Shown piece after piece: positions 1-64,000 of a stretch of DNA of 64,000 nt. The position numbers and the translations under genes were made by a program. The DNA is from Thermodesulfobacterium hydrogeniphilum (GTDB taxonomy: Bacteria > Desulfobacterota > Thermodesulfobacteria > Thermodesulfobacteriales > Thermodesulfobacteriaceae), in the NCBI RefSeq assembly GCF_000746255.1, contig NZ_JQKW01000011.1, positions 1-64,000 on the forward strand. Direction: 5' to 3'. How positions within the stretch are numbered: position 1 is the first letter of the stretch; each line of letters opens with the position of its first letter. Under the pieces are notes generated by a model that searched no databases, was not told the DNA's origin, and worked only from the letters and a program-made list of their open reading frames with translations.

Positions 1-259
1 ATAGAGCTTCTCTATCTCTGGGGATGTTTAGATTAAGTAGACCGAAAAGGCAAGCTAATTCTCTTTCGTAAAAACCATTAGCTTTGTTTTTAGGATTTTG
101 TTCTTTTTGTTGTTTAAGAAATAGTTCTCTTTGTTTAAGCATAAGGAGATTGAGAAGTTGTTCAGCGATGAAGGTTAAAGCCTCATAAGAAGTAGAATTT
201 TGAGCTTCTCTGATAAGTTTTTCAATTTCAGCATTTAAATCAATCTCTTTTACTTCCAT
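1..259 (-). CDS. IS256-family transposase, N-terminal part (runs off window)
   Basis: An open frame begins at an ATG at 259 behind a strong AGGAGG site and continues without a stop to the window edge, giving 86 codons. The peptide contains NGFYERELACLFG followed by NLNIPRDRE. This matches the conserved N-terminal block of IS256/Mutator transposases, where a substrate-binding segment precedes the DDE catalytic core. The catalytic part lies outside the window, so whether the element is intact cannot be judged. It is divergently oriented from rpsO. Confidence 0.8.
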   Translation of the reverse strand, partial: MEVKEIDLNAEIEKLIREAQNSTSYEALTFIAEQLLNLLMLKQRELFLKQQKEQNPKNKANGFYERELACLFGLLNLNIPRDREAL

Positions 260-709
260 TTCTTTAACCTCCTCCTTACTCTCTTATTTCTCTATACTAT
301 CATAAATCAGACATAATTTAAATAATACTTCCTTTTAGATAGTTTTTATTTAAAATTTGAGAGTAGGAGTAAAAGGGGTTTTATTTAAAAAATGGGGGTA
401 TTGTGCTTAGAAAATAATTAAAGTAGGAATTTTAATTGGGTTTATTTTTAATTTTTACGAATTTTTTAAGAAGAGTTAATTTTTGGGGAAGATTTTTTTT
501 TAAAATTTTTGGATAGGGCTTCACAATAAAGTTTCAATTTATAGCATGAAAAAAATGATTTTGGGTAAATTTTTTACTCCTTCAACCTTAAGCGGGAATT
601 TTGGTTTTGAATTTTGTATTTTTTAAAAAACGGTTTATAATTATAATGTGCTTGGGGAAAGGGTTAATCCTTCTCCAGGCTTAAAAATAAATTAAAGGAG
701 GGATAAATT
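260..709. other. Intergenic region between transposase and rpsO, with probable IS end
   Basis: This 450-base, very AT-rich stretch has no convincing gene. Read away from the transposase, the segment around 308-335 resembles the terminal inverted repeat style of IS256 elements (a GGAAGTATT...AATTATGTCTG type end on the minus strand). The element boundary may therefore lie near 335, but the partner repeat is outside the window and no target duplication can be checked. The rpsO promoter and 5' leader occupy about 614-709. A short G-rich/C-rich potential hairpin near 654-678 precedes the rpsO ribosome binding site and could be a regulatory leader. That last point is inference only. Confidence 0.4.
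614..641 (+). promoter_or_regulatory. Probable sigma70 promoter of rpsO
   Basis: TTGTAT at 614-619 and TATAAT at 636-641 are separated by 16 bases. A second TATAAT overlaps downstream at 642-647. The start codon of rpsO lies about 65 bases further on, behind AAAGGAGGG. Confidence 0.45.
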
Positions 710-979
710 ATGCCTTTAGATCCAGAAATTAAAAAAGAGATTATTGAAAAATTTCAACGCCATCCCAATGATACAGGGTCTCCAGAAGTACAAATTGCAC
801 TTCTAACTGCAAGAATTAAACAATTGGAAGAACATCTTAAAATACATCGTAAAGATTTTCATTCAAGAAGAGGTCTTATGAAAATCATTGGTCAAAGAAG
901 AGCTCTTTTAAATTATCTTAAAAGGACCGATTTTAATAGATATAGAAATCTCCTTCAATCCTTGGGTCTAAAAAAATAA
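710..979 (+). CDS. rpsO: 30S ribosomal protein S15
   Basis: This 89-residue protein has the usual length of S15, which binds the central domain of 16S rRNA in the small subunit. Family signatures visible are [14 protein letters not shown] near the N-terminus, the basic [11 protein letters not shown] segment, and [10 protein letters not shown] in the C-terminal half. The start has a strong AAAGGAGGG site. The gene stands alone here rather than next to pnp, and ends at a long bidirectional terminator shared with rpoC. S15 commonly represses its own mRNA; the short leader could serve that purpose but I cannot show it. Confidence 0.97.
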
Positions 980-1001
980 TCTTCTAATATTTAAAAATAA
1001 T

Positions 1002-1037
1002 AAAAAAGGGGTAGGATTTAAATCCTACCCCTTTTTT
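1002..1037. terminator. Bidirectional rho-independent terminator between rpsO and rpoC
   Basis: A perfect 36-base palindrome has an 18-bp stem: an A6 run, then GGGGTAGGATTT and its complement, ending in a T6 run. Both strands carry a T tract after the stem, so it can stop transcription from rpsO on the plus strand and from the rpoBC operon on the minus strand. Confidence 0.9.
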
Positions 1038-1058
1038 ATTCTCCAGTATTAAAAGCTT

Positions 1059-4000
1059 TTAAACCCAACCTTTTTCTTCATAGATAATTCTGCCAGTTCC
1101 AGCAGGAATAAGTCTACCTATGATCACATTTTCTTTTAATCCTTTAAGATAATCTACTTTACCTGCAATAGAAGCCTCTGTTAAAACTCTGGTAGTTTCT
1201 TGGAATGAAGCTGCAGATAACCAAGATTCTGTAAGCAACGCTGCTTTTGTAATTCCAAGAATAATAGGTTCTGCTACTGCGGGTTTGCCACCCTGAGCTA
1301 TAACCTTTTCATTCTCCTCTTCAAATTTTACTTTATCTACAATTTCTCCTATCATGAAATTGGTATCACCCACTTCTTTTATTTTAACTTTTTTTAACAT
1401 TTGTTTTACAATAACCTCAAAGTGTTTATCATTTATTTTAACACCCTGTAATCTATAAACTTCCTGTATCTCTTCAACTAAAAATCGCGCTACTCCTTTT
1501 ATCCCTTTTATTTTTAAAATATCATGAGGATTTGGAGAACCTTCTATCAAAGGATCTCCAGCTTTAACTACATCTCCTTCTCTAACAACTATATATTTTC
1601 CTTTAGAAATATAATACTCTAAAGGCTCTCCAACTTCGGGTTGAATAACTATTTTCTTTTTACCTCTTGTTTCTTTTTCAAATACAACTCTCCCATCAAT
1701 TTCTGTAATAATAGCATAATCCTTAGGCTTACGAGCTTCAAAGAGATCAGTAACCTTAGGTAAACCACCTGTAATATCCTTAGCTTTTAAAGTCTCTCTT
1801 GGAATTCTTGCAATAACATCTCCAGCATGGACATAATCTCCTTCTTGAACACTAATAATTGCTCCCACAGGCAATTCATAACGGGCTTTTCCTCTACCTT
1901 CAGGTAGATCAATAGTTCTTCCTTTTTCATCTTTTATAGAAATACGAGGACGATAATCTGTAAGTTTATAGTCTCTTACAATAATACTAACTCTTCCTGT
2001 AGTAGGATCAATTTTTTCATCAACTGTTACTCCATCTATAATATCTCCAAATTTTACTCTTCCTGATACTTCAGTAATAATAGGTGTAGTATAAGGATCC
2101 CATTCTACTAATAAATCACCTGGTTTTACTTCCTGTTTTTCTTCTACTCTTATTTTAGCTCCATAAGTTACAGGATATTTTTCTATAATTCTGCCATCTG
2201 GAGATACTATAGCTATTTCTCCCTGTCTGTTTAAAGCTACTAATGTCCCATCCTCTCTTCTTACCTTTCTTATGTTAATAAATTCCACTTTACCTTGAGA
2301 TTGAGCTCTATGCTCATTTTGTTCAAGAGCTTTACCTACTGCTCCTCCAATATGGAACGTTCTCATAGTAAGCTGAGTTCCAGGTTCTCCAATTGATTGA
2401 GCAGCAATTATTCCCACAGCCTCTCCAATCTCTACTAATTTACCTGTGGCAAGATCTCTTCCATAACACTTCCTACAAACTCCGTGTTTAGCTTCACAAG
2501 TAAGAACAGATCTAATAGTAACTTTTTCAATTCCAGCTTCTTTCATTTTTTTAACTGCTAATTCATCTATTTCTTCATTAGCTTTTACTATTACTTCACC
2601 TGATATAGGATCAACAATATCTTCTAAAGCCACTCTTCCAAGAACTCTATCCCAAACTGGTTCAATAATCTCACCTGCCTCAATAAGGTGTCCTATTTCT
2701 ATACCATCTATAGTTCCGCAGTCCTCTTCGGTAACTATACAATCTTGAGCTACATCTACTAACTTACGGGTAAGATAACCTGCATTAGCAGTTTTAAGAG
2801 CTGTATCCGCAAGTCCTTTACGAGCACCATGAGTAGAAACAAAATACTCAAGAACTGACAAACCTTCCCTAAAATTGCTCTTAATAGGTGTTTCAATAAT
2901 TTCTCCAGATGGTTTAGCCATCAAACCTCTCATACCTGCAAGCTGTCTTATCTGATCTTTAGAACCACGTGCCCCAGAAAAAGCCATAATATAAACAGGA
3001 TTAAAACTTGGACCCTTTACCTTTTCTCCATTAGGTCCTATATATTCCTTTGTTTCCATTTCTTTGATCATCTCTTCCGTAACTTTTTCAGTAGCATTAG
3101 ACCAAATATCTACAGCTTTATTGTATCTCTCACTTTCAGTAATTAAACCTTCTCTATACTGATCCCAAATCTCTGCTACCTTTTTTTCAGCCTCTTCTAA
3201 AATTTGAGCTTTTTTCTTGGGAATAGTTAAATAATCTACAGAAATGGATAAAGCTGCCTCTGTAGCTTGAGCAAAACCTAAATCTTTAAGTCTATCAGCG
3301 AAAATAACAGTCTTTTTAAGACCTGCTCTACGGTAAGATATATCTATAAGCTTTTGCAACTCTTTTTTAGTAAGTGGTTTATTATATTCTTCAAAATCTA
3401 TTTCTTCAGGAACAATAGTAGAAAATATTACTCTTCCCACTGTGGTTTCTATAAGTTTTCCCTTTATTTTAACTCTAATTTTAGCCTGCAAATCAACAGC
3501 ACCTGTTTGGTAAGCTAAAATAACCTCATCTTTATCCTTAAAAATTTTACCCTCACCTTTGGCAAAGGGTCTTTCTATAGTCATATAAAAAATACCAAGA
3601 ACCATATCTTGGGTAGGATAAACAACAGGAATTCCATTAGCAGGTAAAAGTATGTTATTTGTAGAAAGAATTAAAACTCTATTTTCAACCTGAGCTTCTA
3701 CAGAAAGCGGCACATGAACAGCCATCTGGTCTCCATCAAAGTCTGCATTATAAGCAACACAAACCAAAGGATGGAGCTGAATAGCTTTAGTATCAATTAA
3801 CACAGGCTCAAAAGCCTGGATTCCAAGCCTGTGTAATGTAGGAGCACGATTAAGCATAATAGGATATTCTTTTACAATTTCATCTAAAGCATCCCATACT
3901 GCAGGATGTTCTTCTTCTACCAATCTTTTTGCAGTCTTTATATTAGTAGCATATCCATGTTTTTCTAACCAACCGTAAATATAAGGTTTAAAAAGCTCTA

Positions 4001-5120
4001 AAGCCATCTTTTTTGGCAGACCACATTGATGCATCCTTAGTTCAGGTCCAGCAACTATTACTGATCTTCCAGAAAAATCCACTCTTTTACCAAGAAGATT
4101 CTGTCTAAATCTACCCTGTTTACCCTTTAAAACATCAGACAAACTTTTTAAAGGTCTTCTATTTGGTCCCATTACAGGACGCCCTCTTCTACCGTTATCA
4201 AAAAGCGCATCAACAGCTTCCTGAAGCATTCTTTTTTCATTCTTCAAAATGATATCAGGAGCATCAAGATCTATAAGCTTTTTCAGTCTTACATTACGAT
4301 TGATAACTCTTCTATATAAATCATTTAAATCTGAAGTTGCAAATCTTCCACCTTCCAAAGGAACTAAAGGTCTTAATTCAGGAGGAATAACAGGGATAAC
4401 TTGTAAGATCATCCATTCAGGTTTATTTCCAGAGAATTTAAAAGCACGAGCCAATTGTAAACGTTTACCCAGTTTCTTTCTACGAGCTTCACTGTGAGTG
4501 GTCTGCATTTCTATTTGAATATCTTGAATTAATTTATCCAAATCTAAATTTTTCAAAAGCTCATAAATCGCAGCAGCTCCTGTATCAGCTATAATTTGAT
4601 CTCCATACATTTCTTTAAGAGTATAATATTTATCTTCAGTAAGAATAGTTCCCACAGGAAATTCATCTATCTGACTTTCAATAACTACATATTTTTCTAA
4701 ATAAAGTATAGACTCCACTTCTTTAAGAGTCATATTAAGTAAAAGCCCAATTTTGCTTGGTATACTTCTTAAATACCAGATATGAGCTACAGGTGCAGCA
4801 AGTTCTATATGCCCCATTCTTTCTCTTCTTACCTTGCTCTGAATAACCTCAACTCCACATTTTTCACAAATAACTCCTCTATGTTTCATTCCTTTATATT
4901 TTCCACAAAGACACTCAAAATCTCTTACAGGACCAAAAATTTTAGCACAAAAAAGTCCATCTTTTTCAGGTTTTAAAGTCCTGTAATTTATAGTTTCTGG
5001 CTTTTTTACCTCTCCATAACTCCATTCTCTTATTTTTTCAGGAGAGGCTATTCCTAATTTTATAGCTCTTATTTTCATTAAATCCTTTGGTTTTTCTAAA
5101 ATTGAAAGGAGTTCTTTCAT
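1059..5120 (-). CDS. rpoC: DNA-directed RNA polymerase subunit beta'
   Basis: This is the 1353-residue beta' subunit of RNA polymerase. The N-terminal zinc site is visible as C70, C72, C85 and C88. The catalytic magnesium-binding [15 protein letters not shown] motif lies near residue 455-470. The second zinc cluster, with CRKC after CEAKHGVC, is near residue 880. The trigger-loop region has [14 protein letters not shown]. The start is supported by an AGGGGG site. The gene follows rpoB after 22 bases and is the last gene of the operon, ending at the 1002-1037 terminator. Length and domain order are ordinary. Confidence 0.98.
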
Positions 5121-5142
5121 TATAAATACACCCCCTTTTATA

Positions 5143-8100
5143 TTAATCTTCTAATTCTTCTATTAATTCTATATCAAGGCAAAGCCCTTGTAATTCTTTC
5201 ATTAATACTTTAAAACTTTCAGGCATACCTCCTTCTAAGAAATTTTTACCCTTTACTAATTTTTCATACATCTTTGTTCTTCCTTCTACATCATCACTTT
5301 TAACAGTAAGAAATTCGTGTAAAGTATAAGCTGCACCATAAGCTTCTATAGCCCAGACCTCCATCTCCCCCAATCTCTGTCCGCCAAATTGAGATTTTCC
5401 ACCAAGTGGTTGCTGAGTAATTAAAGAATAAGGACCTGTAGAACGAGCATGTATCTTATCATCTACTAAATGATGCAATTTAAGCATATGCATATATCCT
5501 ACAGTAACAGGCTCTTTAAAAGGTTCTCCTGTCATACCATTATAAAGAATAGTTGTTCCGCTTTCACTTAAACCAGCTAACTTAAGCCATTTTTTAATCT
5601 CTTCTTCTTTAGCACCAGCAAAAACAGGTGTTGCAATGGGTATTCCATCAATAAATCCTTTTGCAAGTTCTATTATTTCTTCATCACTTTTACCTTCTAC
5701 TAATCTCTCATATTCATCCTTATAAAAAATCTCTTTTAATAAGGCTTTCACACTTTCTACTTGATATTCCTGAGCAAGCTTAGCAATCTTTTTACCTAAT
5801 TCTTTACAAGCCCAGCCAAGATGAGTTTCTAAAAGCTGTCCTATATTCATACGAGAGGGAACACCAAGAGGAGAAAGAATCATATCTACAGGTGTGCCAT
5901 CTGGCAAATATGGCATATCTTCAATAGGAACTATTTTAGAAACAACTCCTTTATTTCCATGTCTTCCAGCCATTTTATCTCCGGGCTGAAGTTTTCTCTT
6001 CATAGCTACATATACCTTAACAATCTTCAAAACACCTGGAGGAAGCTCATCTCCTTTTTTAATTTTGTTAATTTTAGCTTCATATTCATCCATAATTTGT
6101 TTTCTCTTCTTCTCATAAGCTTTTAAAATCCTGGATACCACATCCTTCTTAGAAGATGGAACAATATCCTTTATTTTGGAAAGCAAAGAAGCAGGTATAG
6201 ATTTTAATAAATCTAAAGTAAATTCATCATTTTTATTAATATAAATTTCTTCTTCTTTTTCTAAATTATTTGTAGCCTTTTCACCTTGTAATACTTGAGC
6301 CAAGGTATTAATTACTCCTCTTGTAAGGACCTCTAAAATATCTGCCTGATTTCTTAATAGTCTTGCTATAGCTTCATCTTCTTTCTGTTTAGCTCTTATA
6401 TCCTTTTCCAAACCTTTACGGGTAAGAATTTTTGTATCTATTACTATACCTTCTATCCCTGCTGGAACTCTTAAAGAAGTATCTTTTACATCCTTAGCTT
6501 TTTCTCCAAAAATTGCTCTCAAAAGTCTTTCTTCAGGAGTAAGAGTGGTTTCACCTTTAGGAGTAACTTTTCCTACTAAAATATCACCTGGTCTTACATA
6601 ACTCCCTATTTTAACAATACCACTCTCATCCAAATTAGCTAAAAGTTCGTCCCCTACATTAGGTAAATCTCTGGTGATTTCTTCTCTCCCAAGTTTGGTT
6701 TCCCTTGCTACACATTCAAATTCTTCAATATGTATAGAAGTAAAAACATCATCTTTAACCAATCTTTCAGATATTATTATAGAGTCCTCAAAATTATATC
6801 CTCTCCAAGGCATAAAAGCTACTAATATATCTTTTCCAAGAGCAAGTTCTCCATGATCAATAGAAGGACCATCTGCTAAAATATCACCCTTTTTAATTCT
6901 CTGACCTGGTTTTACTATAGGCTTTTGATTAAAAGTGGTATTTTGGTTTGATTTTTTCCACTTAATCAATTCATAAATTTTTATTTCTGGAAGTTCTCCC
7001 TCTTTACTGTCATATCTTACTACTATTCTTGTGCTATCTACATCTTCTACAATACCATCTTTTTCAGCTATTATAATCATCCCTGAATTAAGAGCTACAG
7101 CTTTTTCCATTCCAGAACCAATAAGAGGTCTTTGGGTTTTTATTAAAGGTACTGCCTGTCTTTGCATGTTAGAACCCATGAGAGCACGGTTGGCATCGTC
7201 ATGTTCCAAGAAAGGTATTAAGGAACTGGAGACGCTGACTATTTGTGCAGGAAAAAGATCAACAAGATCCACTTCATCTCTATGAGCTACAATAAAATCA
7301 CCATTTTTTCTGGCAGGAACATACTCGTCTAAAATATTTCCTTCTTTATCTATCCTAATAGTGGACTGAGCAATCACCAGATCTTTTTCTTCTGCAGCAT
7401 TTAAATAAATGACCTGTTTAGTAACCTTTCCGTTTTTTACCAATCTATAAGGTGTTTGTAAAAATCCATAGGGATTGGTTTGAGCATAGGTAGTAGGAGA
7501 CACTATCAAACCAATATTAGGACCTTCAGGGGTCTCAATAGGACAAATTCTCCCATAGTGACTGGGATGAACATCTCTAACCTCAAAACCCGCTCTTTCT
7601 CTTGTTAATCCTCCAGGACCTAAAGCTGAAAGCCTTCTTTTATGTGTGAGCATAGAAAGTACATTAGTCTGATCCATGAATTGGGAAAGTTGTCCCTGAG
7701 CAAAAAATTCCTTTACAGCTGCTATAACAGGTTTACTATTAATTAACTCTGCTGGGGTAACAGCTTCTAATTCTTGTAACTGAAGCTTTTCTTTAATGGC
7801 TCTTTCCATTCTCATTAAACCAATCAGAAATTGATTCTCAACCAATTCCCCTACCGCTCTTACTCTTCTATTGGCTAAACTATCTATATCATCTCCTTCC
7901 TCTTCTCTTTCTTTTAAACGAATCAATTCTTTTAATATAGCTATAATATCTTCCAAAGTGAGTATTCTTTGAGTAATAGGTATATCTAAATTTAAACGTA
8001 AGTTGATCTTATACCTTCCAATCTCAGACAAATCATAAGTAGCAGGATCAAAAAACAGAGATCTAAAATACGCTTCAGCTACTTCTAAAGTTACAGGACT

Positions 8101-9237
8101 GGATGGCCTCATTTTTTTGTATATTTCTATTAAAGCATCTTCTTTTGTTTTAGACTTATCTGTTTTTAAAGCATCTCTTAAAGCTGAAGTATAACGATGG
8201 GTATCCATAAAAAGAACTTCTATTTCTTTTATATTTTTTTCTCTAAGTTCTTGTAATTTTTCCTTAGTAATTTCTTTATTTACTTCTAATAATATCTCTC
8301 CTGTTTCTGGATCAACTATCTCCTTAGCACAAGCTTTACCTATAAGAACCTCATCAGGTAACTTTATAGTGTTTATACCTGCTTTTTTTAATCTTCTAAT
8401 TATGCCTATACTTATAACTTTGCCTTTTTTTACTAATACATCCCCTGTTTCCGGATGTATGATATCTATCATAGCTTTTTGCCCGGATAACAATTCATAA
8501 TCTATAAATAGCTCCACTCCATCTTCTAAAATCTTGTATTTTTCTGTAGGATAAAATAAAGAAAGAATTTCTTCATCAGTCAATCCCATGGCTTTAAGAA
8601 ATACTGTAGCACTAATATTTTTTCTTTTATCAATTCTTACTAAAAATCTTCCTTTATAATCATAAATAAAATCTAACCAAGAACCTTTTACAGGAATAAC
8701 TCTACCTATATAGGTCAGTCTTCCAGCTTTAGCATGAGTTTTATCTTTTTCAAAAATAACACCGGGAGATCTTTGAAGTTGATTAACTACTGCTCTTTCT
8801 GTTCCATTTATAATAAATCTTCCATCTTCTGTCATAATAGGGATAGCACCAAAGTATATTTCCTGTTCTTTTATATCTTTTATACTTTTTACTCCTGTTT
8901 CTGGATCCATATCATAAGTAACCAAACGAACTCTAAGTTTCATAGGGGCTTCATAGGTAAGCCCTTTTTCTTTAGCTTCATCTGGAGTGAGTTCTGGTTC
9001 TAAGATTTTATAATCTATATATTCTAAAACAGCTGTTTCAGAATAATCTTTTATAGGAAATACAGATTTAAAGCATCTATGAATTCCCACATCATTTCGT
9101 CTATCTGGAGGGGTATTAGCCTGAAGGAAACGATTATAAGATTCCTTGGGAATCTTTAAAAGATATGGCACATCTTTTATTTGTTTTACTTTAGCAAAGC
9201 TTTTTCTAACTCTGAGATTTTGATTAGAATTAGACAT
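5143..9237 (-). CDS. rpoB: DNA-directed RNA polymerase subunit beta
   Basis: This is the beta subunit of RNA polymerase, 1364 residues with the start chosen here. The rifampicin-pocket region is present ([11 protein letters not shown], then [12 protein letters not shown]), as are the [15 protein letters not shown] motif and the C-terminal [18 protein letters not shown]-type segment. An upstream in-frame start at 9276 would add 13 residues. I prefer ATG 9237 because AAGGAGGGG sits just before it and the protein then begins [14 protein letters not shown], the usual RpoB beginning. The longer frame would also run into the hairpin at 9276-9313. It is followed by rpoC. Confidence 0.97.
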
Positions 9238-9275
9238 GTTTAAATTCCCCTCCTTGAAAATTTTAAATAATGACA

Positions 9276-9313
9276 AAAAGGGTTTTCCCCTTTATAAAGA
9301 GGAAAACCCTTTT
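9276..9313 (-). promoter_or_regulatory. Hairpin between rplL and rpoB (attenuator or RNA-processing site)
   Basis: A 13-bp perfect stem (AAAAGGGTTTTCC with its complement) encloses a 12-base loop that contains the self-complementary CTTTATAAAG. Read in the operon direction it ends in a run of five T, so it looks like a weak terminator. In Escherichia coli the rplL-rpoB gap carries an attenuator and an RNase III site that lower polymerase-subunit expression relative to L7/L12. The same role here is inference from position and structure. Confidence 0.65.
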
Positions 9314-9360
9314 ATATTCTTTTATAGCTTTTATAGAATATTTTTTAATAATGATCAAGG

Positions 9361-9753
9361 CTATTTTATTTCTACTTTTGCCCCTGCTTCTTCTAATTTT
9401 TTCTTAATTTCTTCAGCTTCTTCCTTAGAAACACCTGTTTTTACTGGTTTTGGAGCACTTTCTACTAAATCTTTGGCTTCTTTTAATCCTAAACCTGTAA
9501 TTTCTCTTACTGCTTTTATTACCTGAATTTTATTACCACCTATTTCACTTAAAATAACATCAAATTCTGTCTTTTCTTCAGCAGGTGCTGCTCCTTCAGC
9601 AGCTCCTGGGGCAGCTCCAACTGCAGCAACTGCTGCAACAGGTGCAGCAGCAGATACTCCAAATTTCTCCTCAAGTTCTTTAATAAATTCAGATAACTCT
9701 AAAACACTCATGTTTGCAATAAATTCAATCACTTCTTCCTTTGTTACCGGCAT
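9361..9753 (-). CDS. rplL: 50S ribosomal protein L7/L12
   Basis: This 130-residue stalk protein has an N-terminal dimerisation domain (residues 1 to about 35), an Ala/Pro/Gly-rich hinge (about 36-60) and a C-terminal factor-binding domain. The latter contains [24 protein letters not shown] and ends in GAKVEIK. It recruits translation GTPases and binds L10. It has a good AGGAGGG site and lies 25 bases after rplJ. The hinge is typically low in complexity. Confidence 0.97.
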
Positions 9754-9778
9754 TTCTAACCCTCCTTTTTATTTTCTT

Positions 9779-10306
9779 TTATTCACCTTTTGCTTTCTTT
9801 TCTTCAATAGCTTTAAGCACATATAAAAAGTTTCTAAGCACAGCAGCAAGTACTCCCACAAAATTAGAAATAGGAGCCTGCAAGGTTCCAAGTAATTGAG
9901 CAAGTAATACTTCTTTAGAAGGTAGTTTAACTAATTGCTCTATTGCTTCAGCATTATAACCTTTACCCTGAATTACAAATCCTCTTAATTGTAAGGATGT
10001 ATGTTCTTTAACAAATTCATGTAAAACTTTAGCAACTTCAACAGGGTCTTTATAAACAAACACCAAAGCTGTTGGCCCTTCCACATAATCATTTACCGGA
10101 TGAGCTGGTGTTTCCTGAGAAGCTATCCTTATTAAAGTATTTTTAGCTATTCTAAATTCTCCACCTTTTTCTCTTATAAGCTTTCTTATCTCATTACTTT
10201 CAGCAGCTGTAAATCCTCTATATGTGGTTATAAAAACCCCTTCACATTTAAGAAACTTCTCTTTCAAATTTTTGATAATTTCTGCTTTTTGTGCTCGGGT
10301 AAGCAA
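9779..10306 (-). CDS. rplJ: 50S ribosomal protein L10
   Basis: This 175-residue protein forms the base of the ribosomal stalk and carries L7/L12 dimers on its C-terminal helix. Visible family features are the N-terminal KAEIIKNLKEKF, the FRIAKNTLIRIA segment and the central EGPTALVFVYKDPVEVAKVL. The C-terminal part has LLGTLQAPISNFVGVLAAVLRN and a charged EEKKAKGE tail. It is preceded by a long structured leader (see 10330-10460) through which L10 probably represses translation of rplJ-rplL. Confidence 0.97.
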   Translation of the reverse strand: MLTRAQKAEIIKNLKEKFLKCEGVFITTYRGFTAAESNEIRKLIREKGGEFRIAKNTLIRIASQETPAHPVNDYVEGPTALVFVYKDPVEVAKVLHEFVKEHTSLQLRGFVIQGKGYNAEAIEQLVKLPSKEVLLAQLLGTLQAPISNFVGVLAAVLRNFLYVLKAIEEKKAKGE

Positions 10307-10329
10307 GGTTTACCTCCTTAAATAAATTC

Positions 10330-10460
10330 TTCATACCGAAAGGGCACCCTTTCGCCTCAGTAGGCTGAGGGAGTACTCCCTCTATTTAAGCCTTTAAAGG
10401 CACCTACCTGTCTTAGGCCCCAAGAGTAACCCTCATAGGAAGGACTCTCCAGGGGCTTTA
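10330..10460 (-). ncRNA. Ribosomal protein L10 leader (cis-regulatory mRNA element)
   Basis: The 167-base gap between rplA and rplJ is unusually GC-rich and highly structured. On the minus strand it contains a long-range GCCCC/GGGGC helix enclosing a GAGTCC...GGACTC-type arm. It then has CTAAGACAGGTAGGTG, which resembles the conserved strand of bacterial L10 leaders, and its partner GCCTACTGAGG. Additional perfect hairpins follow: GGGAGTACTCCC at 10369-10380 and CGAAAGGG/CCCTTTCG at 10337-10354. In known systems the L10-L7/L12 complex binds this leader and represses rplJL. Recognition is by eye; a covariance model search would settle it. Confidence 0.8.
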
Positions 10461-10473
10461 TCCTAAAAATTCT

Positions 10474-11196
10474 TTAATCTCCAGAATACCTTTGTATCAA
10501 ATTTCTTACATCATTGGGATCCACTTTAATCCCAGGTCCCATGGTAGTAGAAATAGCAATTCCTTTTATATACTGTCCTTTAGCTGCAGGTGGTTTAGCC
10601 TTTAAAAGCGCATCAAAAAATGCTGCCATGTTTTCTAAAAGTTTCTTTTCGCCAAATGAAACCTTTCCTACAGGAACATGAACAACCCCACCTCTATCTA
10701 CTTTAAAATCAATTTTTCCTGCTTTTATATCTCTAACTGCCTTAGCCACATCAAAGGTTACTGTACCTGTTTTGGAACTTGGCATCAAACCACGAGGTCC
10801 TAAAATCTTACCCAGTCTACTTACAAGTGGCATCATATCAGGAGTAGCAATAACTTTATCAAATTCTAACCAGTTTTCTTTTTGAATTTTTTCTATTAAA
10901 TCTTCATCTCCTACATAATCAGCTCCTGCTTCCTTAGCTTCTTTGGCTTTTTCTCCTTTAGCAAAAACCAATACTTTAACTGTTTTACCTGTACCATGAG
11001 GCAAAACTACTGAACCTCTAACCATTTGATCAGCATGACGAGGATCTACCCCTAAATTAACTGCCACTTCCACAGTTTCATCAAATTTGGCATAAGCTGT
11101 ATCAAGAGCCAATTTTACAGCATCTTCAAAAGAATATTTTTTAGTTCTATCTACCTTAGCTAAAGCTTCTCTATATTTTTTCCCATGTTTCGCCAT
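10474..11196 (-). CDS. rplA: 50S ribosomal protein L1
   Basis: This 240-residue L1 protein forms the mobile stalk near the E site. The N-terminus [11 protein letters not shown], the [16 protein letters not shown] segment, the [15 protein letters not shown] loop, the [12 protein letters not shown]-like [16 protein letters not shown] motif and the C-terminal SSTMGPGI-type strand are all present. In other bacteria L1 autoregulates the rplKA unit. It overlaps nothing and follows rplK by 13 bases. Confidence 0.97.
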
Positions 11197-11209
11197 TTTT
11201 TCACCTCTC

Positions 11210-11635
11210 CTAATCTACAATTTCTATGCCCATACTTTTTGCAGTACCTTCTATAGTTCTCATAGCTGTTTCTAAAGATGAAGCATTCATATCTTTCATC
11301 TTCATTTTCGCAATTTCTTCAAGCTGTTTCCTTGTTACTTTACCCACAATCTCCTTACCAGGATTATGAGCTCCCACCTCAATTCCAGCAGCCTTTTTTA
11401 AAAGCACTGAAGCCGGTGGAGTTTTTAATTCAAAAGTAAAAGATCTATCAGCATAAACTGTGATCACTACCGGAATAATATATCCTTCTTGTCCACGTGT
11501 CTTTTCATTAAATGCTTTAACAAATTCCATAATATTAACACCATGTTGACCCAAAGCTGGACCAACTGGAGGCGCTGGTGTTGCTTGACCAGCAGGAATT
11601 TGCAATTTTATCTGAGCAATTACTTTCTTAGCCAT
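11210..11635 (-). CDS. rplK: 50S ribosomal protein L11
   Basis: This 141-residue protein of the GTPase-associated centre has the proline-rich thiostrepton loop [19 protein letters not shown] in the N-terminal domain. The C-terminal rRNA-binding domain contains [14 protein letters not shown] and ends [11 protein letters not shown]. Length and motifs are standard. It lies 15 bases after nusG in the same transcript. Confidence 0.97.
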
Positions 11636-11650
11636 ATTACCCTATCCCTC

Positions 11651-12178
11651 CTAAATCTTCTGTAAGTATGCAAATTCTATTTCAACAGGAGTCTCTCTAC
11701 CAAAAATACTTACTAAAACTTTAACTTTTCCTTTCTCAGGTTTAACCTCATCTACAATACCTATAAAATTAGCAAAAGGACCTTCTGTAATTCTAACTCT
11801 ATCTCCCTGCATAAATTGGTATCTTGGTTTTGGTTTTATTTCTTCTACTACTAATTGAGAAATAAGCTTTTCTACTTCTTCTGTTCTAAAAATATAAAGT
11901 TTATCACCACCTACTATGTCTAAAACCCCCTCTATTTTTTTTATCTCTTCCTTAAGCTCCTGATCTATATCTCCATATACCAAAAAATATCCTGAGTAAA
12001 ATTTTTGAGAAACCTGTTTTTCAGGTGAAAAAATAACTTCTATATCCTTAGGAGGTGGAACAAAAAATCTTTCTATTTTATCTTTCAATCCTTTTTCTTC
12101 TAACAAAGATTCTATCTGATTCTTTATCTTTTCTTCTAATCCAGACCAAACTTGTACAGAATACCAAATCTTAGCCAC
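11651..12178 (-). CDS. nusG: Transcription termination/antitermination protein NusG
   Basis: This 175-residue protein has the NGN domain at residues 1 to about 110 (WYSVQVWSGLEEKIKNQI; FVPPPKDIEVIF; KFYSGYFLVYGD) and a C-terminal KOW domain (GDRVRITEGPFANFIGIVDEV). It binds elongating RNA polymerase and links it to ribosomes or Rho. It starts one base after the secE stop, in the canonical secE-nusG-rplKAJL order. Confidence 0.97.
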   Translation of the reverse strand: MAKIWYSVQVWSGLEEKIKNQIESLLEEKGLKDKIERFFVPPPKDIEVIFSPEKQVSQKFYSGYFLVYGDIDQELKEEIKKIEGVLDIVGGDKLYIFRTEEVEKLISQLVVEEIKPKPRYQFMQGDRVRITEGPFANFIGIVDEVKPEKGKVKVLVSIFGRETPVEIEFAYLQKI

Positions 12179-12179
12179 T

Positions 12180-12437
12180 TTATCTCACCAAAAATGAAAT
12201 TATAAAATTATAAATCACATCTAACAAACCTAAATATCCCCCTATAAATAAACTAAAAGCAAGTACCATTAAGGCACTCATTAAAACCTGTTTCCTTTCA
12301 GGCCAAGTAATTTTCTTGGCCTCTATTTTAACATCTTTTAAAAATTTTACAGCCTTATTTACTAAATTTCCTTCTTTTATGTTTATATTCTTAACAGCTG
12401 CTTTATTTGGATTTTTAGTAGTTACCTTTTTAGCCAT
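12180..12437 (-). CDS. secE: Protein translocase subunit SecE
   Basis: This 85-residue protein has an approximately 30-residue Lys/Asn-rich N-terminal extension. It is followed by the conserved amphipathic segment KFLKDVKIEAKKITWPER and one C-terminal membrane helix (about residues 52-78), the minimal single-helix SecE architecture. It clamps SecY in the inner-membrane translocon. No Shine-Dalgarno sequence is visible before the chosen ATG, so the start is less certain than the identity. It is the first gene of the operon in this window. Confidence 0.93.
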   Translation of the reverse strand: MAKKVTTKNPNKAAVKNINIKEGNLVNKAVKFLKDVKIEAKKITWPERKQVLMSALMVLAFSLFIGGYLGLLDVIYNFIISFLVR

Positions 12438-12535
12438 TTTAAATTATCAACTATTTAATAACTATCAGAGTTCAATAATATTATCTTTAAAAAGACAATA
12501 ATCCCCTTACTTATCAAATATCTTTAACTCACAAA

Positions 12536-12563
12536 ACTTTATCACATCTCAAAAATTTGTCAA
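12536..12563 (-). promoter_or_regulatory. Candidate promoter of the secE-rpoC operon
   Basis: On the minus strand TTGACA (12563-12558) and TAAAGT (12541-12536) are separated by 16 bases, about 100 bases upstream of secE. A weaker GATAAT lies only five bases before the secE ATG but has no acceptable -35 partner. The rest of 12438-12650 is AT-rich with no gene seen. Confidence 0.4.
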
Positions 12564-12650
12564 TAACCTATTGACATCTATATAATTATTATTTTTTGGA
12601 ACTTTTTATCAAGATAAAATAGAAATATAAAGATCTAAAGACTTTAGAAT

Positions 12651-12701
12651 AAAAATATATTAAAGCACCGTCCAAAATGGACGGTGCTTTAATATATTTT
12701 T
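12651..12701 (-). terminator. Long hairpin terminator after the TauE/SafE operon
   Basis: A 24-bp perfect stem contains AAAGCACCGTCCA, a three-base AAA loop and the complement. It spans 12651-12701 and reaches the stop codon of the gene ending at 12700. Both sides carry A/T runs, so it is a strong terminator for the minus-strand genes, and would also block transcription coming the other way. Confidence 0.88.
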
Positions 12702-13131
12702 AGTGTCCTCCTACACCAGGCATAATAATAGGCTTTAATATGGCAAAAAGAAATTCTATAGTCAAAATAATAAAAAATATAGTATAAGCTTTTTGGCCTT
12801 TTGTTTTAAAAATTCCTGATACTAATCCAGCTAAAGGTGCAAGAGCTAAAATACAAATTCCTACCATACTAAGACAATCCATAGCTGTAAGATTGGTAAG
12901 AAACCAAGAATACCCATAAACTCTTATACCCTTAACTTCTTCCCAAAATTTACTAACCGGTAAATTCCAGTGAGAAATTGCATGTTTCATATTTACAAAA
13001 CCAGGAAGTCCAAATAAATAGAGTAAACCGAAAATTACCATCACAATTAAACCTATATAAGTTGTAATTTCCATAAATTTAGCAAAAGTGATATTTAAAG
13101 GATCCACATAAACCTTATTTTCTTTATTCAT
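12700..13131 (-). CDS. Small inner-membrane protein beside TauE/SafE permease
   Basis: This 143-residue protein has three or four predicted membrane helices (about residues 21-45, 75-95 and 100-140) and is otherwise uncharacterised. Its partner position directly after a TauE/SafE permease resembles DUF1634-type proteins, which are often encoded with such permeases. That family assignment is a guess from size, topology and context. The start has a GGGAGG site. It probably assembles with or supports the permease. It ends at the strong terminator at 12651-12701. Confidence 0.7.
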   Translation of the reverse strand: MNKENKVYVDPLNITFAKFMEITTYIGLIVMVIFGLLYLFGLPGFVNMKHAISHWNLPVSKFWEEVKGIRVYGYSWFLTNLTAMDCLSMVGICILALAPLAGLVSGIFKTKGQKAYTIFFIILTIEFLFAILKPIIMPGVGGH

Positions 13132-13162
13132 ATTTAACCTCCCATTTTTATAAATTTTTTAA

Positions 13163-14137
13163 TTAAAGTATATGCAAACCTTTTAATCCTTTAATAATAT
13201 TCAAACTTGCAGCAAGTAACATAATAGCCATAACTAAATATTTTACGAACACGGGTTTGGCTTTTACAGCTAATTTAGCTCCAATACGGGCTCCAATAGA
13301 AATTCCTATTACTGAAGGAACTACAATTAAAGGAAGAACCGCTCCTTTAGAGATATAAATCCATGCTGCAGCAGCATCATTTACTGCAATAATTGCCATA
13401 CTGGTAGAAGTTGCTACTTTAATAGGTGCTCCCATAAGAAGGTTTAAAACTGGAACATTAGCCCAACCTGCTCCCAAACCAAACATTCCTGCTATAAAAC
13501 CTACCAAAGCAAAGAAAAAAATGCCTACAGGTAGACGAGTAATTCTATATTCCACAATTTTATTTAAAGTAGGCTCAAACCAGCTTCCTGTAAGCCCTAA
13601 AGCCTTAGACAAGTTATCCTGCTCTTTTACTTCTGGAAATTCTACCCTTTTTGAAGTAAGCATTACTATAAAAATAATAAATAAAACTATTCCTAATGCA
13701 ATGGTAATATAGTATTTTCCAGAAGGAAAAGCATTTGTAATCCATAATCCCACTATTCCACCTAAAATAGAAGTTACCATTGAAACACAAACTACTGGAG
13801 CCATAATTTTTACATTGGCTAAGCCCTTTCTAATAAGCTCTGGAGAAGATGAAAGAGCACTGGTTAAAGCCATAATAAGTCCTGTACCTCTAATGAAGTC
13901 TACACTAAATGGAAAAAAAGCTGTAGAAAGAGGGACAAATAATACTCCCCCTCCTACACCTGACATAGGAGCTATAAGACCAATTATAAAAGTAAATCCA
14001 AAAAGAATAATAGGCCAGCTCCACCATGGCAAACCACTTGAAACCTGTGATGCTGCTCCACTTTCAGCAAAAGCTAAACCATTATATACTAATAATAAGT
14101 TTAAAATACATAAACTCCACCAGAGAAATTTTCTCAT
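13163..14137 (-). CDS. TauE/SafE family sulfite/sulfoacetate exporter-like permease
   Basis: This 324-residue polytopic membrane protein has an apparent N-terminal signal/anchor helix (residues 1-24). The two TauE/SafE repeats show GLIAPMSGVGGGVLFVPL near residue 60 and GFIAGMFGLGAGWANVPVL near residue 210, each with the glycine-rich signature. The family exports sulfite, sulfonates or other small sulfur anions. The substrate here is not provable. The start has GGAGGGG. It forms a two-gene unit with the small membrane protein downstream. A second, longer TauE/SafE protein is encoded at 23173. Confidence 0.88.
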   Translation of the reverse strand: MRKFLWWSLCILNLLLVYNGLAFAESGAASQVSSGLPWWSWPIILFGFTFIIGLIAPMSGVGGGVLFVPLSTAFFPFSVDFIRGTGLIMALTSALSSSPELIRKGLANVKIMAPVVCVSMVTSILGGIVGLWITNAFPSGKYYITIALGIVLFIIFIVMLTSKRVEFPEVKEQDNLSKALGLTGSWFEPTLNKIVEYRITRLPVGIFFFALVGFIAGMFGLGAGWANVPVLNLLMGAPIKVATSTSMAIIAVNDAAAAWIYISKGAVLPLIVVPSVIGISIGARIGAKLAVKAKPVFVKYLVMAIMLLAASLNIIKGLKGLHIL

Positions 14138-14260
14138 ATAAACCCCTCCCTATTAATTTTTCGTTTTATTCCTAAAATTTCCACTTAAAAAAACAATAAT
14201 GTCTAAGAAACCCCTTTGAAACTTAGTTCTCACCTCCCTTCTTTTTTAAATTTTTTAATT

Positions 14261-14290
14261 ATTATTAAAAAATTTAATTTTAAATGTCAA
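14261..14290 (-). promoter_or_regulatory. Candidate promoter for TauE/SafE permease operon
   Basis: A perfect TTGACA (14290-14285, minus strand) is followed after 18 bases by AATAAT (14266-14261). The expected transcript has about 115 bases of leader before the ATG at 14137. Confidence 0.45.
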
Positions 14291-14453
14291 TCTCAAAAAT
14301 TTTGAAATTTTTTTAAATCTAATCAATAAAAAGCTAAATGCTAACACTTTTTGATTTTTATAAATATTTTTTAAATTTTATCTCTATTTTTCTTCTTTTT
14401 TAAATACATCAAAAGTATTTTGAAAAAATTATAAAAAATAATATAAAAAATAT

Positions 14454-14480
14454 TTGATTTTTATTAAAATGTTTTATACT
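14454..14480 (+). promoter_or_regulatory. Candidate promoter giving a leaderless hydrogenase-protease mRNA
   Basis: TTGATT (14454-14459) and TATACT (14475-14480) are 15 bases apart, and the ATG at 14487 lies six bases after the -10 box. There is no Shine-Dalgarno sequence. The spacer is short, so this is tentative. Confidence 0.4.
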
Positions 14481-14486
14481 AATTTC

Positions 14487-14963
14487 ATGTCTCAAAATAA
14501 AATTGTTATTTTAGGAATAGGAAATATTTTACTTTCAGATGAAGGGATAGGAGTTAAGGTGGTAAAAGATCTTGAAAAAAGACTTAAATCTATAGAAAAT
14601 GTAGAACTGGTTGATGGAGGAGTAGGAGGGTTTTCTTTATTACCTTTTATAGAATCAGCAGAAAAACTTTTGGTTATAGATGCAATCTCTGGTAATAGCC
14701 CTCCTGGAACTATTTATAAATTTAAAAATGAAGAAATCCCAAGCCAAACCATAGAAAAAATATCACTTCATGAAATTAGTTTTTCTGACATTTTAACCCT
14801 TGCTAAATTAAGAGGCAAATACCCTAAGGAAATAGTTATTATAGGAATTGAACCTGAATCCTTAGAAATGGGTATAGAACTCTCAGAACTTGTTAAAGCT
14901 AATTATGAAAAACTTATTGAAGAAGTTCTTAAACAGCTTGAAGAATGGGGGATAAAACCTTAG
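14487..14963 (+). CDS. [NiFe]-hydrogenase maturation protease (HyaD/HybD type)
   Basis: With the ATG at 14487 the protein has 158 residues. It begins MSQNKIVILGIGNILLSDEG, the family's N-terminal GxGN...DEG signature. The acidic residue of DEG, the aspartate in LLVIDAIS and the histidine in SLHEISF are the expected nickel ligands. The enzyme recognises nickel in the immature large subunit and removes its C-terminal peptide. A TTG at 14454 would add 11 residues but falls in the -35 box. The gene overlaps the convergent hypA by four bases. No hydrogenase structural genes are in the window. Confidence 0.88.
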   Translation: MSQNKIVILGIGNILLSDEGIGVKVVKDLEKRLKSIENVELVDGGVGGFSLLPFIESAEKLLVIDAISGNSPPGTIYKFKNEEIPSQTIEKISLHEISFSDILTLAKLRGKYPKEIVIIGIEPESLEMGIELSELVKANYEKLIEEVLKQLEEWGIKP

Positions 14964-15310
14964 GTCTCCTCTTCCAGTTCCAAGGATTTAAGAAGCATTT
15001 CTTCCCCAGAAATAACTTTTGTATTTAAAGATCCGCAATAAGGACAACTAATATCCCATTTATCTTTTACAAACTCTTTTCCACAATCCAAACATCTTAA
15101 TTTAAGATCTTCAATTTCAATAAAAATTTCTGCATTTTCAAGGGGGCTCCCCTTTTTGAAAAAATCTAAAGCTGTTTTTAATAAATCTATCTCAACTCCT
15201 GAAAATTTGCCTATAAGCAAAACTGCTTTGGTAATCTTCTTCCCAGGATATTGTTGAACAATATCTTCTACAGTTTTTATAATGTTTTGAACAATAAAAA
15301 ACTCATGCAT
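14960..15310 (-). CDS. hypA: Hydrogenase maturation nickel metallochaperone HypA
   Basis: This 116-residue protein begins MHEFFIVQNII, with the nickel-binding His2 of HypA. It carries two zinc-ribbon pairs: CLDCGKEF, and CPYCGS near residue 90. It delivers nickel to the hydrogenase large subunit together with HypB. There is no Shine-Dalgarno sequence, and a TATAAT ends seven bases before the ATG, so the mRNA may be leaderless. It converges with the maturation protease, sharing four bases with it. Confidence 0.93.
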   Translation of the reverse strand: MHEFFIVQNIIKTVEDIVQQYPGKKITKAVLLIGKFSGVEIDLLKTALDFFKKGSPLENAEIFIEIEDLKLRCLDCGKEFVKDKWDISCPYCGSLNTKVISGEEMLLKSLELEEET

Positions 15311-15316
15311 AGATTA

Positions 15317-15345
15317 ATTATATCACTATCTTTTCTGTTTTTAAA
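15317..15345 (-). promoter_or_regulatory. Promoter of hypA, probably leaderless
   Basis: On the minus strand TTTAAA (15345-15340) and a perfect TATAAT (15322-15317) have a 17-base spacer. Six bases separate the -10 box from the ATG of hypA at 15310, which places the transcription start at or next to the start codon. Confidence 0.55.
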
Positions 15346-15368
15346 TAAATAAAACCTCTGTTTTTATA

Positions 15369-15420
15369 GAACAAATCTATTTTACAAAATTGTCCCTAAG
15401 GGAACAATTTTTCATTGTTC
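15369..15420. repeat. Cluster of GAACAA/TTGTTC half-sites, possible operator
   Basis: GAACAA occurs at 15369-15374 and 15402-15407, and TTGTTC at 15415-15420. The last two form the inverted repeat GAACAA-N7-TTGTTC. An overlapping hairpin, AAATTGTCCC with GGGAACAATTT (15387-15410), has one bulged base. The sites lie in the 246-base divergent region between hypA and the porin gene. The binding protein, if any, is unknown. Confidence 0.4.
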
Positions 15421-15556
15421 TTTTAAATTTTTATTTTTTAATTTATTGAAAATCCTGAAAAATTTTTTGATAGCAATTTTTAAAATACTTGATAGAATTT
15501 GAGTATATTTTTGCTTGTCAAATTTTGATAAAAAAATTCTTACAGGAGGTGAATAG

Positions 15557-16867
15557 ATGATGAAAAAAAAATTACAAGTCTTGGGATTGACAGGAGCTTT
15601 AATTTTAAGTTCTGTAGCTTCTTCACAAGGTTTTCAAATTAAAGTTGATGAGGACACCTTTGCTAATATAGCTGCTCAGGTGAGAGTTTTTTACTTGAAT
15701 AAGGATAAAGATACAAATCATAATTACAGATACAATAGATTTCAAGTTTCTAAATTCAGGATCGGTGCCAAAGGACAGATTAATAAGCTTATTCAATTTT
15801 ATGGAATGTTTGATGCAAAATATAATAGCAAAACCGGCGAAAATCCAGGTTCTTTATGGGAAGCAGGAATTCAATTTAGTTTTGCTCCTGAGTTTGTGGT
15901 AAAATTTGGCAAAATGCGTGTCCCCTTTAGTAGGCATAATTTTACATCCCGTTATGTTAGCCCTGTTATGTCAAGTAACGGAGACATCTTTCTTCCAGAT
16001 CAATTTAAAATTGCTTTAAAAGCTATCAAACCTTATCCAGGGGGATATAAAGCATCCGATCCTTTTAAAAGAACTGATTTTGGAACAGTTATAGCAGGTT
16101 ATATTAAAAATGGTCTTTTTAAATACTATGTTGGTATTTTTAATGAAGATAGATCAAATTCTAATAAAGTATGGACTCTTAATAGTGGATGGGCTAATGC
16201 AACCACTACTGGAAATGTAAAAGACAAAAAGAATTTTGAATATGATATAAGAGTTGAATTTACTCCTACCTTTTTGGGATTTAAATCTGAAAAAACCGCT
16301 CTTAATTCAGCTATGAGAGAGGCTCAGACTTATCTTGGAAAATTTGACACTATGACTATTGGAATAGGCTATCATCACGAAAAGCATCTAAATGGACTTA
16401 ATAAAACTATCTATGGAACCTCCTCTCTTGTTAGGTACGCTTGGGATGCTGACTTCTCTCTTGAAAAAACATTTGCTAAAAAATATATTACAGGATTACA
16501 AGCAGGTTATATGAGCTTTCATAATACACATCTTTATGAAACAGTCTCTAATGTATACAAAAAAGGAGATGCTTGGACCTGGTATTTGGGAGGGCATCTT
16601 ATTTATGGAGAAAAAATAGGTATGGGATATCCTGGAATAGCCTTTAGATATGAATATATAGAAATAGATGGAAAATATAACAATAAAAGTGATTTAGTTT
16701 ATGATCGTTATGGAATATGTTTTGATTACTGGTTCTCAAGAAGCACAAGAATTGCCACAGGTGTTGATTTTGTGAGAGCTAAAGACGCCTTAAAGGAGTA
16801 TCTAAAAGCTAATAATTATGAGTATTCTACTACAGACTGGTATATAGGTGTTTTTACACAATTCTAA
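15557..16867 (+). CDS. Outer-membrane beta-barrel porin (OprP/OprO-like)
   Basis: This 436-residue protein has a clear signal peptide: MMKKK, a hydrophobic core and a cleavage region around SSQGFQ near residue 25. A barrel-like body of alternating strands ends with a terminal phenylalanine (YIGVFTQF), as outer-membrane barrels do. The segment RFQVSKFRIGAKGQI, followed by FGKMRVPFSRHNF, resembles phosphate-selective/OprO-P type porins. The true substrate is unknown. An AGGAGGTG site precedes two adjacent ATG codons. It sits between hypA and hypE, with its own terminator, so it is a separate unit. Confidence 0.8.
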   Translation: MMKKKLQVLGLTGALILSSVASSQGFQIKVDEDTFANIAAQVRVFYLNKDKDTNHNYRYNRFQVSKFRIGAKGQINKLIQFYGMFDAKYNSKTGENPGSLWEAGIQFSFAPEFVVKFGKMRVPFSRHNFTSRYVSPVMSSNGDIFLPDQFKIALKAIKPYPGGYKASDPFKRTDFGTVIAGYIKNGLFKYYVGIFNEDRSNSNKVWTLNSGWANATTTGNVKDKKNFEYDIRVEFTPTFLGFKSEKTALNSAMREAQTYLGKFDTMTIGIGYHHEKHLNGLNKTIYGTSSLVRYAWDADFSLEKTFAKKYITGLQAGYMSFHNTHLYETVSNVYKKGDAWTWYLGGHLIYGEKIGMGYPGIAFRYEYIEIDGKYNNKSDLVYDRYGICFDYWFSRSTRIATGVDFVRAKDALKEYLKANNYEYSTTDWYIGVFTQF

Positions 16868-16870
16868 TTA

Positions 16871-16903
16871 AAAAGAGGAGAGCTTAATAAGCTCTCCTCT
16901 TTT
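16871..16903. terminator. Bidirectional terminator between porin and hypE
   Basis: A 15-bp perfect stem (AAAAGAGGAGAGCTT and its complement) with an AAT loop is flanked by A and T runs. It serves the porin on the plus strand and the hypB-hypE unit, ending at 16902, on the minus strand. Confidence 0.88.
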
Positions 16904-17912
16904 AACATATTCTTGGAAATAATTCTCCTGAAGTATTCTCAAGAATTCTCAGAGTTCCGTAAAGAGTTTTTAGAATAACCTGTGGAGAATCTGTTTTTTC
17001 TATAACCCTTCCAATAATCTGAGCTTCTTTTCCAGAAGGATGTTTTTTAACAATTTCTAAAGCTTTTTTTGCAATTTTTTCAGGAAGAGCTATAACAACT
17101 CTCCCTTCACAAGCTAAGTGATACGGTTCAAAACCAAGAGCCTCGCAAAAAGCTTTAACCTGAGCTCTTACAGGAATATATTCTTCTTCTACCAAAATGT
17201 TCACTTTAGAACTGTAAGCCCATTCATAAAGTGTAGCAGAAAGTCCTCCTCTGGTAGGATCTCTCATAGCATGAATCTCTATATTATTTTCAAAAAGTGG
17301 CTCTACCAAAGGCCACAAAGTTTCACAATCGCTTAATAGATCAATATCCATGTTTATACCTTCTCTCTCAGCTAAAATACATGCTCCATGATCACCTATA
17401 GGACCTGAAACTATGATTACATCTCCAGGTTGTATATTCTGACAGGAAATCCCTTCATAAACTATTTTACCTATACCAGAGGTAGTAATAAAAATTCCAT
17501 CCACTTCTTTTTTAGGAACTATTTTGGTATCTCCTGCTACTATATATAGTTTATTCTTTTGAGCTTCTTCTTGCATACTTTTCAATATCTTTTCTAAATC
17601 TTTTTTAGAAAAACCTTCTTCTATAATAAAACTAACTGTTAAATAAAGTGGTTTTGCTCCCATTACCACTAAATCATTAACAGTTCCAGTTATAGCAAGC
17701 TTTCCTATATTACCACCCTTAAAAAATATAGGTTTTACAGTAAAACCATCAATAGTAAAAGCAATTTTATTCTTTTCTTCTTGTAAAACCGCTGCATCTT
17801 CAAGTTGTTCTAAAATTGGATTGGAAAAATATTTTAGAAAAATATCTTTAATAAGATAAAAAGTCTCTTCACCTCCACCACCATGAGCTAAGAGCAGTTT
17901 ATCTAATTTCAT
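16902..17912 (-). CDS. hypE: Hydrogenase expression/formation protein HypE
   Basis: This 336-residue AIR-synthase-fold enzyme ends in PRIC, the conserved C-terminal cysteine motif on which HypF-derived carbamoyl is dehydrated to thiocyanate for the active-site CN ligands. The N-terminal AHGGGGEETFYLI, FTIDGFTVKPIFF, the central VAGDTKIV and the MRDPTRGGLSATLYEWA motif are all present. It follows hypB after 12 bases. HypC, HypD and HypF are not in this window. Confidence 0.96.
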   Translation of the reverse strand: MKLDKLLLAHGGGGEETFYLIKDIFLKYFSNPILEQLEDAAVLQEEKNKIAFTIDGFTVKPIFFKGGNIGKLAITGTVNDLVVMGAKPLYLTVSFIIEEGFSKKDLEKILKSMQEEAQKNKLYIVAGDTKIVPKKEVDGIFITTSGIGKIVYEGISCQNIQPGDVIIVSGPIGDHGACILAEREGINMDIDLLSDCETLWPLVEPLFENNIEIHAMRDPTRGGLSATLYEWAYSSKVNILVEEEYIPVRAQVKAFCEALGFEPYHLACEGRVVIALPEKIAKKALEIVKKHPSGKEAQIIGRVIEKTDSPQVILKTLYGTLRILENTSGELFPRIC

Positions 17913-17924
17913 ATTTTTTTCCCT

Positions 17925-18635
17925 TTAAACCAATTTCTGACGATATTCTTTGAGCTTGTTTTCTACAAAATCAATCCAATCTTCAAAACCTTCTCCTGTT
18001 TTAGAAGATAAAGCCATAACTTTAGCTTGAGGATTAATTCTTTTTATCTGCTCTTTTACTCTATCCAAATTAAAATCAAAATAAGGAAGTAAATCAATTT
18101 TGGTTATAACTATTAATTCTGAAGATTTAAAAATAAGTGGATACTTTTCAGGTTTATCTTCCCCTTCAGGAACTGAGAGAAGGGTTACATTTAAATGTGT
18201 CCCCAGATCATAATTGGCAGGACAGACGAGATTACCTATATTTTCAACAAATAAAATATCTATCTGATCCATAGGAAGATGATGCATAGCTTTATGAACT
18301 AAAGAAGCATCTAAGTGACAAGCACTGCCTGTGGTTATTTGATAAACAGGAATGCCTTTCTGTCTAATTCTTTCTGCATCTCTTTCTGTCTCTAAATCAC
18401 CCTCTATTACACCAAGGCGATATTTATCCTTTAAAAGTTCCAGAGTCTTTTCCAAAAGAGTAGTTTTACCAGCTCCAGGAGCACTCATTAAATTGATAGC
18501 ATAAATTTTGTAAGTTTCAAAATGTTCTCTATTATGCTTGGCCTGGAATTGGTTGTATTTTAAAATGTCCTCAAAAACTTCTATGGCTTTTTTATCTGAA
18601 GTCTCAGTAATACCACAACCACATTCTTTACACAT
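17925..18635 (-). CDS. hypB: Hydrogenase nickel-incorporation GTPase HypB
   Basis: This 236-residue GTPase begins MCKECGCG, the high-affinity nickel-binding N-terminal motif. Walker A is APGAGKTTLLEKTL near residue 53. It is followed by IEGDLETERDAERI, the ENIGNLVCPA metal-site segment and the TKIDLLP guanine-specificity motif. It supplies nickel with HypA and is transcribed with hypE. The start has AGGAG. Confidence 0.96.
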   Translation of the reverse strand: MCKECGCGITETSDKKAIEVFEDILKYNQFQAKHNREHFETYKIYAINLMSAPGAGKTTLLEKTLELLKDKYRLGVIEGDLETERDAERIRQKGIPVYQITTGSACHLDASLVHKAMHHLPMDQIDILFVENIGNLVCPANYDLGTHLNVTLLSVPEGEDKPEKYPLIFKSSELIVITKIDLLPYFDFNLDRVKEQIKRINPQAKVMALSSKTGEGFEDWIDFVENKLKEYRQKLV

Positions 18636-18757
18636 ATTACTCTCCTGTTTAAAATTTTTAATATTACTTTTTATAATTAATTATACTGCATAATTTTAAA
18701 AATGTAAAATTAAAAATACTCTTGATTTGTCAATAAAAAATTTTAAATTCAGAACAA

Positions 18758-20418
18758 ATGTTTAAAAAAATCAAAAATTTATTTTTGGTTCTAAATTTTT
18801 TCATTTTGTGTCTAAATAGTTGTAATACTGATTCTAAACAGGTTAAAAAATCTCAAACTAATGTTTTGAAAGGTCCTGCGATAGTTATAGGTATTTTATC
18901 TCAGGACTCTCCTAAGAACATTTTAAACACATTATATCCTCTTAAAAACTTTTTAGAAAGTAAATTAAAAAGACCTGTAAAAATTGAAATATCACAGGAT
19001 TTTAATGAATATTATCAAAAAATAAAAAATAAAAAGATAGATCTTTTGATTTTGGATCCTGCTACTTATTGTGAAATAAGATGGAAATTACATAGATATA
19101 TTATTCCTTTAGTAAAACCTGAAGGGGGAGAAGGAGAAATAACTAGTGTTTTTATAACTAAAAATAGTTTTCACATAGATAGAATTTTTGATGCAATAAA
19201 TAAAAAAAGTGCTTTGGGAGATGAAAGGTCCTCTTTTAGTTATTTAATTCCTCTTTCCATGTTAAAAGATGTGGGATTATCTTTAAAAGATTTTAAGGAA
19301 GTGGCTACTATAAAAAATGAAGATAGAATTGCTCTTTTTGTTCTTATAGGAGAATATGAAGTAGGAGCTTTAAGTGAACCTATAGCTAATAAATATTTAA
19401 AAGATGGTCTTAAAATAATCAAAAAATCAGAACCCACTCCTAAGTTTCTTATTGCTACAAGAATTGATTTTGAAGAAAAAAATAAGATAAAAAATTTATT
19501 GTTAAAAGATATAAATAAAGATGTTTTAAAAGCTTTTAATATTGAAAAATTTGTTTTTGCTGAAGACAGAGACTTTGATTATATAAGGGTTTTGATACGC
19601 AATTTTAAAGGCAAAGATTATATAGAATATCCTAAAAATACTATAAAAGTTGCCATTCTCCCTCTTTATAGCCCTTTAACTATTTACAAAAAATTTGATC
19701 CTCTTATGAGATATCTTTCAGAAAAAACAGGGTATGAATTTAAAATGGTTATTCCTAAAAATTTTGAAGAATTTATAAAAATTGTTAGCCAAGGAAAGGT
19801 TCATTTTTCTTATCAAAATCCTTATGTTTATGCTATTATATCTAAAAAATATCCTTTAAAGGTTTTAGCTATAACTGTGGGAGAGGAATGTGTTTTTGAA
19901 CATAAAAAAAAGGGTCTGCGGTGGAGATACTTTTAGAGGAGTTATTATTGTAAAAAGGGAGGTAATATAAATTCCATAAAAGATTTAAAAGGAAAAAAAA
20001 TATTTATTGTTTCTCCCTATTCTGCAGGAGGATTTTTAGCACAAAAGATTTTTTTAGAAAAAAGGGGATTTAATGTGTATAAAGATTTTAAACTTATAGA
20101 TGCTAAAAGACAAGAGAAAGTGATAATAGGAGTTTATAAAGAGGAAGCAGATGCCGGATTTGTAAGAGAATCTGCTCTTTCAGTTTTTTCTAAGGAAGTA
20201 GATATGTCCAAGATAAAAGTTCTGGCTTTTACAGATTATCTTCCTAATTGGCCTTTTTGTGCAGTAAATGTGGATCCCAAACTTGCAAAAAAGTGAAAGA
20301 TTTACTAATACACCTTAAGAATAAAGAAGTTCTTAAAAAAGCTAATATCAAAGGATTTGGACTGGCCTCTGATGAAAATTATAAATTTCTTAAAAAATTG
20401 GCAAACAAGACCTATTAA
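18758..20418 (+). pseudogene. Tandem PhnD-like periplasmic binding lipoprotein, three frameshifts
   Basis: The first frame (18758-19936, 392 residues) begins with a lipoprotein signal ending LNSC, with the lipid cysteine at residue 22. It carries a complete PhnD-like domain (about 40-290) and the start of a second, ending in YQNPYVYAIISKKYPLKVLA. The second domain continues in other frames: GGDTFRGVIIVK, then NINSIKDLKGKKIFIV, then KDLLIHLKNKEVLKKANI, stopping at 20418. The breaks fall at homopolymers: A8 at 19904-19911 (one base too many), A5 at 19952-19956 and A6 at 20287-20292 (each one short). No ABC transporter genes are nearby, so it is probably a sensor for the adjacent kinase. Decay, sequencing error and slippage-dependent expression are all possible. 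Confidence 0.75.
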
Positions 20419-22000
20419 ACTTTTTAAAAATTTGGAAATATCTTGGAAACGTCTTAGTATTAGAAAGAAAATTTTTGTATCATCTTTTGCTATAATTATT
20501 TCTTTGGTTTTTCTAATAGATTTCCTTATTTTGAGTTATCAAGAACAAACTCTCAAAAAAGAAATTTACAATAGATTAAGATCTCATTTAAATGCTCTTG
20601 CTTATGAGATCATAGATTATATTGTATTCTTAGATCCTCTGAAGCTTGATGAAAAAATATCTTTTTAATGCAAAATCCCGGAGTTAAATATATAATGATT
20701 GCGGATTTAAATGGTAGAATTCTTGCTCATAGTGATCATAAAGAACTTGGAACCTACATTAAAATTGAACCTGCTACTTTTAAATATTGGGAAAAAGAAA
20801 AATCTAAAATAAAAATCATTAATATTCCCATTTTTAAAGAAGACTATCCTTTGGGAATCATAAGAGTTGGTATTTCAGAAGAGAGTATAAATAATTATAT
20901 AAAAAATTCTTTTCAAAAACTTAGAAAATATATTTTTATAATCTCTGCTGGTATATTGCTTTTGACTTTATTCTTTTCTTATTTTCTTGCTAACACACTA
21001 ACAAAACCCCTTTCCAAACTCAAGGAAAAAATGGCTAATTTGCGAACTGATAAACTTAAATTGTGTGAAAATGAAAATTTAATAGTTTGCAAGGATTTTT
21101 ATAAATGTAATGAAATTAATTGTCCTGCTTACGGTAAAACAAGATGTTGGTTAATTTTTGAAGCTCCTAAAATATGTAAAAAAAGGTATAACATAGATTG
21201 CCATGAATGCTTTGTTTATAAAATCTCTTGTGGAGATGAAATTGGATATCTTATAGAAACTTTTAATGAAATGATAATTAAATTAAAACATTATTTAATA
21301 GAACTTGAAAAGAGCAATTTAGAAAAACTTAAGTTAGAAAAGTCTTCAGCTATAGCTGAAATGGCAATGGTGGTAACTCATGAAATAAAAATCCTTTAAA
21401 TGCTATCAAAGCTGCTTCTTCTTATTTAAAAGCCAATTTTAAAGGGAAGGTTCTAACTGAATTTTTATCTATTATTGATAAAGAAGTTGAAAGATTAAAT
21501 GAACTAATAAGCGGATTCCTCGCCTATGCCAGATCTTTACCTTTAAAGCTTGAAAAAAATGATATTAATGCTATTTTAAAAGAGGTAGTAAAATTAATTC
21601 AACCTGAAGTTGAAGAAAACGGTAAAATATTAAAAACAGATTTTGATTTTAAAATTCCTGAGTTTTATTTTGATTCTTCCCAAATAAAACAGGCTATATT
21701 AAATTTATTGCTAAATGCTGAAGACGCTACAAAAAGAGGGGATATTATTTTAGTTAAAACCGAAAAAGAAGGAAATAATGTTAAAATAATTATAAAAGAT
21801 ACTGGTATAGGGATATCAAAAGATCAGCTTGATAAAATTTTTGAACCCTTTTTTTTACTACTAAGGTTACTGGTTCTGGTTTGGGATTAGCTTGTGTAGA
21901 ACGGATTATTAGAGAACATCATGGAAAAATTGAAGTTAAAAGCGAGGTAGGAAAAGGAACAGAATTTATAATTAAGTTGCCTCTGAGATATGAAGCCTAA
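20357..22000 (+). pseudogene. Sensor histidine kinase with cysteine-rich domain, three frameshifts
   Basis: The reconstructed order is: a membrane helix near the N-terminus (KIFVSSFAIIISLVFLIDF), an extracytoplasmic PAS-like/dCache-like domain (VKYIMIADLNGRILAHS), a second helix and a HAMP-like segment. A Cys-rich module at about 21064-21231 follows (KCNEINCPAYGKTRCW, then IDCHECFVYK). The kinase core comes last, with the H-box VVTHEIKNPLNA once repaired, an N-box with LLLNAEDATKRG, and GTGIGI/GSGLGLA-type motifs. Single-base losses occur in T5 at 20662-20666, A5 at 21387-21391 and T8 at 21849-21856. The last codons overlap the response regulator start by 11 bases. The exact start is uncertain (20357, 20372 or TTG 20432). 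Confidence 0.75.
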
Positions 22001-23189
22001 AATTCTTTTTATAGATGATGAAATAAATAGTTTAAAAGCTATTTCTGCTATTTTAGAAAAGTCTGGTTTTGAAGTAATAACAGCGAAAACCGCTGAAGAA
22101 GGAATTGGCAAACTTCATAATATAACTCCTAACTGTATTCTATTAGATTACCGTCTTCCTGGAATGAATGGAATTGAAATGCTGAAATGGTTAAAAGAAA
22201 AAAACTATCACATTCCTATAGTCATTCTTACTGCTTTTGGAACCATTGAAAAAGCTGTAGAAGCTATGAAATTAGAAGCTTTCCATTATTTAGTCAAACC
22301 TGTTGATCCTGACTTATTAATAGATGTTATAAAAGAAGCCGCCACAAAACATACTATACCTTTGGATTATTCTTCTTATGAAAAAAAATTTCCAGAAATA
22401 ATTGGAAGAAGCAAAGCTATTAGAGAAGTGTTTTATATAATTGAAATGGTAGCTAAGAGTAATGCAAATGTTCTTATTACAGGTGAGAGTGGTACAGGAA
22501 AAGAATTAATAGCAAGAGCTATTTATAAACATTCTCTTCGCAAAAACAAACCTTTTGTAGTAGTAGATTGCACTACCATTCCTGAAAATCTTTTAGAGAG
22601 TGAATTATTCGGTTATGAAAAAGGGGCTTTTACAGGAGCAACAGAAAAGAAGAAAGGTCTTATTGAACTTGCTAATGGAGGACCCCTGTTCTTAGATGAA
22701 ATAGGAGAACTCCCTTTAAATCTACAAAAAAAATTTTTAAGATTCTTGCAAGAAAAAGAAATTCAGCGTCTGGGAAGTTTAAATAAGATAAAAGTTGATG
22801 TAAGAATTATCTCTGCTACAAATCAAGATTTAGAAAGGGCTGTTAAAGAAGGGGCTTTTAGAGAGGATTTATACTGGCGACTAAATGTGGTCAGAATTCA
22901 TTTGCCACCACTTAGAGAAAGAAAAGAGGATATTCCTTTATTAGTCCAACATTTTTTAAATAAATATGCTAAAGAAAATAATAAACCCATCCCCAATTTA
23001 GAACCCGAAGTTATGGATGCTTTAATGAGTTATGATTGGCCTGGAAATATAAGGGAATTGGCTCATGTAATTGAAAGAGCCGTAGTTCTTTCTCCTTCAG
23101 GAATAATCTCAATAAAACATTTACCCAGAAGAATTAAAGAAAAATCAGGCTGGGAAGAAAGGAGGAGGTTCTATGAAATTACAATTTAG
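21990..23189 (+). CDS. NtrC-family sigma54 response regulator without DNA-binding domain
   Basis: This 399-residue protein has a receiver domain (phosphoacceptor D53 in LLDYRLPG, with the conserved T/K residues later) and an AAA+ sigma54-interaction domain. The latter has Walker A GESGTGKE near 168, GAFTGA near 212-217, Walker B LFLDEIG and the arginine-finger region [12 protein letters not shown]. It stops at [20 protein letters not shown], right after the AAA+ lid. The usual Fis-type helix-turn-helix of about 50-70 residues is absent. The following permease gene starts 17 bases before its stop, so there is no room for a lost domain. It is encoded with the kinase. Confidence 0.92.
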
Positions 23190-24432
23190 TTTTTTAAAAA
23201 AATTTAAACCTGTAGTAGTATGCATTTTTGTTATTTTTTCTTGTTTATGGATTTATTGGTTAAGCACCTCATCTGTCAAAGCTGAGAAAGTGCAAAAACT
23301 CTCTACCTCAACTGCTGTAACTTCTAACCATCAATCAAAAACTTTAAATAATTTAGGTCTCTCTGGAAAATTAGCCAAATTGATTGAAAAAACCCCTGTA
23401 TGTAGTGCAACTTTAAAAAAAGGTTGTATTGATCCAAAAGCTCCAAAAGGATATTTAGGAATTCCTGGAGCCCCAAAACCAAACTTACTCATTGCTTTTC
23501 TATGGGCTCTCTGGGTAGGATGGATCTTTTCTACAGTAGGAGCCTTTGGCGGAATCATGGCTGGAGTAGGACATATTACAATTTATGGATTAGGCAATTA
23601 TGCAAGTTCATTTAAAAAGACAAATTCTGCTTTAAACAAATTTCTTACAGATACTATCCGTGTTTCTAATATGTTTTTAGTTGGATTAAGTGCTTTGATT
23701 TCTTCTTTTAATTATTGGCGTATGAAAAGAATTGTAGCTCCTCTTGCTATTGCAATGGCTATTGGAGCTGTAGGAGGTGCAGTATTTATAGCTGAACTTA
23801 CAGCTGGAAAAATCAGTTTAAAAGAATATATAGGGTATTTTGGTTTAGCTGTTTTTGTTGTAGCTGGTTTTATGTGGTATGGAACAACTGAAAGAGCCAG
23901 AGCCAAAAGAAAAGCAGCAAGAGAAGCTGCTAAACGCTTTGAAGAAGCTGCTAAAAAAGGAGAAACTGTAGAAGGAGTTAAGATTATAAAATTTGGATTA
24001 ACTGAATGTGTTTTTACCTTTGCAGGAGTAGAATTCAAATTTAATCCTTTACTTGCTGCTATAGGCGGTGCAGCAATTGCAACTATTGCCGTATTCTTAG
24101 GTATAGGTGGCGGATTCTTATTAGTACCTTTTATGACAGATATTGTTAAATTACCTATGTTTATTGTAGCAGGAACCTCTGCATTTATAGTTATGATAAA
24201 AATGATAGTTGGTATATTTACTTATATGGTAGCTAAAGGTGTAATGGTCTGGTGGCCACTTATTGGAACTGAACTTGCTGGTATATTTATTGGATCCATG
24301 ATAGGACCTCGCACTCAAAGATACATTCCTGATATATGGTTAAAACGTTTATTTGTACTCTTGGCTATATACGTAGGATTACGTTATACCACTAAAGGGT
24401 TTTTTGGAAGAAGTATAGTTCCTCCTTATTAA
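23173..24432 (+). CDS. TauE/SafE family permease, long form
   Basis: This 419-residue inner-membrane protein has an N-terminal anchor helix (residues 11-29), then an approximately 75-residue extracytoplasmic stretch with two cysteines (VCSATLKKGCID). The first TauE/SafE repeat (VGAFGGIMAGVGHI) follows, then a highly charged cytoplasmic loop rich in Arg/Lys/Glu (about 240-275). The second repeat is IAVFLGIGGGFLLVPF. The family moves sulfite-like or sulfonate anions. A GGAGGAGG site lies inside the regulator gene, giving tight co-expression. It is longer than the 324-residue paralogue at 13163 and ends at the terminator at 24454. Confidence 0.88.
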   Translation: MKLQFSFLKKFKPVVVCIFVIFSCLWIYWLSTSSVKAEKVQKLSTSTAVTSNHQSKTLNNLGLSGKLAKLIEKTPVCSATLKKGCIDPKAPKGYLGIPGAPKPNLLIAFLWALWVGWIFSTVGAFGGIMAGVGHITIYGLGNYASSFKKTNSALNKFLTDTIRVSNMFLVGLSALISSFNYWRMKRIVAPLAIAMAIGAVGGAVFIAELTAGKISLKEYIGYFGLAVFVVAGFMWYGTTERARAKRKAAREAAKRFEEAAKKGETVEGVKIIKFGLTECVFTFAGVEFKFNPLLAAIGGAAIATIAVFLGIGGGFLLVPFMTDIVKLPMFIVAGTSAFIVMIKMIVGIFTYMVAKGVMVWWPLIGTELAGIFIGSMIGPRTQRYIPDIWLKRLFVLLAIYVGLRYTTKGFFGRSIVPPY

Positions 24433-24453
24433 TTATTATCTTTTTGTATTCCA

Positions 24454-24491
24454 AATACAAGCCCTGAGAAAACAATCTCAGGGCTTGTATT
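24454..24491 (+). terminator. Terminator of the kinase-regulator-permease operon
   Basis: A 16-bp stem (AATACAAGCCCTGAGA with its complement) with a six-base loop starts about 20 bases after the permease stop. The downstream T tract is weak (TATTTTAG), so some readthrough into the next gene is possible. Confidence 0.75.
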
Positions 24492-24507
24492 ATTTTAGGA
24501 GGTAAAA

Positions 24508-25149
24508 ATGCTTGGAAATTTTGAATTCTATTATCTCAAATTTTTATTCATAATTGATAAAATATTTATCATACCCTATAAATTTTTCTATTTCATTTTT
24601 AAAAATCCTGTCTGGGCTTATTTTTTGGGAACTTTTATTTTAAGCTTCACAGCTCTACTAATTGGTAAACTATTATTAGGCTTTGTTTTTTATATAAATC
24701 GCTCATATATAAAAAGTTTAAATGAAGAACTGATTAAGTGGTATAATTTATCTGTAGAAGCTTTAGAAAAAAAAGATTCTGAAAAATTTCATCTTTTTAA
24801 TAAGGAAGCTAATGAATATTTTGGAAAACTTTTCTTTTTGAATATAGCTCAATCTATAAGTCTATTAGTTATTCTACCTTTTATACTTGCCTGGTTGCAA
24901 TTCAGGTTTGGAGAAATTAAATTCCCTTTACCAGTTTCAATCCCTTTTATAGGAAGTCAAGCAAATTATATTTTTGTTTTTCTGATATGCTATTTATTAG
25001 CCTGGTTATTTTATAAACAAATTTATAGATTTTTACCCATTTATAGAAAAATTGAAAAATTTATAGTCATTTGTGGGGATGTTCAAAAAGAAATGAAAAG
25101 CATGGCAGAGGTCTTAAAAAAGAAAATTGAAGCTTCCAAAATCAAATAA
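24508..25149 (+). CDS. Unknown membrane protein, Oxa1/EMC3-like topology
   Basis: I do not recognise a named family with certainty. The 213-residue protein has a hydrophobic N-terminus, a first strong membrane helix (about 36-62) and a charged helical segment of about 40 residues (LNEELIKWYNLSVEALEKKDSEKFHLFNKE). Two further helices follow (about 107-128 and 148-170) and then a basic C-terminal helical tail. One helix, a cytoplasmic coiled hairpin and two helices is the topology of YidC/Oxa1/EMC3 and archaeal DUF106 proteins. That link is an inference from topology. AGGAGG precedes the ATG. Confidence 0.6.
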   Translation: MLGNFEFYYLKFLFIIDKIFIIPYKFFYFIFKNPVWAYFLGTFILSFTALLIGKLLLGFVFYINRSYIKSLNEELIKWYNLSVEALEKKDSEKFHLFNKEANEYFGKLFFLNIAQSISLLVILPFILAWLQFRFGEIKFPLPVSIPFIGSQANYIFVFLICYLLAWLFYKQIYRFLPIYRKIEKFIVICGDVQKEMKSMAEVLKKKIEASKIK

Positions 25150-25246
25150 TTATCTATCTTTTTGTCTCTTTTCAATTATCTTTTAAAACATTATAATAGC
25201 TTTTAAAATCTCTTAAAAAATTTTATTAAAAAAATTTTATTAAAAA

Positions 25247-25813
25247 ATGAAATGGAAAATATTTCTTTTATGCATTTTCTTTTTGAGTGGATATTCTAAA
25301 GCTTTCCCTCATATTTACAAATGTATTGATCCTGAAACAGGGGAAATATTTTTTACTAATTATAAAAAACTATCTTTAAATGAAAAATGCAAACTTATTA
25401 TAAAGGAAAGAAAAAATTCTTCTATAAAAATACCTTATGAGGAGTGGTTTGAAAAAATAGGGAAGTCTTTTTCTTTGGATCCAGCTTTATTAAAAGCAAT
25501 TGCTAAAGTGGAGTCTTCTTTTAATCCTAAAGCTATTTCACCCAAAGGAGCTCTTGGCCTTATGCAACTCATGCCTTCCACTATCAAATCCTTAAGAATT
25601 AAAGATCCTTTTGATCCTGTAGAAAATTTGAAAGGTGGAGCTATGTATTTTAAACAACTTTTAGATGAATTTAAAGATTTGTCTCTTGCTTTAGCAGCCT
25701 ATCATGCAGGTCCAAAGAAAGTTAAAGCTTATAAAGGCATACCTCCTTTTCCAGAAACACAAAATTTTGTAAAAAATGTTCTTCATTATTATTCAATATT
25801 CAAAAATAAATAA
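25247..25813 (+). CDS. Soluble lytic murein transglycosylase-like (SLT) protein
   Basis: This 188-residue exported protein has a signal peptide (residues 1-19, cleaved near SKAFP). A short DUF4124-like segment (IYKCIDPETGEIFFTN) follows. The C-terminal SLT domain has the catalytic glutamate in KVESSFNPKAIS, then GALGLMQLMPST and ALAAYHAGPKKV. It cleaves peptidoglycan glycan strands with 1,6-anhydro product. The upstream 30 bases carry a short tandem repeat of an A/T 13-mer and no clear ribosome site. Confidence 0.92.
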   Translation: MKWKIFLLCIFFLSGYSKAFPHIYKCIDPETGEIFFTNYKKLSLNEKCKLIIKERKNSSIKIPYEEWFEKIGKSFSLDPALLKAIAKVESSFNPKAISPKGALGLMQLMPSTIKSLRIKDPFDPVENLKGGAMYFKQLLDEFKDLSLALAAYHAGPKKVKAYKGIPPFPETQNFVKNVLHYYSIFKNK

Positions 25814-25911
25814 ATTCTAATCTCCTTAGAGTTTTTTCTTTGAAATTTTTAAAATTTTTATTATACTTATTTTTCTAATTAAGTTTTTAAGTAGTCCTGA
25901 GGAGGGATTTT

Positions 25912-27606
25912 ATGCATTTTTTGCTTAAAGATGAAAATACTAAAAAATTCCTTTTAGGAAATGAGGCTATAGCAAGAGCTTCTATAGAAAGCCAGTTAAG
26001 AATTGCTTCTGCCTATCCTGGAACACCTTCTTCAGAAATTGCCAATAATCTTTTTCAGATTCAAATTGATTTACCAGGATTTTATTTTGAGTTTGCTACT
26101 AATGAAAAAGTAGCTATGGAAATAGTTGGAGCAGCATCTGCTTGTGGATTAAGAGCTCTTACTTGTATGAAACATGTGGGGTTAAATGTAGCAAGTGATG
26201 CTTTTATGACCTTAGGATATATAGGGGTTAAAGGGGGATTGGTAGTTGTTACAGCAGATGATCCTTCCTGTCACTCCAGCCAAAATGAACAAGATAATCG
26301 TTATTATGCCAGATTAGCTCAGATACCTATGCTTGAGCCTTTTGATCCTCAGTCTGCCTATGAATTAACTAAACATGCCTTTGAAATCTCAGAAAAATTG
26401 GAACTTCCTGTTCTTTTAAGAACAACCACCAGAGTTTCTCATGCCAGAAGCACAGTTGAAGTGGCCTCTATACCTTGGGAATTTTATAAAAATTTTGTAA
26501 AAGGGCACTTTGAGAAAGATATCAGGAGATTTGTCCCTGTTCCTGCTGTTGCCAGAGAAAGGCATAAAATATTATTGCAAAAATTAAATGAAGCTCAGGT
26601 TTTAGCAGAAAATTTCAAATTGAATAAACTTATTCTAAAAGGTAAATATGGCATTTGTGCTTCAGGAGTATCCATTAATTATGTACTTGATGCTTTAGAA
26701 GAGCTTGGCATGTCTGAAGATGTGTCTCTGCTTCTTTTAACCTTTACCCATCCCTTTCCTGAAAAACTGGCTAAAGAATTTTTATCTCATGTTGAAACCT
26801 GTTTAGTAGTAGAAGAACTTGAACTCTATTTAGAAGAACAATTAAGAATTACAGCCTATAATCATGCATTAAATACTAAAATCCTTGGTAAGACAGAAGG
26901 TTTCTTTCCAAGAAATTTTGAATTTACTCCTTATCAGATTAAAAATGCTATTTCAAAGGCTTTTAAAAAAGAAGAAATTAAAGTTGATATACCTCCTTTT
27001 GATTTTTCTTCAGATCTTCCTCAAAGACCGCCCACCCTTTGTCCTGGATGCCCTCATAGAGAAACCTATAAACTTATAAAAGAAATTCTTCAAGAGCTGG
27101 GTATAGAAGAAAATACCATTTATCCTACAGATATTGGATGTTATACCCTTGGTATTATGCCTCCTCTTAAAATGGCAGATTATCTTCTTTGTATGGGCTC
27201 AAGTATAGGCACTTCCTGTGGCTTTGATGTAGCTACAGAGCAAAAAATAGTGGCTTTTATTGGAGATTCCACCTTTTTCCATGCTGGTCTTCCCTCTTTA
27301 GTAAATGCTAAATATAATCTTCATAACTTTACTTTAGTAGTTCTTGATAATCAAACCACAGCTATGACAGGTCATCAACCTGTTCCTTCTCAGGAATTAA
27401 AATCTGCTTTTTTAAAAGATCATCCTATTATTCCTATTAAAAAGATCGTGGAAGCATTAGATATTCCTTATGTAGAGATTAATCCTTATAAAAAAGAGGA
27501 AACCAAAAAACTGATTAAACCTCTTCTTGAAAAGAAAGAACTTTCTGTAATAATAGCTAAAGCACCCTGTATTTTATACAAAACAAAAATTCAAAAGGAG
27601 AAATAA
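25912..27606 (+). CDS. iorA: Indolepyruvate:ferredoxin oxidoreductase alpha subunit, no ferredoxin domain
   Basis: This 564-residue TPP-dependent subunit oxidises aryl pyruvates (from Trp, Phe and Tyr) to aryl-acetyl-CoA in anaerobes. The N-terminal pyrimidine-binding part has SAYPGTPSSEI and FEFATNEKVAMEI. The C-terminal part has LCPGCPHRETY, GCYTLGIMPP and the TPP/Mg segment GDSTFFHAGLPSLVNA...LDNQTTAMTGHQ. It ends at APCILYKTKIQKEK. Most IorA proteins continue into a C-terminal domain with two 4Fe-4S clusters, which is missing here, and the iorB start follows after two bases. A GAGGAGGG site supports the start. Confidence 0.93.
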   Translation: MHFLLKDENTKKFLLGNEAIARASIESQLRIASAYPGTPSSEIANNLFQIQIDLPGFYFEFATNEKVAMEIVGAASACGLRALTCMKHVGLNVASDAFMTLGYIGVKGGLVVVTADDPSCHSSQNEQDNRYYARLAQIPMLEPFDPQSAYELTKHAFEISEKLELPVLLRTTTRVSHARSTVEVASIPWEFYKNFVKGHFEKDIRRFVPVPAVARERHKILLQKLNEAQVLAENFKLNKLILKGKYGICASGVSINYVLDALEELGMSEDVSLLLLTFTHPFPEKLAKEFLSHVETCLVVEELELYLEEQLRITAYNHALNTKILGKTEGFFPRNFEFTPYQIKNAISKAFKKEEIKVDIPPFDFSSDLPQRPPTLCPGCPHRETYKLIKEILQELGIEENTIYPTDIGCYTLGIMPPLKMADYLLCMGSSIGTSCGFDVATEQKIVAFIGDSTFFHAGLPSLVNAKYNLHNFTLVVLDNQTTAMTGHQPVPSQELKSAFLKDHPIIPIKKIVEALDIPYVEINPYKKEETKKLIKPLLEKKELSVIIAKAPCILYKTKIQKEK

Positions 27607-27608
27607 TT

Positions 27609-28202
27609 ATGAAAAAAATAAAAGGATTAGTAGTTGGAGTAGGGGGGCAAGGAATTATACTTTTTACCAGAGTTTTAGGGGAAGCATGTGTAAAAGAAAA
27701 CATACCTATTATAGTTTCTGAAATTCATGGGATGGCACAAAGAGGAGGTGTAGTAGAGAGCTCTATTTGTATTTATGGAAAATCTCCTTATGTCTCCGAA
27801 GGAGAAGCAGATTTTTTAATTGCTTTTGAACCTGCAGAAGCTCTTAGATTTATAAAAAGAACCCAAAAGAATACCGTTTTTATTATAAGTAAAAATCCAG
27901 TTTTACCTCTCTCAGTAAAAGAGGGTTCTGCCACCTATCCTGATTTAAGCCCTTTTTTTGAAAAAATAAAAGACTATTTTTCTAAAATATTTTTTATACC
28001 TGGAGAAGACCTTGCTAAAGAAGCAGGCTCAGGAAAAGCCTTAAACATAGTTATGCTGGGTGCCTCTTCTGCTTTAGGACTTTTTCCTGTATCTCCTAAA
28101 AGTTTAAAAGAAACTCTTTTAACCCTTTTACCTGAAAAGTTGCATGAGATGAATTTAAAAGCCTTTGATTTAGGATTTAACTATATAAAATCTCTGATGT
28201 AA
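27609..28202 (+). CDS. iorB: Indolepyruvate:ferredoxin oxidoreductase beta subunit
   Basis: This 197-residue gamma-domain subunit of the 2-oxoacid:acceptor oxidoreductase family has VGVGGQGIILFTRVLGEA at the N-terminus, then the EIHGMAQRGGVVESS motif. It pairs with IorA, starting two bases after its stop behind AAGGAG. Its 3' end overlaps the convergent methyltransferase gene by 33 bases. Confidence 0.95.
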   Translation: MKKIKGLVVGVGGQGIILFTRVLGEACVKENIPIIVSEIHGMAQRGGVVESSICIYGKSPYVSEGEADFLIAFEPAEALRFIKRTQKNTVFIISKNPVLPLSVKEGSATYPDLSPFFEKIKDYFSKIFFIPGEDLAKEAGSGKALNIVMLGASSALGLFPVSPKSLKETLLTLLPEKLHEMNLKAFDLGFNYIKSLM

Positions 28203-28994
28203 AATTTCATAAAGAATTATACCTGTTGCCACAGCTACATTTAAAGACTGAGCTTTGCCAAATACAGGAATAGTAAGATTTTTATCTGCTAAATTTTTAG
28301 CCTCTTTAGAAAGACCTTTAGCCTCATTTCCCAAGATTAAAGCTACCTTATCTGAAAAATTCACTTCAAAAAGATTAATTCCATTTTTTGCTACAGTTCC
28401 TATAATCTGAAAATTTTCTTTTTTAAGTTGGAGAATAATTTCTTTTATAGATTCTACAGGCAAAACTGGAAGATGAAGAATACTTCCTGCACTACTACGG
28501 ACTGCTTTAGGAGTATAAGGATCGGCAGTACCTTTAGTGTAGAAAATTGCTTTAACTCCGGCAGCATCAGCTACTCTTATTATAGCTCCCACATTACTTG
28601 GATCCTGTATAGACTCCAAAATTAAAATTGTATTAGCTTTAGCTTGAAAAACTTCTTCTTTTTTAAATTTTTCAGGTTGTTTTATAGCAGATATTATACC
28701 TTGAGGAGCTTCTGTATATGAAATTTCTTTTATAAGATTATCAGAAAAAATATAAACAGGAATATTTTTTGATTTCGCAAGTTTTATAATCTCTTTAGCT
28801 TTTTCTGTTTTTTCAAGTTCTTCACCTATTCCAATTAAAATTACAGGAGCATTATTTTGTATAGCCTCTTTTACAAAAACAAAACCTTCTAATAAAAAGG
28901 CTTTTTGTTTTTTTCTAGTGTGAGAATTAATCAAAGCTTTTAAAAATTTAAAAATTTTGTTTTCTTTGCTTTTTATAATTTTTTTTGGAGACAT
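28170..28994 (-). CDS. TrmH/SpoU-family RNA 2'-O-ribose methyltransferase
   Basis: This 274-residue protein has an N-terminal substrate-binding domain (about 1-105; KQKAFLLEGFVFVKEAI) and a SPOUT knotted domain. The three family motifs are ILESIQDPSNVGAIIRVADA, LILGNEAKGLS and IPVFGKAQSLNVAVATGI. It transfers a methyl group from S-adenosylmethionine to a ribose 2'-OH in rRNA or tRNA. The target nucleotide cannot be read from sequence. It starts 13 bases downstream of tRNA-Ser on the same strand and may be co-transcribed with it. Confidence 0.92.
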   Translation of the reverse strand: MSPKKIIKSKENKIFKFLKALINSHTRKKQKAFLLEGFVFVKEAIQNNAPVILIGIGEELEKTEKAKEIIKLAKSKNIPVYIFSDNLIKEISYTEAPQGIISAIKQPEKFKKEEVFQAKANTILILESIQDPSNVGAIIRVADAAGVKAIFYTKGTADPYTPKAVRSSAGSILHLPVLPVESIKEIILQLKKENFQIIGTVAKNGINLFEVNFSDKVALILGNEAKGLSKEAKNLADKNLTIPVFGKAQSLNVAVATGIILYEILHQRFYIVKS

Positions 28995-29007
28995 AATAAA
29001 ATATTGA

Positions 29008-29098
29008 CGGAGGAGGCGGGATTCGAACCCGCGGTGCAGACTTTAATCTGCACAGCCGATTTCGAGTCGGCCCCCTTCGTCCACTCGGGCACTCCTCC
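29008..29098 (-). tRNA. tRNA-Ser (anticodon CGA)
   Basis: This 91-nt cloverleaf is read on the minus strand. The acceptor stem is GGAGGAG/CTCCTCC with discriminator G. The anticodon stem GCCGA/TCGGC encloses loop CTCGAAA (anticodon CGA, for UCG). A long variable arm TGCAGA...TCTGCA is typical of serine tRNAs. The T arm is GCGGG-TTCGAAT-CCCGC. The 3' CCA is not encoded, since TCA follows. A TATACT lies about 15 bases upstream on the same strand (29118-29113). Confidence 0.96.
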
Positions 29099-29158
29099 TT
29101 TTTTAAAACTTTAGTATATTTATAATAAAATTTTTTAATTAATTTTTTAAAATTATCT

Positions 29159-29187
29159 TTGAATTTTTAAATCTTTTATATTATAAT
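29159..29187 (+). promoter_or_regulatory. Promoter of the CBS-GGDEF gene
   Basis: TTGAAT (29159-29164) and a perfect TATAAT (29182-29187) have an ideal 17-base spacer. The ATG at 29237 follows, behind AAAGGAG. Confidence 0.6.
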
Positions 29188-29236
29188 TATATATTCAAAT
29201 AAAAATTTTAAAATCGCAAATCAAAGGAGTTTTTTA

Positions 29237-30154
29237 ATGAAAGTAAAAGACATAATGGAAACTGATCTCATTACTCTAAAACCTGACAATACAATTCAGG
29301 ATTTAATTAAATGCTTTTCAGATACTGAGGTAGGGAGCGTCATTATTATAAATGATAATAATGAACCTATCCATATAATCACTCTTAGAGATTTACCAAA
29401 AATATTTTTAATTCAACCTTCTCCTTCTTACATCAAAAATATCTTAAAAGCTCTTAATAAAACTAAAAAATCTTTGATAACTATCTCTGCAAATAAATCC
29501 TTTACAGAAGCTCTGACCTTAATGAACAAGTTTGATATAAGTCATATTCCTGTAATTAATAATAAAAATAAATTGATAGGAATTCTTAGCTTAAGAAATA
29601 TAGTAAAATCAGTTCCTGAAGTGATCTATTTAGATCCCCTTACTGAGGTTAATAATAGATTATATTTAGATCTGGTTAAACAAAAATTAAAAAAATCTAA
29701 AGGTTCAATTTCTGTTTTAATGATAGATTTGGACAATTTTAAAAATATTAACGATACCTATGGACATCTTTTAGGAGATGTGGTATTAAAAAACGTGGCT
29801 AAAACCATTAAAAATAATGTTAAAATAAGTGATGAAGTAATAAGATATGGAGGGGAAGAATTTTTGGTAATTGCTTATAGATGCGATCTTAAAACAGGCA
29901 AAATTGTTGCAGAGCGTTTAAGAAAGAAAGTTGAAAAAATAAAAATCAAAGGGTATCCTGATATACATATTACAGTAAGCATAGGTGTTGCCTGCTACCA
30001 TCCAGGAGATGATCTGTTTTCAACAATTGAAAAAGCTGATAAAGCTATGTATCAAGCTAAAAGATTGGGAAAAAATAGAGTGGAAATTTGGAAAGAAGAT
30101 ATCGGTTTAAATAATTTAAACAATAAAAAAGATTTTTCTACCTTTTTAATTTAA
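29237..30154 (+). CDS. CBS-pair diguanylate cyclase
   Basis: This 305-residue cytoplasmic protein has an N-terminal CBS pair (residues 1 to about 125; MKVKDIMETDLITLKPDN and later FDISHIPVINNKNKLIGIL) and a C-terminal GGDEF domain. The active-site motif is RYGGEEF and DLDNFKNINDTYGH is intact, so c-di-GMP synthesis is expected. The RxxD feedback-inhibition site is replaced by KISD. CBS pairs usually bind adenine nucleotides, which suggests energy-dependent control of c-di-GMP. The 3' end overlaps tadA (convergent) by 17 bases. Confidence 0.93.
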   Translation: MKVKDIMETDLITLKPDNTIQDLIKCFSDTEVGSVIIINDNNEPIHIITLRDLPKIFLIQPSPSYIKNILKALNKTKKSLITISANKSFTEALTLMNKFDISHIPVINNKNKLIGILSLRNIVKSVPEVIYLDPLTEVNNRLYLDLVKQKLKKSKGSISVLMIDLDNFKNINDTYGHLLGDVVLKNVAKTIKNNVKISDEVIRYGGEEFLVIAYRCDLKTGKIVAERLRKKVEKIKIKGYPDIHITVSIGVACYHPGDDLFSTIEKADKAMYQAKRLGKNRVEIWKEDIGLNNLNNKKDFSTFLI

Positions 30155-30599
30155 AAAAATTTTTTAAAATATTTTGAGCCTTTTCTTTTAGAAGCCCTTC
30201 TCTTATTTTAAGTCTGTGATTTAATCTCTGATCTTGCACTATGTTATAAATACTTCCGCAAGCTCCTGTTTTTTTATCTTTTGTAGCAAAAATTAGTTCT
30301 TCTATCCTTGCAAGAACAAGAGCATAGGCACACATAGGACAGGGTTCCAAAGTAACATACATTTTGCAACCGAGCAATCTATAATTCCCTAAGTTTTGGC
30401 AGGCCTCTTTTATAGCAATAATTTCAGCATGAGCTGTAGGATCATTTAATTTGATCATTTGATTTCTTCCTCTTCCTATAATCTCCCCTTCAGGACCAAT
30501 TATAATAGCTCCTACAGGAACCTCCTCTTCTTTAAAAGCTATTTCAGCTTCTTTTAAAGCTTCTTCCATAAAAAAATGATCTTTTTCATTAAACATCAT
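30138..30599 (-). CDS. tadA: tRNA-specific adenosine deaminase
   Basis: This 153-residue zinc deaminase converts A34 to inosine in tRNA-Arg(ACG). The catalytic HAE motif is in DPTAHAEIIAI. The zinc cysteines are in EPCPMCAYALVLARI. The GACGSIYNIVQD segment matches TadA rather than the cytidine or guanine deaminases. It starts seven bases after the ispH fusion gene and has no clear Shine-Dalgarno site, so translation is probably coupled. Confidence 0.93.
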   Translation of the reverse strand: MMFNEKDHFFMEEALKEAEIAFKEEEVPVGAIIIGPEGEIIGRGRNQMIKLNDPTAHAEIIAIKEACQNLGNYRLLGCKMYVTLEPCPMCAYALVLARIEELIFATKDKKTGACGSIYNIVQDQRLNHRLKIREGLLKEKAQNILKNFFKLKR

Positions 30600-30606
30600 G
30601 TTTAAA

Positions 30607-32241
30607 TTATTTTATAATCAAACTTATAATAAAATATACCAAAGGTAAAGTTATAGATAAAGTTTCTAAATAAATTATTTGTCCAAGAGGTCTATCTTTA
30701 ATAATAATTGTAAGCAAATAAGCCAAAATCCACACTAAAAATGTTAAAAGATAAGATAAATTATAAAAAATAACAGGAATTATAATTAAAATACCTGAAA
30801 TTATTGTTAAGAACATAAGTTTATATACTACACTTTCTCTATAAGATAAAGAAAAAAGCAAAAAATTTTTAGGTAAAAAACCATCTGTTTGAAAATATAC
30901 TAATTCCAAATATAATCTTAAGAATAATAAAATATTTATGATCTGTAAAAAAAATATTGCAAAATTTATATCCCAAAAGGGATATAAATATAAGGATAAG
31001 CCTATAAAAAATAAAAACTCCCATAAGAAAGAAAGAGAAGTTTTAAATAAAATCTGATCCAAGAAGAATAAAACTATAGCTAAACCAAGAATTTTCGGTT
31101 TGTAACCTATAGCTCCTATTAAAGTTAAAAGTGCTGATAATACAATTAAAAATTTAACTAAGGTTTTGTGTTTATTTATACAGAGATATTTTACAGAATA
31201 ATAAAATTTAAAGCTTTCTTGATTTTGTAGATTTAAAAAATTATACCTAAACATTAAAAATGAAAAGACAAAAAGAGTTAGGAAAAAGGTTTTAAAATTC
31301 CAAGGGTAATTTATAAAATTTAAAAATCCCAACCATAAAAATAAAAAATTTAAAGTATAAAGAAGAGACAAAAAGGAAAAAGCCTTTAAAAGTCTATAAA
31401 AATTTGAGGTTTTAGATTTAATAAAGTCAACCACTTCATTTATAAGCCAGTTGGGAGTTGAAGCCCCTGCAGTAATTCCTATGATCTTGCAATTTTTAAG
31501 TTCTTCCCAAGGTAATTCCTCTGGTTTTTCTATTAAATATACTTTTTTGCCTTCTTTTTTAGCAATCTCAGCAAGTCTGTTAGTGTTAGCACTAAATTTT
31601 CCTCCGATCACTATAATAGCATCTGAGCTCTGGCTTAAGGTTCTTACTTCATTTTGTCTTACCTCTGTAGCATTGCAAATGGTATTTATAATCTGACCAT
31701 TAGGATATTTATCAAGAATAGCCTCAGAAAGTTCCTTAAACAGTTTTTTATTCTGGGTAGTTTGAGAAAGAATTACATAGTTTTTAAGTTCTGGCAATTT
31801 TTCTACATCCTCAATAGAATTCACTACATAGCCCTTATTTTTACAATATCCGAGAATTCCTTTTACCTCAGCATGATTTTTATCCCCTATGATAATCACT
31901 TCTTTTCCTTGCGAAACAGCTTTTTTAGCAAGAGCTTGAACTTTTAAAACTCTGGGGCAGGTTCCATCTATAATTTTGTGCTTTTTGAAAAGTTCTTCTT
32001 TTTCTTCAGGAGGGACTCCATGAGCTCTTAAAATACATACTCCAGAAGGAAATTCTTCTTTAGTGTCTTTTATAATTTTTACTCCCAAGATATTTAAAAG
32101 CTCCAAGGTTTGAGGATTATGGATAAGAGGACCATAAGTATAAATAGGATATCTTCCTTCATTTAAAGCTTTTAGAACCAAATTAACCGCTCTTCTTACC
32201 CCCATGCAAAATCCTGCTTTTTTAGCAATTCTTATTTTCAT
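30607..32241 (-). CDS. ispH: IspH (HMBPP reductase) fused to a polytopic membrane domain
   Basis: Residues 1 to about 275 are a full 4-hydroxy-3-methylbut-2-enyl diphosphate reductase, the last step of the MEP isoprenoid pathway. The three iron-sulfur cysteines C12, C95 and C189 are present, with His41, His74, His123 and Glu125 in their usual motifs (RAHGVPP; KNHAEVKG; GASTPNW). From about 280 to 544 comes an extra domain of eight or nine hydrophobic helices that is not part of normal IspH (about 280-320 residues). I see no Asp-rich prenyltransferase motif in it. AAGAGG precedes the ATG. It is one continuous frame in a tadA-ispH-radC cluster. Confidence 0.9.
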   Translation of the reverse strand: MKIRIAKKAGFCMGVRRAVNLVLKALNEGRYPIYTYGPLIHNPQTLELLNILGVKIIKDTKEEFPSGVCILRAHGVPPEEKEELFKKHKIIDGTCPRVLKVQALAKKAVSQGKEVIIIGDKNHAEVKGILGYCKNKGYVVNSIEDVEKLPELKNYVILSQTTQNKKLFKELSEAILDKYPNGQIINTICNATEVRQNEVRTLSQSSDAIIVIGGKFSANTNRLAEIAKKEGKKVYLIEKPEELPWEELKNCKIIGITAGASTPNWLINEVVDFIKSKTSNFYRLLKAFSFLSLLYTLNFLFLWLGFLNFINYPWNFKTFFLTLFVFSFLMFRYNFLNLQNQESFKFYYSVKYLCINKHKTLVKFLIVLSALLTLIGAIGYKPKILGLAIVLFFLDQILFKTSLSFLWEFLFFIGLSLYLYPFWDINFAIFFLQIINILLFLRLYLELVYFQTDGFLPKNFLLFSLSYRESVVYKLMFLTIISGILIIIPVIFYNLSYLLTFLVWILAYLLTIIIKDRPLGQIIYLETLSITLPLVYFIISLIIK

Positions 32242-32984
32242 AAAAATCCTCTTCTTAAGCTTTTTTCTAAACTTTCTATAATCCCTTGTTCAGCCATACT
32301 AAAATAACCTTCTTTTCCTATGATTATATGATCTAAAACTTTAATTTGAAGCAAATTACCTGCCAAAATTAAAACTTTTGTAATATTCAAATCTTGTTGA
32401 GATGGCTTAATCTCACCTGAAGGATGATTATGAGCTAAAATTACTGAAACCGCTTTTTTTTCTAAAGCTTTAGTAAAAATCTCCCTGGGATAAACCGCAC
32501 TTTCTGTAACAGTTCCTAAAAATAAAGTATCTATTTCAATGATCTTAGATTTAGAATCTAAAAAAATAACCTTTAAAACCTCTCTATTCAGATTTTGCAT
32601 TTCATACTTTAAATAATTATATACCTCTTCTGGTGACCTTAAATAATCAGCATTCAAAGCTTTGCATTTTAAGTACCTTCTGGCCACTTCTTTTATTACT
32701 TTCAAAGGTAAAGCTGATTTCTCTTTAAGGCCTTTTATTTGTGAAAGCTCTTCTAAAGGGGCATCAAGAACTTTATCCAAAGTTTTATAGCGATTAAGTA
32801 ATTCTCTGGCGAGTTTTCTTGTATCTTTATAGGGAATATTAAGCATAAGTAAAAGTTCCAAAAGATCCTCATCTGTAAATTTATCAGGTCCCTCTTTTAA
32901 AAATCTTTCTTTTACCCTTCTTCTATGTCCCTTAGCCTTTTCATAAGCTTGTAAAGCAGTCTTTTCTTTCTTTAAAATAGACAT
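32238..32984 (-). CDS. radC: RadC-family JAB/MPN metalloprotein
   Basis: This 248-residue protein has an N-terminal helix-hairpin-helix-like segment (ELLLMLNIPYKDTRKLARELL; ELSQIKGL). The C-terminal JAMM domain has the zinc motif AHNHPSGEIKPSQQD and the upstream glutamate strand. The family is common, but its function is unresolved; the old link to recombination repair is doubtful. It overlaps ispH by four bases and follows the lptC-like gene by one base. Confidence 0.93.
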   Translation of the reverse strand: MSILKKEKTALQAYEKAKGHRRRVKERFLKEGPDKFTDEDLLELLLMLNIPYKDTRKLARELLNRYKTLDKVLDAPLEELSQIKGLKEKSALPLKVIKEVARRYLKCKALNADYLRSPEEVYNYLKYEMQNLNREVLKVIFLDSKSKIIEIDTLFLGTVTESAVYPREIFTKALEKKAVSVILAHNHPSGEIKPSQQDLNITKVLILAGNLLQIKVLDHIIIGKEGYFSMAEQGIIESLEKSLRRGFL

Positions 32985-32985
32985 T

Positions 32986-33471
32986 TTACAAACTAAATTT
33001 TATTCTTGGTTTTTCTTTTATTTGAAAGTCTCCTGTATCAATCTTATAAATTAATCCCTTTCCTTTAGCAATTAAACCTTTCTTTTTTACCAAAACTTTT
33101 TTATCTGTAATAATTAATCCCTGTTTAGGAAAATAAATGAGTTCATCTGTAAAAACCTCTCCAAATTTTTGAGTAAAAAGATGCACTTTCCCTATAAGTA
33201 AAAATTTATCCTTTTTTCTATTATAAAAACCTTTATCTGCTATTATTTTTAAATTTTTTTGTAAATTTATAATAATAATTTTTATAGCTTCGCAAATATT
33301 ATCAGATCGCTCTTTAAATACAGATGCTTTAAACTTCCAGACTAATTTTTCTTTTTTATAAAAAGCATATTCTATATCCTGGGCTATAACTTTAAAAGTT
33401 TTATTTTTAGCCTGCAAAGAAAAAGGTAAATTAATAATTAAAATAAGTAAGAGCGTAATAATTCTTCCCAT
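32986..33471 (-). CDS. lptC: LptC-like LPS export protein
   Basis: This 161-residue protein has a single N-terminal signal/anchor (residues 4-20). A beta-rich body alternates short strands: VIAQDIEYAFYKKEKLVWKFKA, then LKIIADKGFYN and VHLFTQKFGEVFTDELIYF. That is the LptA/LptC/OstA jelly-roll pattern used to pass lipopolysaccharide through the periplasm. Position directly after kdsC (34-base overlap) supports the call. Assignment as LptC rather than another OstA-like protein is inferred. Confidence 0.8.
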   Translation of the reverse strand: MGRIITLLLILIINLPFSLQAKNKTFKVIAQDIEYAFYKKEKLVWKFKASVFKERSDNICEAIKIIIINLQKNLKIIADKGFYNRKKDKFLLIGKVHLFTQKFGEVFTDELIYFPKQGLIITDKKVLVKKKGLIAKGKGLIYKIDTGDFQIKEKPRIKFSL

Positions 33472-33989
33472 TTTCCTTTGGCCTTTAAAATAAGATCACA
33501 TACCTCTCGGACAGCTCCTAAACCACCAGGACGATTAGTAACATAATCTACATATTCATTCACAGGAGGCCAGGCATTGGGAACACCTATAGCAAGTCCA
33601 ACCCTCTTTAAAATAGGCAAATCTACCCAGTCATCTCCCATATAAGCTACTTCTTCATCTTTTAAATTTTTCTCTTTTAAAATTTTTTCATAAAATGGTA
33701 ATTTACCAACTTTTCCCTGAACCTGAAAAAGCAATTCAATTCCAAGTTCCTTAGCTCTATTCTGAGTAACTAAGGAAAATCTACTTGAAAGAATAGCAAC
33801 TTCTACTCCTATTTTTTGAAGCAGTTTTATTCCCATTCCATCAAGAACATTAAAATGTTTAATTTCTTCTCCTTGACTTGTAAGAATAATTTTACCATCT
33901 GTTAAAATACCATCTACATCTAAAAGCAAAAGTTTAATTTTTTCTGCTTTTTTAAGAATTTCCAGAGGAAAATCCATATTTTTTAACAA
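33438..33989 (-). CDS. kdsC: 3-deoxy-D-manno-octulosonate-8-phosphate phosphatase
   Basis: This 183-residue HAD phosphatase begins its core with LLLDVDGILTDG, the nucleophile and acid Asp pair. It has VAILSSR as motif II and MGDDWVDLPILKRVGLAIG as motif IV, all in the KdsC arrangement. It removes phosphate from Kdo-8-P to give Kdo for the LPS core. It overlaps kdsA by 38 bases and lptC by 34, so the three are one operon. Confidence 0.93.
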   Translation of the reverse strand: MLKNMDFPLEILKKAEKIKLLLLDVDGILTDGKIILTSQGEEIKHFNVLDGMGIKLLQKIGVEVAILSSRFSLVTQNRAKELGIELLFQVQGKVGKLPFYEKILKEKNLKDEEVAYMGDDWVDLPILKRVGLAIGVPNAWPPVNEYVDYVTNRPGGLGAVREVCDLILKAKGKWEELLRSYLF

Positions 33990-34755
33990 CCTCTCTTAAA
34001 TCTCTAATTTGAGATAAAATGTTTTCTAACTCATCTAAAGGTAAAGAGTTGGGGCCATCACAAAGAGCCTTGTCAGGCTCTGGATGAACTTCCATAAAAA
34101 TTCCATCTACCCCTACTGCTACAGCTGCTCTTATTAGATAAGGAATAAATTCTCTTTCTCCTCCTGACTTACCTTCTCCACCTCCAGGAAGCTGAACACT
34201 ATGAGTGGCATCATAAATTACTCTTACTCCAAAACTTTTCATAATAGGAATGCTCCTAAAATCTACCACCAGATTTCTGTATCCAAAGATATAACCTCTT
34301 TCTGTAAGCAAGACCTCAGCAGGATTGTAAGCTTGTGCTTTTTGCAAGGCATATTTCATATCCCAGGGAGCCATAAATTGGCCTTTTTTAATATTCACTA
34401 TTTTCCCTGTTTTAGCAGCCTCTACAATTAAATCCGTTTGTCTGCAAAGAAAAGCCGGTATTTGAATAATATCCACCACTTCAGAGACAGGTTTCACCTG
34501 CCAGGTTTCATGCACATCTGTAGTAATAGTTACTCCTATCTTATCTTTTATCTCAGAAAGCCAAGCTAAACCTTTTTCAAGACCCGGACCCCTGTAAGAA
34601 AATAAAGAAGTTCTGTTAGCTTTATCAAAAGAAGCCTTAAATACATAGTCAAACCCAAAGCTAAGCACAAGATTTTTCAAATATTGGGCTATATAAAAAG
34701 CTGTATCAAAATCTTCTAAAACACAAGGACCTGCAATTATAAGAAAATTCTTCAT
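33952..34755 (-). CDS. kdsA: 2-dehydro-3-deoxyphosphooctonate aldolase (Kdo-8-P synthase)
   Basis: This 267-residue enzyme condenses arabinose-5-phosphate and phosphoenolpyruvate to Kdo-8-phosphate. Visible motifs are IAGPCVLED, FKASFDKANRTS, DVHETWQV, QIPAFLCRQTDLI and DATHSVQLPGG. A cysteine precedes VLED at the metal-site position, which hints at the metal-dependent class, though I have not aligned it. It is the first gene of the kdsA-kdsC-lptC unit. Confidence 0.95.
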   Translation of the reverse strand: MKNFLIIAGPCVLEDFDTAFYIAQYLKNLVLSFGFDYVFKASFDKANRTSLFSYRGPGLEKGLAWLSEIKDKIGVTITTDVHETWQVKPVSEVVDIIQIPAFLCRQTDLIVEAAKTGKIVNIKKGQFMAPWDMKYALQKAQAYNPAEVLLTERGYIFGYRNLVVDFRSIPIMKSFGVRVIYDATHSVQLPGGGEGKSGGEREFIPYLIRAAVAVGVDGIFMEVHPEPDKALCDGPNSLPLDELENILSQIRDLREVVKKYGFSSGNS

Positions 34756-34768
34756 GTTATTTCCTTTT

Positions 34769-34797
34769 TTGCTAAATTTTACAACTTATTTTATAAT
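34769..34797 (+). promoter_or_regulatory. Promoter of the radical SAM gene
   Basis: TTGCTA (34769-34774) and TATAAT (34792-34797) have a 17-base spacer. AAGAGG and the ATG at 34830 follow. Confidence 0.5.
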
Positions 34798-34829
34798 CAA
34801 AATAACATACTTCAAGAGGTTAAAACTTT

Positions 34830-36392
34830 ATGGATTATTTAAAGTTTGAAAAAGGTTATATTAAAAAAAGGTGGACAGGAAAAATATCTATAGCTCTGGT
34901 TTTCCCTAATATTTACAAAATAGGAATGTCAAATCTTGGATTTTTATATATCTATCAAGAGTTAAATAAATATAATGAAATAGTTTGTGAAAGGGTGTTT
35001 TTACCTGAAAAGAATGAACCTTTAAGATCAGTTGAAAGTAATCGCCCTCTTAAGGATTTTGATATAATTCTATTTTCTATTGCTTTTGAAGTTGATTATA
35101 TAAATGTTTTAAAAATTTTAAATCAAGCTAAAATATGCTTAGATCCTCAAAAAAGAGATGAAATAGTTTTAGCAGGTGGAGTTGCAACTTGGCTTAATCC
35201 AGATCCTTTAGTTCCATTTATAGATGGTTTTATCTTGGGAGAATGGGAAAAATTAGAAAATGAAATAGTTCCTTTATTTTTAGAATATTTTCAAGATAAA
35301 AAAACTTTACTTTTAAATCTAAATAAGTTTTCTTACTTTTATGCACCTTTAATTGAAGAAAAAAGTCTTATAAAAATAGCTAAAAGTAAAAAGACTACAA
35401 AAGCTGTTTTTTCTAAAATTATCAGTGAAAAGGCTGAATTTTCCAACACCTATTTAATAGAGATTTCAAAGGGCTGTGGAAGGGGGTGTAGATTCTGTGC
35501 GGCAGGTTTTGTTTACAGACCTCCTCGCAGTTATTCTGAAGAAATTTTAGAAGGGGTTGTTAATAACATTCCAAAAGGTTCAAAAGTAGGATTGATAGGA
35601 CTTGAATTTGCCAATAAAAAAGAAATCTTTTGTACAGGTAAAAAACTTATTGAAAATGATTGTATCCTTACCTTTTCCTCTTTAAGGATAGATACTTTAA
35701 ATGATGATTTTTTAGAGCTATTAAGAGGAACAAGAAGTATCGCTATTGCGCCTGAAACAGGATCTTTGAGATTAAAAAAAGTTATTAATAAAAATCTTTC
35801 TGAAGAAGAAATTTTTGAAGCTTTAGAAAAATTTGAGGAAAAAGGACTAAAAAATGTTAAATTTTATTTCATGCTTGGATTACCCATGGAAACAGAAGAA
35901 GACTTAGAAGAAACAGTAAAGTTTATAAAAAAGATTTTAAAGAAAAAATTTTTTTTGAATTTTTCTTTTTCATTTTCTTTTTTTGTTCCAAAACCTCATA
36001 CACCTTTTCAATGGCATAAATTCTTAGATATTAAAATTCTCAAAGAAAGAGAAGTTTTTATAAGAAAAAGACTTTATTTTATAAAAAATTTAAAAATAGA
36101 TCCTCCTAAGGAGGCTCTATTACAAACTATTATAGCAAGAGGAAATAGAAATTTAAAAGAGTTTTTAATAGCTATGGCTAAAGGAGAAAAATTAAACAGA
36201 GCTATAAAGAAAATAGTAGATATAAATGAGATCCTTCATCCTAAAGAGGATTTAAAGTATAAATTTACTTGGGATAAGATAGATACAGGAGTAAAAAAGG
36301 AATATTTATGGAAAGAATGGCAAAAAGCTTTGCAATTTAAGGTAACCTCTTTTTGTCAACCTGAAAAATGTAAGCGTTGTGGAGCTTGCTGA
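34830..36392 (+). CDS. B12-binding-type radical SAM protein
   Basis: This 520-residue protein has an N-terminal Rossmann-like region (ISIALVFPNIYKIGMSNLGF; VLAGGVATWLNPDPL) resembling cobalamin-binding modules. The radical SAM cluster motif is ISKGCGRGCRFCAAGF near residue 217, followed by an elongator-type TIM barrel (IAPETGS; FYFMLGLPMETEEDL). It ends with CQPEKCKRCGAC, a four-cysteine tail that could bind a second iron-sulfur cluster or zinc. The substrate is unknown. The family is close to YgiQ/TIGR03960-like proteins by style only. It abuts the convergent treT end without a visible terminator. Confidence 0.85.
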   Translation: MDYLKFEKGYIKKRWTGKISIALVFPNIYKIGMSNLGFLYIYQELNKYNEIVCERVFLPEKNEPLRSVESNRPLKDFDIILFSIAFEVDYINVLKILNQAKICLDPQKRDEIVLAGGVATWLNPDPLVPFIDGFILGEWEKLENEIVPLFLEYFQDKKTLLLNLNKFSYFYAPLIEEKSLIKIAKSKKTTKAVFSKIISEKAEFSNTYLIEISKGCGRGCRFCAAGFVYRPPRSYSEEILEGVVNNIPKGSKVGLIGLEFANKKEIFCTGKKLIENDCILTFSSLRIDTLNDDFLELLRGTRSIAIAPETGSLRLKKVINKNLSEEEIFEALEKFEEKGLKNVKFYFMLGLPMETEEDLEETVKFIKKILKKKFFLNFSFSFSFFVPKPHTPFQWHKFLDIKILKEREVFIRKRLYFIKNLKIDPPKEALLQTIIARGNRNLKEFLIAMAKGEKLNRAIKKIVDINEILHPKEDLKYKFTWDKIDTGVKKEYLWKEWQKALQFKVTSFCQPEKCKRCGAC

Positions 36393-37601
36393 TTAATCGT
36401 TATTTTTTAACAATCTATTTATAAGAAGAAGATAGTCTCTTAAATGTCTGATAATTAAAAATCTATGTCTGACTCTTTCTTTAGCATGAAATCCCATAGT
36501 TTTTCTAATTTCAGGATTTGCCAGAAGATATCTTATACGAACTGCTGTGCCTTCTATACTATTTACCAAATATCCTGTAATTCCATGAACAATTTGGCGT
36601 TTTATTCCACCTACATTAGAACCTATCACAGGTTTAGCTTTCCACATAGCCTCTGAAACAACTAAGCCAAAACCCTCTTTTAAAGACTTCTGAACCACTA
36701 CAGTTGCTCCTCTTTGAAAGGCATTTATTTCTTTGTGACTATTAGGAGGAAGATTTAAAATAAATATATCTTTATCACCTGTAGCGAAATTTAAAAGTTC
36801 CTTGTATACCTGTTCCCCCTCTGGGTCATCTGGAGCAAAAGCTCCTACTAAAACAACTTGACAATCATATTTCTTTTTAACCAATTTATAAGCCTTTAAC
36901 ACTCCAAAAGGATCCTTTAACCTATCAAAACGAGAAACCTGTAAAATAATGGGTTTTTCTGGATTTATACCAAATCTGGTTAAGGTATTTATAATTTCTT
37001 CTTGAGACAACTCTATATGCTTAGGATGAAGAGGATCTATAGAGGGAGCAATAATATAAGTAGGTATAGTAATCCCTTCATAAGCAAATTCAGGCATATG
37101 GAAAATACAGGCATCATAAGCATTCAAAAAATTTTCCAAAAAATGCCAGGCTTTGGGATCAGGAGTAGAAGTGTCTATATGACATCTCCAAATCCACTTC
37201 TGTCCAGGTTGTTTTTTAATAACAAGCCCCATAGGTTGGGGATCATGAATAAAAATTACATCATAATTTTCTGTATCTATTTGATTCATATTTTCATAAG
37301 TAATTTTCAAATAATAAACTATCTCATCACTATTTATTTCCTCTTTTCCTGGCATGTGAAGAAGATTATGTAATTTTTTAGTAAAATTAAAAAAAGTTCT
37401 GTCTCCTTTTATAATCTGCCAGTCTGTTTCAATACCAAGTTCATTCATAAGGGGAACTAATCTATTTAAGATTTCAGCAACTCCTCCTCCTTCTTTAGTA
37501 GAATTTACATGGAGAACTTTTATTCCTTTAAGTTTTCTACTTATTAAAAATAATTCATCTATAAATTCTTCACCTATGTAAGGAATATACTTTTCAATCA
37601 T
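36393..37601 (-). CDS. treT: Trehalose synthase, TreT-type glycosyltransferase
   Basis: This 402-residue GT4-family enzyme has the N-terminal KGIKVLHVNSTKEGGGVAEIL and the DWQIIKGDRTFFNFTKKLHN segment characteristic of archaeal/thermophile TreT. It also has RCHIDTSTPDPKAW, LQVSRFDRLKDPFGVL and the catalytic EGFGLVVSEAMWKAKPVIGS motif. TreT makes trehalose reversibly from nucleotide-diphosphoglucose and glucose. The gene overlaps the upstream unknown gene by four bases and lies in one operon with the OtsA-OtsB fusion. Confidence 0.9.
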   Translation of the reverse strand: MIEKYIPYIGEEFIDELFLISRKLKGIKVLHVNSTKEGGGVAEILNRLVPLMNELGIETDWQIIKGDRTFFNFTKKLHNLLHMPGKEEINSDEIVYYLKITYENMNQIDTENYDVIFIHDPQPMGLVIKKQPGQKWIWRCHIDTSTPDPKAWHFLENFLNAYDACIFHMPEFAYEGITIPTYIIAPSIDPLHPKHIELSQEEIINTLTRFGINPEKPIILQVSRFDRLKDPFGVLKAYKLVKKKYDCQVVLVGAFAPDDPEGEQVYKELLNFATGDKDIFILNLPPNSHKEINAFQRGATVVVQKSLKEGFGLVVSEAMWKAKPVIGSNVGGIKRQIVHGITGYLVNSIEGTAVRIRYLLANPEIRKTMGFHAKERVRHRFLIIRHLRDYLLLINRLLKNND

Positions 37602-38221
37602 TTTTTATCTTCCAGTATGTTTAGTATTTTTTTCTTTATATCATATAAATTATCACTATAAATATCTAATTTATTAATAAACTCAGCCTTTTTAGCCTCT
37701 CCTATGCTTATTAACCATTCTGAATAATCATTTATTAGTGATTTCTTTTCTAATTTAGAGGTAATAAGATGATAAAATAAAGAATTTATAGAAGAATTTT
37801 TAAAACCTTCTATAAACTCTTTTAAATCCTTAGCCTGATATCCAAGCTCTAAAATCTGTCTTTCTGCTTTTCTAAAATAAAAAGGTGTCAATTCTCTTTT
37901 TATTTTTTCATCATAATTGGTTTCCAAAATATGAACTAAATCCCTTCTTAGGTCTTCTAAATCATAATAATCAACAGGATCTATAGCAGAAATTTTTTCA
38001 GCTAATAAAATATAATTATTTTTATACAACCAATAAGCAAAACTATTAGAATAATGCACAGGAAGATCATGGTATTTAAACATATTTATATAAACATGAT
38101 AAAAGAGGGATAATTTATCAATAACTTTTAAAGCTTCAATAAAATCTCTTATGGTATAAACTTTTATTCCTGTATATTTAGAAATCCAAAGCTCTGTTTT
38201 AAATATAAAAGAATTACCCAT
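37598..38221 (-). CDS. Unknown protein of the trehalose operon (DUF5752-like)
   Basis: This 207-residue, probably soluble and largely helical protein has no signal peptide or membrane helix. Features are FIFKTELWISKYTGIKVYTIRDF, the VYINMFKYHDLPVHYSNSFAYWL segment and a charged helical C-terminus. I associate it tentatively with DUF5752, a family encoded beside trehalose or glycosyltransferase genes, but could not verify this. It is wedged between the OtsA-OtsB gene (two-base gap) and treT (four-base overlap). An accessory or regulatory role in trehalose synthesis is inferred from that position only. Confidence 0.65.
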   Translation of the reverse strand: MGNSFIFKTELWISKYTGIKVYTIRDFIEALKVIDKLSLFYHVYINMFKYHDLPVHYSNSFAYWLYKNNYILLAEKISAIDPVDYYDLEDLRRDLVHILETNYDEKIKRELTPFYFRKAERQILELGYQAKDLKEFIEGFKNSSINSLFYHLITSKLEKKSLINDYSEWLISIGEAKKAEFINKLDIYSDNLYDIKKKILNILEDKK

Positions 38222-38223
38222 CT

Positions 38224-40407
38224 TTATTCCACCAAATTTTTAAGAAGTTTTCTTACATCTTTGTATGATTTGGCACTATATTTAGCTAAGGATTTTCCTA
38301 ATCCAACTTTTATGGTAATAGCCTCCTCAGGTAACGCTCTAAATAAATCTTCATCTGTTATATCATCTCCAATAGCTAAAATAAAATCGTAATTTTTTTC
38401 TTTTAAAAAGATATTAGCAGCTACGCCTTTGTCAATACCTGCAGGTCTAACTTCTACAACTTTATTTCCTAAAAGGACATTTGCCTGCATGTTTCCTGTT
38501 AAAATTAATAATTCATCAATTAGTTCAGCTACTCTTAAACTTGCCAATTCTGGATCAGCATTTCTATAATGAAAAACTATAGAAAATTCTTTTTCTTCTA
38601 TAAAAGACTGAGGTAAACGATCCACATAAATTTCCATAATATTTCTGATAGGTTCTTTAAAATCAGGAGATATATTGACCATAGGTTCCCAATCAGAATT
38701 GTATTTTTTAATAAATATACCGTGCTCTGAAATGAAATTGACCTTTATTCCACTAAACCATCTTACAAGATCTTCTTTTTTTCTTCCGGATATTATAACA
38801 ATATCTGTATTAGGAAGATTAGAAATTTGTTCCAAAAGGTTTTTTATTTCTCTATCCGGAATAGCTAAGGATGGTTTGGAAACTATAGCTACTAAAGTCC
38901 CATCATAATCTAAAAACAAAATCCTGTTAGATGCCCTCTGAAATTTTTCTTTGATTTGATGAATAATAGCTTCGTTTAAAAATTTTGTATTTAATTTCTC
39001 TTTTGTTTCTATTAAATATTTTAATGTGTTAAAAAAATCCTGACCCCATTTAACAATATCATATCTTCTAAGTCTCTCCTGCATGATAGAAAGTCTTTCT
39101 TTTTGTTCTTCTCTTGGCATTTCTATAGCTTTTTCTATAGCATAGGAAAGTTCGCTTATAGAATTGGGATTTACTATTAATGCTTCCCCTAACTCCTTAG
39201 CACTTCCTGCAAACTCTGATAAAATAATCACTCCTTTTAAATCTTTTCTTGAAGCTACAAATTCCTTAGCTATAAGGTTCATTCCATCTTTTAAAGGTGT
39301 TACTAATATAGCATTGCAAGCTAAATAATGAGCTGTAAGTTCTTCAAAATTAAGAGAACGATAGTAATATAATACTGGAACCCAATCAATTTTACCAAAT
39401 TTTCCATTTATTTCACTTATCTTTTCTTCTAACTGTTTTTTCATTCTTTGATAATGTTCTACCCCTTCCCTGGAAGGAACCACCACCATTATAAGAACAA
39501 CTTTCCCCCTTAAATCAGGTCTTCTAATTAAAAGATCTTCAAAAGCAAGAAGTCTATTGTAAATTCCTTTAGTATAATCCAATCTATCTACAGAAAAAAT
39601 TATTCTTTTATCTTTAAGTTGATATTGGATAGTTTTGAGTATACTTTTTACATTCTCATTTTCACAGGCATTAAAAAACAAGTCAAAATCAATTCCCATA
39701 GGGAAGGTATCAACTTTTACAAGTCTATTTTTATATAAGATATCTCCCATTTTATGGTCAATTCCTAAGGTGCGAGAAAGACTTCTTAAAAAATTGGTAG
39801 TGTATTCATAGGTATGAAATCCTATAAGATCACATCCTAAAAGTCCTACTAAAATTTCTCTTCTCCAAGGAAGTTGCATAAATACTTCTGGTGGAGGGAA
39901 AGGTATATGTAAAAAGAAACCAAGCATAATATTAGGAAATTTCTCTCTTAATAAGGACGGTAGAAGCATGAGATGATAATCATGAATCCATACTATAGAA
40001 TTTTCATCCACATGTTTTACAGTCTCTTCAAAAAAAATCTGATTCACAGTAACATAACTATTCCAATAAGTCTCTTCATACACTACATAACTTGGGAAAC
40101 TGTGAAAAAGAGGCCAGAGAGTTTTATTGCAAAAACCATTGTAAAATTTATCTAACAATTTAGCAGGAACTGAAACTGGATAGCAATTTATATCTTTGCT
40201 TTTTTCCTTTATTATTTCAAATTTCTTTTTATCAAAGTGAGAACCAGGCCATCCAATCCAAGTATAATTATTTATATTGGACTTTTTTAGAAAAGTTTCT
40301 AAACCAGAAACTAATCCACCCGGGCTTTTAACAAAAGTAAGATCCTTTTTAACACTAAAAGGAAGTCTATTAGCTACAATTATAAGTTTTTCATTAAAAA
40401 AATTCAT
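38224..40407 (-). CDS. otsA: Bifunctional trehalose-6-phosphate synthase/phosphatase
   Basis: This 727-residue fusion has residues 1 to about 470 as a GT20 trehalose-6-phosphate synthase (VANRLPFSV; SPGGLVSGLE; WIHDYHLMLLPSLLR; FSVDRLDYTKGI; the TPLKDGMNLIAKEFVA nucleotide-sugar site). Residues about 495-727 form a HAD trehalose-6-phosphate phosphatase (RILFLDYDGTLVAI; IISGRKKEDL; AIGDDITDEDLFRAL). It makes trehalose from UDP/ADP-glucose and glucose-6-phosphate in one polypeptide. The OtsA and OtsB halves are in the order known from some archaea, clostridia and plants. Confidence 0.94.
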   Translation of the reverse strand: MNFFNEKLIIVANRLPFSVKKDLTFVKSPGGLVSGLETFLKKSNINNYTWIGWPGSHFDKKKFEIIKEKSKDINCYPVSVPAKLLDKFYNGFCNKTLWPLFHSFPSYVVYEETYWNSYVTVNQIFFEETVKHVDENSIVWIHDYHLMLLPSLLREKFPNIMLGFFLHIPFPPPEVFMQLPWRREILVGLLGCDLIGFHTYEYTTNFLRSLSRTLGIDHKMGDILYKNRLVKVDTFPMGIDFDLFFNACENENVKSILKTIQYQLKDKRIIFSVDRLDYTKGIYNRLLAFEDLLIRRPDLRGKVVLIMVVVPSREGVEHYQRMKKQLEEKISEINGKFGKIDWVPVLYYYRSLNFEELTAHYLACNAILVTPLKDGMNLIAKEFVASRKDLKGVIILSEFAGSAKELGEALIVNPNSISELSYAIEKAIEMPREEQKERLSIMQERLRRYDIVKWGQDFFNTLKYLIETKEKLNTKFLNEAIIHQIKEKFQRASNRILFLDYDGTLVAIVSKPSLAIPDREIKNLLEQISNLPNTDIVIISGRKKEDLVRWFSGIKVNFISEHGIFIKKYNSDWEPMVNISPDFKEPIRNIMEIYVDRLPQSFIEEKEFSIVFHYRNADPELASLRVAELIDELLILTGNMQANVLLGNKVVEVRPAGIDKGVAANIFLKEKNYDFILAIGDDITDEDLFRALPEEAITIKVGLGKSLAKYSAKSYKDVRKLLKNLVE

Positions 40408-40442
40408 AATATAATTTTTTATAAATGTTATCTTTTTAGTTT

Positions 40443-40964
40443 TTATTTAAAAACAATTTCTACTTTATCGGGAGAAATTTTTCTAACATTTAAGTTTTCT
40501 TTAAAATACTTTCCTACTCCTTTTACAAGACTTGCTACTAAATCTATTAATCTTCTTGGTGATTCATAGGTCATTATAAGAGTTTTATCATCTTTCCATT
40601 CATATTTAAATCTAGGTGGCTTGGCACCAGGCATAGATTTGGTAGTAAGGACATGAACTTTATCCATTTTTAGAAGAAAATCTTTGGCAGATTTAGCCTG
40701 ATTATAAAAAGGAGCATATAACTTAGGAGCAAAAGAACAAGCCCAATATTCTCCAAAAGCATCAAAAGCCTGCTGTAATGAAATATTAAGCTCTTTACAT
40801 AAAATATTTATAATTTTTAAAACATCATTATCATTTATATCTTGAGTAGGTAAAAACATTGTACCCTTAGGAAAACCAGATTTTTGAAGAATATCATCCC
40901 ATTTTTCTTTACCAAATTTTTCTTTCACCATCTCTGCAAGAGCATTGGCTATAACACCTTTCAT
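40443..40964 (-). CDS. Stand-alone H-NOX heme nitric oxide/oxygen-binding protein
   Basis: This is a 173-residue protein from ATG 40964, chosen because AGAAGGTGG lies six bases upstream and family members start MKG. An in-frame TTG two codons earlier is less likely. The proximal heme ligand is H104 (DKVHVLTT), followed by PGAKPPRF. The heme-propionate motif YxSxR is intact as Y133, S135 and R137. H-NOX proteins sense NO or O2 and normally act on a kinase or cyclase partner. Here the domain is separate, with no kinase adjacent; the nearest GGDEF protein is 10 kb away. Confidence 0.88.
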   Translation of the reverse strand: MKGVIANALAEMVKEKFGKEKWDDILQKSGFPKGTMFLPTQDINDNDVLKIINILCKELNISLQQAFDAFGEYWACSFAPKLYAPFYNQAKSAKDFLLKMDKVHVLTTKSMPGAKPPRFKYEWKDDKTLIMTYESPRRLIDLVASLVKGVGKYFKENLNVRKISPDKVEIVFK

Positions 40965-41100
40965 TTGCAACCACCTTCTTAAATTTTTAAATTCTATTTT
41001 ACATATTTAGTCAAATAAGTCAATTATAATAGATTTGAATTTTTTAAGATTTTTACCATTTTTTTTTAAATGTATTAAAATAATATTTTATAAAAAACAC

Positions 41101-41128
41101 TTGCTCTTATTTCAATTTATTGTAAAAT
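41101..41128 (+). promoter_or_regulatory. Candidate promoter of the thiamine-binding-like gene
   Basis: TTGCTC (41101-41106) and TAAAAT (41123-41128) have a 16-base spacer. The ATG at 41139 is only ten bases beyond the -10 box and there is no Shine-Dalgarno site, so the mRNA would have almost no leader. Confidence 0.45.
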
Positions 41129-41138
41129 TGGATTTACT

Positions 41139-41462
41139 ATGAGTATACTGGTTTCTCTTAGTATATTTCCTTTAGACAAAGGAGAAAGTGTTAGTACCTA
41201 TGTAGCAAGAATTCTTGAAACAATTGATAAATCAGGTATCCCTTATAAACTCACTCCTATGGATACAGTTATAGAGGTTGACGATGAAGAACTTGATAAA
41301 ATTTTAAGTCTCATTAAAGAGAGTATAAGAGTTTTAGAAAAAGATTGTAATAGAATTATAGTAAATATAAAAATGGATTATCGAAAGGGCAGAAAGGGTG
41401 GTTTAACTCAAAAGCAGAAATCTGTAGAGGAAAAAGTAGGAAGATCTCTTGATAAAGCTTAG
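41139..41462 (+). CDS. MTH1187/YkoF-family thiamine-binding-like protein
   Basis: This 107-residue single-domain protein of the DUF77/MTH1187 family has SLSIFPLDKGESVSTYVARILETI near the N-terminus, YKLTPMDTVIE in the middle and RIIVNIKMDYRKGR near the end. The small ferredoxin-like fold oligomerises, and some members bind hydroxymethylpyrimidine or thiamine. The ligand here is not proven. It lies directly before argG. Confidence 0.88.
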   Translation: MSILVSLSIFPLDKGESVSTYVARILETIDKSGIPYKLTPMDTVIEVDDEELDKILSLIKESIRVLEKDCNRIIVNIKMDYRKGRKGGLTQKQKSVEEKVGRSLDKA

Positions 41463-41477
41463 TTGGAGGATCCCTTT

Positions 41478-42683
41478 TTGAAACCAAAAAAGATAGTTTT
41501 AGCTTATTCTGGTGGTTTAGATACTTCTGTTATTCTTAAGTGGCTTATTGAAAAATATCAATGTCCTGTTATTGCCTATTGTGCTAATCTTGGTCAGGAA
41601 GAGGATTGGGAAGAAATCAGAGAAAAAGGTCTTAAATGTGGAGCAGAAAAAGTAATTATAAAAGATTTAAGAGAAGAATTTGTTAAAAATTATGTTTTTT
41701 TTGCTATAAAAGCTGGAGCAGTTTATGAATCCTGGTATCTAATGGGAACATCTTTAGCCCGTCCTCTTATTGCTAAGGAACAGGTTAAAATTGCTAAGGA
41801 AGAAGGAGCAGATGCAGTAGCTCATGGAGCTACTGGTAAAGGAAATGATCAGGTCAGATTTGAGTTAACTTATTCTGCTTTGGCTCCAGATTTAAAAGTA
41901 ATTGCTCCTTGGAGAGAATGGAATTTCAAAGGAAGATCTGATCTTATAGAATATGCTAAAAAACATGGAATACCTGTTCCTGTAACCCCTGAAAAGCCTT
42001 ATAGTATAGATGCTAATCTTTTTCATATAAGTTATGAAGGTGGTATATTAGAGGATTTATGGAATGAGCCTCCAGAAGATATGTTTATTATGACTATCTC
42101 TCCTGAAAAAGCACCTGATAAACCTGAATATATAGAAATAGATTTTAAAGAAGGTGAACCAGTAGCTATAAATGGAGAAAAATTAAATCCTGTTGAACTG
42201 CTTTTCAAACTTAATAAAATCGGTGGAAAACACGGAATAGGTAGAGTTGATATGGTAGAAAATCGTTTTGTTGGAATAAAAAGCAGAGGAATTTATGAAA
42301 CCCCTGGTGGAACCATTCTTCATGCAGCACACAGAGCTTTGGAACAGATCACCCTTGATAGAGAAGTTATGAGACTTAAAGATATTCTTATGCCCAAAAT
42401 CGCAGAACTTATTTATTATGGTTTCTGGTTTAGCCCAGAATTCCAGTCTTTAAAAGCTTTTATAGAAAAAACTCAGGAAAGAGTTACAGGAACTGTAAAA
42501 CTTAAACTTTATAAAGGTAATGTAATAATAGCAGGAAGAAAAAGTCCCTACAGCCTTTATAAAAAAGAGCTTGCTTCTTTTGAAGAAAAAGAAGGCTATA
42601 ATCCAAAAGATGCAGAAGGTTTTATAAGACTCCAAGGGTTAAGACTGAAAATTAACAACATTTTACATGGAGGGGAACTATGA
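41478..42683 (+). CDS. argG: Argininosuccinate synthase
   Basis: This 401-residue enzyme joins citrulline and aspartate with ATP in arginine synthesis. It begins with [20 protein letters not shown], the PP-loop. It also has [49 protein letters not shown] and [15 protein letters not shown] place the start at TTG 41478, preceded at eight bases by GGAGG. A TTG at 41463 in the same frame has that site inside the gene. It begins 15 bases after the upstream stop and overlaps the transaldolase gene by four bases. Confidence 0.95.
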
Positions 42684-43336
42684 AAATATTTGTGGATACA
42701 GCTCAGATAGAAGAAATTAGAAAAGTAAAAGAATGGGGTATTTTAGATGGAATTACTACTAATCCGACTCTTCTTTCTAAAACTGGTAAGCCCTGGAAAG
42801 AAGCAGCTATGGAGATTTTAAAAGAAGTCTCAGATAAACCAGTATCATTAGAAGTAATAGCTACTGATTTTGAAGGCATGGTTAAAGAAGCCAAAGAACT
42901 TGCTAAAATGGGAGATAATGTAGTTATAAAAATACCTTTTACTGTAGAGGGAACAAAAGCAATTAAAGCTCTGGTTTCAGAAGGTATAAAAGTTAATGTA
43001 ACTTTGGTTTTTTCTCCTTTACAGGCTTTAATCGCTGCAAAAGCTGGAGCTACTTATGTTTCTCCTTTTATAGGAAGACTTGATGATATTTCTCATGATG
43101 GAATAAGTATGTTAGAAGAAATTATTCAGATTTATGATGTTTATGGTTTTGAGACCGAAATTATAGCAGCAAGTATTCGCCATGTAGATCATGTAAGAAG
43201 GTGTGCTTTGCTCGGAGTGGATATCGCCACTATACCTTTTAAAGTTATACAGCAGATGTTTAAACATCCTCTTACAGATATTGGATTAACGAAATTTTTG
43301 GAAGATGCTAAAAAAGCCAATATAAGTATTATTTAA
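42680..43336 (+). CDS. tal: Transaldolase / fructose-6-phosphate aldolase family
   Basis: This 218-residue short transaldolase (TalC/FSA type) has [13 protein letters not shown] at the start. It is followed by [12 protein letters not shown], the Schiff-base lysine segment [34 protein letters not shown] and FIGRLDDI. It acts in the pentose phosphate pathway. Whether it is a transaldolase or an aldolase depends on a few active-site residues that I cannot settle. The ATGA overlap with argG and the one-base overlap with the next gene indicate one transcript. Confidence 0.92.
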
Positions 43337-43911
43337 TGCTGGATCTTTTAGCTGATATAGATATTAAACTGTTTTATCTAATCAATCATTTTCATGTATC
43401 TATTTTAGATTTACTTTTACCTTTATTTAGTAAATCTGATTTTATATATATTTTTTATTCTATTACTGGTAGTTTTTTGTTATTAAAATATTCTATTAAA
43501 AAAAGCTTGATTATTTACTTATTTTTTATTATAGGGTTTCTTTGGGTGGATTTTAGTTGTGCCAAGATTTTAAAGCCTTATTTTCAAAGAAAAAGACCTT
43601 TTGTAAGTATAAATAAAGTTTATTATTATTCTGAAGGAAGCTTTCAGATTTTAGATAGACCTTTAAATAAACATACAAGTTACAGTTTTCCTTCTAACCA
43701 TGCTTCTAATGTAGGGTATGCTTCTTCTTTTTTAAGTTTTTATTTTCCAAAAGTCAGTTTTCTTTGGATTTTGTTTGCTTTAATTGTTGGTTGGTCCCGT
43801 ATTTATTTAGGAGTGCATTTTCTCTCTGATATTTTGGCAGGTTATTTTTATGGATTTTTTTGGGCTTTTATTTTTTACCAAATAACAAAATTACCACTTC
43901 GTAAGTGGTAA
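43336..43911 (+). CDS. PAP2-superfamily membrane phosphatase
   Basis: This 191-residue protein has about five membrane helices. The phosphatase signature is in three parts: KPYFQRKRPF, SFPSNHASNVG and SRIYLGVHFLSDILAGYFYG. Such enzymes dephosphorylate lipid pyrophosphates (undecaprenyl diphosphate), phosphatidyl lipids or lipid A. The substrate is unknown. The terminator stem overlaps its last codons. Confidence 0.9.
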   Translation: MLDLLADIDIKLFYLINHFHVSILDLLLPLFSKSDFIYIFYSITGSFLLLKYSIKKSLIIYLFFIIGFLWVDFSCAKILKPYFQRKRPFVSINKVYYYSEGSFQILDRPLNKHTSYSFPSNHASNVGYASSFLSFYFPKVSFLWILFALIVGWSRIYLGVHFLSDILAGYFYGFFWAFIFYQITKLPLRKW

Positions 43912-43915
43912 TTTT
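43887..43915 (+). terminator. Terminator of the argG-tal-PAP2 operon
   Basis: A 13-bp stem (AAAATTACCACTT and complement) with a CGT loop ends in TTTTT. It overlaps the PAP2 stop codon at 43911. Confidence 0.82.
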
Positions 43916-43926
43916 TGGTAAAAATT

Positions 43927-43954
43927 TGACAAAAAAATTTTTGTTATTATTATA
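43927..43954 (+). promoter_or_regulatory. Promoter of flgM
   Basis: A perfect TTGACA (43927-43932) and TATTAT (43949-43954) have a 16-base spacer. A second TATAAT lies just downstream. TTGGAGG and the ATG at 43988 follow. It looks like sigma70 rather than a flagellar sigma28 promoter. Confidence 0.55.
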
Positions 43955-43987
43955 TAATTATAGAAGAATTAAAGTTGGAGGTATATT

Positions 43988-44341
43988 ATGCCGATAAATA
44001 ATATAAAAAATATACCAGAGGTGATGTATATGAAAATAAATAATATTGCTGGAAAAAATTTAGAAGATTTAAAAAATATAAAAGAAGCAAAAAAAAGAGA
44101 AAATGTAACTAATAAAATTGCTCCTCCTAAACAAAATTTGAGAACTAAAAATACTGAAACAGTTCGCCTTGCTTCTCAAAAAATGATTGAAAAAGCTGTA
44201 AAAAAAACTGGTAATATGCCAGAAATTAGAGAAGAAAAAGTAGCTCAAATAAAAGCCCAAGTTCAGGAAGGAACTTATAATGTCTCTAACAGAGAGATTG
44301 CCCGCTCTATGATTGGTAATTTACTTAATGAGATTGCTTAA
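43988..44341 (+). CDS. flgM: Anti-sigma28 factor FlgM
   Basis: This 117-residue, highly charged and mostly disordered protein has the FlgM domain in its C-terminal half: REEKVAQIKAQVQEGTYNVSNREIARSMI. FlgM holds the flagellar sigma factor FliA inactive until the hook is complete and is then exported. The N-terminus (residues 1-50) is a longer low-complexity Lys/Asn/Ile region than usual. It overlaps the convergent nitrilase-RfaE2 gene by 17 bases. It is the only flagellar gene in this window. Confidence 0.88.
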   Translation: MPINNIKNIPEVMYMKINNIAGKNLEDLKNIKEAKKRENVTNKIAPPKQNLRTKNTETVRLASQKMIEKAVKKTGNMPEIREEKVAQIKAQVQEGTYNVSNREIARSMIGNLLNEIA

Positions 44342-45506
44342 TTTTTTCAATAATTTTAGTAGTGGAAATATTATAAGAAAATTCAATCCTAACTACTTTT
44401 CCTCCATAACTTTTTACAAAGTTGGCTCCTACAATTTTGTCTTCATCCCAATCTGCACCTTTTACTAAAACGTCTGGTTTTAATTCTTTTATTAATCTTT
44501 CAGGGGTTTCCTCATCAAAAATTATAATGTAATCTACACATTCTAAAGCAGATAAGACCGAAGCCCTAAATGATTCATAATTTATAGGCCTTAAATCGCC
44601 TTTTATCTTTTTTATAGAAATGTCACTATTTAAACCAACTACCAAAATATCTCCCAAAGCCCTTGCTTTTTGTAAATAGTCTACATGCCCCGCATGTAAT
44701 ATATCAAAGCAACCATTAGTAAAAACCACTATCTGGCCTTTTTTTCTTCTTTCTTCAAGAATTTCTTTGACAGTTTCAAGAGATTTAACCTTACTTTTAT
44801 ATAATTTAAAATAAGGGGTCTTTAAAGGATAAGGTAGGTTTTCATCAAGAGTATCAAAATTAAAATTGATTATTGTTTCGTCTTTATATAACTCATTAAG
44901 TAATATCCCCTTAGGCGAAAATATAGCAGAATCTCCTAAAGCATTTATTCCTATTACATAGCATTGATTTTCTATAGCCCTTGCTTTTAACAAAGTTTTC
45001 CAATGATCTATTCTTTGAGATGGCCATTGGGCAAAAACTATAATAACATCAGTTCCTTGTTTTATTAATTCCCTTGCTATTTCAGGACTTCTTAATTCAA
45101 AACATATAATAATCCCAAATTTTAAATTTTTAATTTTTACCAATTCCCTTTTTTCTCCAGGAGAAAAAGGTTCATCTAATACAGGAAATAAAATGTTTTT
45201 TTCTGCAACAATTTTTATCTCTTGAGAAGTTAAAAGATAAATAGAATTACAAATTTTTCCATTTTTATAAAAAGGAGCACCTAAAATAAGGTATTGATTA
45301 TCTCTTAATAACTTTTGAATTTCAAAAAGCGATTTTTTAATCATTTTTTGAGAACAGGAAGTAAAATCAAATTTATAACCTGTTAGAGCTAATTCTGGCA
45401 ATAATAAAAGTTCAGCTTTGGAATTTTTAATAAAGTTTTTTATCTTTTTAATATTTTCTTCTAATTTTGAAGAATTTTGCATTTGAAAGACTTCAACACT
45501 TAACAT
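44325..45506 (-). CDS. Nitrilase domain fused to RfaE2-type heptose-phosphate adenylyltransferase
   Basis: This 393-residue single frame has a carbon-nitrogen hydrolase domain at residues 1 to about 225. The intact catalytic triad is E38 (LPELALTGY), K103 (AEKNILFP) and C135 (IIICFELRSPE). Residues about 240-393 are a nucleotidyltransferase of the HldE C-terminal/RfaE2 type, with VVFTNGCFDILHAGHVDYL and VKGADWDEDKIVG, ending ISTTKIIEKI. RfaE2 makes ADP-heptose for LPS. The amidase substrate is unknown. An AAAGGA site precedes the ATG. The fusion has no frame break. Confidence 0.9.
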   Translation of the reverse strand: MLSVEVFQMQNSSKLEENIKKIKNFIKNSKAELLLLPELALTGYKFDFTSCSQKMIKKSLFEIQKLLRDNQYLILGAPFYKNGKICNSIYLLTSQEIKIVAEKNILFPVLDEPFSPGEKRELVKIKNLKFGIIICFELRSPEIARELIKQGTDVIIVFAQWPSQRIDHWKTLLKARAIENQCYVIGINALGDSAIFSPKGILLNELYKDETIINFNFDTLDENLPYPLKTPYFKLYKSKVKSLETVKEILEERRKKGQIVVFTNGCFDILHAGHVDYLQKARALGDILVVGLNSDISIKKIKGDLRPINYESFRASVLSALECVDYIIIFDEETPERLIKELKPDVLVKGADWDEDKIVGANFVKSYGGKVVRIEFSYNISTTKIIEKIKQSH

Positions 45507-45516
45507 AAAAAATCCT

Positions 45517-46233
45517 TTAATTTAAAGTATTCTTAGCTATAGTAAGCACATAGATCTCTTTAGCACCTGCTTTTTTCAAAGCTTTAGAAGCTTCATTTAA
45601 AGTTGCTCCTGTAGTCATAACATCATCTATTAAAAGAATAGTCTTATTTTTTACTTTTAAATTTGCTTCAAAAGCATTTTTAACATTTTTCCATCTCTCT
45701 TTTTGAGATAGTTCAGTTTGAGGTTTTGTATACTTAATTCTTTTTAAAAGCTCTTGAGAAGGTCTTTTGCCTAAAAAACCCCAGGCAATCAAAAAACTTT
45801 GATTAAATCCCCTAACTTTTAATCTTTCTGAAGATAAAGGAACAGGAATAACTAAATCAAACGCTGGGATTTTATCAATAAAAACACTTTTAAGTAATTT
45901 TCCTAATTTATACCCTAAACTAAAATCTTTACCAAATTTTAAAGAGATAATCCAATCAGAAACAGGTTTTTTATAATAAAACGCTGAAAATGTTTTATTA
46001 AAATAAAACTTCTGTGTTTGACAATAAGAACAATAATTAATTTCTTTATAAGAAAGTAAATTCTTTAAATGATCTGGAAGAGGAGTTCCACATTTTTGAC
46101 AATAAAGTTTTAAAAAAGGTAATTTAGGGAAACAATTATTACAAATTAAAATTTCATTGTAACTTAATGGTCTCTGGCAAAGTTTACAAAATTCAGGAAA
46201 AATAAAATTAAAGATTTTATTTAGAAAATTCAT
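45517..46233 (-). CDS. ComF-family phosphoribosyltransferase
   Basis: This 238-residue protein has an N-terminal zinc ribbon with CxxC pairs (CKLCQRPL, ICNNC, CQKCGTPL, CSYCQTQ). The C-terminal PRTase domain has the PRPP loop ILLIDDVMTTGATLNEA and the LKVRGFNQS segment. ComF proteins assist DNA uptake in competent bacteria. Outside those they are common and poorly understood. It overlaps the M20 peptidase gene by 17 bases. Confidence 0.9.
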   Translation of the reverse strand: MNFLNKIFNFIFPEFCKLCQRPLSYNEILICNNCFPKLPFLKLYCQKCGTPLPDHLKNLLSYKEINYCSYCQTQKFYFNKTFSAFYYKKPVSDWIISLKFGKDFSLGYKLGKLLKSVFIDKIPAFDLVIPVPLSSERLKVRGFNQSFLIAWGFLGKRPSQELLKRIKYTKPQTELSQKERWKNVKNAFEANLKVKNKTILLIDDVMTTGATLNEASKALKKAGAKEIYVLTIAKNTLN

Positions 46234-47356
46234 TTTTCATTTTGATAATTTCCAAAACTAATTCTGCAGTAATTACCATATCTTTTAAAGCTATATATTC
46301 TTCAGTAGTATGAACTTTTTGCATTCCTGTACCAAGAATAAGACATTTTAATCCTTTTTCATTAAAAACATTTGCATCTGAAGCCCCTTCTTTTCTTTTA
46401 AAACTTATTTTTAAGCCTAATTTTTCACCTGCCTTTTTAACAAGTTGACAAATAGAATCTTCAGGAGGAATATAAAAAGCTTGATAAACTTTATCAAAAT
46501 CAACTTCGGCTTTAGGAAGATCATTGAGTTTAAAAGGATAAGAAGAAATTATTTTTTCTGCTTGTTTTTGAATTGAACTTTTAAGATTTTCCAATTTTTC
46601 ATCATTATGGCTTCTTATTTCTCCTTCTGCTAAAGCTTTCTCAGGGACAATATTTACAAATTTTCCACCAGAAATAATACCTATATTCATAGTAGTTTCT
46701 TTATCTATTCTTCCTATAGGAAGCTCAGCAATTATTTTTGAAATAATATGAATAGCATTTATTCCTTTTTCAGGTTCTAAGCCTGCATGAGCAGATTTTC
46801 CTTTAACTTTTAATTTAAATTGATAAGAAGACGGAGCTCCTATAATAACTTCTGTAGGATTTTCGCTATCAAGAATAAATCCCTCTCTTGCATCTATAAG
46901 ATTTATATCTAAATATTTAGCTCCAAGTAATCCTATTTCTTCACAGGTAGTAAAGATTAAATCTAAGGGAGGATGAGGCATTTTGGTTTCTTTAAGGATT
47001 TTTGTAATCTCTATTAAAATAGCAATAGCAGACTTATCATCAGCCCCCAAAATGGTTCTTCCATCACTTTTAAAAATTCCATTTTCAAATATTATTTTAG
47101 GATTTTCATAAGGTCCTACTGTATCAAGATGAGCCCCTAAAAACAAAGGAGAAGTTGAAATAGTTCCAGGAATTTTTATAATTAAATTTCCAACTTCAGA
47201 ACCTGTGTTTTCTGCAGATCTATCAAAAAGACATTTATATCCAAGAGCATCAAAAATATTAGCTATATAATAAGCTATTTTCCCCTCTTTTTTAGAAGGA
47301 CTTTCTATACTTACAAGATTTTTAAACTCTAAGGCTAATCTATCTATATTTATCAT
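46217..47356 (-). CDS. M20-family metallopeptidase (PepT-like)
   Basis: This 379-residue zinc peptidase has FLGAHLDTVGP and ILGADDKSAIAILIE as metal-binding motifs, EEIGLLGAKYLD with the catalytic Glu, and a dimerisation domain in the middle (GKSAHAGLEPEKGINAI). Similarity is to tripeptidase PepT and related aminopeptidases. It starts two bases after acyP and is probably co-translated with it. Confidence 0.9.
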   Translation of the reverse strand: MINIDRLALEFKNLVSIESPSKKEGKIAYYIANIFDALGYKCLFDRSAENTGSEVGNLIIKIPGTISTSPLFLGAHLDTVGPYENPKIIFENGIFKSDGRTILGADDKSAIAILIEITKILKETKMPHPPLDLIFTTCEEIGLLGAKYLDINLIDAREGFILDSENPTEVIIGAPSSYQFKLKVKGKSAHAGLEPEKGINAIHIISKIIAELPIGRIDKETTMNIGIISGGKFVNIVPEKALAEGEIRSHNDEKLENLKSSIQKQAEKIISSYPFKLNDLPKAEVDFDKVYQAFYIPPEDSICQLVKKAGEKLGLKISFKRKEGASDANVFNEKGLKCLILGTGMQKVHTTEEYIALKDMVITAELVLEIIKMKNEFSK

Positions 47357-47358
47357 TT

Positions 47359-47631
47359 TTAATACCTTATTTCAAAATCCGTAAATTCGCCTTTATAAGG
47401 TTCTTCTATAACTTCAACTTTTGTTACCTTAGCATGAGGAGACCCTTTATGACACCAGGCTATCATTTGATCAACCGCTCCGTCTTCTCCTTCAAAAACT
47501 GCCTCCACCCTTCCATCAGGTAAATTTCTTACCCAACCCTTAACACCAAGTTTTTTAGCCTCTGCTTCTGTATAAGCTCTAAAAAATACCCCTTGAACTC
47601 TTCCTGAAATAAAAACATGAACCCTTTTCAT
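47359..47631 (-). CDS. acyP: Acylphosphatase
   Basis: This 90-residue enzyme has the catalytic arginine in [20 protein letters not shown] and the asparagine in [13 protein letters not shown]. It hydrolyses carboxyl-phosphate anhydrides. Its AGGAGG site is strong, and it begins a minus-strand run ending at the nitrilase fusion. Confidence 0.96.
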
Positions 47632-47752
47632 AAAACATCACCTCCTTAATTTTAGGATTATTTATTAAAAGCTAAAAAAGTCAAGATATTTTAAATGATA
47701 AAAATTATAATCAAGGAATTCTTTTATTTAAATCTGTAATAAGGAATTTTAA

Positions 47753-48544
47753 TTATGGATATTTTTTTCTTGATTTTATTCTTTCCAAAAATTCATCCGC
47801 TAATTTTAAAAAAGCTTCACTTGCTTTGTTATTAGGAGAATAATCAATTACAGGTTTGCCAAAACTGGGTGCCTCACTAACTCTTACACTCCTGGGAATA
47901 AGAGTATTAAAAATTATCCATTTAAAATGCTCTTTAGCTTCTTCTGCTACCTCATGAGAAAGCTTGTTTCTCTTATCATACATAGTTAAAACTAAACCAA
48001 AAAGCATTAAATCAGGATTTAAACTTTTTTTTATCCCTCTTATAGTTTTTACAAGTAAAGATAAACCTTCTAAAGCATAATATTCACATTGAAGGGGTAT
48101 AATTATTCCTTCACAAGCAGTAAGAATATTTACAGTAATAAGACTCAAAGATGGAGGAGAATCTATAAATATAAAATCAAAAAAATCTTTTAAAGGTTTA
48201 TCTTGATAAAAACTGTTTTTAATTAAATTTTTCAAAACATACTCCCTATTTGGATATTCTACTAACTCAACTTCCAATCCAACCAGATCAATAGAGGAAG
48301 GTAAAAGATATAGATTGGGAAAGGGATTTTTAATGAACTTTTCACAATATCCTTCGATAATAGCCTGATATATACTTTCCTCTTTACCTACTTTAATTCC
48401 TAAACCACTTCCTGCATTAGCCTGTGGATCAAAATCAATAAGAAGGATTTTATAATCCCTTAAACTTAGAGCTCTTGCTAAATTTATAGCTATAGTGGTT
48501 TTACCAACTCCACCCTTCTGATTAATAAAAGCAAAAATTTTCAT
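47753..48544 (-). CDS. ParA/Soj-family chromosome-partitioning ATPase
   Basis: This 263-residue protein starts at ATG 48544, giving MKIFAFINQKGGVGKTT with the deviant Walker A at the N-terminus as expected. A TTG at 48577 would lie inside the ubiA 3' end and is rejected. Other motifs are LLIDFDPQANAGSGLG, DFIFIDSPPSLSLITVN and VLTMYDKRNKLSHEV. No ParB gene is adjacent, so it may act with a distant ParB or as a MinD/Soj-like positioning ATPase. Confidence 0.9.
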   Translation of the reverse strand: MKIFAFINQKGGVGKTTIAINLARALSLRDYKILLIDFDPQANAGSGLGIKVGKEESIYQAIIEGYCEKFIKNPFPNLYLLPSSIDLVGLEVELVEYPNREYVLKNLIKNSFYQDKPLKDFFDFIFIDSPPSLSLITVNILTACEGIIIPLQCEYYALEGLSLLVKTIRGIKKSLNPDLMLFGLVLTMYDKRNKLSHEVAEEAKEHFKWIIFNTLIPRSVRVSEAPSFGKPVIDYSPNNKASEAFLKLADEFLERIKSRKKYP

Positions 48545-48555
48545 AAAATGGGCTC

Positions 48556-49431
48556 TTAAAAATGAATGTAATACCAATTATTTAAAAGAATTATCAAGAA
48601 AAAAATAATACTTATATAACCATTGGTGGTAAAAAAAGCTTTATTAATCTTAGAAAGGTCATATTCCTTTATAAGACTATGTTCATAAGATAAGAATAAA
48701 CTTATCAAAATCAATCCTACATAATAGATCCAGGTTGTTTTAGTATAAATGAAGCCTGTTATTACTAATGAAAAAAAAGTAATTAAATGTAAAGCTCTTG
48801 CAATTTTAAGGGCTTTAGCTATACCAAATTTAACAGGTATGGATTTTAAGCCCATTTTTTTATCAAATTCGTAATCCTGAAGACTATAAAGAATATCAAA
48901 CCCTGAAACCCAAGATGCCATAGCTATTCCAAGGAAGATGGCTAACAAAGAGATGGTTTCATTTAAAGCTACATCTATAGCTATGGGTATCAAAAAATAA
49001 ACAACACCCAGAATTAAATGAGGAAAATAGGTAATTCTTTTAGCAAAAGGATAAAGCCATAAAAATAAAACCACTACAGGACTTAAAATAAAGGCTAAAT
49101 GATTGATTTTATAACAAAAAAAGATAAAAAATAAACCACTTATTAAAATCAGTAACTTTAATTCCCAATCCTTTACTAAACCACTGGCATGAGGCCATAT
49201 ACGTGTTCTTGGATTTTTTTCATCAAAGGGTTTATCTATATAACGATTAAAAGCCATTCCAAGAGTCCGAGCAGAAACCATTGCCATTAAAATATAAACT
49301 ATTTTTATCCAGGATGGAAATTCTTTATAAAGAATTAATAAACTTGCTAAACCAAAAGGTAAGGCAAAAATAGTATGTTCAAATTTTAAAAGTTCTGAAT
49401 ATAACTTTAGTTTGTGAATAATTTTAGCCAT
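48556..49431 (-). CDS. UbiA-family prenyltransferase (MqnP/4-hydroxybenzoate type)
   Basis: This 291-residue enzyme has about eight membrane helices and the two Asp-rich motifs in GMAFNRYIDKPFDEKNPRT and LYSLQDYEFDKKMGLKSIP. It transfers a polyprenyl chain to an aromatic acid. In anaerobes lacking ubiquinone this type generally belongs to futalosine-pathway menaquinone synthesis (MqnP). That choice is inferred, as no other mqn gene is in the window. It lies between yicC and parA on the same strand. Confidence 0.88.
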   Translation of the reverse strand: MAKIIHKLKLYSELLKFEHTIFALPFGLASLLILYKEFPSWIKIVYILMAMVSARTLGMAFNRYIDKPFDEKNPRTRIWPHASGLVKDWELKLLILISGLFFIFFCYKINHLAFILSPVVVLFLWLYPFAKRITYFPHLILGVVYFLIPIAIDVALNETISLLAIFLGIAMASWVSGFDILYSLQDYEFDKKMGLKSIPVKFGIAKALKIARALHLITFFSLVITGFIYTKTTWIYYVGLILISLFLSYEHSLIKEYDLSKINKAFFTTNGYISIIFFLIILLNNWYYIHF

Positions 49432-49443
49432 ATTTTTTCACCT

Positions 49444-50325
49444 TTAAGCAATATTTTGGATTTGTTCTCTTAATTTCTCTATCAAATCTTTTACTTTTAC
49501 AGCTATCAAAGAAATTTCGGGAGATTGAGCTTTATTGGATAGGGTATTTATCTCTCTAAACATTTCCTGACATAAAAAATCAAGTTTTTTCCCACATTTT
49601 TCTTCTTCCATAGTAAGTTCAAAATGATTAATATGAATTTTTAAACGATCAAGTTCTTCAGTAAAATCAATTTTATCTAAAAGATGAACCACCTCTTGAT
49701 AAAATCTATTTTCATCTATACTTTTAAGATCAAATTCTTGAAAAAGTTTATCCAACCGTTTTTTCAGCTTTTCTTTGTTTTTTTCTATAATTTCCTCTTT
49801 TAGTTTTTCTATTTCAGAAACCTTTTCTTTTAATTCAATTAGATGCGCTTTAAGAAATTCTTTTAAAGATTCTCCTTCTTTTTGACGGAAAGTTTTTAAC
49901 TCTTCTAAAGCCTGTTTTAAAGCTGGATAAATTTCCTCCCAGAGTTTTTCCAGATCCTCTTCTTTATCTTCTAAAATGATATAATCTCTAAATCTCAGAA
50001 AATCTGAAAAACTAAGGGGTTCTTCAAATCCGAGTTCATATTTTAAACATGTTAAAGCAGCTTTTAATCTTCTTGCCAGTTCTAAATCAAGTAAGATTTC
50101 TTTTGCTACAAGCCCTGCACCTGTATATCTTATCTGTAATTCTATTTTTCCTCTATTAAAATATTCAGAAATAAGTTTTCTAATTCTTTCTTCTAAATAG
50201 GTATATCTTCTTGGAAGTCTTAAAGAAATATCTAAATATCTGGAATTTACACTTTTTATATAAACAGAAATGATATAATTTTCAGCTTGAGAAACACCTT
50301 TGCCAAAACCTGTCATACTTTCCAT
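49444..50325 (-). CDS. YicC/YloC-family endoribonuclease
   Basis: This 293-residue protein has the family N-terminus MESMTGFGKG and the KSVNSRYLDISLRLPR segment. The C-terminal DUF1732 half has GKKLDFLCQEMFREINTLSNKA. The middle is coiled-coil rich (KEKVSEIEKLKEEIIEKNKEK). YicC members have been described as sequence-selective endoribonucleases. It starts 11 bases after miaA on the same strand. Confidence 0.93.
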   Translation of the reverse strand: MESMTGFGKGVSQAENYIISVYIKSVNSRYLDISLRLPRRYTYLEERIRKLISEYFNRGKIELQIRYTGAGLVAKEILLDLELARRLKAALTCLKYELGFEEPLSFSDFLRFRDYIILEDKEEDLEKLWEEIYPALKQALEELKTFRQKEGESLKEFLKAHLIELKEKVSEIEKLKEEIIEKNKEKLKKRLDKLFQEFDLKSIDENRFYQEVVHLLDKIDFTEELDRLKIHINHFELTMEEEKCGKKLDFLCQEMFREINTLSNKAQSPEISLIAVKVKDLIEKLREQIQNIA

Positions 50326-50336
50326 AAAAAACTCCT

Positions 50337-51254
50337 TTAATGTAAATAGTTTTTTACAAATTCTAAAACTTTTTCTTTTTCCTCTGGTCTAAACCAGTAT
50401 ATATCTGGCTCCTTTTTAAACCAGGTAAGCTGTCTTTTAGCATAACGTCTTGTATCCCTTTGAATAAGCTCTATAGCTTTCTCTAAACTTAGCTCTCCTT
50501 TTAAGTGCTGCACTATATACTTATAACCTATAGCTTTAAAAGGTTTTAATTCTGGGGGATAGCCTTTTTCTAAAAGATTTTTTACCTCTTCAATCCAGCC
50601 TGCTTCTATCATTCTTAATACTCTTTGATTTATCCTCTCATAAAGTTTTTTTCTGGAAACATTTAAACCGATTTTTAAAATATTATACCTTTTTTCTCCA
50701 AAAAAGGGATGCTCTTTGTGAAATTGGGAAAAAGGTTTAGAGGTGGTATAAATTACTTCTAAAGCTCTTGTAATTCTTACTTTATCCTTTGGAGAAATTT
50801 TAGCTGCATATTCTGGATCAAAGTTTTTAAGCTCCGCATAAAGCTTATTTAAGTCTTTTTCCGCCTCTTTTCTTACTTTTTCTCTTATATTTTCTGGAAT
50901 TTCTACCGGAAAAAGTCCATATTCCAAAGCCCTTAAATACAATCCTGTTCCCCCAACTAAAATGGGAAGATGCTCTTTTTCTAAAACCTCATCTATTGTT
51001 TTATCAGCTATTTCTATAAATTTAGCAGCGTTAAATTCCTCTTCTAAGTCTAAAAAATCATATAAATGATGAGGCACTTTTTCCATATCCTCTTTACTTG
51101 GTTTAGCTGTTCCTATATTTAGTTCTTTATAAAACTGGATAGAATCAAAGTTAATAATTTCTCCTTTTAAATTTTCTGCTAAATAAATTGCCAATTCTGA
51201 TTTTCCAACACCTGTAGGACCAACTATAGCAAGAATTTTTTCCTTTCTTCTCAT
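50337..51254 (-). CDS. miaA: tRNA dimethylallyltransferase
   Basis: This 305-residue enzyme adds the dimethylallyl group to A37 of UNN-decoding tRNAs. Walker-like GPTGVGKSELA is at residues 12-22. It is followed by NFDSIQFYKELNIGTAKPS, VPHHLYDF, LVGGTGLYLRAL and QRDTRRYAKRQLTWFK. It overlaps mutL by four bases. Confidence 0.96.
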   Translation of the reverse strand: MRRKEKILAIVGPTGVGKSELAIYLAENLKGEIINFDSIQFYKELNIGTAKPSKEDMEKVPHHLYDFLDLEEEFNAAKFIEIADKTIDEVLEKEHLPILVGGTGLYLRALEYGLFPVEIPENIREKVRKEAEKDLNKLYAELKNFDPEYAAKISPKDKVRITRALEVIYTTSKPFSQFHKEHPFFGEKRYNILKIGLNVSRKKLYERINQRVLRMIEAGWIEEVKNLLEKGYPPELKPFKAIGYKYIVQHLKGELSLEKAIELIQRDTRRYAKRQLTWFKKEPDIYWFRPEEKEKVLEFVKNYLH

Positions 51255-52942
51255 AACTTTCTTCTTAGTTTAGTTTCTATTTCAGAAAGAGTTATTTTAA
51301 AATAAAGAGGTCTGCCATGAGGACAGGTTTGAAGATTTCTTTTAAAAAGCTCATCTATTAAATAATGTATTTCCATTTCTGGCAGAACCTCTCCTTTTTT
51401 TCTGGCTAATTTACAAGCATAACCTGCTAAAATTTCTTCTTTAAGCTTCTCAGGATCAGAAAAAGGTTCTTCCAAAACTTTTTCTAAGATTTCTTTTATA
51501 TCCTCTTTAAAAATAACAGGTATCTTTTTTAAGATAAGTTCATTTTCCTTTATAAATTCAAGCTCAAAACCCAAGGCTTCAAGTGATTTTAGCTTTTCCT
51601 CTAAATCCATTAAAGCTGAATCAGAAAGTTTTATCAAAACAGGAATTAATAGCTCCTGCAAAATAGTTTTTGTATATTTATCTTTCAAGTTTTCAAAAAT
51701 CACCCTTTCACAAAGAGCATGCTGATCAATCACCAAAAGTGCTTCTTCTAATTCTACCAAAAAATAGGTATTGAGAAAACTACCCAAATAACGATACCTT
51801 TTTTGAAAGGATGGAGCAAAAATACCAATAGATTTTTCTCTAAAATCAGGTTTAACAAAAGTTTTTGATTGAGAAGTGCTGTATTCTAAAGGAAGATCTT
51901 CTTTTACTTTATAAGAAGGGGCTTCTGAAGAAGGTATGTAAAAATTTTTTTTAGACTTAAAAAACTTTTCTAAAGCTGAATCTAAGGCAAAAAACAAAGC
52001 CTTTTCATCTTTAAAACGGACTTCCCATTTTGCAGGGTGCACATTTACATCTACTAAATGATAAGGAACTTTTATAGAAATCACTCCTGCAGGAAATCCA
52101 AGATTTCCATAATAAGGCTTTAAAGCATTTAAAATTATTTTGGTTAGTTTTTCATCTTTTATCAGTCTTTTATTAACTAAAGTATATAAATATTTGGTAT
52201 GAGGAAAGGTTTGAGAAGTATCAGTTAGAACCAAATCTATAGAATAAGGTGGATTTTCCACATAGATTTCTCCAAAAGCATCTACTTTTATTTCTATAAT
52301 ATAACTTAAAAGTTCTTTTAGACTTCCTCCTTCCCAGAAGAATAAAAGCTTTTCTCCCCTTTCACTTAAACTTTTAACTTGATATTTAATTTCAGGATGA
52401 CAAAGAGAAAGGCCTTTTATAATTTCCATAATTTTTAGGGTTTCACCCCTTGGTGTCTTAAGAAAGGCTTTTCTGGCAGGAAGATTAGCAAAAAGATTTT
52501 TTACAATTACCAAGGTTCCTTTGTTTAATTTAGTAGGTTTAAAAGAAACCTCTTTACCAAATTCTACTTTAATTTCATAAGCTTCTGGATTATCTATATA
52601 TTTACTTTTAATAGTTAGCTTTGAAACCTGAGCAATACTTGCCAAAGCTTCTCCTCTAAAACCAAAAGTAACAATTCTGAAAATATCTGCTAAATTTTTT
52701 ATCTTGCTGGTAGCATGGTGTTTGTAGCAGAGTTTTAAATCTTCAGGCTCAATTCCTTCTCCATCATCATAAACTGAAATCTCTTTTATACCCCCTTCTT
52801 TTAGAGTTATTTTTATAGAACCTGCTCCAGCATCAAAGGAATTTTCTACAAGTTCTTTTACTACAGAAGCAGGTCTTTCTACAACTTCTCCAGCTGCAAT
52901 TTTAGATTTTATTTCTTCTGGAAGAATATGTATTTTGGGCAT
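51251..52942 (-). CDS. mutL: DNA mismatch repair protein MutL
   Basis: This 563-residue protein has an N-terminal GHKL ATPase domain (ELVENSFDAGA; YDDGEGI; FGFRGEALASIAQVS; VHPAKWEVRF). The C-terminal dimerisation/endonuclease domain has the metal motif DQHALCERVIFE and the CPHGRPLYFK segment. The endonuclease motif suggests a nicking MutL, as in bacteria without MutH. The linker between the domains is short. It is in a mdh-mutL-miaA-yicC series. Confidence 0.95.
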   Translation of the reverse strand: MPKIHILPEEIKSKIAAGEVVERPASVVKELVENSFDAGAGSIKITLKEGGIKEISVYDDGEGIEPEDLKLCYKHHATSKIKNLADIFRIVTFGFRGEALASIAQVSKLTIKSKYIDNPEAYEIKVEFGKEVSFKPTKLNKGTLVIVKNLFANLPARKAFLKTPRGETLKIMEIIKGLSLCHPEIKYQVKSLSERGEKLLFFWEGGSLKELLSYIIEIKVDAFGEIYVENPPYSIDLVLTDTSQTFPHTKYLYTLVNKRLIKDEKLTKIILNALKPYYGNLGFPAGVISIKVPYHLVDVNVHPAKWEVRFKDEKALFFALDSALEKFFKSKKNFYIPSSEAPSYKVKEDLPLEYSTSQSKTFVKPDFREKSIGIFAPSFQKRYRYLGSFLNTYFLVELEEALLVIDQHALCERVIFENLKDKYTKTILQELLIPVLIKLSDSALMDLEEKLKSLEALGFELEFIKENELILKKIPVIFKEDIKEILEKVLEEPFSDPEKLKEEILAGYACKLARKKGEVLPEMEIHYLIDELFKRNLQTCPHGRPLYFKITLSEIETKLRRKL

Positions 52943-52945
52943 ATT

Positions 52946-53872
52946 TTATAATTTTAAAAGATTGATTAACTCTTTACAATGAGAAGCACATTTTTCCAGA
53001 ATATTTTTTTCTTCGGATTCCAAGTTTATTTCTATAATTTTTTCTATGCCATTCTTACCCAAAACCACAGGCACTCCTAAAAACACTCCATTTATTCCAT
53101 ACTCACCTTCTAAATAAACAGAACAGGTTAAAACCCTTTTTTCATCTTTTAAAATAGCCTCTGCCATTTCTATTATAGAAAGTCCTGGAGTTATAAAAGC
53201 ACTTCCTGTTTTTAAATAAGAAACTATTTCACCTCCTCCTTTTTTAGTTCTTTCCACTATTTCCTCTATTTTGGCTTTGGATAAAAGTTCTGTAATAGGT
53301 ATTCCTGCTACATTAGCAAGTCTTACTAAAGGTAGCATCAGATCTCCATGAATACCCATTACCAAAGCCTGAACATCCTTAGGAGACACACCAAGAGCCT
53401 GAGCTATAAAATAGCGATATCTTGCAGAATCAAGAACTCCTGCCATTCCTAAAATTCTATTTTTAGGAAAACCAGTAACTTTATAAGCCACATAAACCAT
53501 AGCATCAAGCGGATTAGTAACAACTATTACTATGCTTTGAGGAGTAAACTCTTTTATTTTTTCAGCACAAGATTTAACAATTTCTTTATTTATATTTAAT
53601 AGGTCTTCTCTTGACATGCCAGGTTGCCTTGGTTTTCCTGCAGTAATAACCACTATATCAGAATCTTTTAGAGCTGAAAAATCTTCTGTTCCCCAGATCT
53701 TTCCAAAATAACCAAAAAGAGGACTACTTTGTGCAAGATCCAAGGCTTTACCTTTGGCAAGATCAGGTATGACATCAATTAAAACAATTTCCTTAGCAAG
53801 ATTTTTTATCACAGCCCAATGAGCACAGCTTGTTCCCACAGCTCCTGCTCCTATAATAGAAAGCTTAGCCAT
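52946..53872 (-). CDS. mdh: Malate dehydrogenase
   Basis: This 308-residue NAD-dependent enzyme of the lactate/malate family starts with LSIIGAGAVGTSCAHWA. It has VVITAGKPRQPGMSREDLL (active-site Arg region of the malate type), VVTNPLDAMVYVAY, the catalytic His in VMGIHGD and the substrate Arg in LDSARYRYFIA. It interconverts malate and oxaloacetate in the (reductive) TCA cycle. It overlaps the HD gene by 22 bases. Confidence 0.94.
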   Translation of the reverse strand: MAKLSIIGAGAVGTSCAHWAVIKNLAKEIVLIDVIPDLAKGKALDLAQSSPLFGYFGKIWGTEDFSALKDSDIVVITAGKPRQPGMSREDLLNINKEIVKSCAEKIKEFTPQSIVIVVTNPLDAMVYVAYKVTGFPKNRILGMAGVLDSARYRYFIAQALGVSPKDVQALVMGIHGDLMLPLVRLANVAGIPITELLSKAKIEEIVERTKKGGGEIVSYLKTGSAFITPGLSIIEMAEAILKDEKRVLTCSVYLEGEYGINGVFLGVPVVLGKNGIEKIIEINLESEEKNILEKCASHCKELINLLKL

Positions 53873-54420
53873 TTTAACCCCCCTTTTTCAAATAATTTTA
53901 ACCATTTTTTAAAAATCTTTACTTTTTCTTCTCCATATTTGGATATTTCTTTTATCACTTCCTCTACAGATTTTTCTTTAACTATTCCATCTGGACGTTT
54001 AGAAAAAAACTTATCTGCAAAAGCAATTATTTTTTCTTCTAAAGTTTGAGGAACCATATCTCTTGGAGGTAAAGGCAATTTCTTTTTTATAATCTCATCT
54101 TTGGTAATCCCTACACCAATATGTCTTTCGCAAACCAAAGCGTGTTTTGGATATCCCTCCTTTTCAAGAAGTTCTCTACCTAAATAACCATGAGCTATAT
54201 AAGGGTATTTCCCTTCAGGATTCAGTTCAGGAATATAAGTAAAAATTACTCCTATATCATGAAGCATAGCAGCTTCATAAATAAACTGTTTATCTACCTC
54301 TGGAAACTTTTCAGCAATTTTCAGGGCTTTTTCTGTTACAGCTTGGGAATGCTTGAGAAGAATTTCAAAAAGTTTAGGATTTTTAGAATAATATTTTTCT
54401 AAAATCTTTATAGGATCCAT
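53851..54420 (-). CDS. HD-domain hydrolase
   Basis: This 189-residue protein from ATG 54420 has the HD metal motif spread over LKHSQAVTEKALKIA, AAMLHDIGVIFTY, IAHGYLGRELLEKEG and VCERHIGVGIT, then FADKFFSKRP. It is a phosphohydrolase of unknown substrate, of the uncharacterised HDIG type. A TTG at 54456 would extend the frame by 12 codons, but that TTG is the first three bases of the -35 box of a good promoter, so I reject it. There is no Shine-Dalgarno site. Confidence 0.85.
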   Translation of the reverse strand: MDPIKILEKYYSKNPKLFEILLKHSQAVTEKALKIAEKFPEVDKQFIYEAAMLHDIGVIFTYIPELNPEGKYPYIAHGYLGRELLEKEGYPKHALVCERHIGVGITKDEIIKKKLPLPPRDMVPQTLEEKIIAFADKFFSKRPDGIVKEKSVEEVIKEISKYGEEKVKIFKKWLKLFEKGGLKWLSFLL

Positions 54421-54427
54421 GAAATTA

Positions 54428-54456
54428 AATATAATGGGAAAATCTGAAAGTGCCAA
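54428..54456 (-). promoter_or_regulatory. Promoter of the HD gene (mdh-mutL series), probably leaderless
   Basis: On the minus strand TTGGCA (54456-54451) and TATATT (54433-54428) have a 17-base spacer. Seven bases separate the -10 box from the ATG at 54420, so transcription would begin at or beside the start codon. Confidence 0.6.
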
Positions 54457-54471
54457 TAGATTATTTAAAAT

Positions 54472-54927
54472 TTACTTAATAAATAAATATTTTTCAATAA
54501 CCCTTTTAAAAATTTCTTTTATTTCTTTATCCTCAATGGAGTTGCAAATGTTTTCCGAAATAGTTTCAATTTCTTCAGGCTTAAAGTTTTTCTTTTGAGT
54601 TGTTAAATAATTATTCTTTTTACTTAAATAGGGATTAATTTTAAAACGAACTTCACAGAAAAGAGGTTTAAGCTCTGAGGGAACTTTATTTTCAAGCCTT
54701 TCTAAAATTTCTAAAGAATAAGGAGACAGCATTTGCAAATAGTAATGATTAGGAACTTCAATAAATAAAATACCCTCTCTAAAATCAGATGGTTTTATTT
54801 TATTAACAAATTTCTTTCCAACAATACTTTCCCAATATTTTTGAGCTATTTCAAGGGCAATAACATTTTTTTTAATTTTAGCAGGAATAAAAGGCGACTC
54901 AAAAAAGAGTTCCTTAAACTTAAGCAT
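54472..54927 (-). CDS. DUF721/DciA-like protein
   Basis: This 151-residue protein's first 95 residues fit the DUF721 (DciA) pattern: AQKYWESIVGKKFVNKIKPSDF, GILFIEVPNHYYLQML and LKPLFCEVRFKINPYL. DciA helps load the replicative helicase in many bacteria lacking DnaC. The C-terminal 55 residues are charged and variable. It follows the phosphohexomutase gene by three bases. The call is by pattern, without alignment. Confidence 0.78.
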   Translation of the reverse strand: MLKFKELFFESPFIPAKIKKNVIALEIAQKYWESIVGKKFVNKIKPSDFREGILFIEVPNHYYLQMLSPYSLEILERLENKVPSELKPLFCEVRFKINPYLSKKNNYLTTQKKNFKPEEIETISENICNSIEDKEIKEIFKRVIEKYLFIK

Positions 54928-54930
54928 AAT

Positions 54931-56295
54931 TTAAAATTCTTTTAAAACTTCTTCTAAAGCTTTATACACTTTATCTTGCAATTTTTGTAAAAATTCTTCT
55001 GTTTCTGCTTCAAATCTCAAAACTAAAACAGGCTGAGTATTAGAAGCTCTTACCAAAGCCCAGCCTTCCTTAAATTCAATTCTTGCTCCATCCACATCTA
55101 TTACATTTAAACCTTCCTTTTTAAATTTTTCCACCAATTTTGTTACTACTTTAAATTTGATTTCATCAGGGCATTCTTTCCTAATCTCAGGAGTGGAATA
55201 CATCTTTGGAAGATCTTTTAAGTATTCTGAAAGAGGAATATTATTTTGAGATAAAATTTCAGCAAGTCTTACAGAAGCATAAACTCCATCATCAAATCCA
55301 AACCATTTATCTGCAAAAAAGATATGTCCACTCATTTCTCCTGCAAGCAAAGCTTTTTCTTCCTTCATTTTGTTTTTAATTAAAGAATGTCCTGTTTTCC
55401 ACATAATAGGTGTGCCACCAAATTTAGCCACAGTTTCATAAAGCACACGAGAACATTTTACCTCACCTATAATTTTAGCTCCGGGATGTTTTTTTATTAA
55501 ATCCTTAGCAAAAATTAATAAAAGCTGGTCTCCCCAGATAATATTTCCATTTTCATCTATTACCCCGATTCTATCTCCATCTCCATCATATCCAAATCCT
55601 ACATCATAACCTTTAGATATAACTGTTTCTTTAAGCCATTTTAAGTTATCAGGAACCACAGGGTCTGGGAAATGATTAGAGAAATTCCCATCAACTTCAC
55701 AGAACAAACATTCAATTTGGCAACCTAAATTTTTAAAAATTTTAGGAGCAGTAAGAGCACAAACCCCATTTCCAGGATCAAGCACCACTTTAAGTGGTCT
55801 TTCAAGCTTTACATTATTACAGACATAATTTATATAATTTTCTAAAATCTCTTTTTCTTCTACTTTGCCTATACCTTTCTCAAAATCTTGATTTTCTATA
55901 AGTTTTCTTATTTCCTGAATTTGGGGACCGAAAAGAGTATCTTTGCCTATGCAAATTTTAAGACCATTAAATTCTGGGGGATTATGAGAACCTGTAACCT
56001 GAATACCACCATCAATACCTTCTAAATTAAATAAAGAAAAATACATCACAGGAGTTGGACAAATTCCGATATTTATTACATCTACACCAGTAGAAAGTAT
56101 TCCCTCTATAAGAGCATTTTGTAAGAATGGAGAAGAGAGTCTTCCATCTCTTCCACAGGTTACTTTTTTACCTCCCTTTCTTTTTACCATAGTTCCATAG
56201 GCTTTACCTATTTCTCTTACCACATCCTCTGTAAAATCCTCTCCCACTTTTCCTCTGATATCATATTCTCTAAAAATATAAGGACTTACTTTCAT
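54931..56295 (-). CDS. Phosphomannomutase/phosphoglucomutase
   Basis: This 454-residue alpha-D-phosphohexomutase (AlgC/ManB type) starts MKVSPYIFREYDIRGKVGEDF. The catalytic phosphoserine is in VTGSHNPPEFNG, the metal site is GYDGDGDRIGVID, the sugar loop is GEMSGHIFF and the phosphate-binding end is RASNTQPVLVLRFEA. I choose ATG 56295 because GAGGAGG lies six bases upstream; an in-frame start at 56316 adds seven residues. It links hexose-6-phosphates to the hexose-1-phosphates needed for LPS and trehalose precursors. Confidence 0.93.
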   Translation of the reverse strand: MKVSPYIFREYDIRGKVGEDFTEDVVREIGKAYGTMVKRKGGKKVTCGRDGRLSSPFLQNALIEGILSTGVDVINIGICPTPVMYFSLFNLEGIDGGIQVTGSHNPPEFNGLKICIGKDTLFGPQIQEIRKLIENQDFEKGIGKVEEKEILENYINYVCNNVKLERPLKVVLDPGNGVCALTAPKIFKNLGCQIECLFCEVDGNFSNHFPDPVVPDNLKWLKETVISKGYDVGFGYDGDGDRIGVIDENGNIIWGDQLLLIFAKDLIKKHPGAKIIGEVKCSRVLYETVAKFGGTPIMWKTGHSLIKNKMKEEKALLAGEMSGHIFFADKWFGFDDGVYASVRLAEILSQNNIPLSEYLKDLPKMYSTPEIRKECPDEIKFKVVTKLVEKFKKEGLNVIDVDGARIEFKEGWALVRASNTQPVLVLRFEAETEEFLQKLQDKVYKALEEVLKEF

Positions 56296-56406
56296 ATAAG
56301 CCTCCTCTTTTGACAAAGTTTTATTCTATATAAAATCATTGATATAAGGATTTACGCAAATTAAAATAAAACATATATTAAAGATTTTCAACTGTTTAAA
56401 AGGATT

Positions 56407-57639
56407 TTATATATTATTTTGCTCTCTTCTCATTCTTTCAGCTTCTTTTTTAATTTCTACTAAAGTTTCTTTCATTTTAGCATATCCATACCAGGTAGTA
56501 TAATCCGGCATAATATGAAAAGCTGCTTGATAAGTTTTCATTCTGTAATCCATAAACATTTCATAAAGCATTTCTTCTATGGGTGTATCTACTTCGTAAA
56601 AATTGAGTAAATCAGGATAGGGCCAGGTAACTTGATCAGGCTTCTTAGGAATAATTCCATCTTTATATAAATCTTTTACAATATTAATAGCCTCTGCAAA
56701 AATTTTATCCGCAGCTTTAATCATAAGATCAGCATTTTTTAAATTTTCTCTGGCAAAACTTTCAGAGTGACATTTCTTACAAATATTTATCATTTTTGCT
56801 CTTTCTTCCTTCCAGGATTTTTCATCTAATCTGGCAAGATTAGCTGCTTTTACTAATTCCAATCTTTTAGTGGGTTTCCCATCAGGATTTAACACCCCCA
56901 GAGCTTTAAGAATAGTTATTCTATAGTTAAGCCACTCTTTATCAGGCTCAGGTAATCTCAAAGCCAAAAATCCCCAGGCAGTTATTACTTTATGATTTCC
57001 ATCAGGCATATGACAATCTTGACAAGTAGGTCCCCTATGAGCTTTTCTATTGGTTAAATATGCAGAACCATGTTTGGAATGAAACCACATTTCCCATTGA
57101 GCATGATCAAAACCTGTATGACAACTATTACAGGCTTCTGGTTGTTTTGCTTCCTCTACAGAAAAGGCATGTCTTGTATGACAATTTTGACAATCCATTC
57201 CATATTTATAATATTTTCTATATTTCACGCTATCTCTTATTTTATCGTCCACTATCCCAAGATTATGACAACCGTTACATCCCTTTTGACCTGCAATAAA
57301 TGCTTCAGGTTGTTTATGAGCAAATTCAGGAAAAGCTATGATTGCTAAAAGACCCAAAGCATGTTTGCCTGAAAGATATTGATTGGCTTGCTGAGGATGA
57401 CATTGTTTGCAAGTACTAATAGCAGGAAGTTTAGCTTTTTGAGCATCATTCATATTTGTATGCTTTTCTCCATGACAGACCTTACAAGTAAGCACTTTAG
57501 ACATCTTGCTTCTATTAAAATCTTTTACAATTTGAGGAGTAACTTTTTTGTGACAATCCTCACAAGATGAAGGTATAGCTTTAGAATTTTGATAAAATCC
57601 AAATAATAAAATTATAGCCAATAAAACTATTTTTTTCAT
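56407..57639 (-). CDS. Octaheme c-type cytochrome of the hydroxylamine oxidoreductase (HAO) family
   Basis: This 410-residue exported protein has a signal peptide (residues 1-21) and eight CxxCH heme motifs, beginning at C26, C52, C77, C121, C150, C170, C206 and C287. The spacing is that of HAO-like octahemes, with a helical C-terminal region (HIMPDYTTWYGYAKM) after heme 8. Members oxidise hydroxylamine or, in epsilonproteobacterial-type enzymes, reduce nitrite or hydroxylamine. I cannot tell whether the Tyr that cross-links heme P460 is present, so direction is open. No quinol-dehydrogenase gene is adjacent. Confidence 0.9.
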   Translation of the reverse strand: MKKIVLLAIILLFGFYQNSKAIPSSCEDCHKKVTPQIVKDFNRSKMSKVLTCKVCHGEKHTNMNDAQKAKLPAISTCKQCHPQQANQYLSGKHALGLLAIIAFPEFAHKQPEAFIAGQKGCNGCHNLGIVDDKIRDSVKYRKYYKYGMDCQNCHTRHAFSVEEAKQPEACNSCHTGFDHAQWEMWFHSKHGSAYLTNRKAHRGPTCQDCHMPDGNHKVITAWGFLALRLPEPDKEWLNYRITILKALGVLNPDGKPTKRLELVKAANLARLDEKSWKEERAKMINICKKCHSESFARENLKNADLMIKAADKIFAEAINIVKDLYKDGIIPKKPDQVTWPYPDLLNFYEVDTPIEEMLYEMFMDYRMKTYQAAFHIMPDYTTWYGYAKMKETLVEIKKEAERMRREQNNI

Positions 57640-57677
57640 CTTATTTCTCCTTTTAGTTATTTCCTTTATTTAAAATT

Positions 57678-57705
57678 ATTGTAAAATTTTAAACTTATAA
57701 GTCAA
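57678..57705 (-). promoter_or_regulatory. Promoter of the HAO-like gene
   Basis: On the minus strand TTGACT (57705-57700) and TACAAT (57683-57678) have a 16-base spacer. The ATG at 57639 follows behind AAAAGGAG. The box lies just before the divergent epimerase start, so the two genes share a 76-base control region. Confidence 0.5.
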
Positions 57706-57715
57706 GTTAAATCAA

Positions 57716-58624
57716 ATGCTTATGAAAAAAGTTTTAGTTCTTGGAGGAACAGGATTTATTGGGAGTTACTTAATACCTTATCTTTCAAAATCAGGTTATG
57801 AAATTTATCTTCTTACAAGAAATCCAGGAAAAGCAAAAAAATTTTCTTCAAAAATAAAAATAATAAAAGGAAATCCTCTGCAATTAAAAGATTGGAGTGA
57901 AATAGCTAAAAAGGTTGATATAGCTATAAATCTTGTAGGACAGAATATTTTCGGTAGATGGACAAAAAAATACAAAGAGCTAATTTTAGAAAGTAGAATA
58001 AAATCTACAGAAAATATTGTTTTTGCTTTAAAATCCGGAGCTATTCTTGTTAATGCTTCTGCAGTTGGATATTATGGAAATAAAGGGGAAGAACTTGTTA
58101 CAGAAGAAAGCAAGCCAGGAAATGATTTTCTTTCTAAAGTCTGTATAGAATGGGAGAAAAAAGCTTTTGCTGGCAAAGAAAAAGATTTAAAAGTAATTAT
58201 TCTTAGAATTGGTGTTGTCCTTGGAAAAGGAGGTATGTTTGCAAGAATATTACCTATTTTTAAATTAGGATTAGGAGGAACCATAGGAAATGGAAAGCAG
58301 TGGTTTCCCTGGATTCATATTGAAGATCTTGTGCAAGCAATTCATTTTTTAATACAAAAACCTTATGAAGGCATTTATAACCTTGTCTCTCCAAATCCTG
58401 TAACTAATAAAGAGTTTACAAAAATCTTGGCTAAAATCTTGAAAAGACCTGCTTTTTTAAAAATTCCTGATTTAATCTTAAAATTTATTCTGGGAGAGGT
58501 TTCTCAGCTTGCTATTGCAAGTATTAAAGCTTATCCCAAGGGTCTTTTAAGTCTGGGGTTTAATTTTAAATTTCCTTATCTGGAAGAGTCTTTGAGAGAC
58601 TTAATTAAAAGGGAGAATTTATGA
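57716..58624 (+). CDS. TIGR01777-family NAD-dependent epimerase-like protein
   Basis: This 302-residue SDR-fold protein has VLGGTGFIGSYLIPYLS near the N-terminus, AINLVGQNIFGRWTKKYK, NASAVGYYGNKGEE and RIGVVLGKGGMFARILP. It has FPWIHIEDLVQAI in the middle and a small C-terminal DUF1731-like end. The biochemical function of the family (YfcH/SDR39U1) is not established. ATG 57716 and ATG 57722 are both possible starts; neither has a Shine-Dalgarno site. It overlaps mscS by four bases. Confidence 0.9.
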   Translation: MLMKKVLVLGGTGFIGSYLIPYLSKSGYEIYLLTRNPGKAKKFSSKIKIIKGNPLQLKDWSEIAKKVDIAINLVGQNIFGRWTKKYKELILESRIKSTENIVFALKSGAILVNASAVGYYGNKGEELVTEESKPGNDFLSKVCIEWEKKAFAGKEKDLKVIILRIGVVLGKGGMFARILPIFKLGLGGTIGNGKQWFPWIHIEDLVQAIHFLIQKPYEGIYNLVSPNPVTNKEFTKILAKILKRPAFLKIPDLILKFILGEVSQLAIASIKAYPKGLLSLGFNFKFPYLEESLRDLIKRENL

Positions 58625-59538
58625 AATATGAATTATTAAAATTTTTAAAAAAAATTATTTTTTACCCTTTACTTAAAATAGGTGGAGTTTCTGTAAGCAT
58701 TTTTTCTATTTTAAAATTCCTTCTTATTATATCTATCGGAATTTTTATTTTAAAATTTCTTAACCGTCGAATTAAAAAATTTTTTTCAAATAAACTACCT
58801 CTTCCAGAACATACTATAAATACAATTGTAACTATTTTTTATTATTCACTTTTGGTAATTTTATTTATAGTTGCTCTTTCTACAGTAGGGATTAATCTCA
58901 CTCAAATAGGATTTCTCTTAGGTGCTCTTGGAGTAGGTATTGGATTTGGTCTTCAATCTATTTTTAGTAACTTTATTTCAGGGATAATTTTGCTTTTAGA
59001 AGGAAGTCTTAAAGTTGGTGATTTGGTGGAGCTTGAAGATGGTGTCTTAGGAGTGGTAAAAAAGATTGCTATGCGTTCCACTATAATTCGCACCTTTGAT
59101 GGAAAGGATGTAATTGTTCCTAATTCTGAATTTATAACAAAACGCATTTCTACCTGGACTTATGAGGATGATTGGAGAAGAATTCACGTCCCTTTTGGTG
59201 TAGCTTACGGAAGTAACCCCGAAAAAGTAAGAGATGTAGTTTTAGAAGCAGCTAAAAAAGTACCCTTTACAAGTGAAGATTCTGAACATATTACCCAAGT
59301 AAGGTTTACTGAATTTGGGGATAATTCTTTAAATTTTGAATTAGTTGTATGGATTCGTCAAAGTCAAGTACGAAAAGCTTTAATAGGCATTAAAAGTGAA
59401 TATTATTATGCTATTTACAAAGCTTTAGTAGAAGCTGGTATAGAAATTCCATTTCCTCAAAGAGATATTCATTTTAAAAGTTTAAGTCCTCAGATTTTAG
59501 AAGCTTTAAATGAAATTTTAAAGAAAAATAGTAATTGA
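58621..59538 (+). CDS. Small-conductance mechanosensitive channel (MscS family)
   Basis: This 305-residue protein has three membrane helices. The pore-lining helix is GALGVGIGFGLQSIFSNFISGIILL (Gly/Ala-packed), followed by the beta domain (VGDLVELEDGVLGVVKKIAMRSTIIRTFDG). It ends with the alpha/beta C-terminal domain and RDIHFKS. It opens on membrane tension to release osmolytes, which fits with trehalose accumulation in the same organism. AGGGAG lies inside the previous gene. Confidence 0.94.
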   Translation: MKYELLKFLKKIIFYPLLKIGGVSVSIFSILKFLLIISIGIFILKFLNRRIKKFFSNKLPLPEHTINTIVTIFYYSLLVILFIVALSTVGINLTQIGFLLGALGVGIGFGLQSIFSNFISGIILLLEGSLKVGDLVELEDGVLGVVKKIAMRSTIIRTFDGKDVIVPNSEFITKRISTWTYEDDWRRIHVPFGVAYGSNPEKVRDVVLEAAKKVPFTSEDSEHITQVRFTEFGDNSLNFELVVWIRQSQVRKALIGIKSEYYYAIYKALVEAGIEIPFPQRDIHFKSLSPQILEALNEILKKNSN

Positions 59539-59664
59539 ATCTTTAAACTCTATAACAACTTTAATAAAGCTTCTTTTTCAGTTCTTTTTAAAAAAATTTA
59601 AAAGTTGCAAAATTTTTAATTAAAGATAAAATATTTTTTAATAAAATAAATTAATTTAGTTGGA

Positions 59665-59670
59665 TATAAT
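59665..59670 (+). promoter_or_regulatory. -10 box immediately before malQ
   Basis: TATAAT lies four bases before the malQ ATG at 59675. No good -35 is seen at the proper distance. It is listed because it fits the pattern of -10 boxes next to start codons in this genome. Confidence 0.35.
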
Positions 59671-59674
59671 ACAA

Positions 59675-61159
59675 ATGAGCTCAGGACTTAAAGTTAGAAA
59701 AGCAGGGATATTTCTTTCTATAAGTTCTTTACCCTCATCTTTTGGAATAGGAGACTTTGGAGAGGAAGCTTATAATTTTGTTGATTTCCTTAAAAATAGC
59801 GGACAAAGTATCTGGCAAATTCTTCCTATCAATCCCACCTCTGAAAAATTTGGAAATTCTCCTTATCATGCTTTATCTCTTTATGCAGGAAATTATATCT
59901 TAATAAACCCGGAAAAGCTTCATCAAGAAGGGTTATTAAATAAAGAAGAGCTTAAAGATATTCCTTCTTTTCCAAAGGAAAAAATAGAATATAAAAAGAT
60001 CTATAAATTCAAAGAAATGCTTTTAAGGAAAGCTTATAATAGATTTAAACCTGATTGGGAATATGAAAAATTTTGTCAGGAGAACAAAGATTGGCTTGAA
60101 GATTATGCTTTTTTTGAAGCTCTTAGGTTAAAAACAGATAAAGAATGGAAAGAATGGGATGAAGATTTAAAAAAAAGAAAATCTTCAGCTATTAAATCTG
60201 CTAAAGAAAAATTAAAAGAAGAAATAGGGTTTATTAAATTTATTCAATTCATTTTTTTTAAACAATGGTTTGCTCTTAAAAATTATGCCAATTCTAAAGG
60301 TATTCATATAATAGGTGATTTGCCTATTTATCCAGCTTATGAAAGTTTTGAAGTTTGGAAGAATCCAAAAATTTTCAAACTTGATAAAGAACTTAAGCCT
60401 TGTACTGTAGCAGGAGTGCCTCCTGATTATTTCAGTAAAACTGGACAATTATGGGGTAATCCTGTCTATAATTGGAGAAAATTAAAAGAAACATCTTTTG
60501 AATGGTGGATAAAAAGAATTGAACACAATCTAAAACTTTTTGATTTCATTAGATTAGATCATTTTAGAGGATTTATAGCTTATTGGGAAATTCCTGCGGG
60601 AGAAAAAACAGCAGTTAATGGTAAATGGATAAAGGCGCCTGCTGAGGAGTTTTTTGAGAGAATACTAAAAACATTTCCCTCAGCAGGTTTTATTGTTGAG
60701 GATCTTGGAGAAATAACCGAAGATGTAAAATACATTAAAAATAAATTCGATTTTCCTGGAATGAAAGTTCTTGAGTTTGCTTTTTATAAATCTAAAAGCC
60801 CTTATCTCCTTCATAATTGTGAAAGGAATTCTGTAATATACACATCAACTCATGATCTACCTCCTGTAAAAGCTTGGTTTAAAAAACTGGATAAAAAATA
60901 CAAAGAAAAAATTTTTAAATATCTGGGAAAAAAAATAAAAGAAAGAGAAATAAGTTGGGAAATGATAAGGTTAGCTTATATGTCAAGATCAGCTTTTGTT
61001 ATTATACCTATGCAGGATATCCTTTCTCTTGGAGAAGAAGCTATTATAAACACTCCTGCTAAACCTTTTGGTAATTGGGAATGGAAAATGAGTAAAAATT
61101 ATTTTTCTTCTGAACTTATAGAAAAACTTCATGAGTATGTTTTGATTTTTGAACGTTAG
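59675..61159 (+). CDS. malQ: 4-alpha-glucanotransferase
   Basis: This 494-residue GH77 enzyme starts at ATG 59675 (MSSGLKVRKAGIFLSISSLP). TTG 59660 would add five residues and lies before the -10 box. Motifs are FGIGDFGEEAYNF, WQILPINPT, YHALSLYAGN, the nucleophile region IRLDHFRGFIAYWEIP, the acid/base GFIVEDLGEI, and YTSTHDLPPVKAW. It transfers glucan segments in maltodextrin/glycogen metabolism. The next gene, a GH57 protein, starts 10 bases after its stop. Confidence 0.94.
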   Translation: MSSGLKVRKAGIFLSISSLPSSFGIGDFGEEAYNFVDFLKNSGQSIWQILPINPTSEKFGNSPYHALSLYAGNYILINPEKLHQEGLLNKEELKDIPSFPKEKIEYKKIYKFKEMLLRKAYNRFKPDWEYEKFCQENKDWLEDYAFFEALRLKTDKEWKEWDEDLKKRKSSAIKSAKEKLKEEIGFIKFIQFIFFKQWFALKNYANSKGIHIIGDLPIYPAYESFEVWKNPKIFKLDKELKPCTVAGVPPDYFSKTGQLWGNPVYNWRKLKETSFEWWIKRIEHNLKLFDFIRLDHFRGFIAYWEIPAGEKTAVNGKWIKAPAEEFFERILKTFPSAGFIVEDLGEITEDVKYIKNKFDFPGMKVLEFAFYKSKSPYLLHNCERNSVIYTSTHDLPPVKAWFKKLDKKYKEKIFKYLGKKIKEREISWEMIRLAYMSRSAFVIIPMQDILSLGEEAIINTPAKPFGNWEWKMSKNYFSSELIEKLHEYVLIFER

Positions 61160-61169
61160 GTTTTTTAAA

Positions 61170-63593
61170 ATGAGATATATATGTATCCATGGACATTTTT
61201 ACCAACCTCCAAGAGAAAATCCCTGGTTAGAGAGTGTAGAATTAGAAGATACAGCTTATCCTTATCATGATTGGAATGAGAGAATAACTGCTGAATGTTA
61301 CGCTCCTAATACTGCTTCAAGAATTCTTAATCCTTATGGATTTATAGTTGATATAATAAATAATTACTCCAAAATAAGTTTTAATTTTGGTCCAACACTT
61401 CTTATCTGGCTAAAAGAAAATAAACCAGAGGTTTACAAAAAAATTTTAGAAGCAGATAGACTTAGTGCTAAGAGATTTTCAGGACATGGATCTGCTATAG
61501 CTCAGGCTTATAATCATATAATTTTACCCTTAGCTAATACTCAGGATAAGAAAACCCAAATTTATTGGGGTATAAGAGATTTTACCAGCAGATTTGAAAG
61601 ATATCCTGAGGGTATGTGGCTCCCTGAAACAGCAGTAGATTATGAAACTTTGGAAATACTTGCTAAATACGGCATCAAATTTACTATTCTTGCTCCTCAT
61701 CAGGCTAAAAGAGTTAAAAAAATAGAAAGTAAAGATTGGATAGAAGTAAATGAAAAAAATATAGACACAACCAAGTCTTATTTGTGCAAGCTTCCCTCTG
61801 GAAGAAATATAAATATCTTCTTCTATAACGGTAAGGTCTCTCATAAAGTTGCTTTTGGAAGGTTATTAGTAAATGGAGAAACTTTTGCAAAAGAATTAAT
61901 CTTTAATTTAAAAAATGATAAAACAATTCCTCAAATAGTTAATATTGCTACTGATGGAGAAACTTATGGACATTATTATAGATTCGGAGATATGGCTTTA
62001 TCTTATTGTCTTTATTATATAGAAACTAATCATTTAGCTGAGATAACCAATTATGCAGAGTATTTGATGAAATATCCACCGATTTATGAAGTGGAAATCA
62101 GAGAAAATACCTCTTGGAGTTGTATTCATGGAGTAGAAAGATGGAAAAATGATTGTGGATGTAATACTGGAAAGCATCCTCAATGGAATCAATCTTGGAG
62201 AAAACCCTTAAGAGAAGCCATGGATTGGTTAAGAGATCAACTTATATCTATTTATGAAGAAAAAGCCAGTAAGTATTTTGCTGATCCCTGGAAAGTAAAA
62301 AATGAATATATAGAAGTAATTCTTGATAGAAGTAGAACAGAAAAATTTTTTAAAACATATGCAATAAAAGAACTTAGTTTGGAAGAAAAAAGAGAGGCTT
62401 TAAAACTTTTAGAAATGCAAAGAAATGCACTTTTAATGTATACCAGTTGTGGATGGTATTTTGATGATATCTCAGGTATAGAATCTATTCAAATTATGAA
62501 ATATGCTGCAAGAGCTATGCAACTTGCTGAAGAGATAACAGGAATTTCTTTAGAAGAAAAATATCTTGATATTTTGAAAGATGCTCTCAGTAATATACCC
62601 AAATTTGAAAATGGAGCCAAGGTTTATAAGTTATTTGTAAAACCAAGTATAGTGAAATTACAAAAAGTAGGTGTGCATTATGCTATATCTTCTTTATTTA
62701 GAGATTATACCCCTAAAACTCAAATATTTTGTTATACCATAGAAAAGAAAATGTATGAAAAATTTGAGGCTGGAAAGTTTGGATTAGCTATAGGAAGAGT
62801 TAAAATAACTTCTAATATTACTCTGGATGAGGAAATAGTTGATTTTGCTGCTTTACATTTTGGAGATCATAATAGCTGTGTAGGAGTTAGCTCATATAAA
62901 GATGACCAAATCTTTCAAAACATGTTTTTAGAAATAAAAAATGCTTTTGAGACAGGAGATATGACAGAAACTTTAAAAACTATTAATAAATATTTTAGTC
63001 CTGAGATTTATACATTGAGACATTTATTTAAAGATGAACAAAGAAAAATTTTAAAACAAGCTTTGAAGTTTGTTATAAAAGAAATAAAAAATATATTTAG
63101 AGATATATATGAAGAACAATATAATATTATGAATTTTTTAAGAACTTTGGATGTTCCTTTACCAGCTCCTATGTTTGTAGTAGCAGAGCTTGTAGTAAAT
63201 GAAGAATTAAAAGATATGTTTAAAAAAGAAAAAATAAATATAGAAAATTTAGAAAAACTGGTTAAAGATGCTAAAAGATGGAAAATAAGATTACAGAAAG
63301 AAGGTATAGAGTTTCATGCTACTTCTTTTCTTGAAAAAAGAGCAGAAGAATTATATAACAAACCTGAAGATCTTCAAAACATGCAAGACTTAATAGCTAT
63401 TTTGGATTTGTTAAAAGAAATTTCTATTGAGCCTAATCTATGGAAAATCCAAAATGAATGTTTTTATATCGCAAAGAAAATTTTCAAAATTGCAGAAAAA
63501 GAAGCAAAATCAGGAAATGAAAAATATCAAAAATGGCTTGAAAAATTTTTAGAACTTTGCAAAGTGCTAAAAATAAAAATAATAACATCTTAA
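61170..63593 (+). CDS. GH57-family protein with DUF3536 domain
   Basis: This 807-residue protein starts at ATG 61170 (MRYICIHGHFYQPPRENPW), which is the usual beginning of the family. A TTG at 61149 overlaps malQ and is rejected. The N-terminal GH57 (beta/alpha)7 barrel has HGHFYQPP, FNFGPTLLIWL, GMWLPETAVDYETLE and IATDGETYGHYYRFG. The C-terminal about 400 residues are DUF3536, mostly helical. Such proteins are alpha-amylase/glucan-branching relatives of unproven specificity. Pairing with malQ suggests glycogen turnover. Confidence 0.9.
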   Translation: MRYICIHGHFYQPPRENPWLESVELEDTAYPYHDWNERITAECYAPNTASRILNPYGFIVDIINNYSKISFNFGPTLLIWLKENKPEVYKKILEADRLSAKRFSGHGSAIAQAYNHIILPLANTQDKKTQIYWGIRDFTSRFERYPEGMWLPETAVDYETLEILAKYGIKFTILAPHQAKRVKKIESKDWIEVNEKNIDTTKSYLCKLPSGRNINIFFYNGKVSHKVAFGRLLVNGETFAKELIFNLKNDKTIPQIVNIATDGETYGHYYRFGDMALSYCLYYIETNHLAEITNYAEYLMKYPPIYEVEIRENTSWSCIHGVERWKNDCGCNTGKHPQWNQSWRKPLREAMDWLRDQLISIYEEKASKYFADPWKVKNEYIEVILDRSRTEKFFKTYAIKELSLEEKREALKLLEMQRNALLMYTSCGWYFDDISGIESIQIMKYAARAMQLAEEITGISLEEKYLDILKDALSNIPKFENGAKVYKLFVKPSIVKLQKVGVHYAISSLFRDYTPKTQIFCYTIEKKMYEKFEAGKFGLAIGRVKITSNITLDEEIVDFAALHFGDHNSCVGVSSYKDDQIFQNMFLEIKNAFETGDMTETLKTINKYFSPEIYTLRHLFKDEQRKILKQALKFVIKEIKNIFRDIYEEQYNIMNFLRTLDVPLPAPMFVVAELVVNEELKDMFKKEKINIENLEKLVKDAKRWKIRLQKEGIEFHATSFLEKRAEELYNKPEDLQNMQDLIAILDLLKEISIEPNLWKIQNECFYIAKKIFKIAEKEAKSGNEKYQKWLEKFLELCKVLKIKIITS

Positions 63594-63676
63594 ATTCTTA
63601 ATTGTAATATTAAAAAAACTTTAAAATAATAATTAAACTTGGTGTTTTAATAATTATATATTAAAATGTTAAAGTT

Positions 63677-64000
63677 ATGAATTTTCAATTTTTTAAATAT
63701 CTTAAAACAGTTGTTTTACCATTTTTCAAAAAAATTAATAAAGATGAAATTCCAGTGTATGCTCAAGCTTTAACTTTTAATACTTTACTTACTATTATTC
63801 CTATCCTTGGTCTTATAATTTCTTTAGCTCGTATTTTTGTGCCTCAACAAACCTTAGTTAATCAGATAATTTTAGAAGTAGCTAAATATTTAACACCTGA
63901 GGCTACTCAAAAAGTGATTAAAGTTATTTTTCAAATTTTAAAAGGTTTGGAGAAATTTCCCTTAGGTAAATTTAGTATTGTAACCTATTTTTTAATGGGT
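63677..64000 (+). CDS. YihY/BrkB-family membrane protein, N-terminal part (runs off window)
   Basis: An open frame of 108 codons begins at ATG 63677 and is still open at the window edge. It has VYAQALTFNTLLTIIPILGLIISLARIF near residue 27-54, the first-helix signature of the YihY/BrkB (formerly mis-called RNase BN) membrane family, and then VTYFLMG. No Shine-Dalgarno site is evident, and the gap from 63594 to 63676 holds nothing else. Confidence 0.85.
   Translation, partial: MNFQFFKYLKTVVLPFFKKINKDEIPVYAQALTFNTLLTIIPILGLIISLARIFVPQQTLVNQIILEVAKYLTPEATQKVIKVIFQILKGLEKFPLGKFSIVTYFLMG

Follow-up and report, generated by a model that had tools for sequence, protein, structure and literature searches.

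IspH is the final enzyme of the bacterial isoprenoid-building pathway. In the window analysed here (the whole 64,000-nucleotide stretch of Thermodesulfobacterium hydrogeniphilum DNA, positions 1 to 64,000 of contig NZ_JQKW01000011.1), its gene occupies positions 30607-32241 of the minus strand, stop codon included, and runs from an ATG start as a single frame of 544 amino acids without internal stop, the enzyme being followed by a long hydrophobic extension. The question raised by this locus is what the extension is and what it does for IspH. The original prediction described it as some 265 residues of hydrophobic helices lacking the Asp-rich prenyltransferase motif, and proposed that it might tether the enzyme to the membrane, pass electrons to its iron-sulfur cluster or act on its product. 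The tail indeed comprises 267 residues with nine predicted helices, and neither NDxxDxxxD nor DxxxD occurs in it.

The IspH domain is complete. It covers residues 1-277 (31411-32241, minus strand), with residues 1-274 matching Pfam LYTB (PF02401; 3e-93, 312 bits for a cut-off of 24.5); TIGR00216 (ispH) was likewise matched with 293 bits for a cut-off of 187.9, and structural alignment to 3dnf gave a Z-score of 28.0. The three cluster cysteines and the catalytic glutamate, already recognized in the original prediction, are all present and invariant among 15 aligned proteins: C12 (codon 32206-32208), C95 (31957-31959), C189 (31675-31677) and E125 (31867-31869; E126 in E. coli numbering), all on the minus strand. 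The same invariance was displayed by the diphosphate- or substrate-binding residues H41, H74, H123, T162, S217, N219 and S261. A second IspH was not found in the 1.69 Mb genome of T. hydrogeniphilum, and the fusion gene would, judging from sequence, encode the sole HMBPP reductase of the cell.

The setting of the gene is conserved as well. Directly upstream, radC (32238-32984, minus strand) overlaps it by four bases, a synteny kept throughout the order, and tadA (30138-30599, minus strand) lies directly downstream, as in most of the order. Further upstream of radC and ispH, the genes lptC, kdsC and kdsA form a single run of overlapping frames (32986-34755, minus strand), an order common to most Thermodesulfobacterium and Caldimicrobium loci. 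A radical SAM protein (34830-36392, plus strand) adjoining this cluster on its kdsA side is related to TIGR03960, with a score far below the cut-off (298 vs 462 bits). Elsewhere in the window, a frame of 393 amino acids (44325-45506, minus strand) combines a carbon-nitrogen-hydrolase (nitrilase-like) domain (approximately residues 6-213) with RfaE domain II (residues 249-391), i.e. heptose-1-phosphate adenylyltransferase, and is an unusual fusion.

The tail itself (residues 278-544; 30610-31410, minus strand) matched no Pfam, NCBIfam or PHROG family, and its identity emerged from predicted structures. AlphaFold models based on the 15 aligned proteins (pLDDT 89 and pTM 0.82 for the full-length protein, 92.9 and 0.90 for the tail only) displayed nine transmembrane-type helices in the tail, arranged as in UbiA. 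In the full-length model, tail residues 284-544 aligned to 4od5 over 242 residues (Z 15.1, rmsd 3.6) and the tail aligned to 4tq3 with Z 15.0; the best matches of the tail-only model were UBIAD1 (8djk, Z 16.3) and archaeal UbiA, with a Z-score of 15.8 for 4od5. Overall, Z-scores of 15-16 across 240-250 residues were obtained with solved UbiA structures, compared to about 10 with the fold-related trans-prenyl synthases and at most 7.8 with unrelated structures. On these models, the tail has the fold of UbiA prenyltransferases.

At the sequence level, the same relationship required intermediates. The tail of the window did not reach the gathering score of Pfam UbiA (PF01040), contrary to fused tails of other families, and this profile was matched by 19 of 37 tails. 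When tails from the clade of the window, whose active site has decayed (see below), were compared directly to MqnP by hhalign, no link was found (probability 0.2%), which is why intermediates are needed: the decayed tails were connected to deep fused tails (probability 96%, E 1.9e-9) and these, in turn, to MqnP (94%, E 1.9e-7). Used alone in a sequence search of the PDB, the deep tails gave no match. The tail is thus a descendant of a UbiA prenyltransferase, as its intermediate homologues match Pfam UbiA, and a novel membrane family was rejected since these homologues and the structure both connect it to UbiA. The missing matches to Pfam, NCBIfam and PHROG families are due to divergence, with loss of catalytic residues, rather than to novelty. 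The original prediction had named kinship with UbiA as an outcome that would tell against it, and such kinship is what the structure, the Pfam matches of intermediates and a paper of 2015 (discussed below) all indicate.

Conservation of the prenyltransferase active site was followed at six positions, numbered as in A. fulgidus UbiA (N68, D72, Y139, K146, D198 and D202). In loop 2-3, at the position of Asp-rich motif 1 (residues 331-351; 31189-31251, minus strand), neither N68 nor D72 is present; the tail displays L336 and N/Q340, in a loop whose alignment is uncertain by about one residue in the decayed clade, and D72 is missing from the whole family. At the position of motif 2 (residues 444-460, loop 6-7, YLELVYFQTDGFLPKNF; 30862-30912, minus strand), which forms an invariant patch, the DxxxD signature is broken, with Y449 instead of its first Asp (D198) and its second Asp (D202) preserved as D453. 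At the places of Y139 and K146, all 18 examined tails of the clade display other residues, as far as the alignment in that region can be trusted. In Thermodesulfobacterium, Caldimicrobium and one further genus, N68, D72, Y139, K146 and D198 are all gone, apart from a few tails with an Asn aligned to N68, in a loop that cannot be aligned with certainty; the Thermodesulfobacterium/Caldimicrobium clade retains D202 (D453) and E526.

This loss was stepwise. Order members outside the family have kept N68, D72, Y139, an acid at position 198 and D202, and the sister genera g3-g5 within the family differ from this set by a D72 to Ala replacement only. In the tree of IspH domains, each of the two decay states has a single origin (support 100/99) and the two are sisters (97/87), so that the order of residue loss is clear; the decayed tail was inherited vertically from fusions with an intact site. 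Stand-alone MqnP-like enzymes, in a small control set of 11, always kept the N, D and D residues of motif 1 together with the Asp pair of motif 2. In A. fulgidus UbiA, mutants N68A, D72A and K146A do not bind GPP, and function is lost when the MenA equivalents of N68, D72, D198, D202 and Y139 are mutated (PMC4106721). Prenyl transfer by the Thermodesulfobacterium tail has therefore probably been lost, as far as its residues can tell. The genome contains one other UbiA-family protein, a separate MqnP-like prenyltransferase with intact catalytic residues (48556-49431, minus strand), which presumably serves menaquinone synthesis. Replacement of the tail by an extra UbiA copy was considered and rejected, this MqnP-like enzyme being the only other UbiA.

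Similar decay was observed repeatedly in the phylum. Among 136 fusions, D72 was absent from 51 and N68 from 27, and supported branches force at least seven and at least eight changes, respectively, these counts being derived from a quick tree and from a sample gathered with a profile built largely from intact tails, because of which decay is probably underestimated. In motif 2, position 198 was often Ala (16 fusions) or Gln (9). D202, on the other hand, was kept in 133 of the 136 and E526 in 120, which makes this pair, rather than the Asp-rich one, the hallmark of the fused proteins. Decayed fused tails also occurred in other families of the phylum: in L106 and L107 (genomes G273 and G293), an insertion breaks motif 1 and N68/D72 are missing, and L108 (G143) is devoid of N68, D72 and the Y139 region.

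These distributions bear on the possibility that the tail is an active prenyltransferase with a rebuilt site, to which DMAPP or a longer prenyl diphosphate would be channelled from the IspH domain, as in the Rosetta-stone view taken by Rao et al. (2015). Two enzymes of one pathway are fused here, all five canonical residues persist in 48 of the 136 fusions, D453 and E526 are found in all tails of alignment A1, and loops 6-7 and 8-9 are strongly conserved, the former bearing UbiA motif 2. Yet, five of the six examined residues are gone, some of them being those whose Ala mutants do not bind GPP, and D72 and N68 were repeatedly lost in the phylum while the fusion was retained. We consider this possibility unlikely, even though the near-universal D202 and E526 could mark an unusual surviving catalytic or ligand site and were counted against a pseudoenzyme. 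The proposal that the tail acts on the IspH product suits the ancestral fused UbiA, but not the Thermodesulfobacterium copy, from which the catalytic residues have disappeared.

Despite this decay, the tail has not been discarded. A single IspH was recorded in 29 of 30 genomes of the family, 27 of them with a full fused frame and two cut by contig ends, so that all 27 uncut ispH genes retain the tail. The apparent split genes of G005 and G012 were rejected as contig ends rather than gene fission. In the order, nearly all genomes contain the fusion, those without it being incomplete or affected by contig ends, and in an even sample of the phylum the tail domain was present in 169 of 395 genomes, mostly within a frame of 560-640 residues, i.e. 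fused. A putative N-terminal fusion in G055, G017, G019 and G021 was rejected; by eye, the upstream stretch seems to be an open GC-rich frame.

Selection on the tail points in the same direction. For two pairs of close Thermodesulfobacterium loci (L008-L006 and L006-L009), dN/dS was about 0.20 in the tail and 0.07-0.08 in IspH. The near-identical pair L008-L009 gave 0.47 for the tail, a value made uninformative by the scarcity of synonymous changes, and wider pairs reached about 0.67, at synonymous sites near saturation. By these codon comparisons, the tail is under purifying selection with a dN/dS of about 0.2. The ratio of evolutionary rates between tail and IspH was about 3.5 for decayed tails, 3.3 for those of the sister clade and 3.0 for order members with an intact site; since the decayed tail evolves slightly faster than those of clades with intact sites, some relaxation may have occurred, mild and not amounting to abandonment.

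Moreover, the decayed clade has acquired an invariant patch of its own, composed of YxExxYxQ[TS]DGFLP, which includes F460, and RPLGQ..Y.E. The second part (RPLGQIIYLETL, residues 517-528, including E526; 30658-30693, minus strand) lies in loop 8-9. Loops 6-7 and 8-9, which form the patch and are predicted to be cytoplasmic, hold 13 of the 15 invariant residues of the tail. A scan of 84,980 genomes with patterns of this patch, taken from the decayed clade, gave confirmed relatives at 16 loci, exclusively from Thermodesulfobacterium, Caldimicrobium and near kin. Loss of catalytic residues and an evolution faster than that of IspH would be expected of a decaying relic heading for loss, yet no loss or truncation occurred in the 27 uncut family members, the tail is under purifying selection and a new clade-specific patch has become invariant; such a fate thus appears very improbable. 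Lineage-specific debris, the other outcome feared in the original prediction, is similarly contradicted by the fused frame of all 27 uncut family genes and its presence throughout the order.

Conservation in the tail also bears on electron transfer. IspH in general requires reduced ferredoxin or flavodoxin, and UbiA enzymes handle quinone precursors, two facts that could favour a tail through which a donor in the membrane supplies the iron-sulfur cluster with electrons. However, no conserved Cys, His or Met was found in the aligned tails, which leaves no cofactor ligand and makes an electron-conducting tail unlikely; in addition, menaquinol is much too weak a reductant for the IspH cluster. 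This part of the original prediction is unsupported, and we regard it as scarcely credible.

Our preferred interpretation, held with moderate confidence and based on the models, is an IspH with a membrane-anchoring UbiA pseudoenzyme tail, acting as tether or regulator. The tail would probably hold or regulate IspH at the membrane. Its nine helices, whose anchoring role is predicted, would keep IspH at the cytoplasmic face, next to the site where membrane-associated prenyl enzymes use IPP and DMAPP, and the patch of loops 6-7 and 8-9 might dock the IspH domain or bind a partner or ligand setting its activity. The original prediction is partly supported, and the membrane tether that it proposed still offers the best reading, anchoring itself coming from prediction.

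A more specific role was also envisaged, in which the tail would be a sensor of prenyl lipids or prenyl diphosphates with feedback on IspH, by analogy with UBIAD1, described as a GGPP sensor dissociating from HMGCR (PMC9579336). UBIAD1 within the HMGCR complex was the top structural match, and a tail joined to the last enzyme of the pathway, and kept without catalytic residues, would suit a regulator: an in-cis sensor would tune IPP/DMAPP output to the prenyl-lipid pool, catalysis being repeatedly dropped and regulation kept. Yet, a common fold proves no function, the UbiA structures are tied within one Z unit, and the canonical diphosphate-binding residues are lost, so that a ligand would have to bind differently. 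The resemblance to UBIAD1 is an analogy and no evidence of common function; both the sensor and the tuning it would exert are accordingly viewed as doubtful.

Compared to known systems, the membrane-anchored IspH proposed here belongs to a kind of fusion already known, since IspH-UbiA fusions were published by Rao et al. (2015, Chem Sci 6:6813; PMC4746011) for 47 sequences, with two DXXXD motifs reported and prenyltransferase activity inferred. These authors stated that the function of the UbiA domain (PT_UbiA_5) was unknown and did not succeed in expressing the full-length protein (PMC4746011); the remark in the original prediction that no function is defined for such a tail is, literally, still true. 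As in their fusions, a nine-helix UbiA domain follows IspH at its C-terminus within a single frame, domain order and size are the same, a separate UbiA/MenA exists in the genome, and the hosts are in both cases sulfate reducers of one bacterial group, with Thermodesulfatator among them. The major difference is that both DXXXD motifs are broken here, and that the motif 1 Asp is absent from the 51 sampled fusions mentioned above. Stepwise loss of the active site is not covered by Rao et al., although a later report might exist beyond the open papers. Whereas fused IspH-UbiA was previously read as two product-channelling enzymes, the repeated loss of catalytic residues with the fusion kept implies that, in many lineages, the lasting job of the domain is not ordinary prenyl transfer, and the view that the tail anchors IspH at the membrane or regulates it becomes directly testable.

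With the UbiA superfamily (4OD5 and 4TQ3; MqnP, MenA and UbiA; PF01040), the tail shares the nine-helix fold, cytoplasmic loops 2-3, 4-5, 6-7 and 8-9 and the second Asp of motif 2; it is distinguished by the lack of N68, D72, Y139, K146 and D198, by its invisibility to Pfam and by its fusion to IspH. Such fused tails should not be annotated as 4-hydroxybenzoate prenyltransferases. IspH-RPS1 fusions also display a C-terminal domain, which IspH did not require for catalysis in the case that was published, but these are soluble S1 repeats with no membrane domain and occur in other bacterial groups. In the UBIAD1-HMGCR pair, as here, a UbiA-fold protein is physically attached to an isoprenoid-pathway reductase; that system, however, consists of two proteins, belongs to the mevalonate pathway and involves an active enzyme, and its regulation has been shown while ours is conjecture. 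If the tail did sense prenyl compounds, the fusion would be a one-chain bacterial counterpart, in the MEP pathway, of the control exerted by UBIAD1 and HMGCR on the mevalonate pathway.
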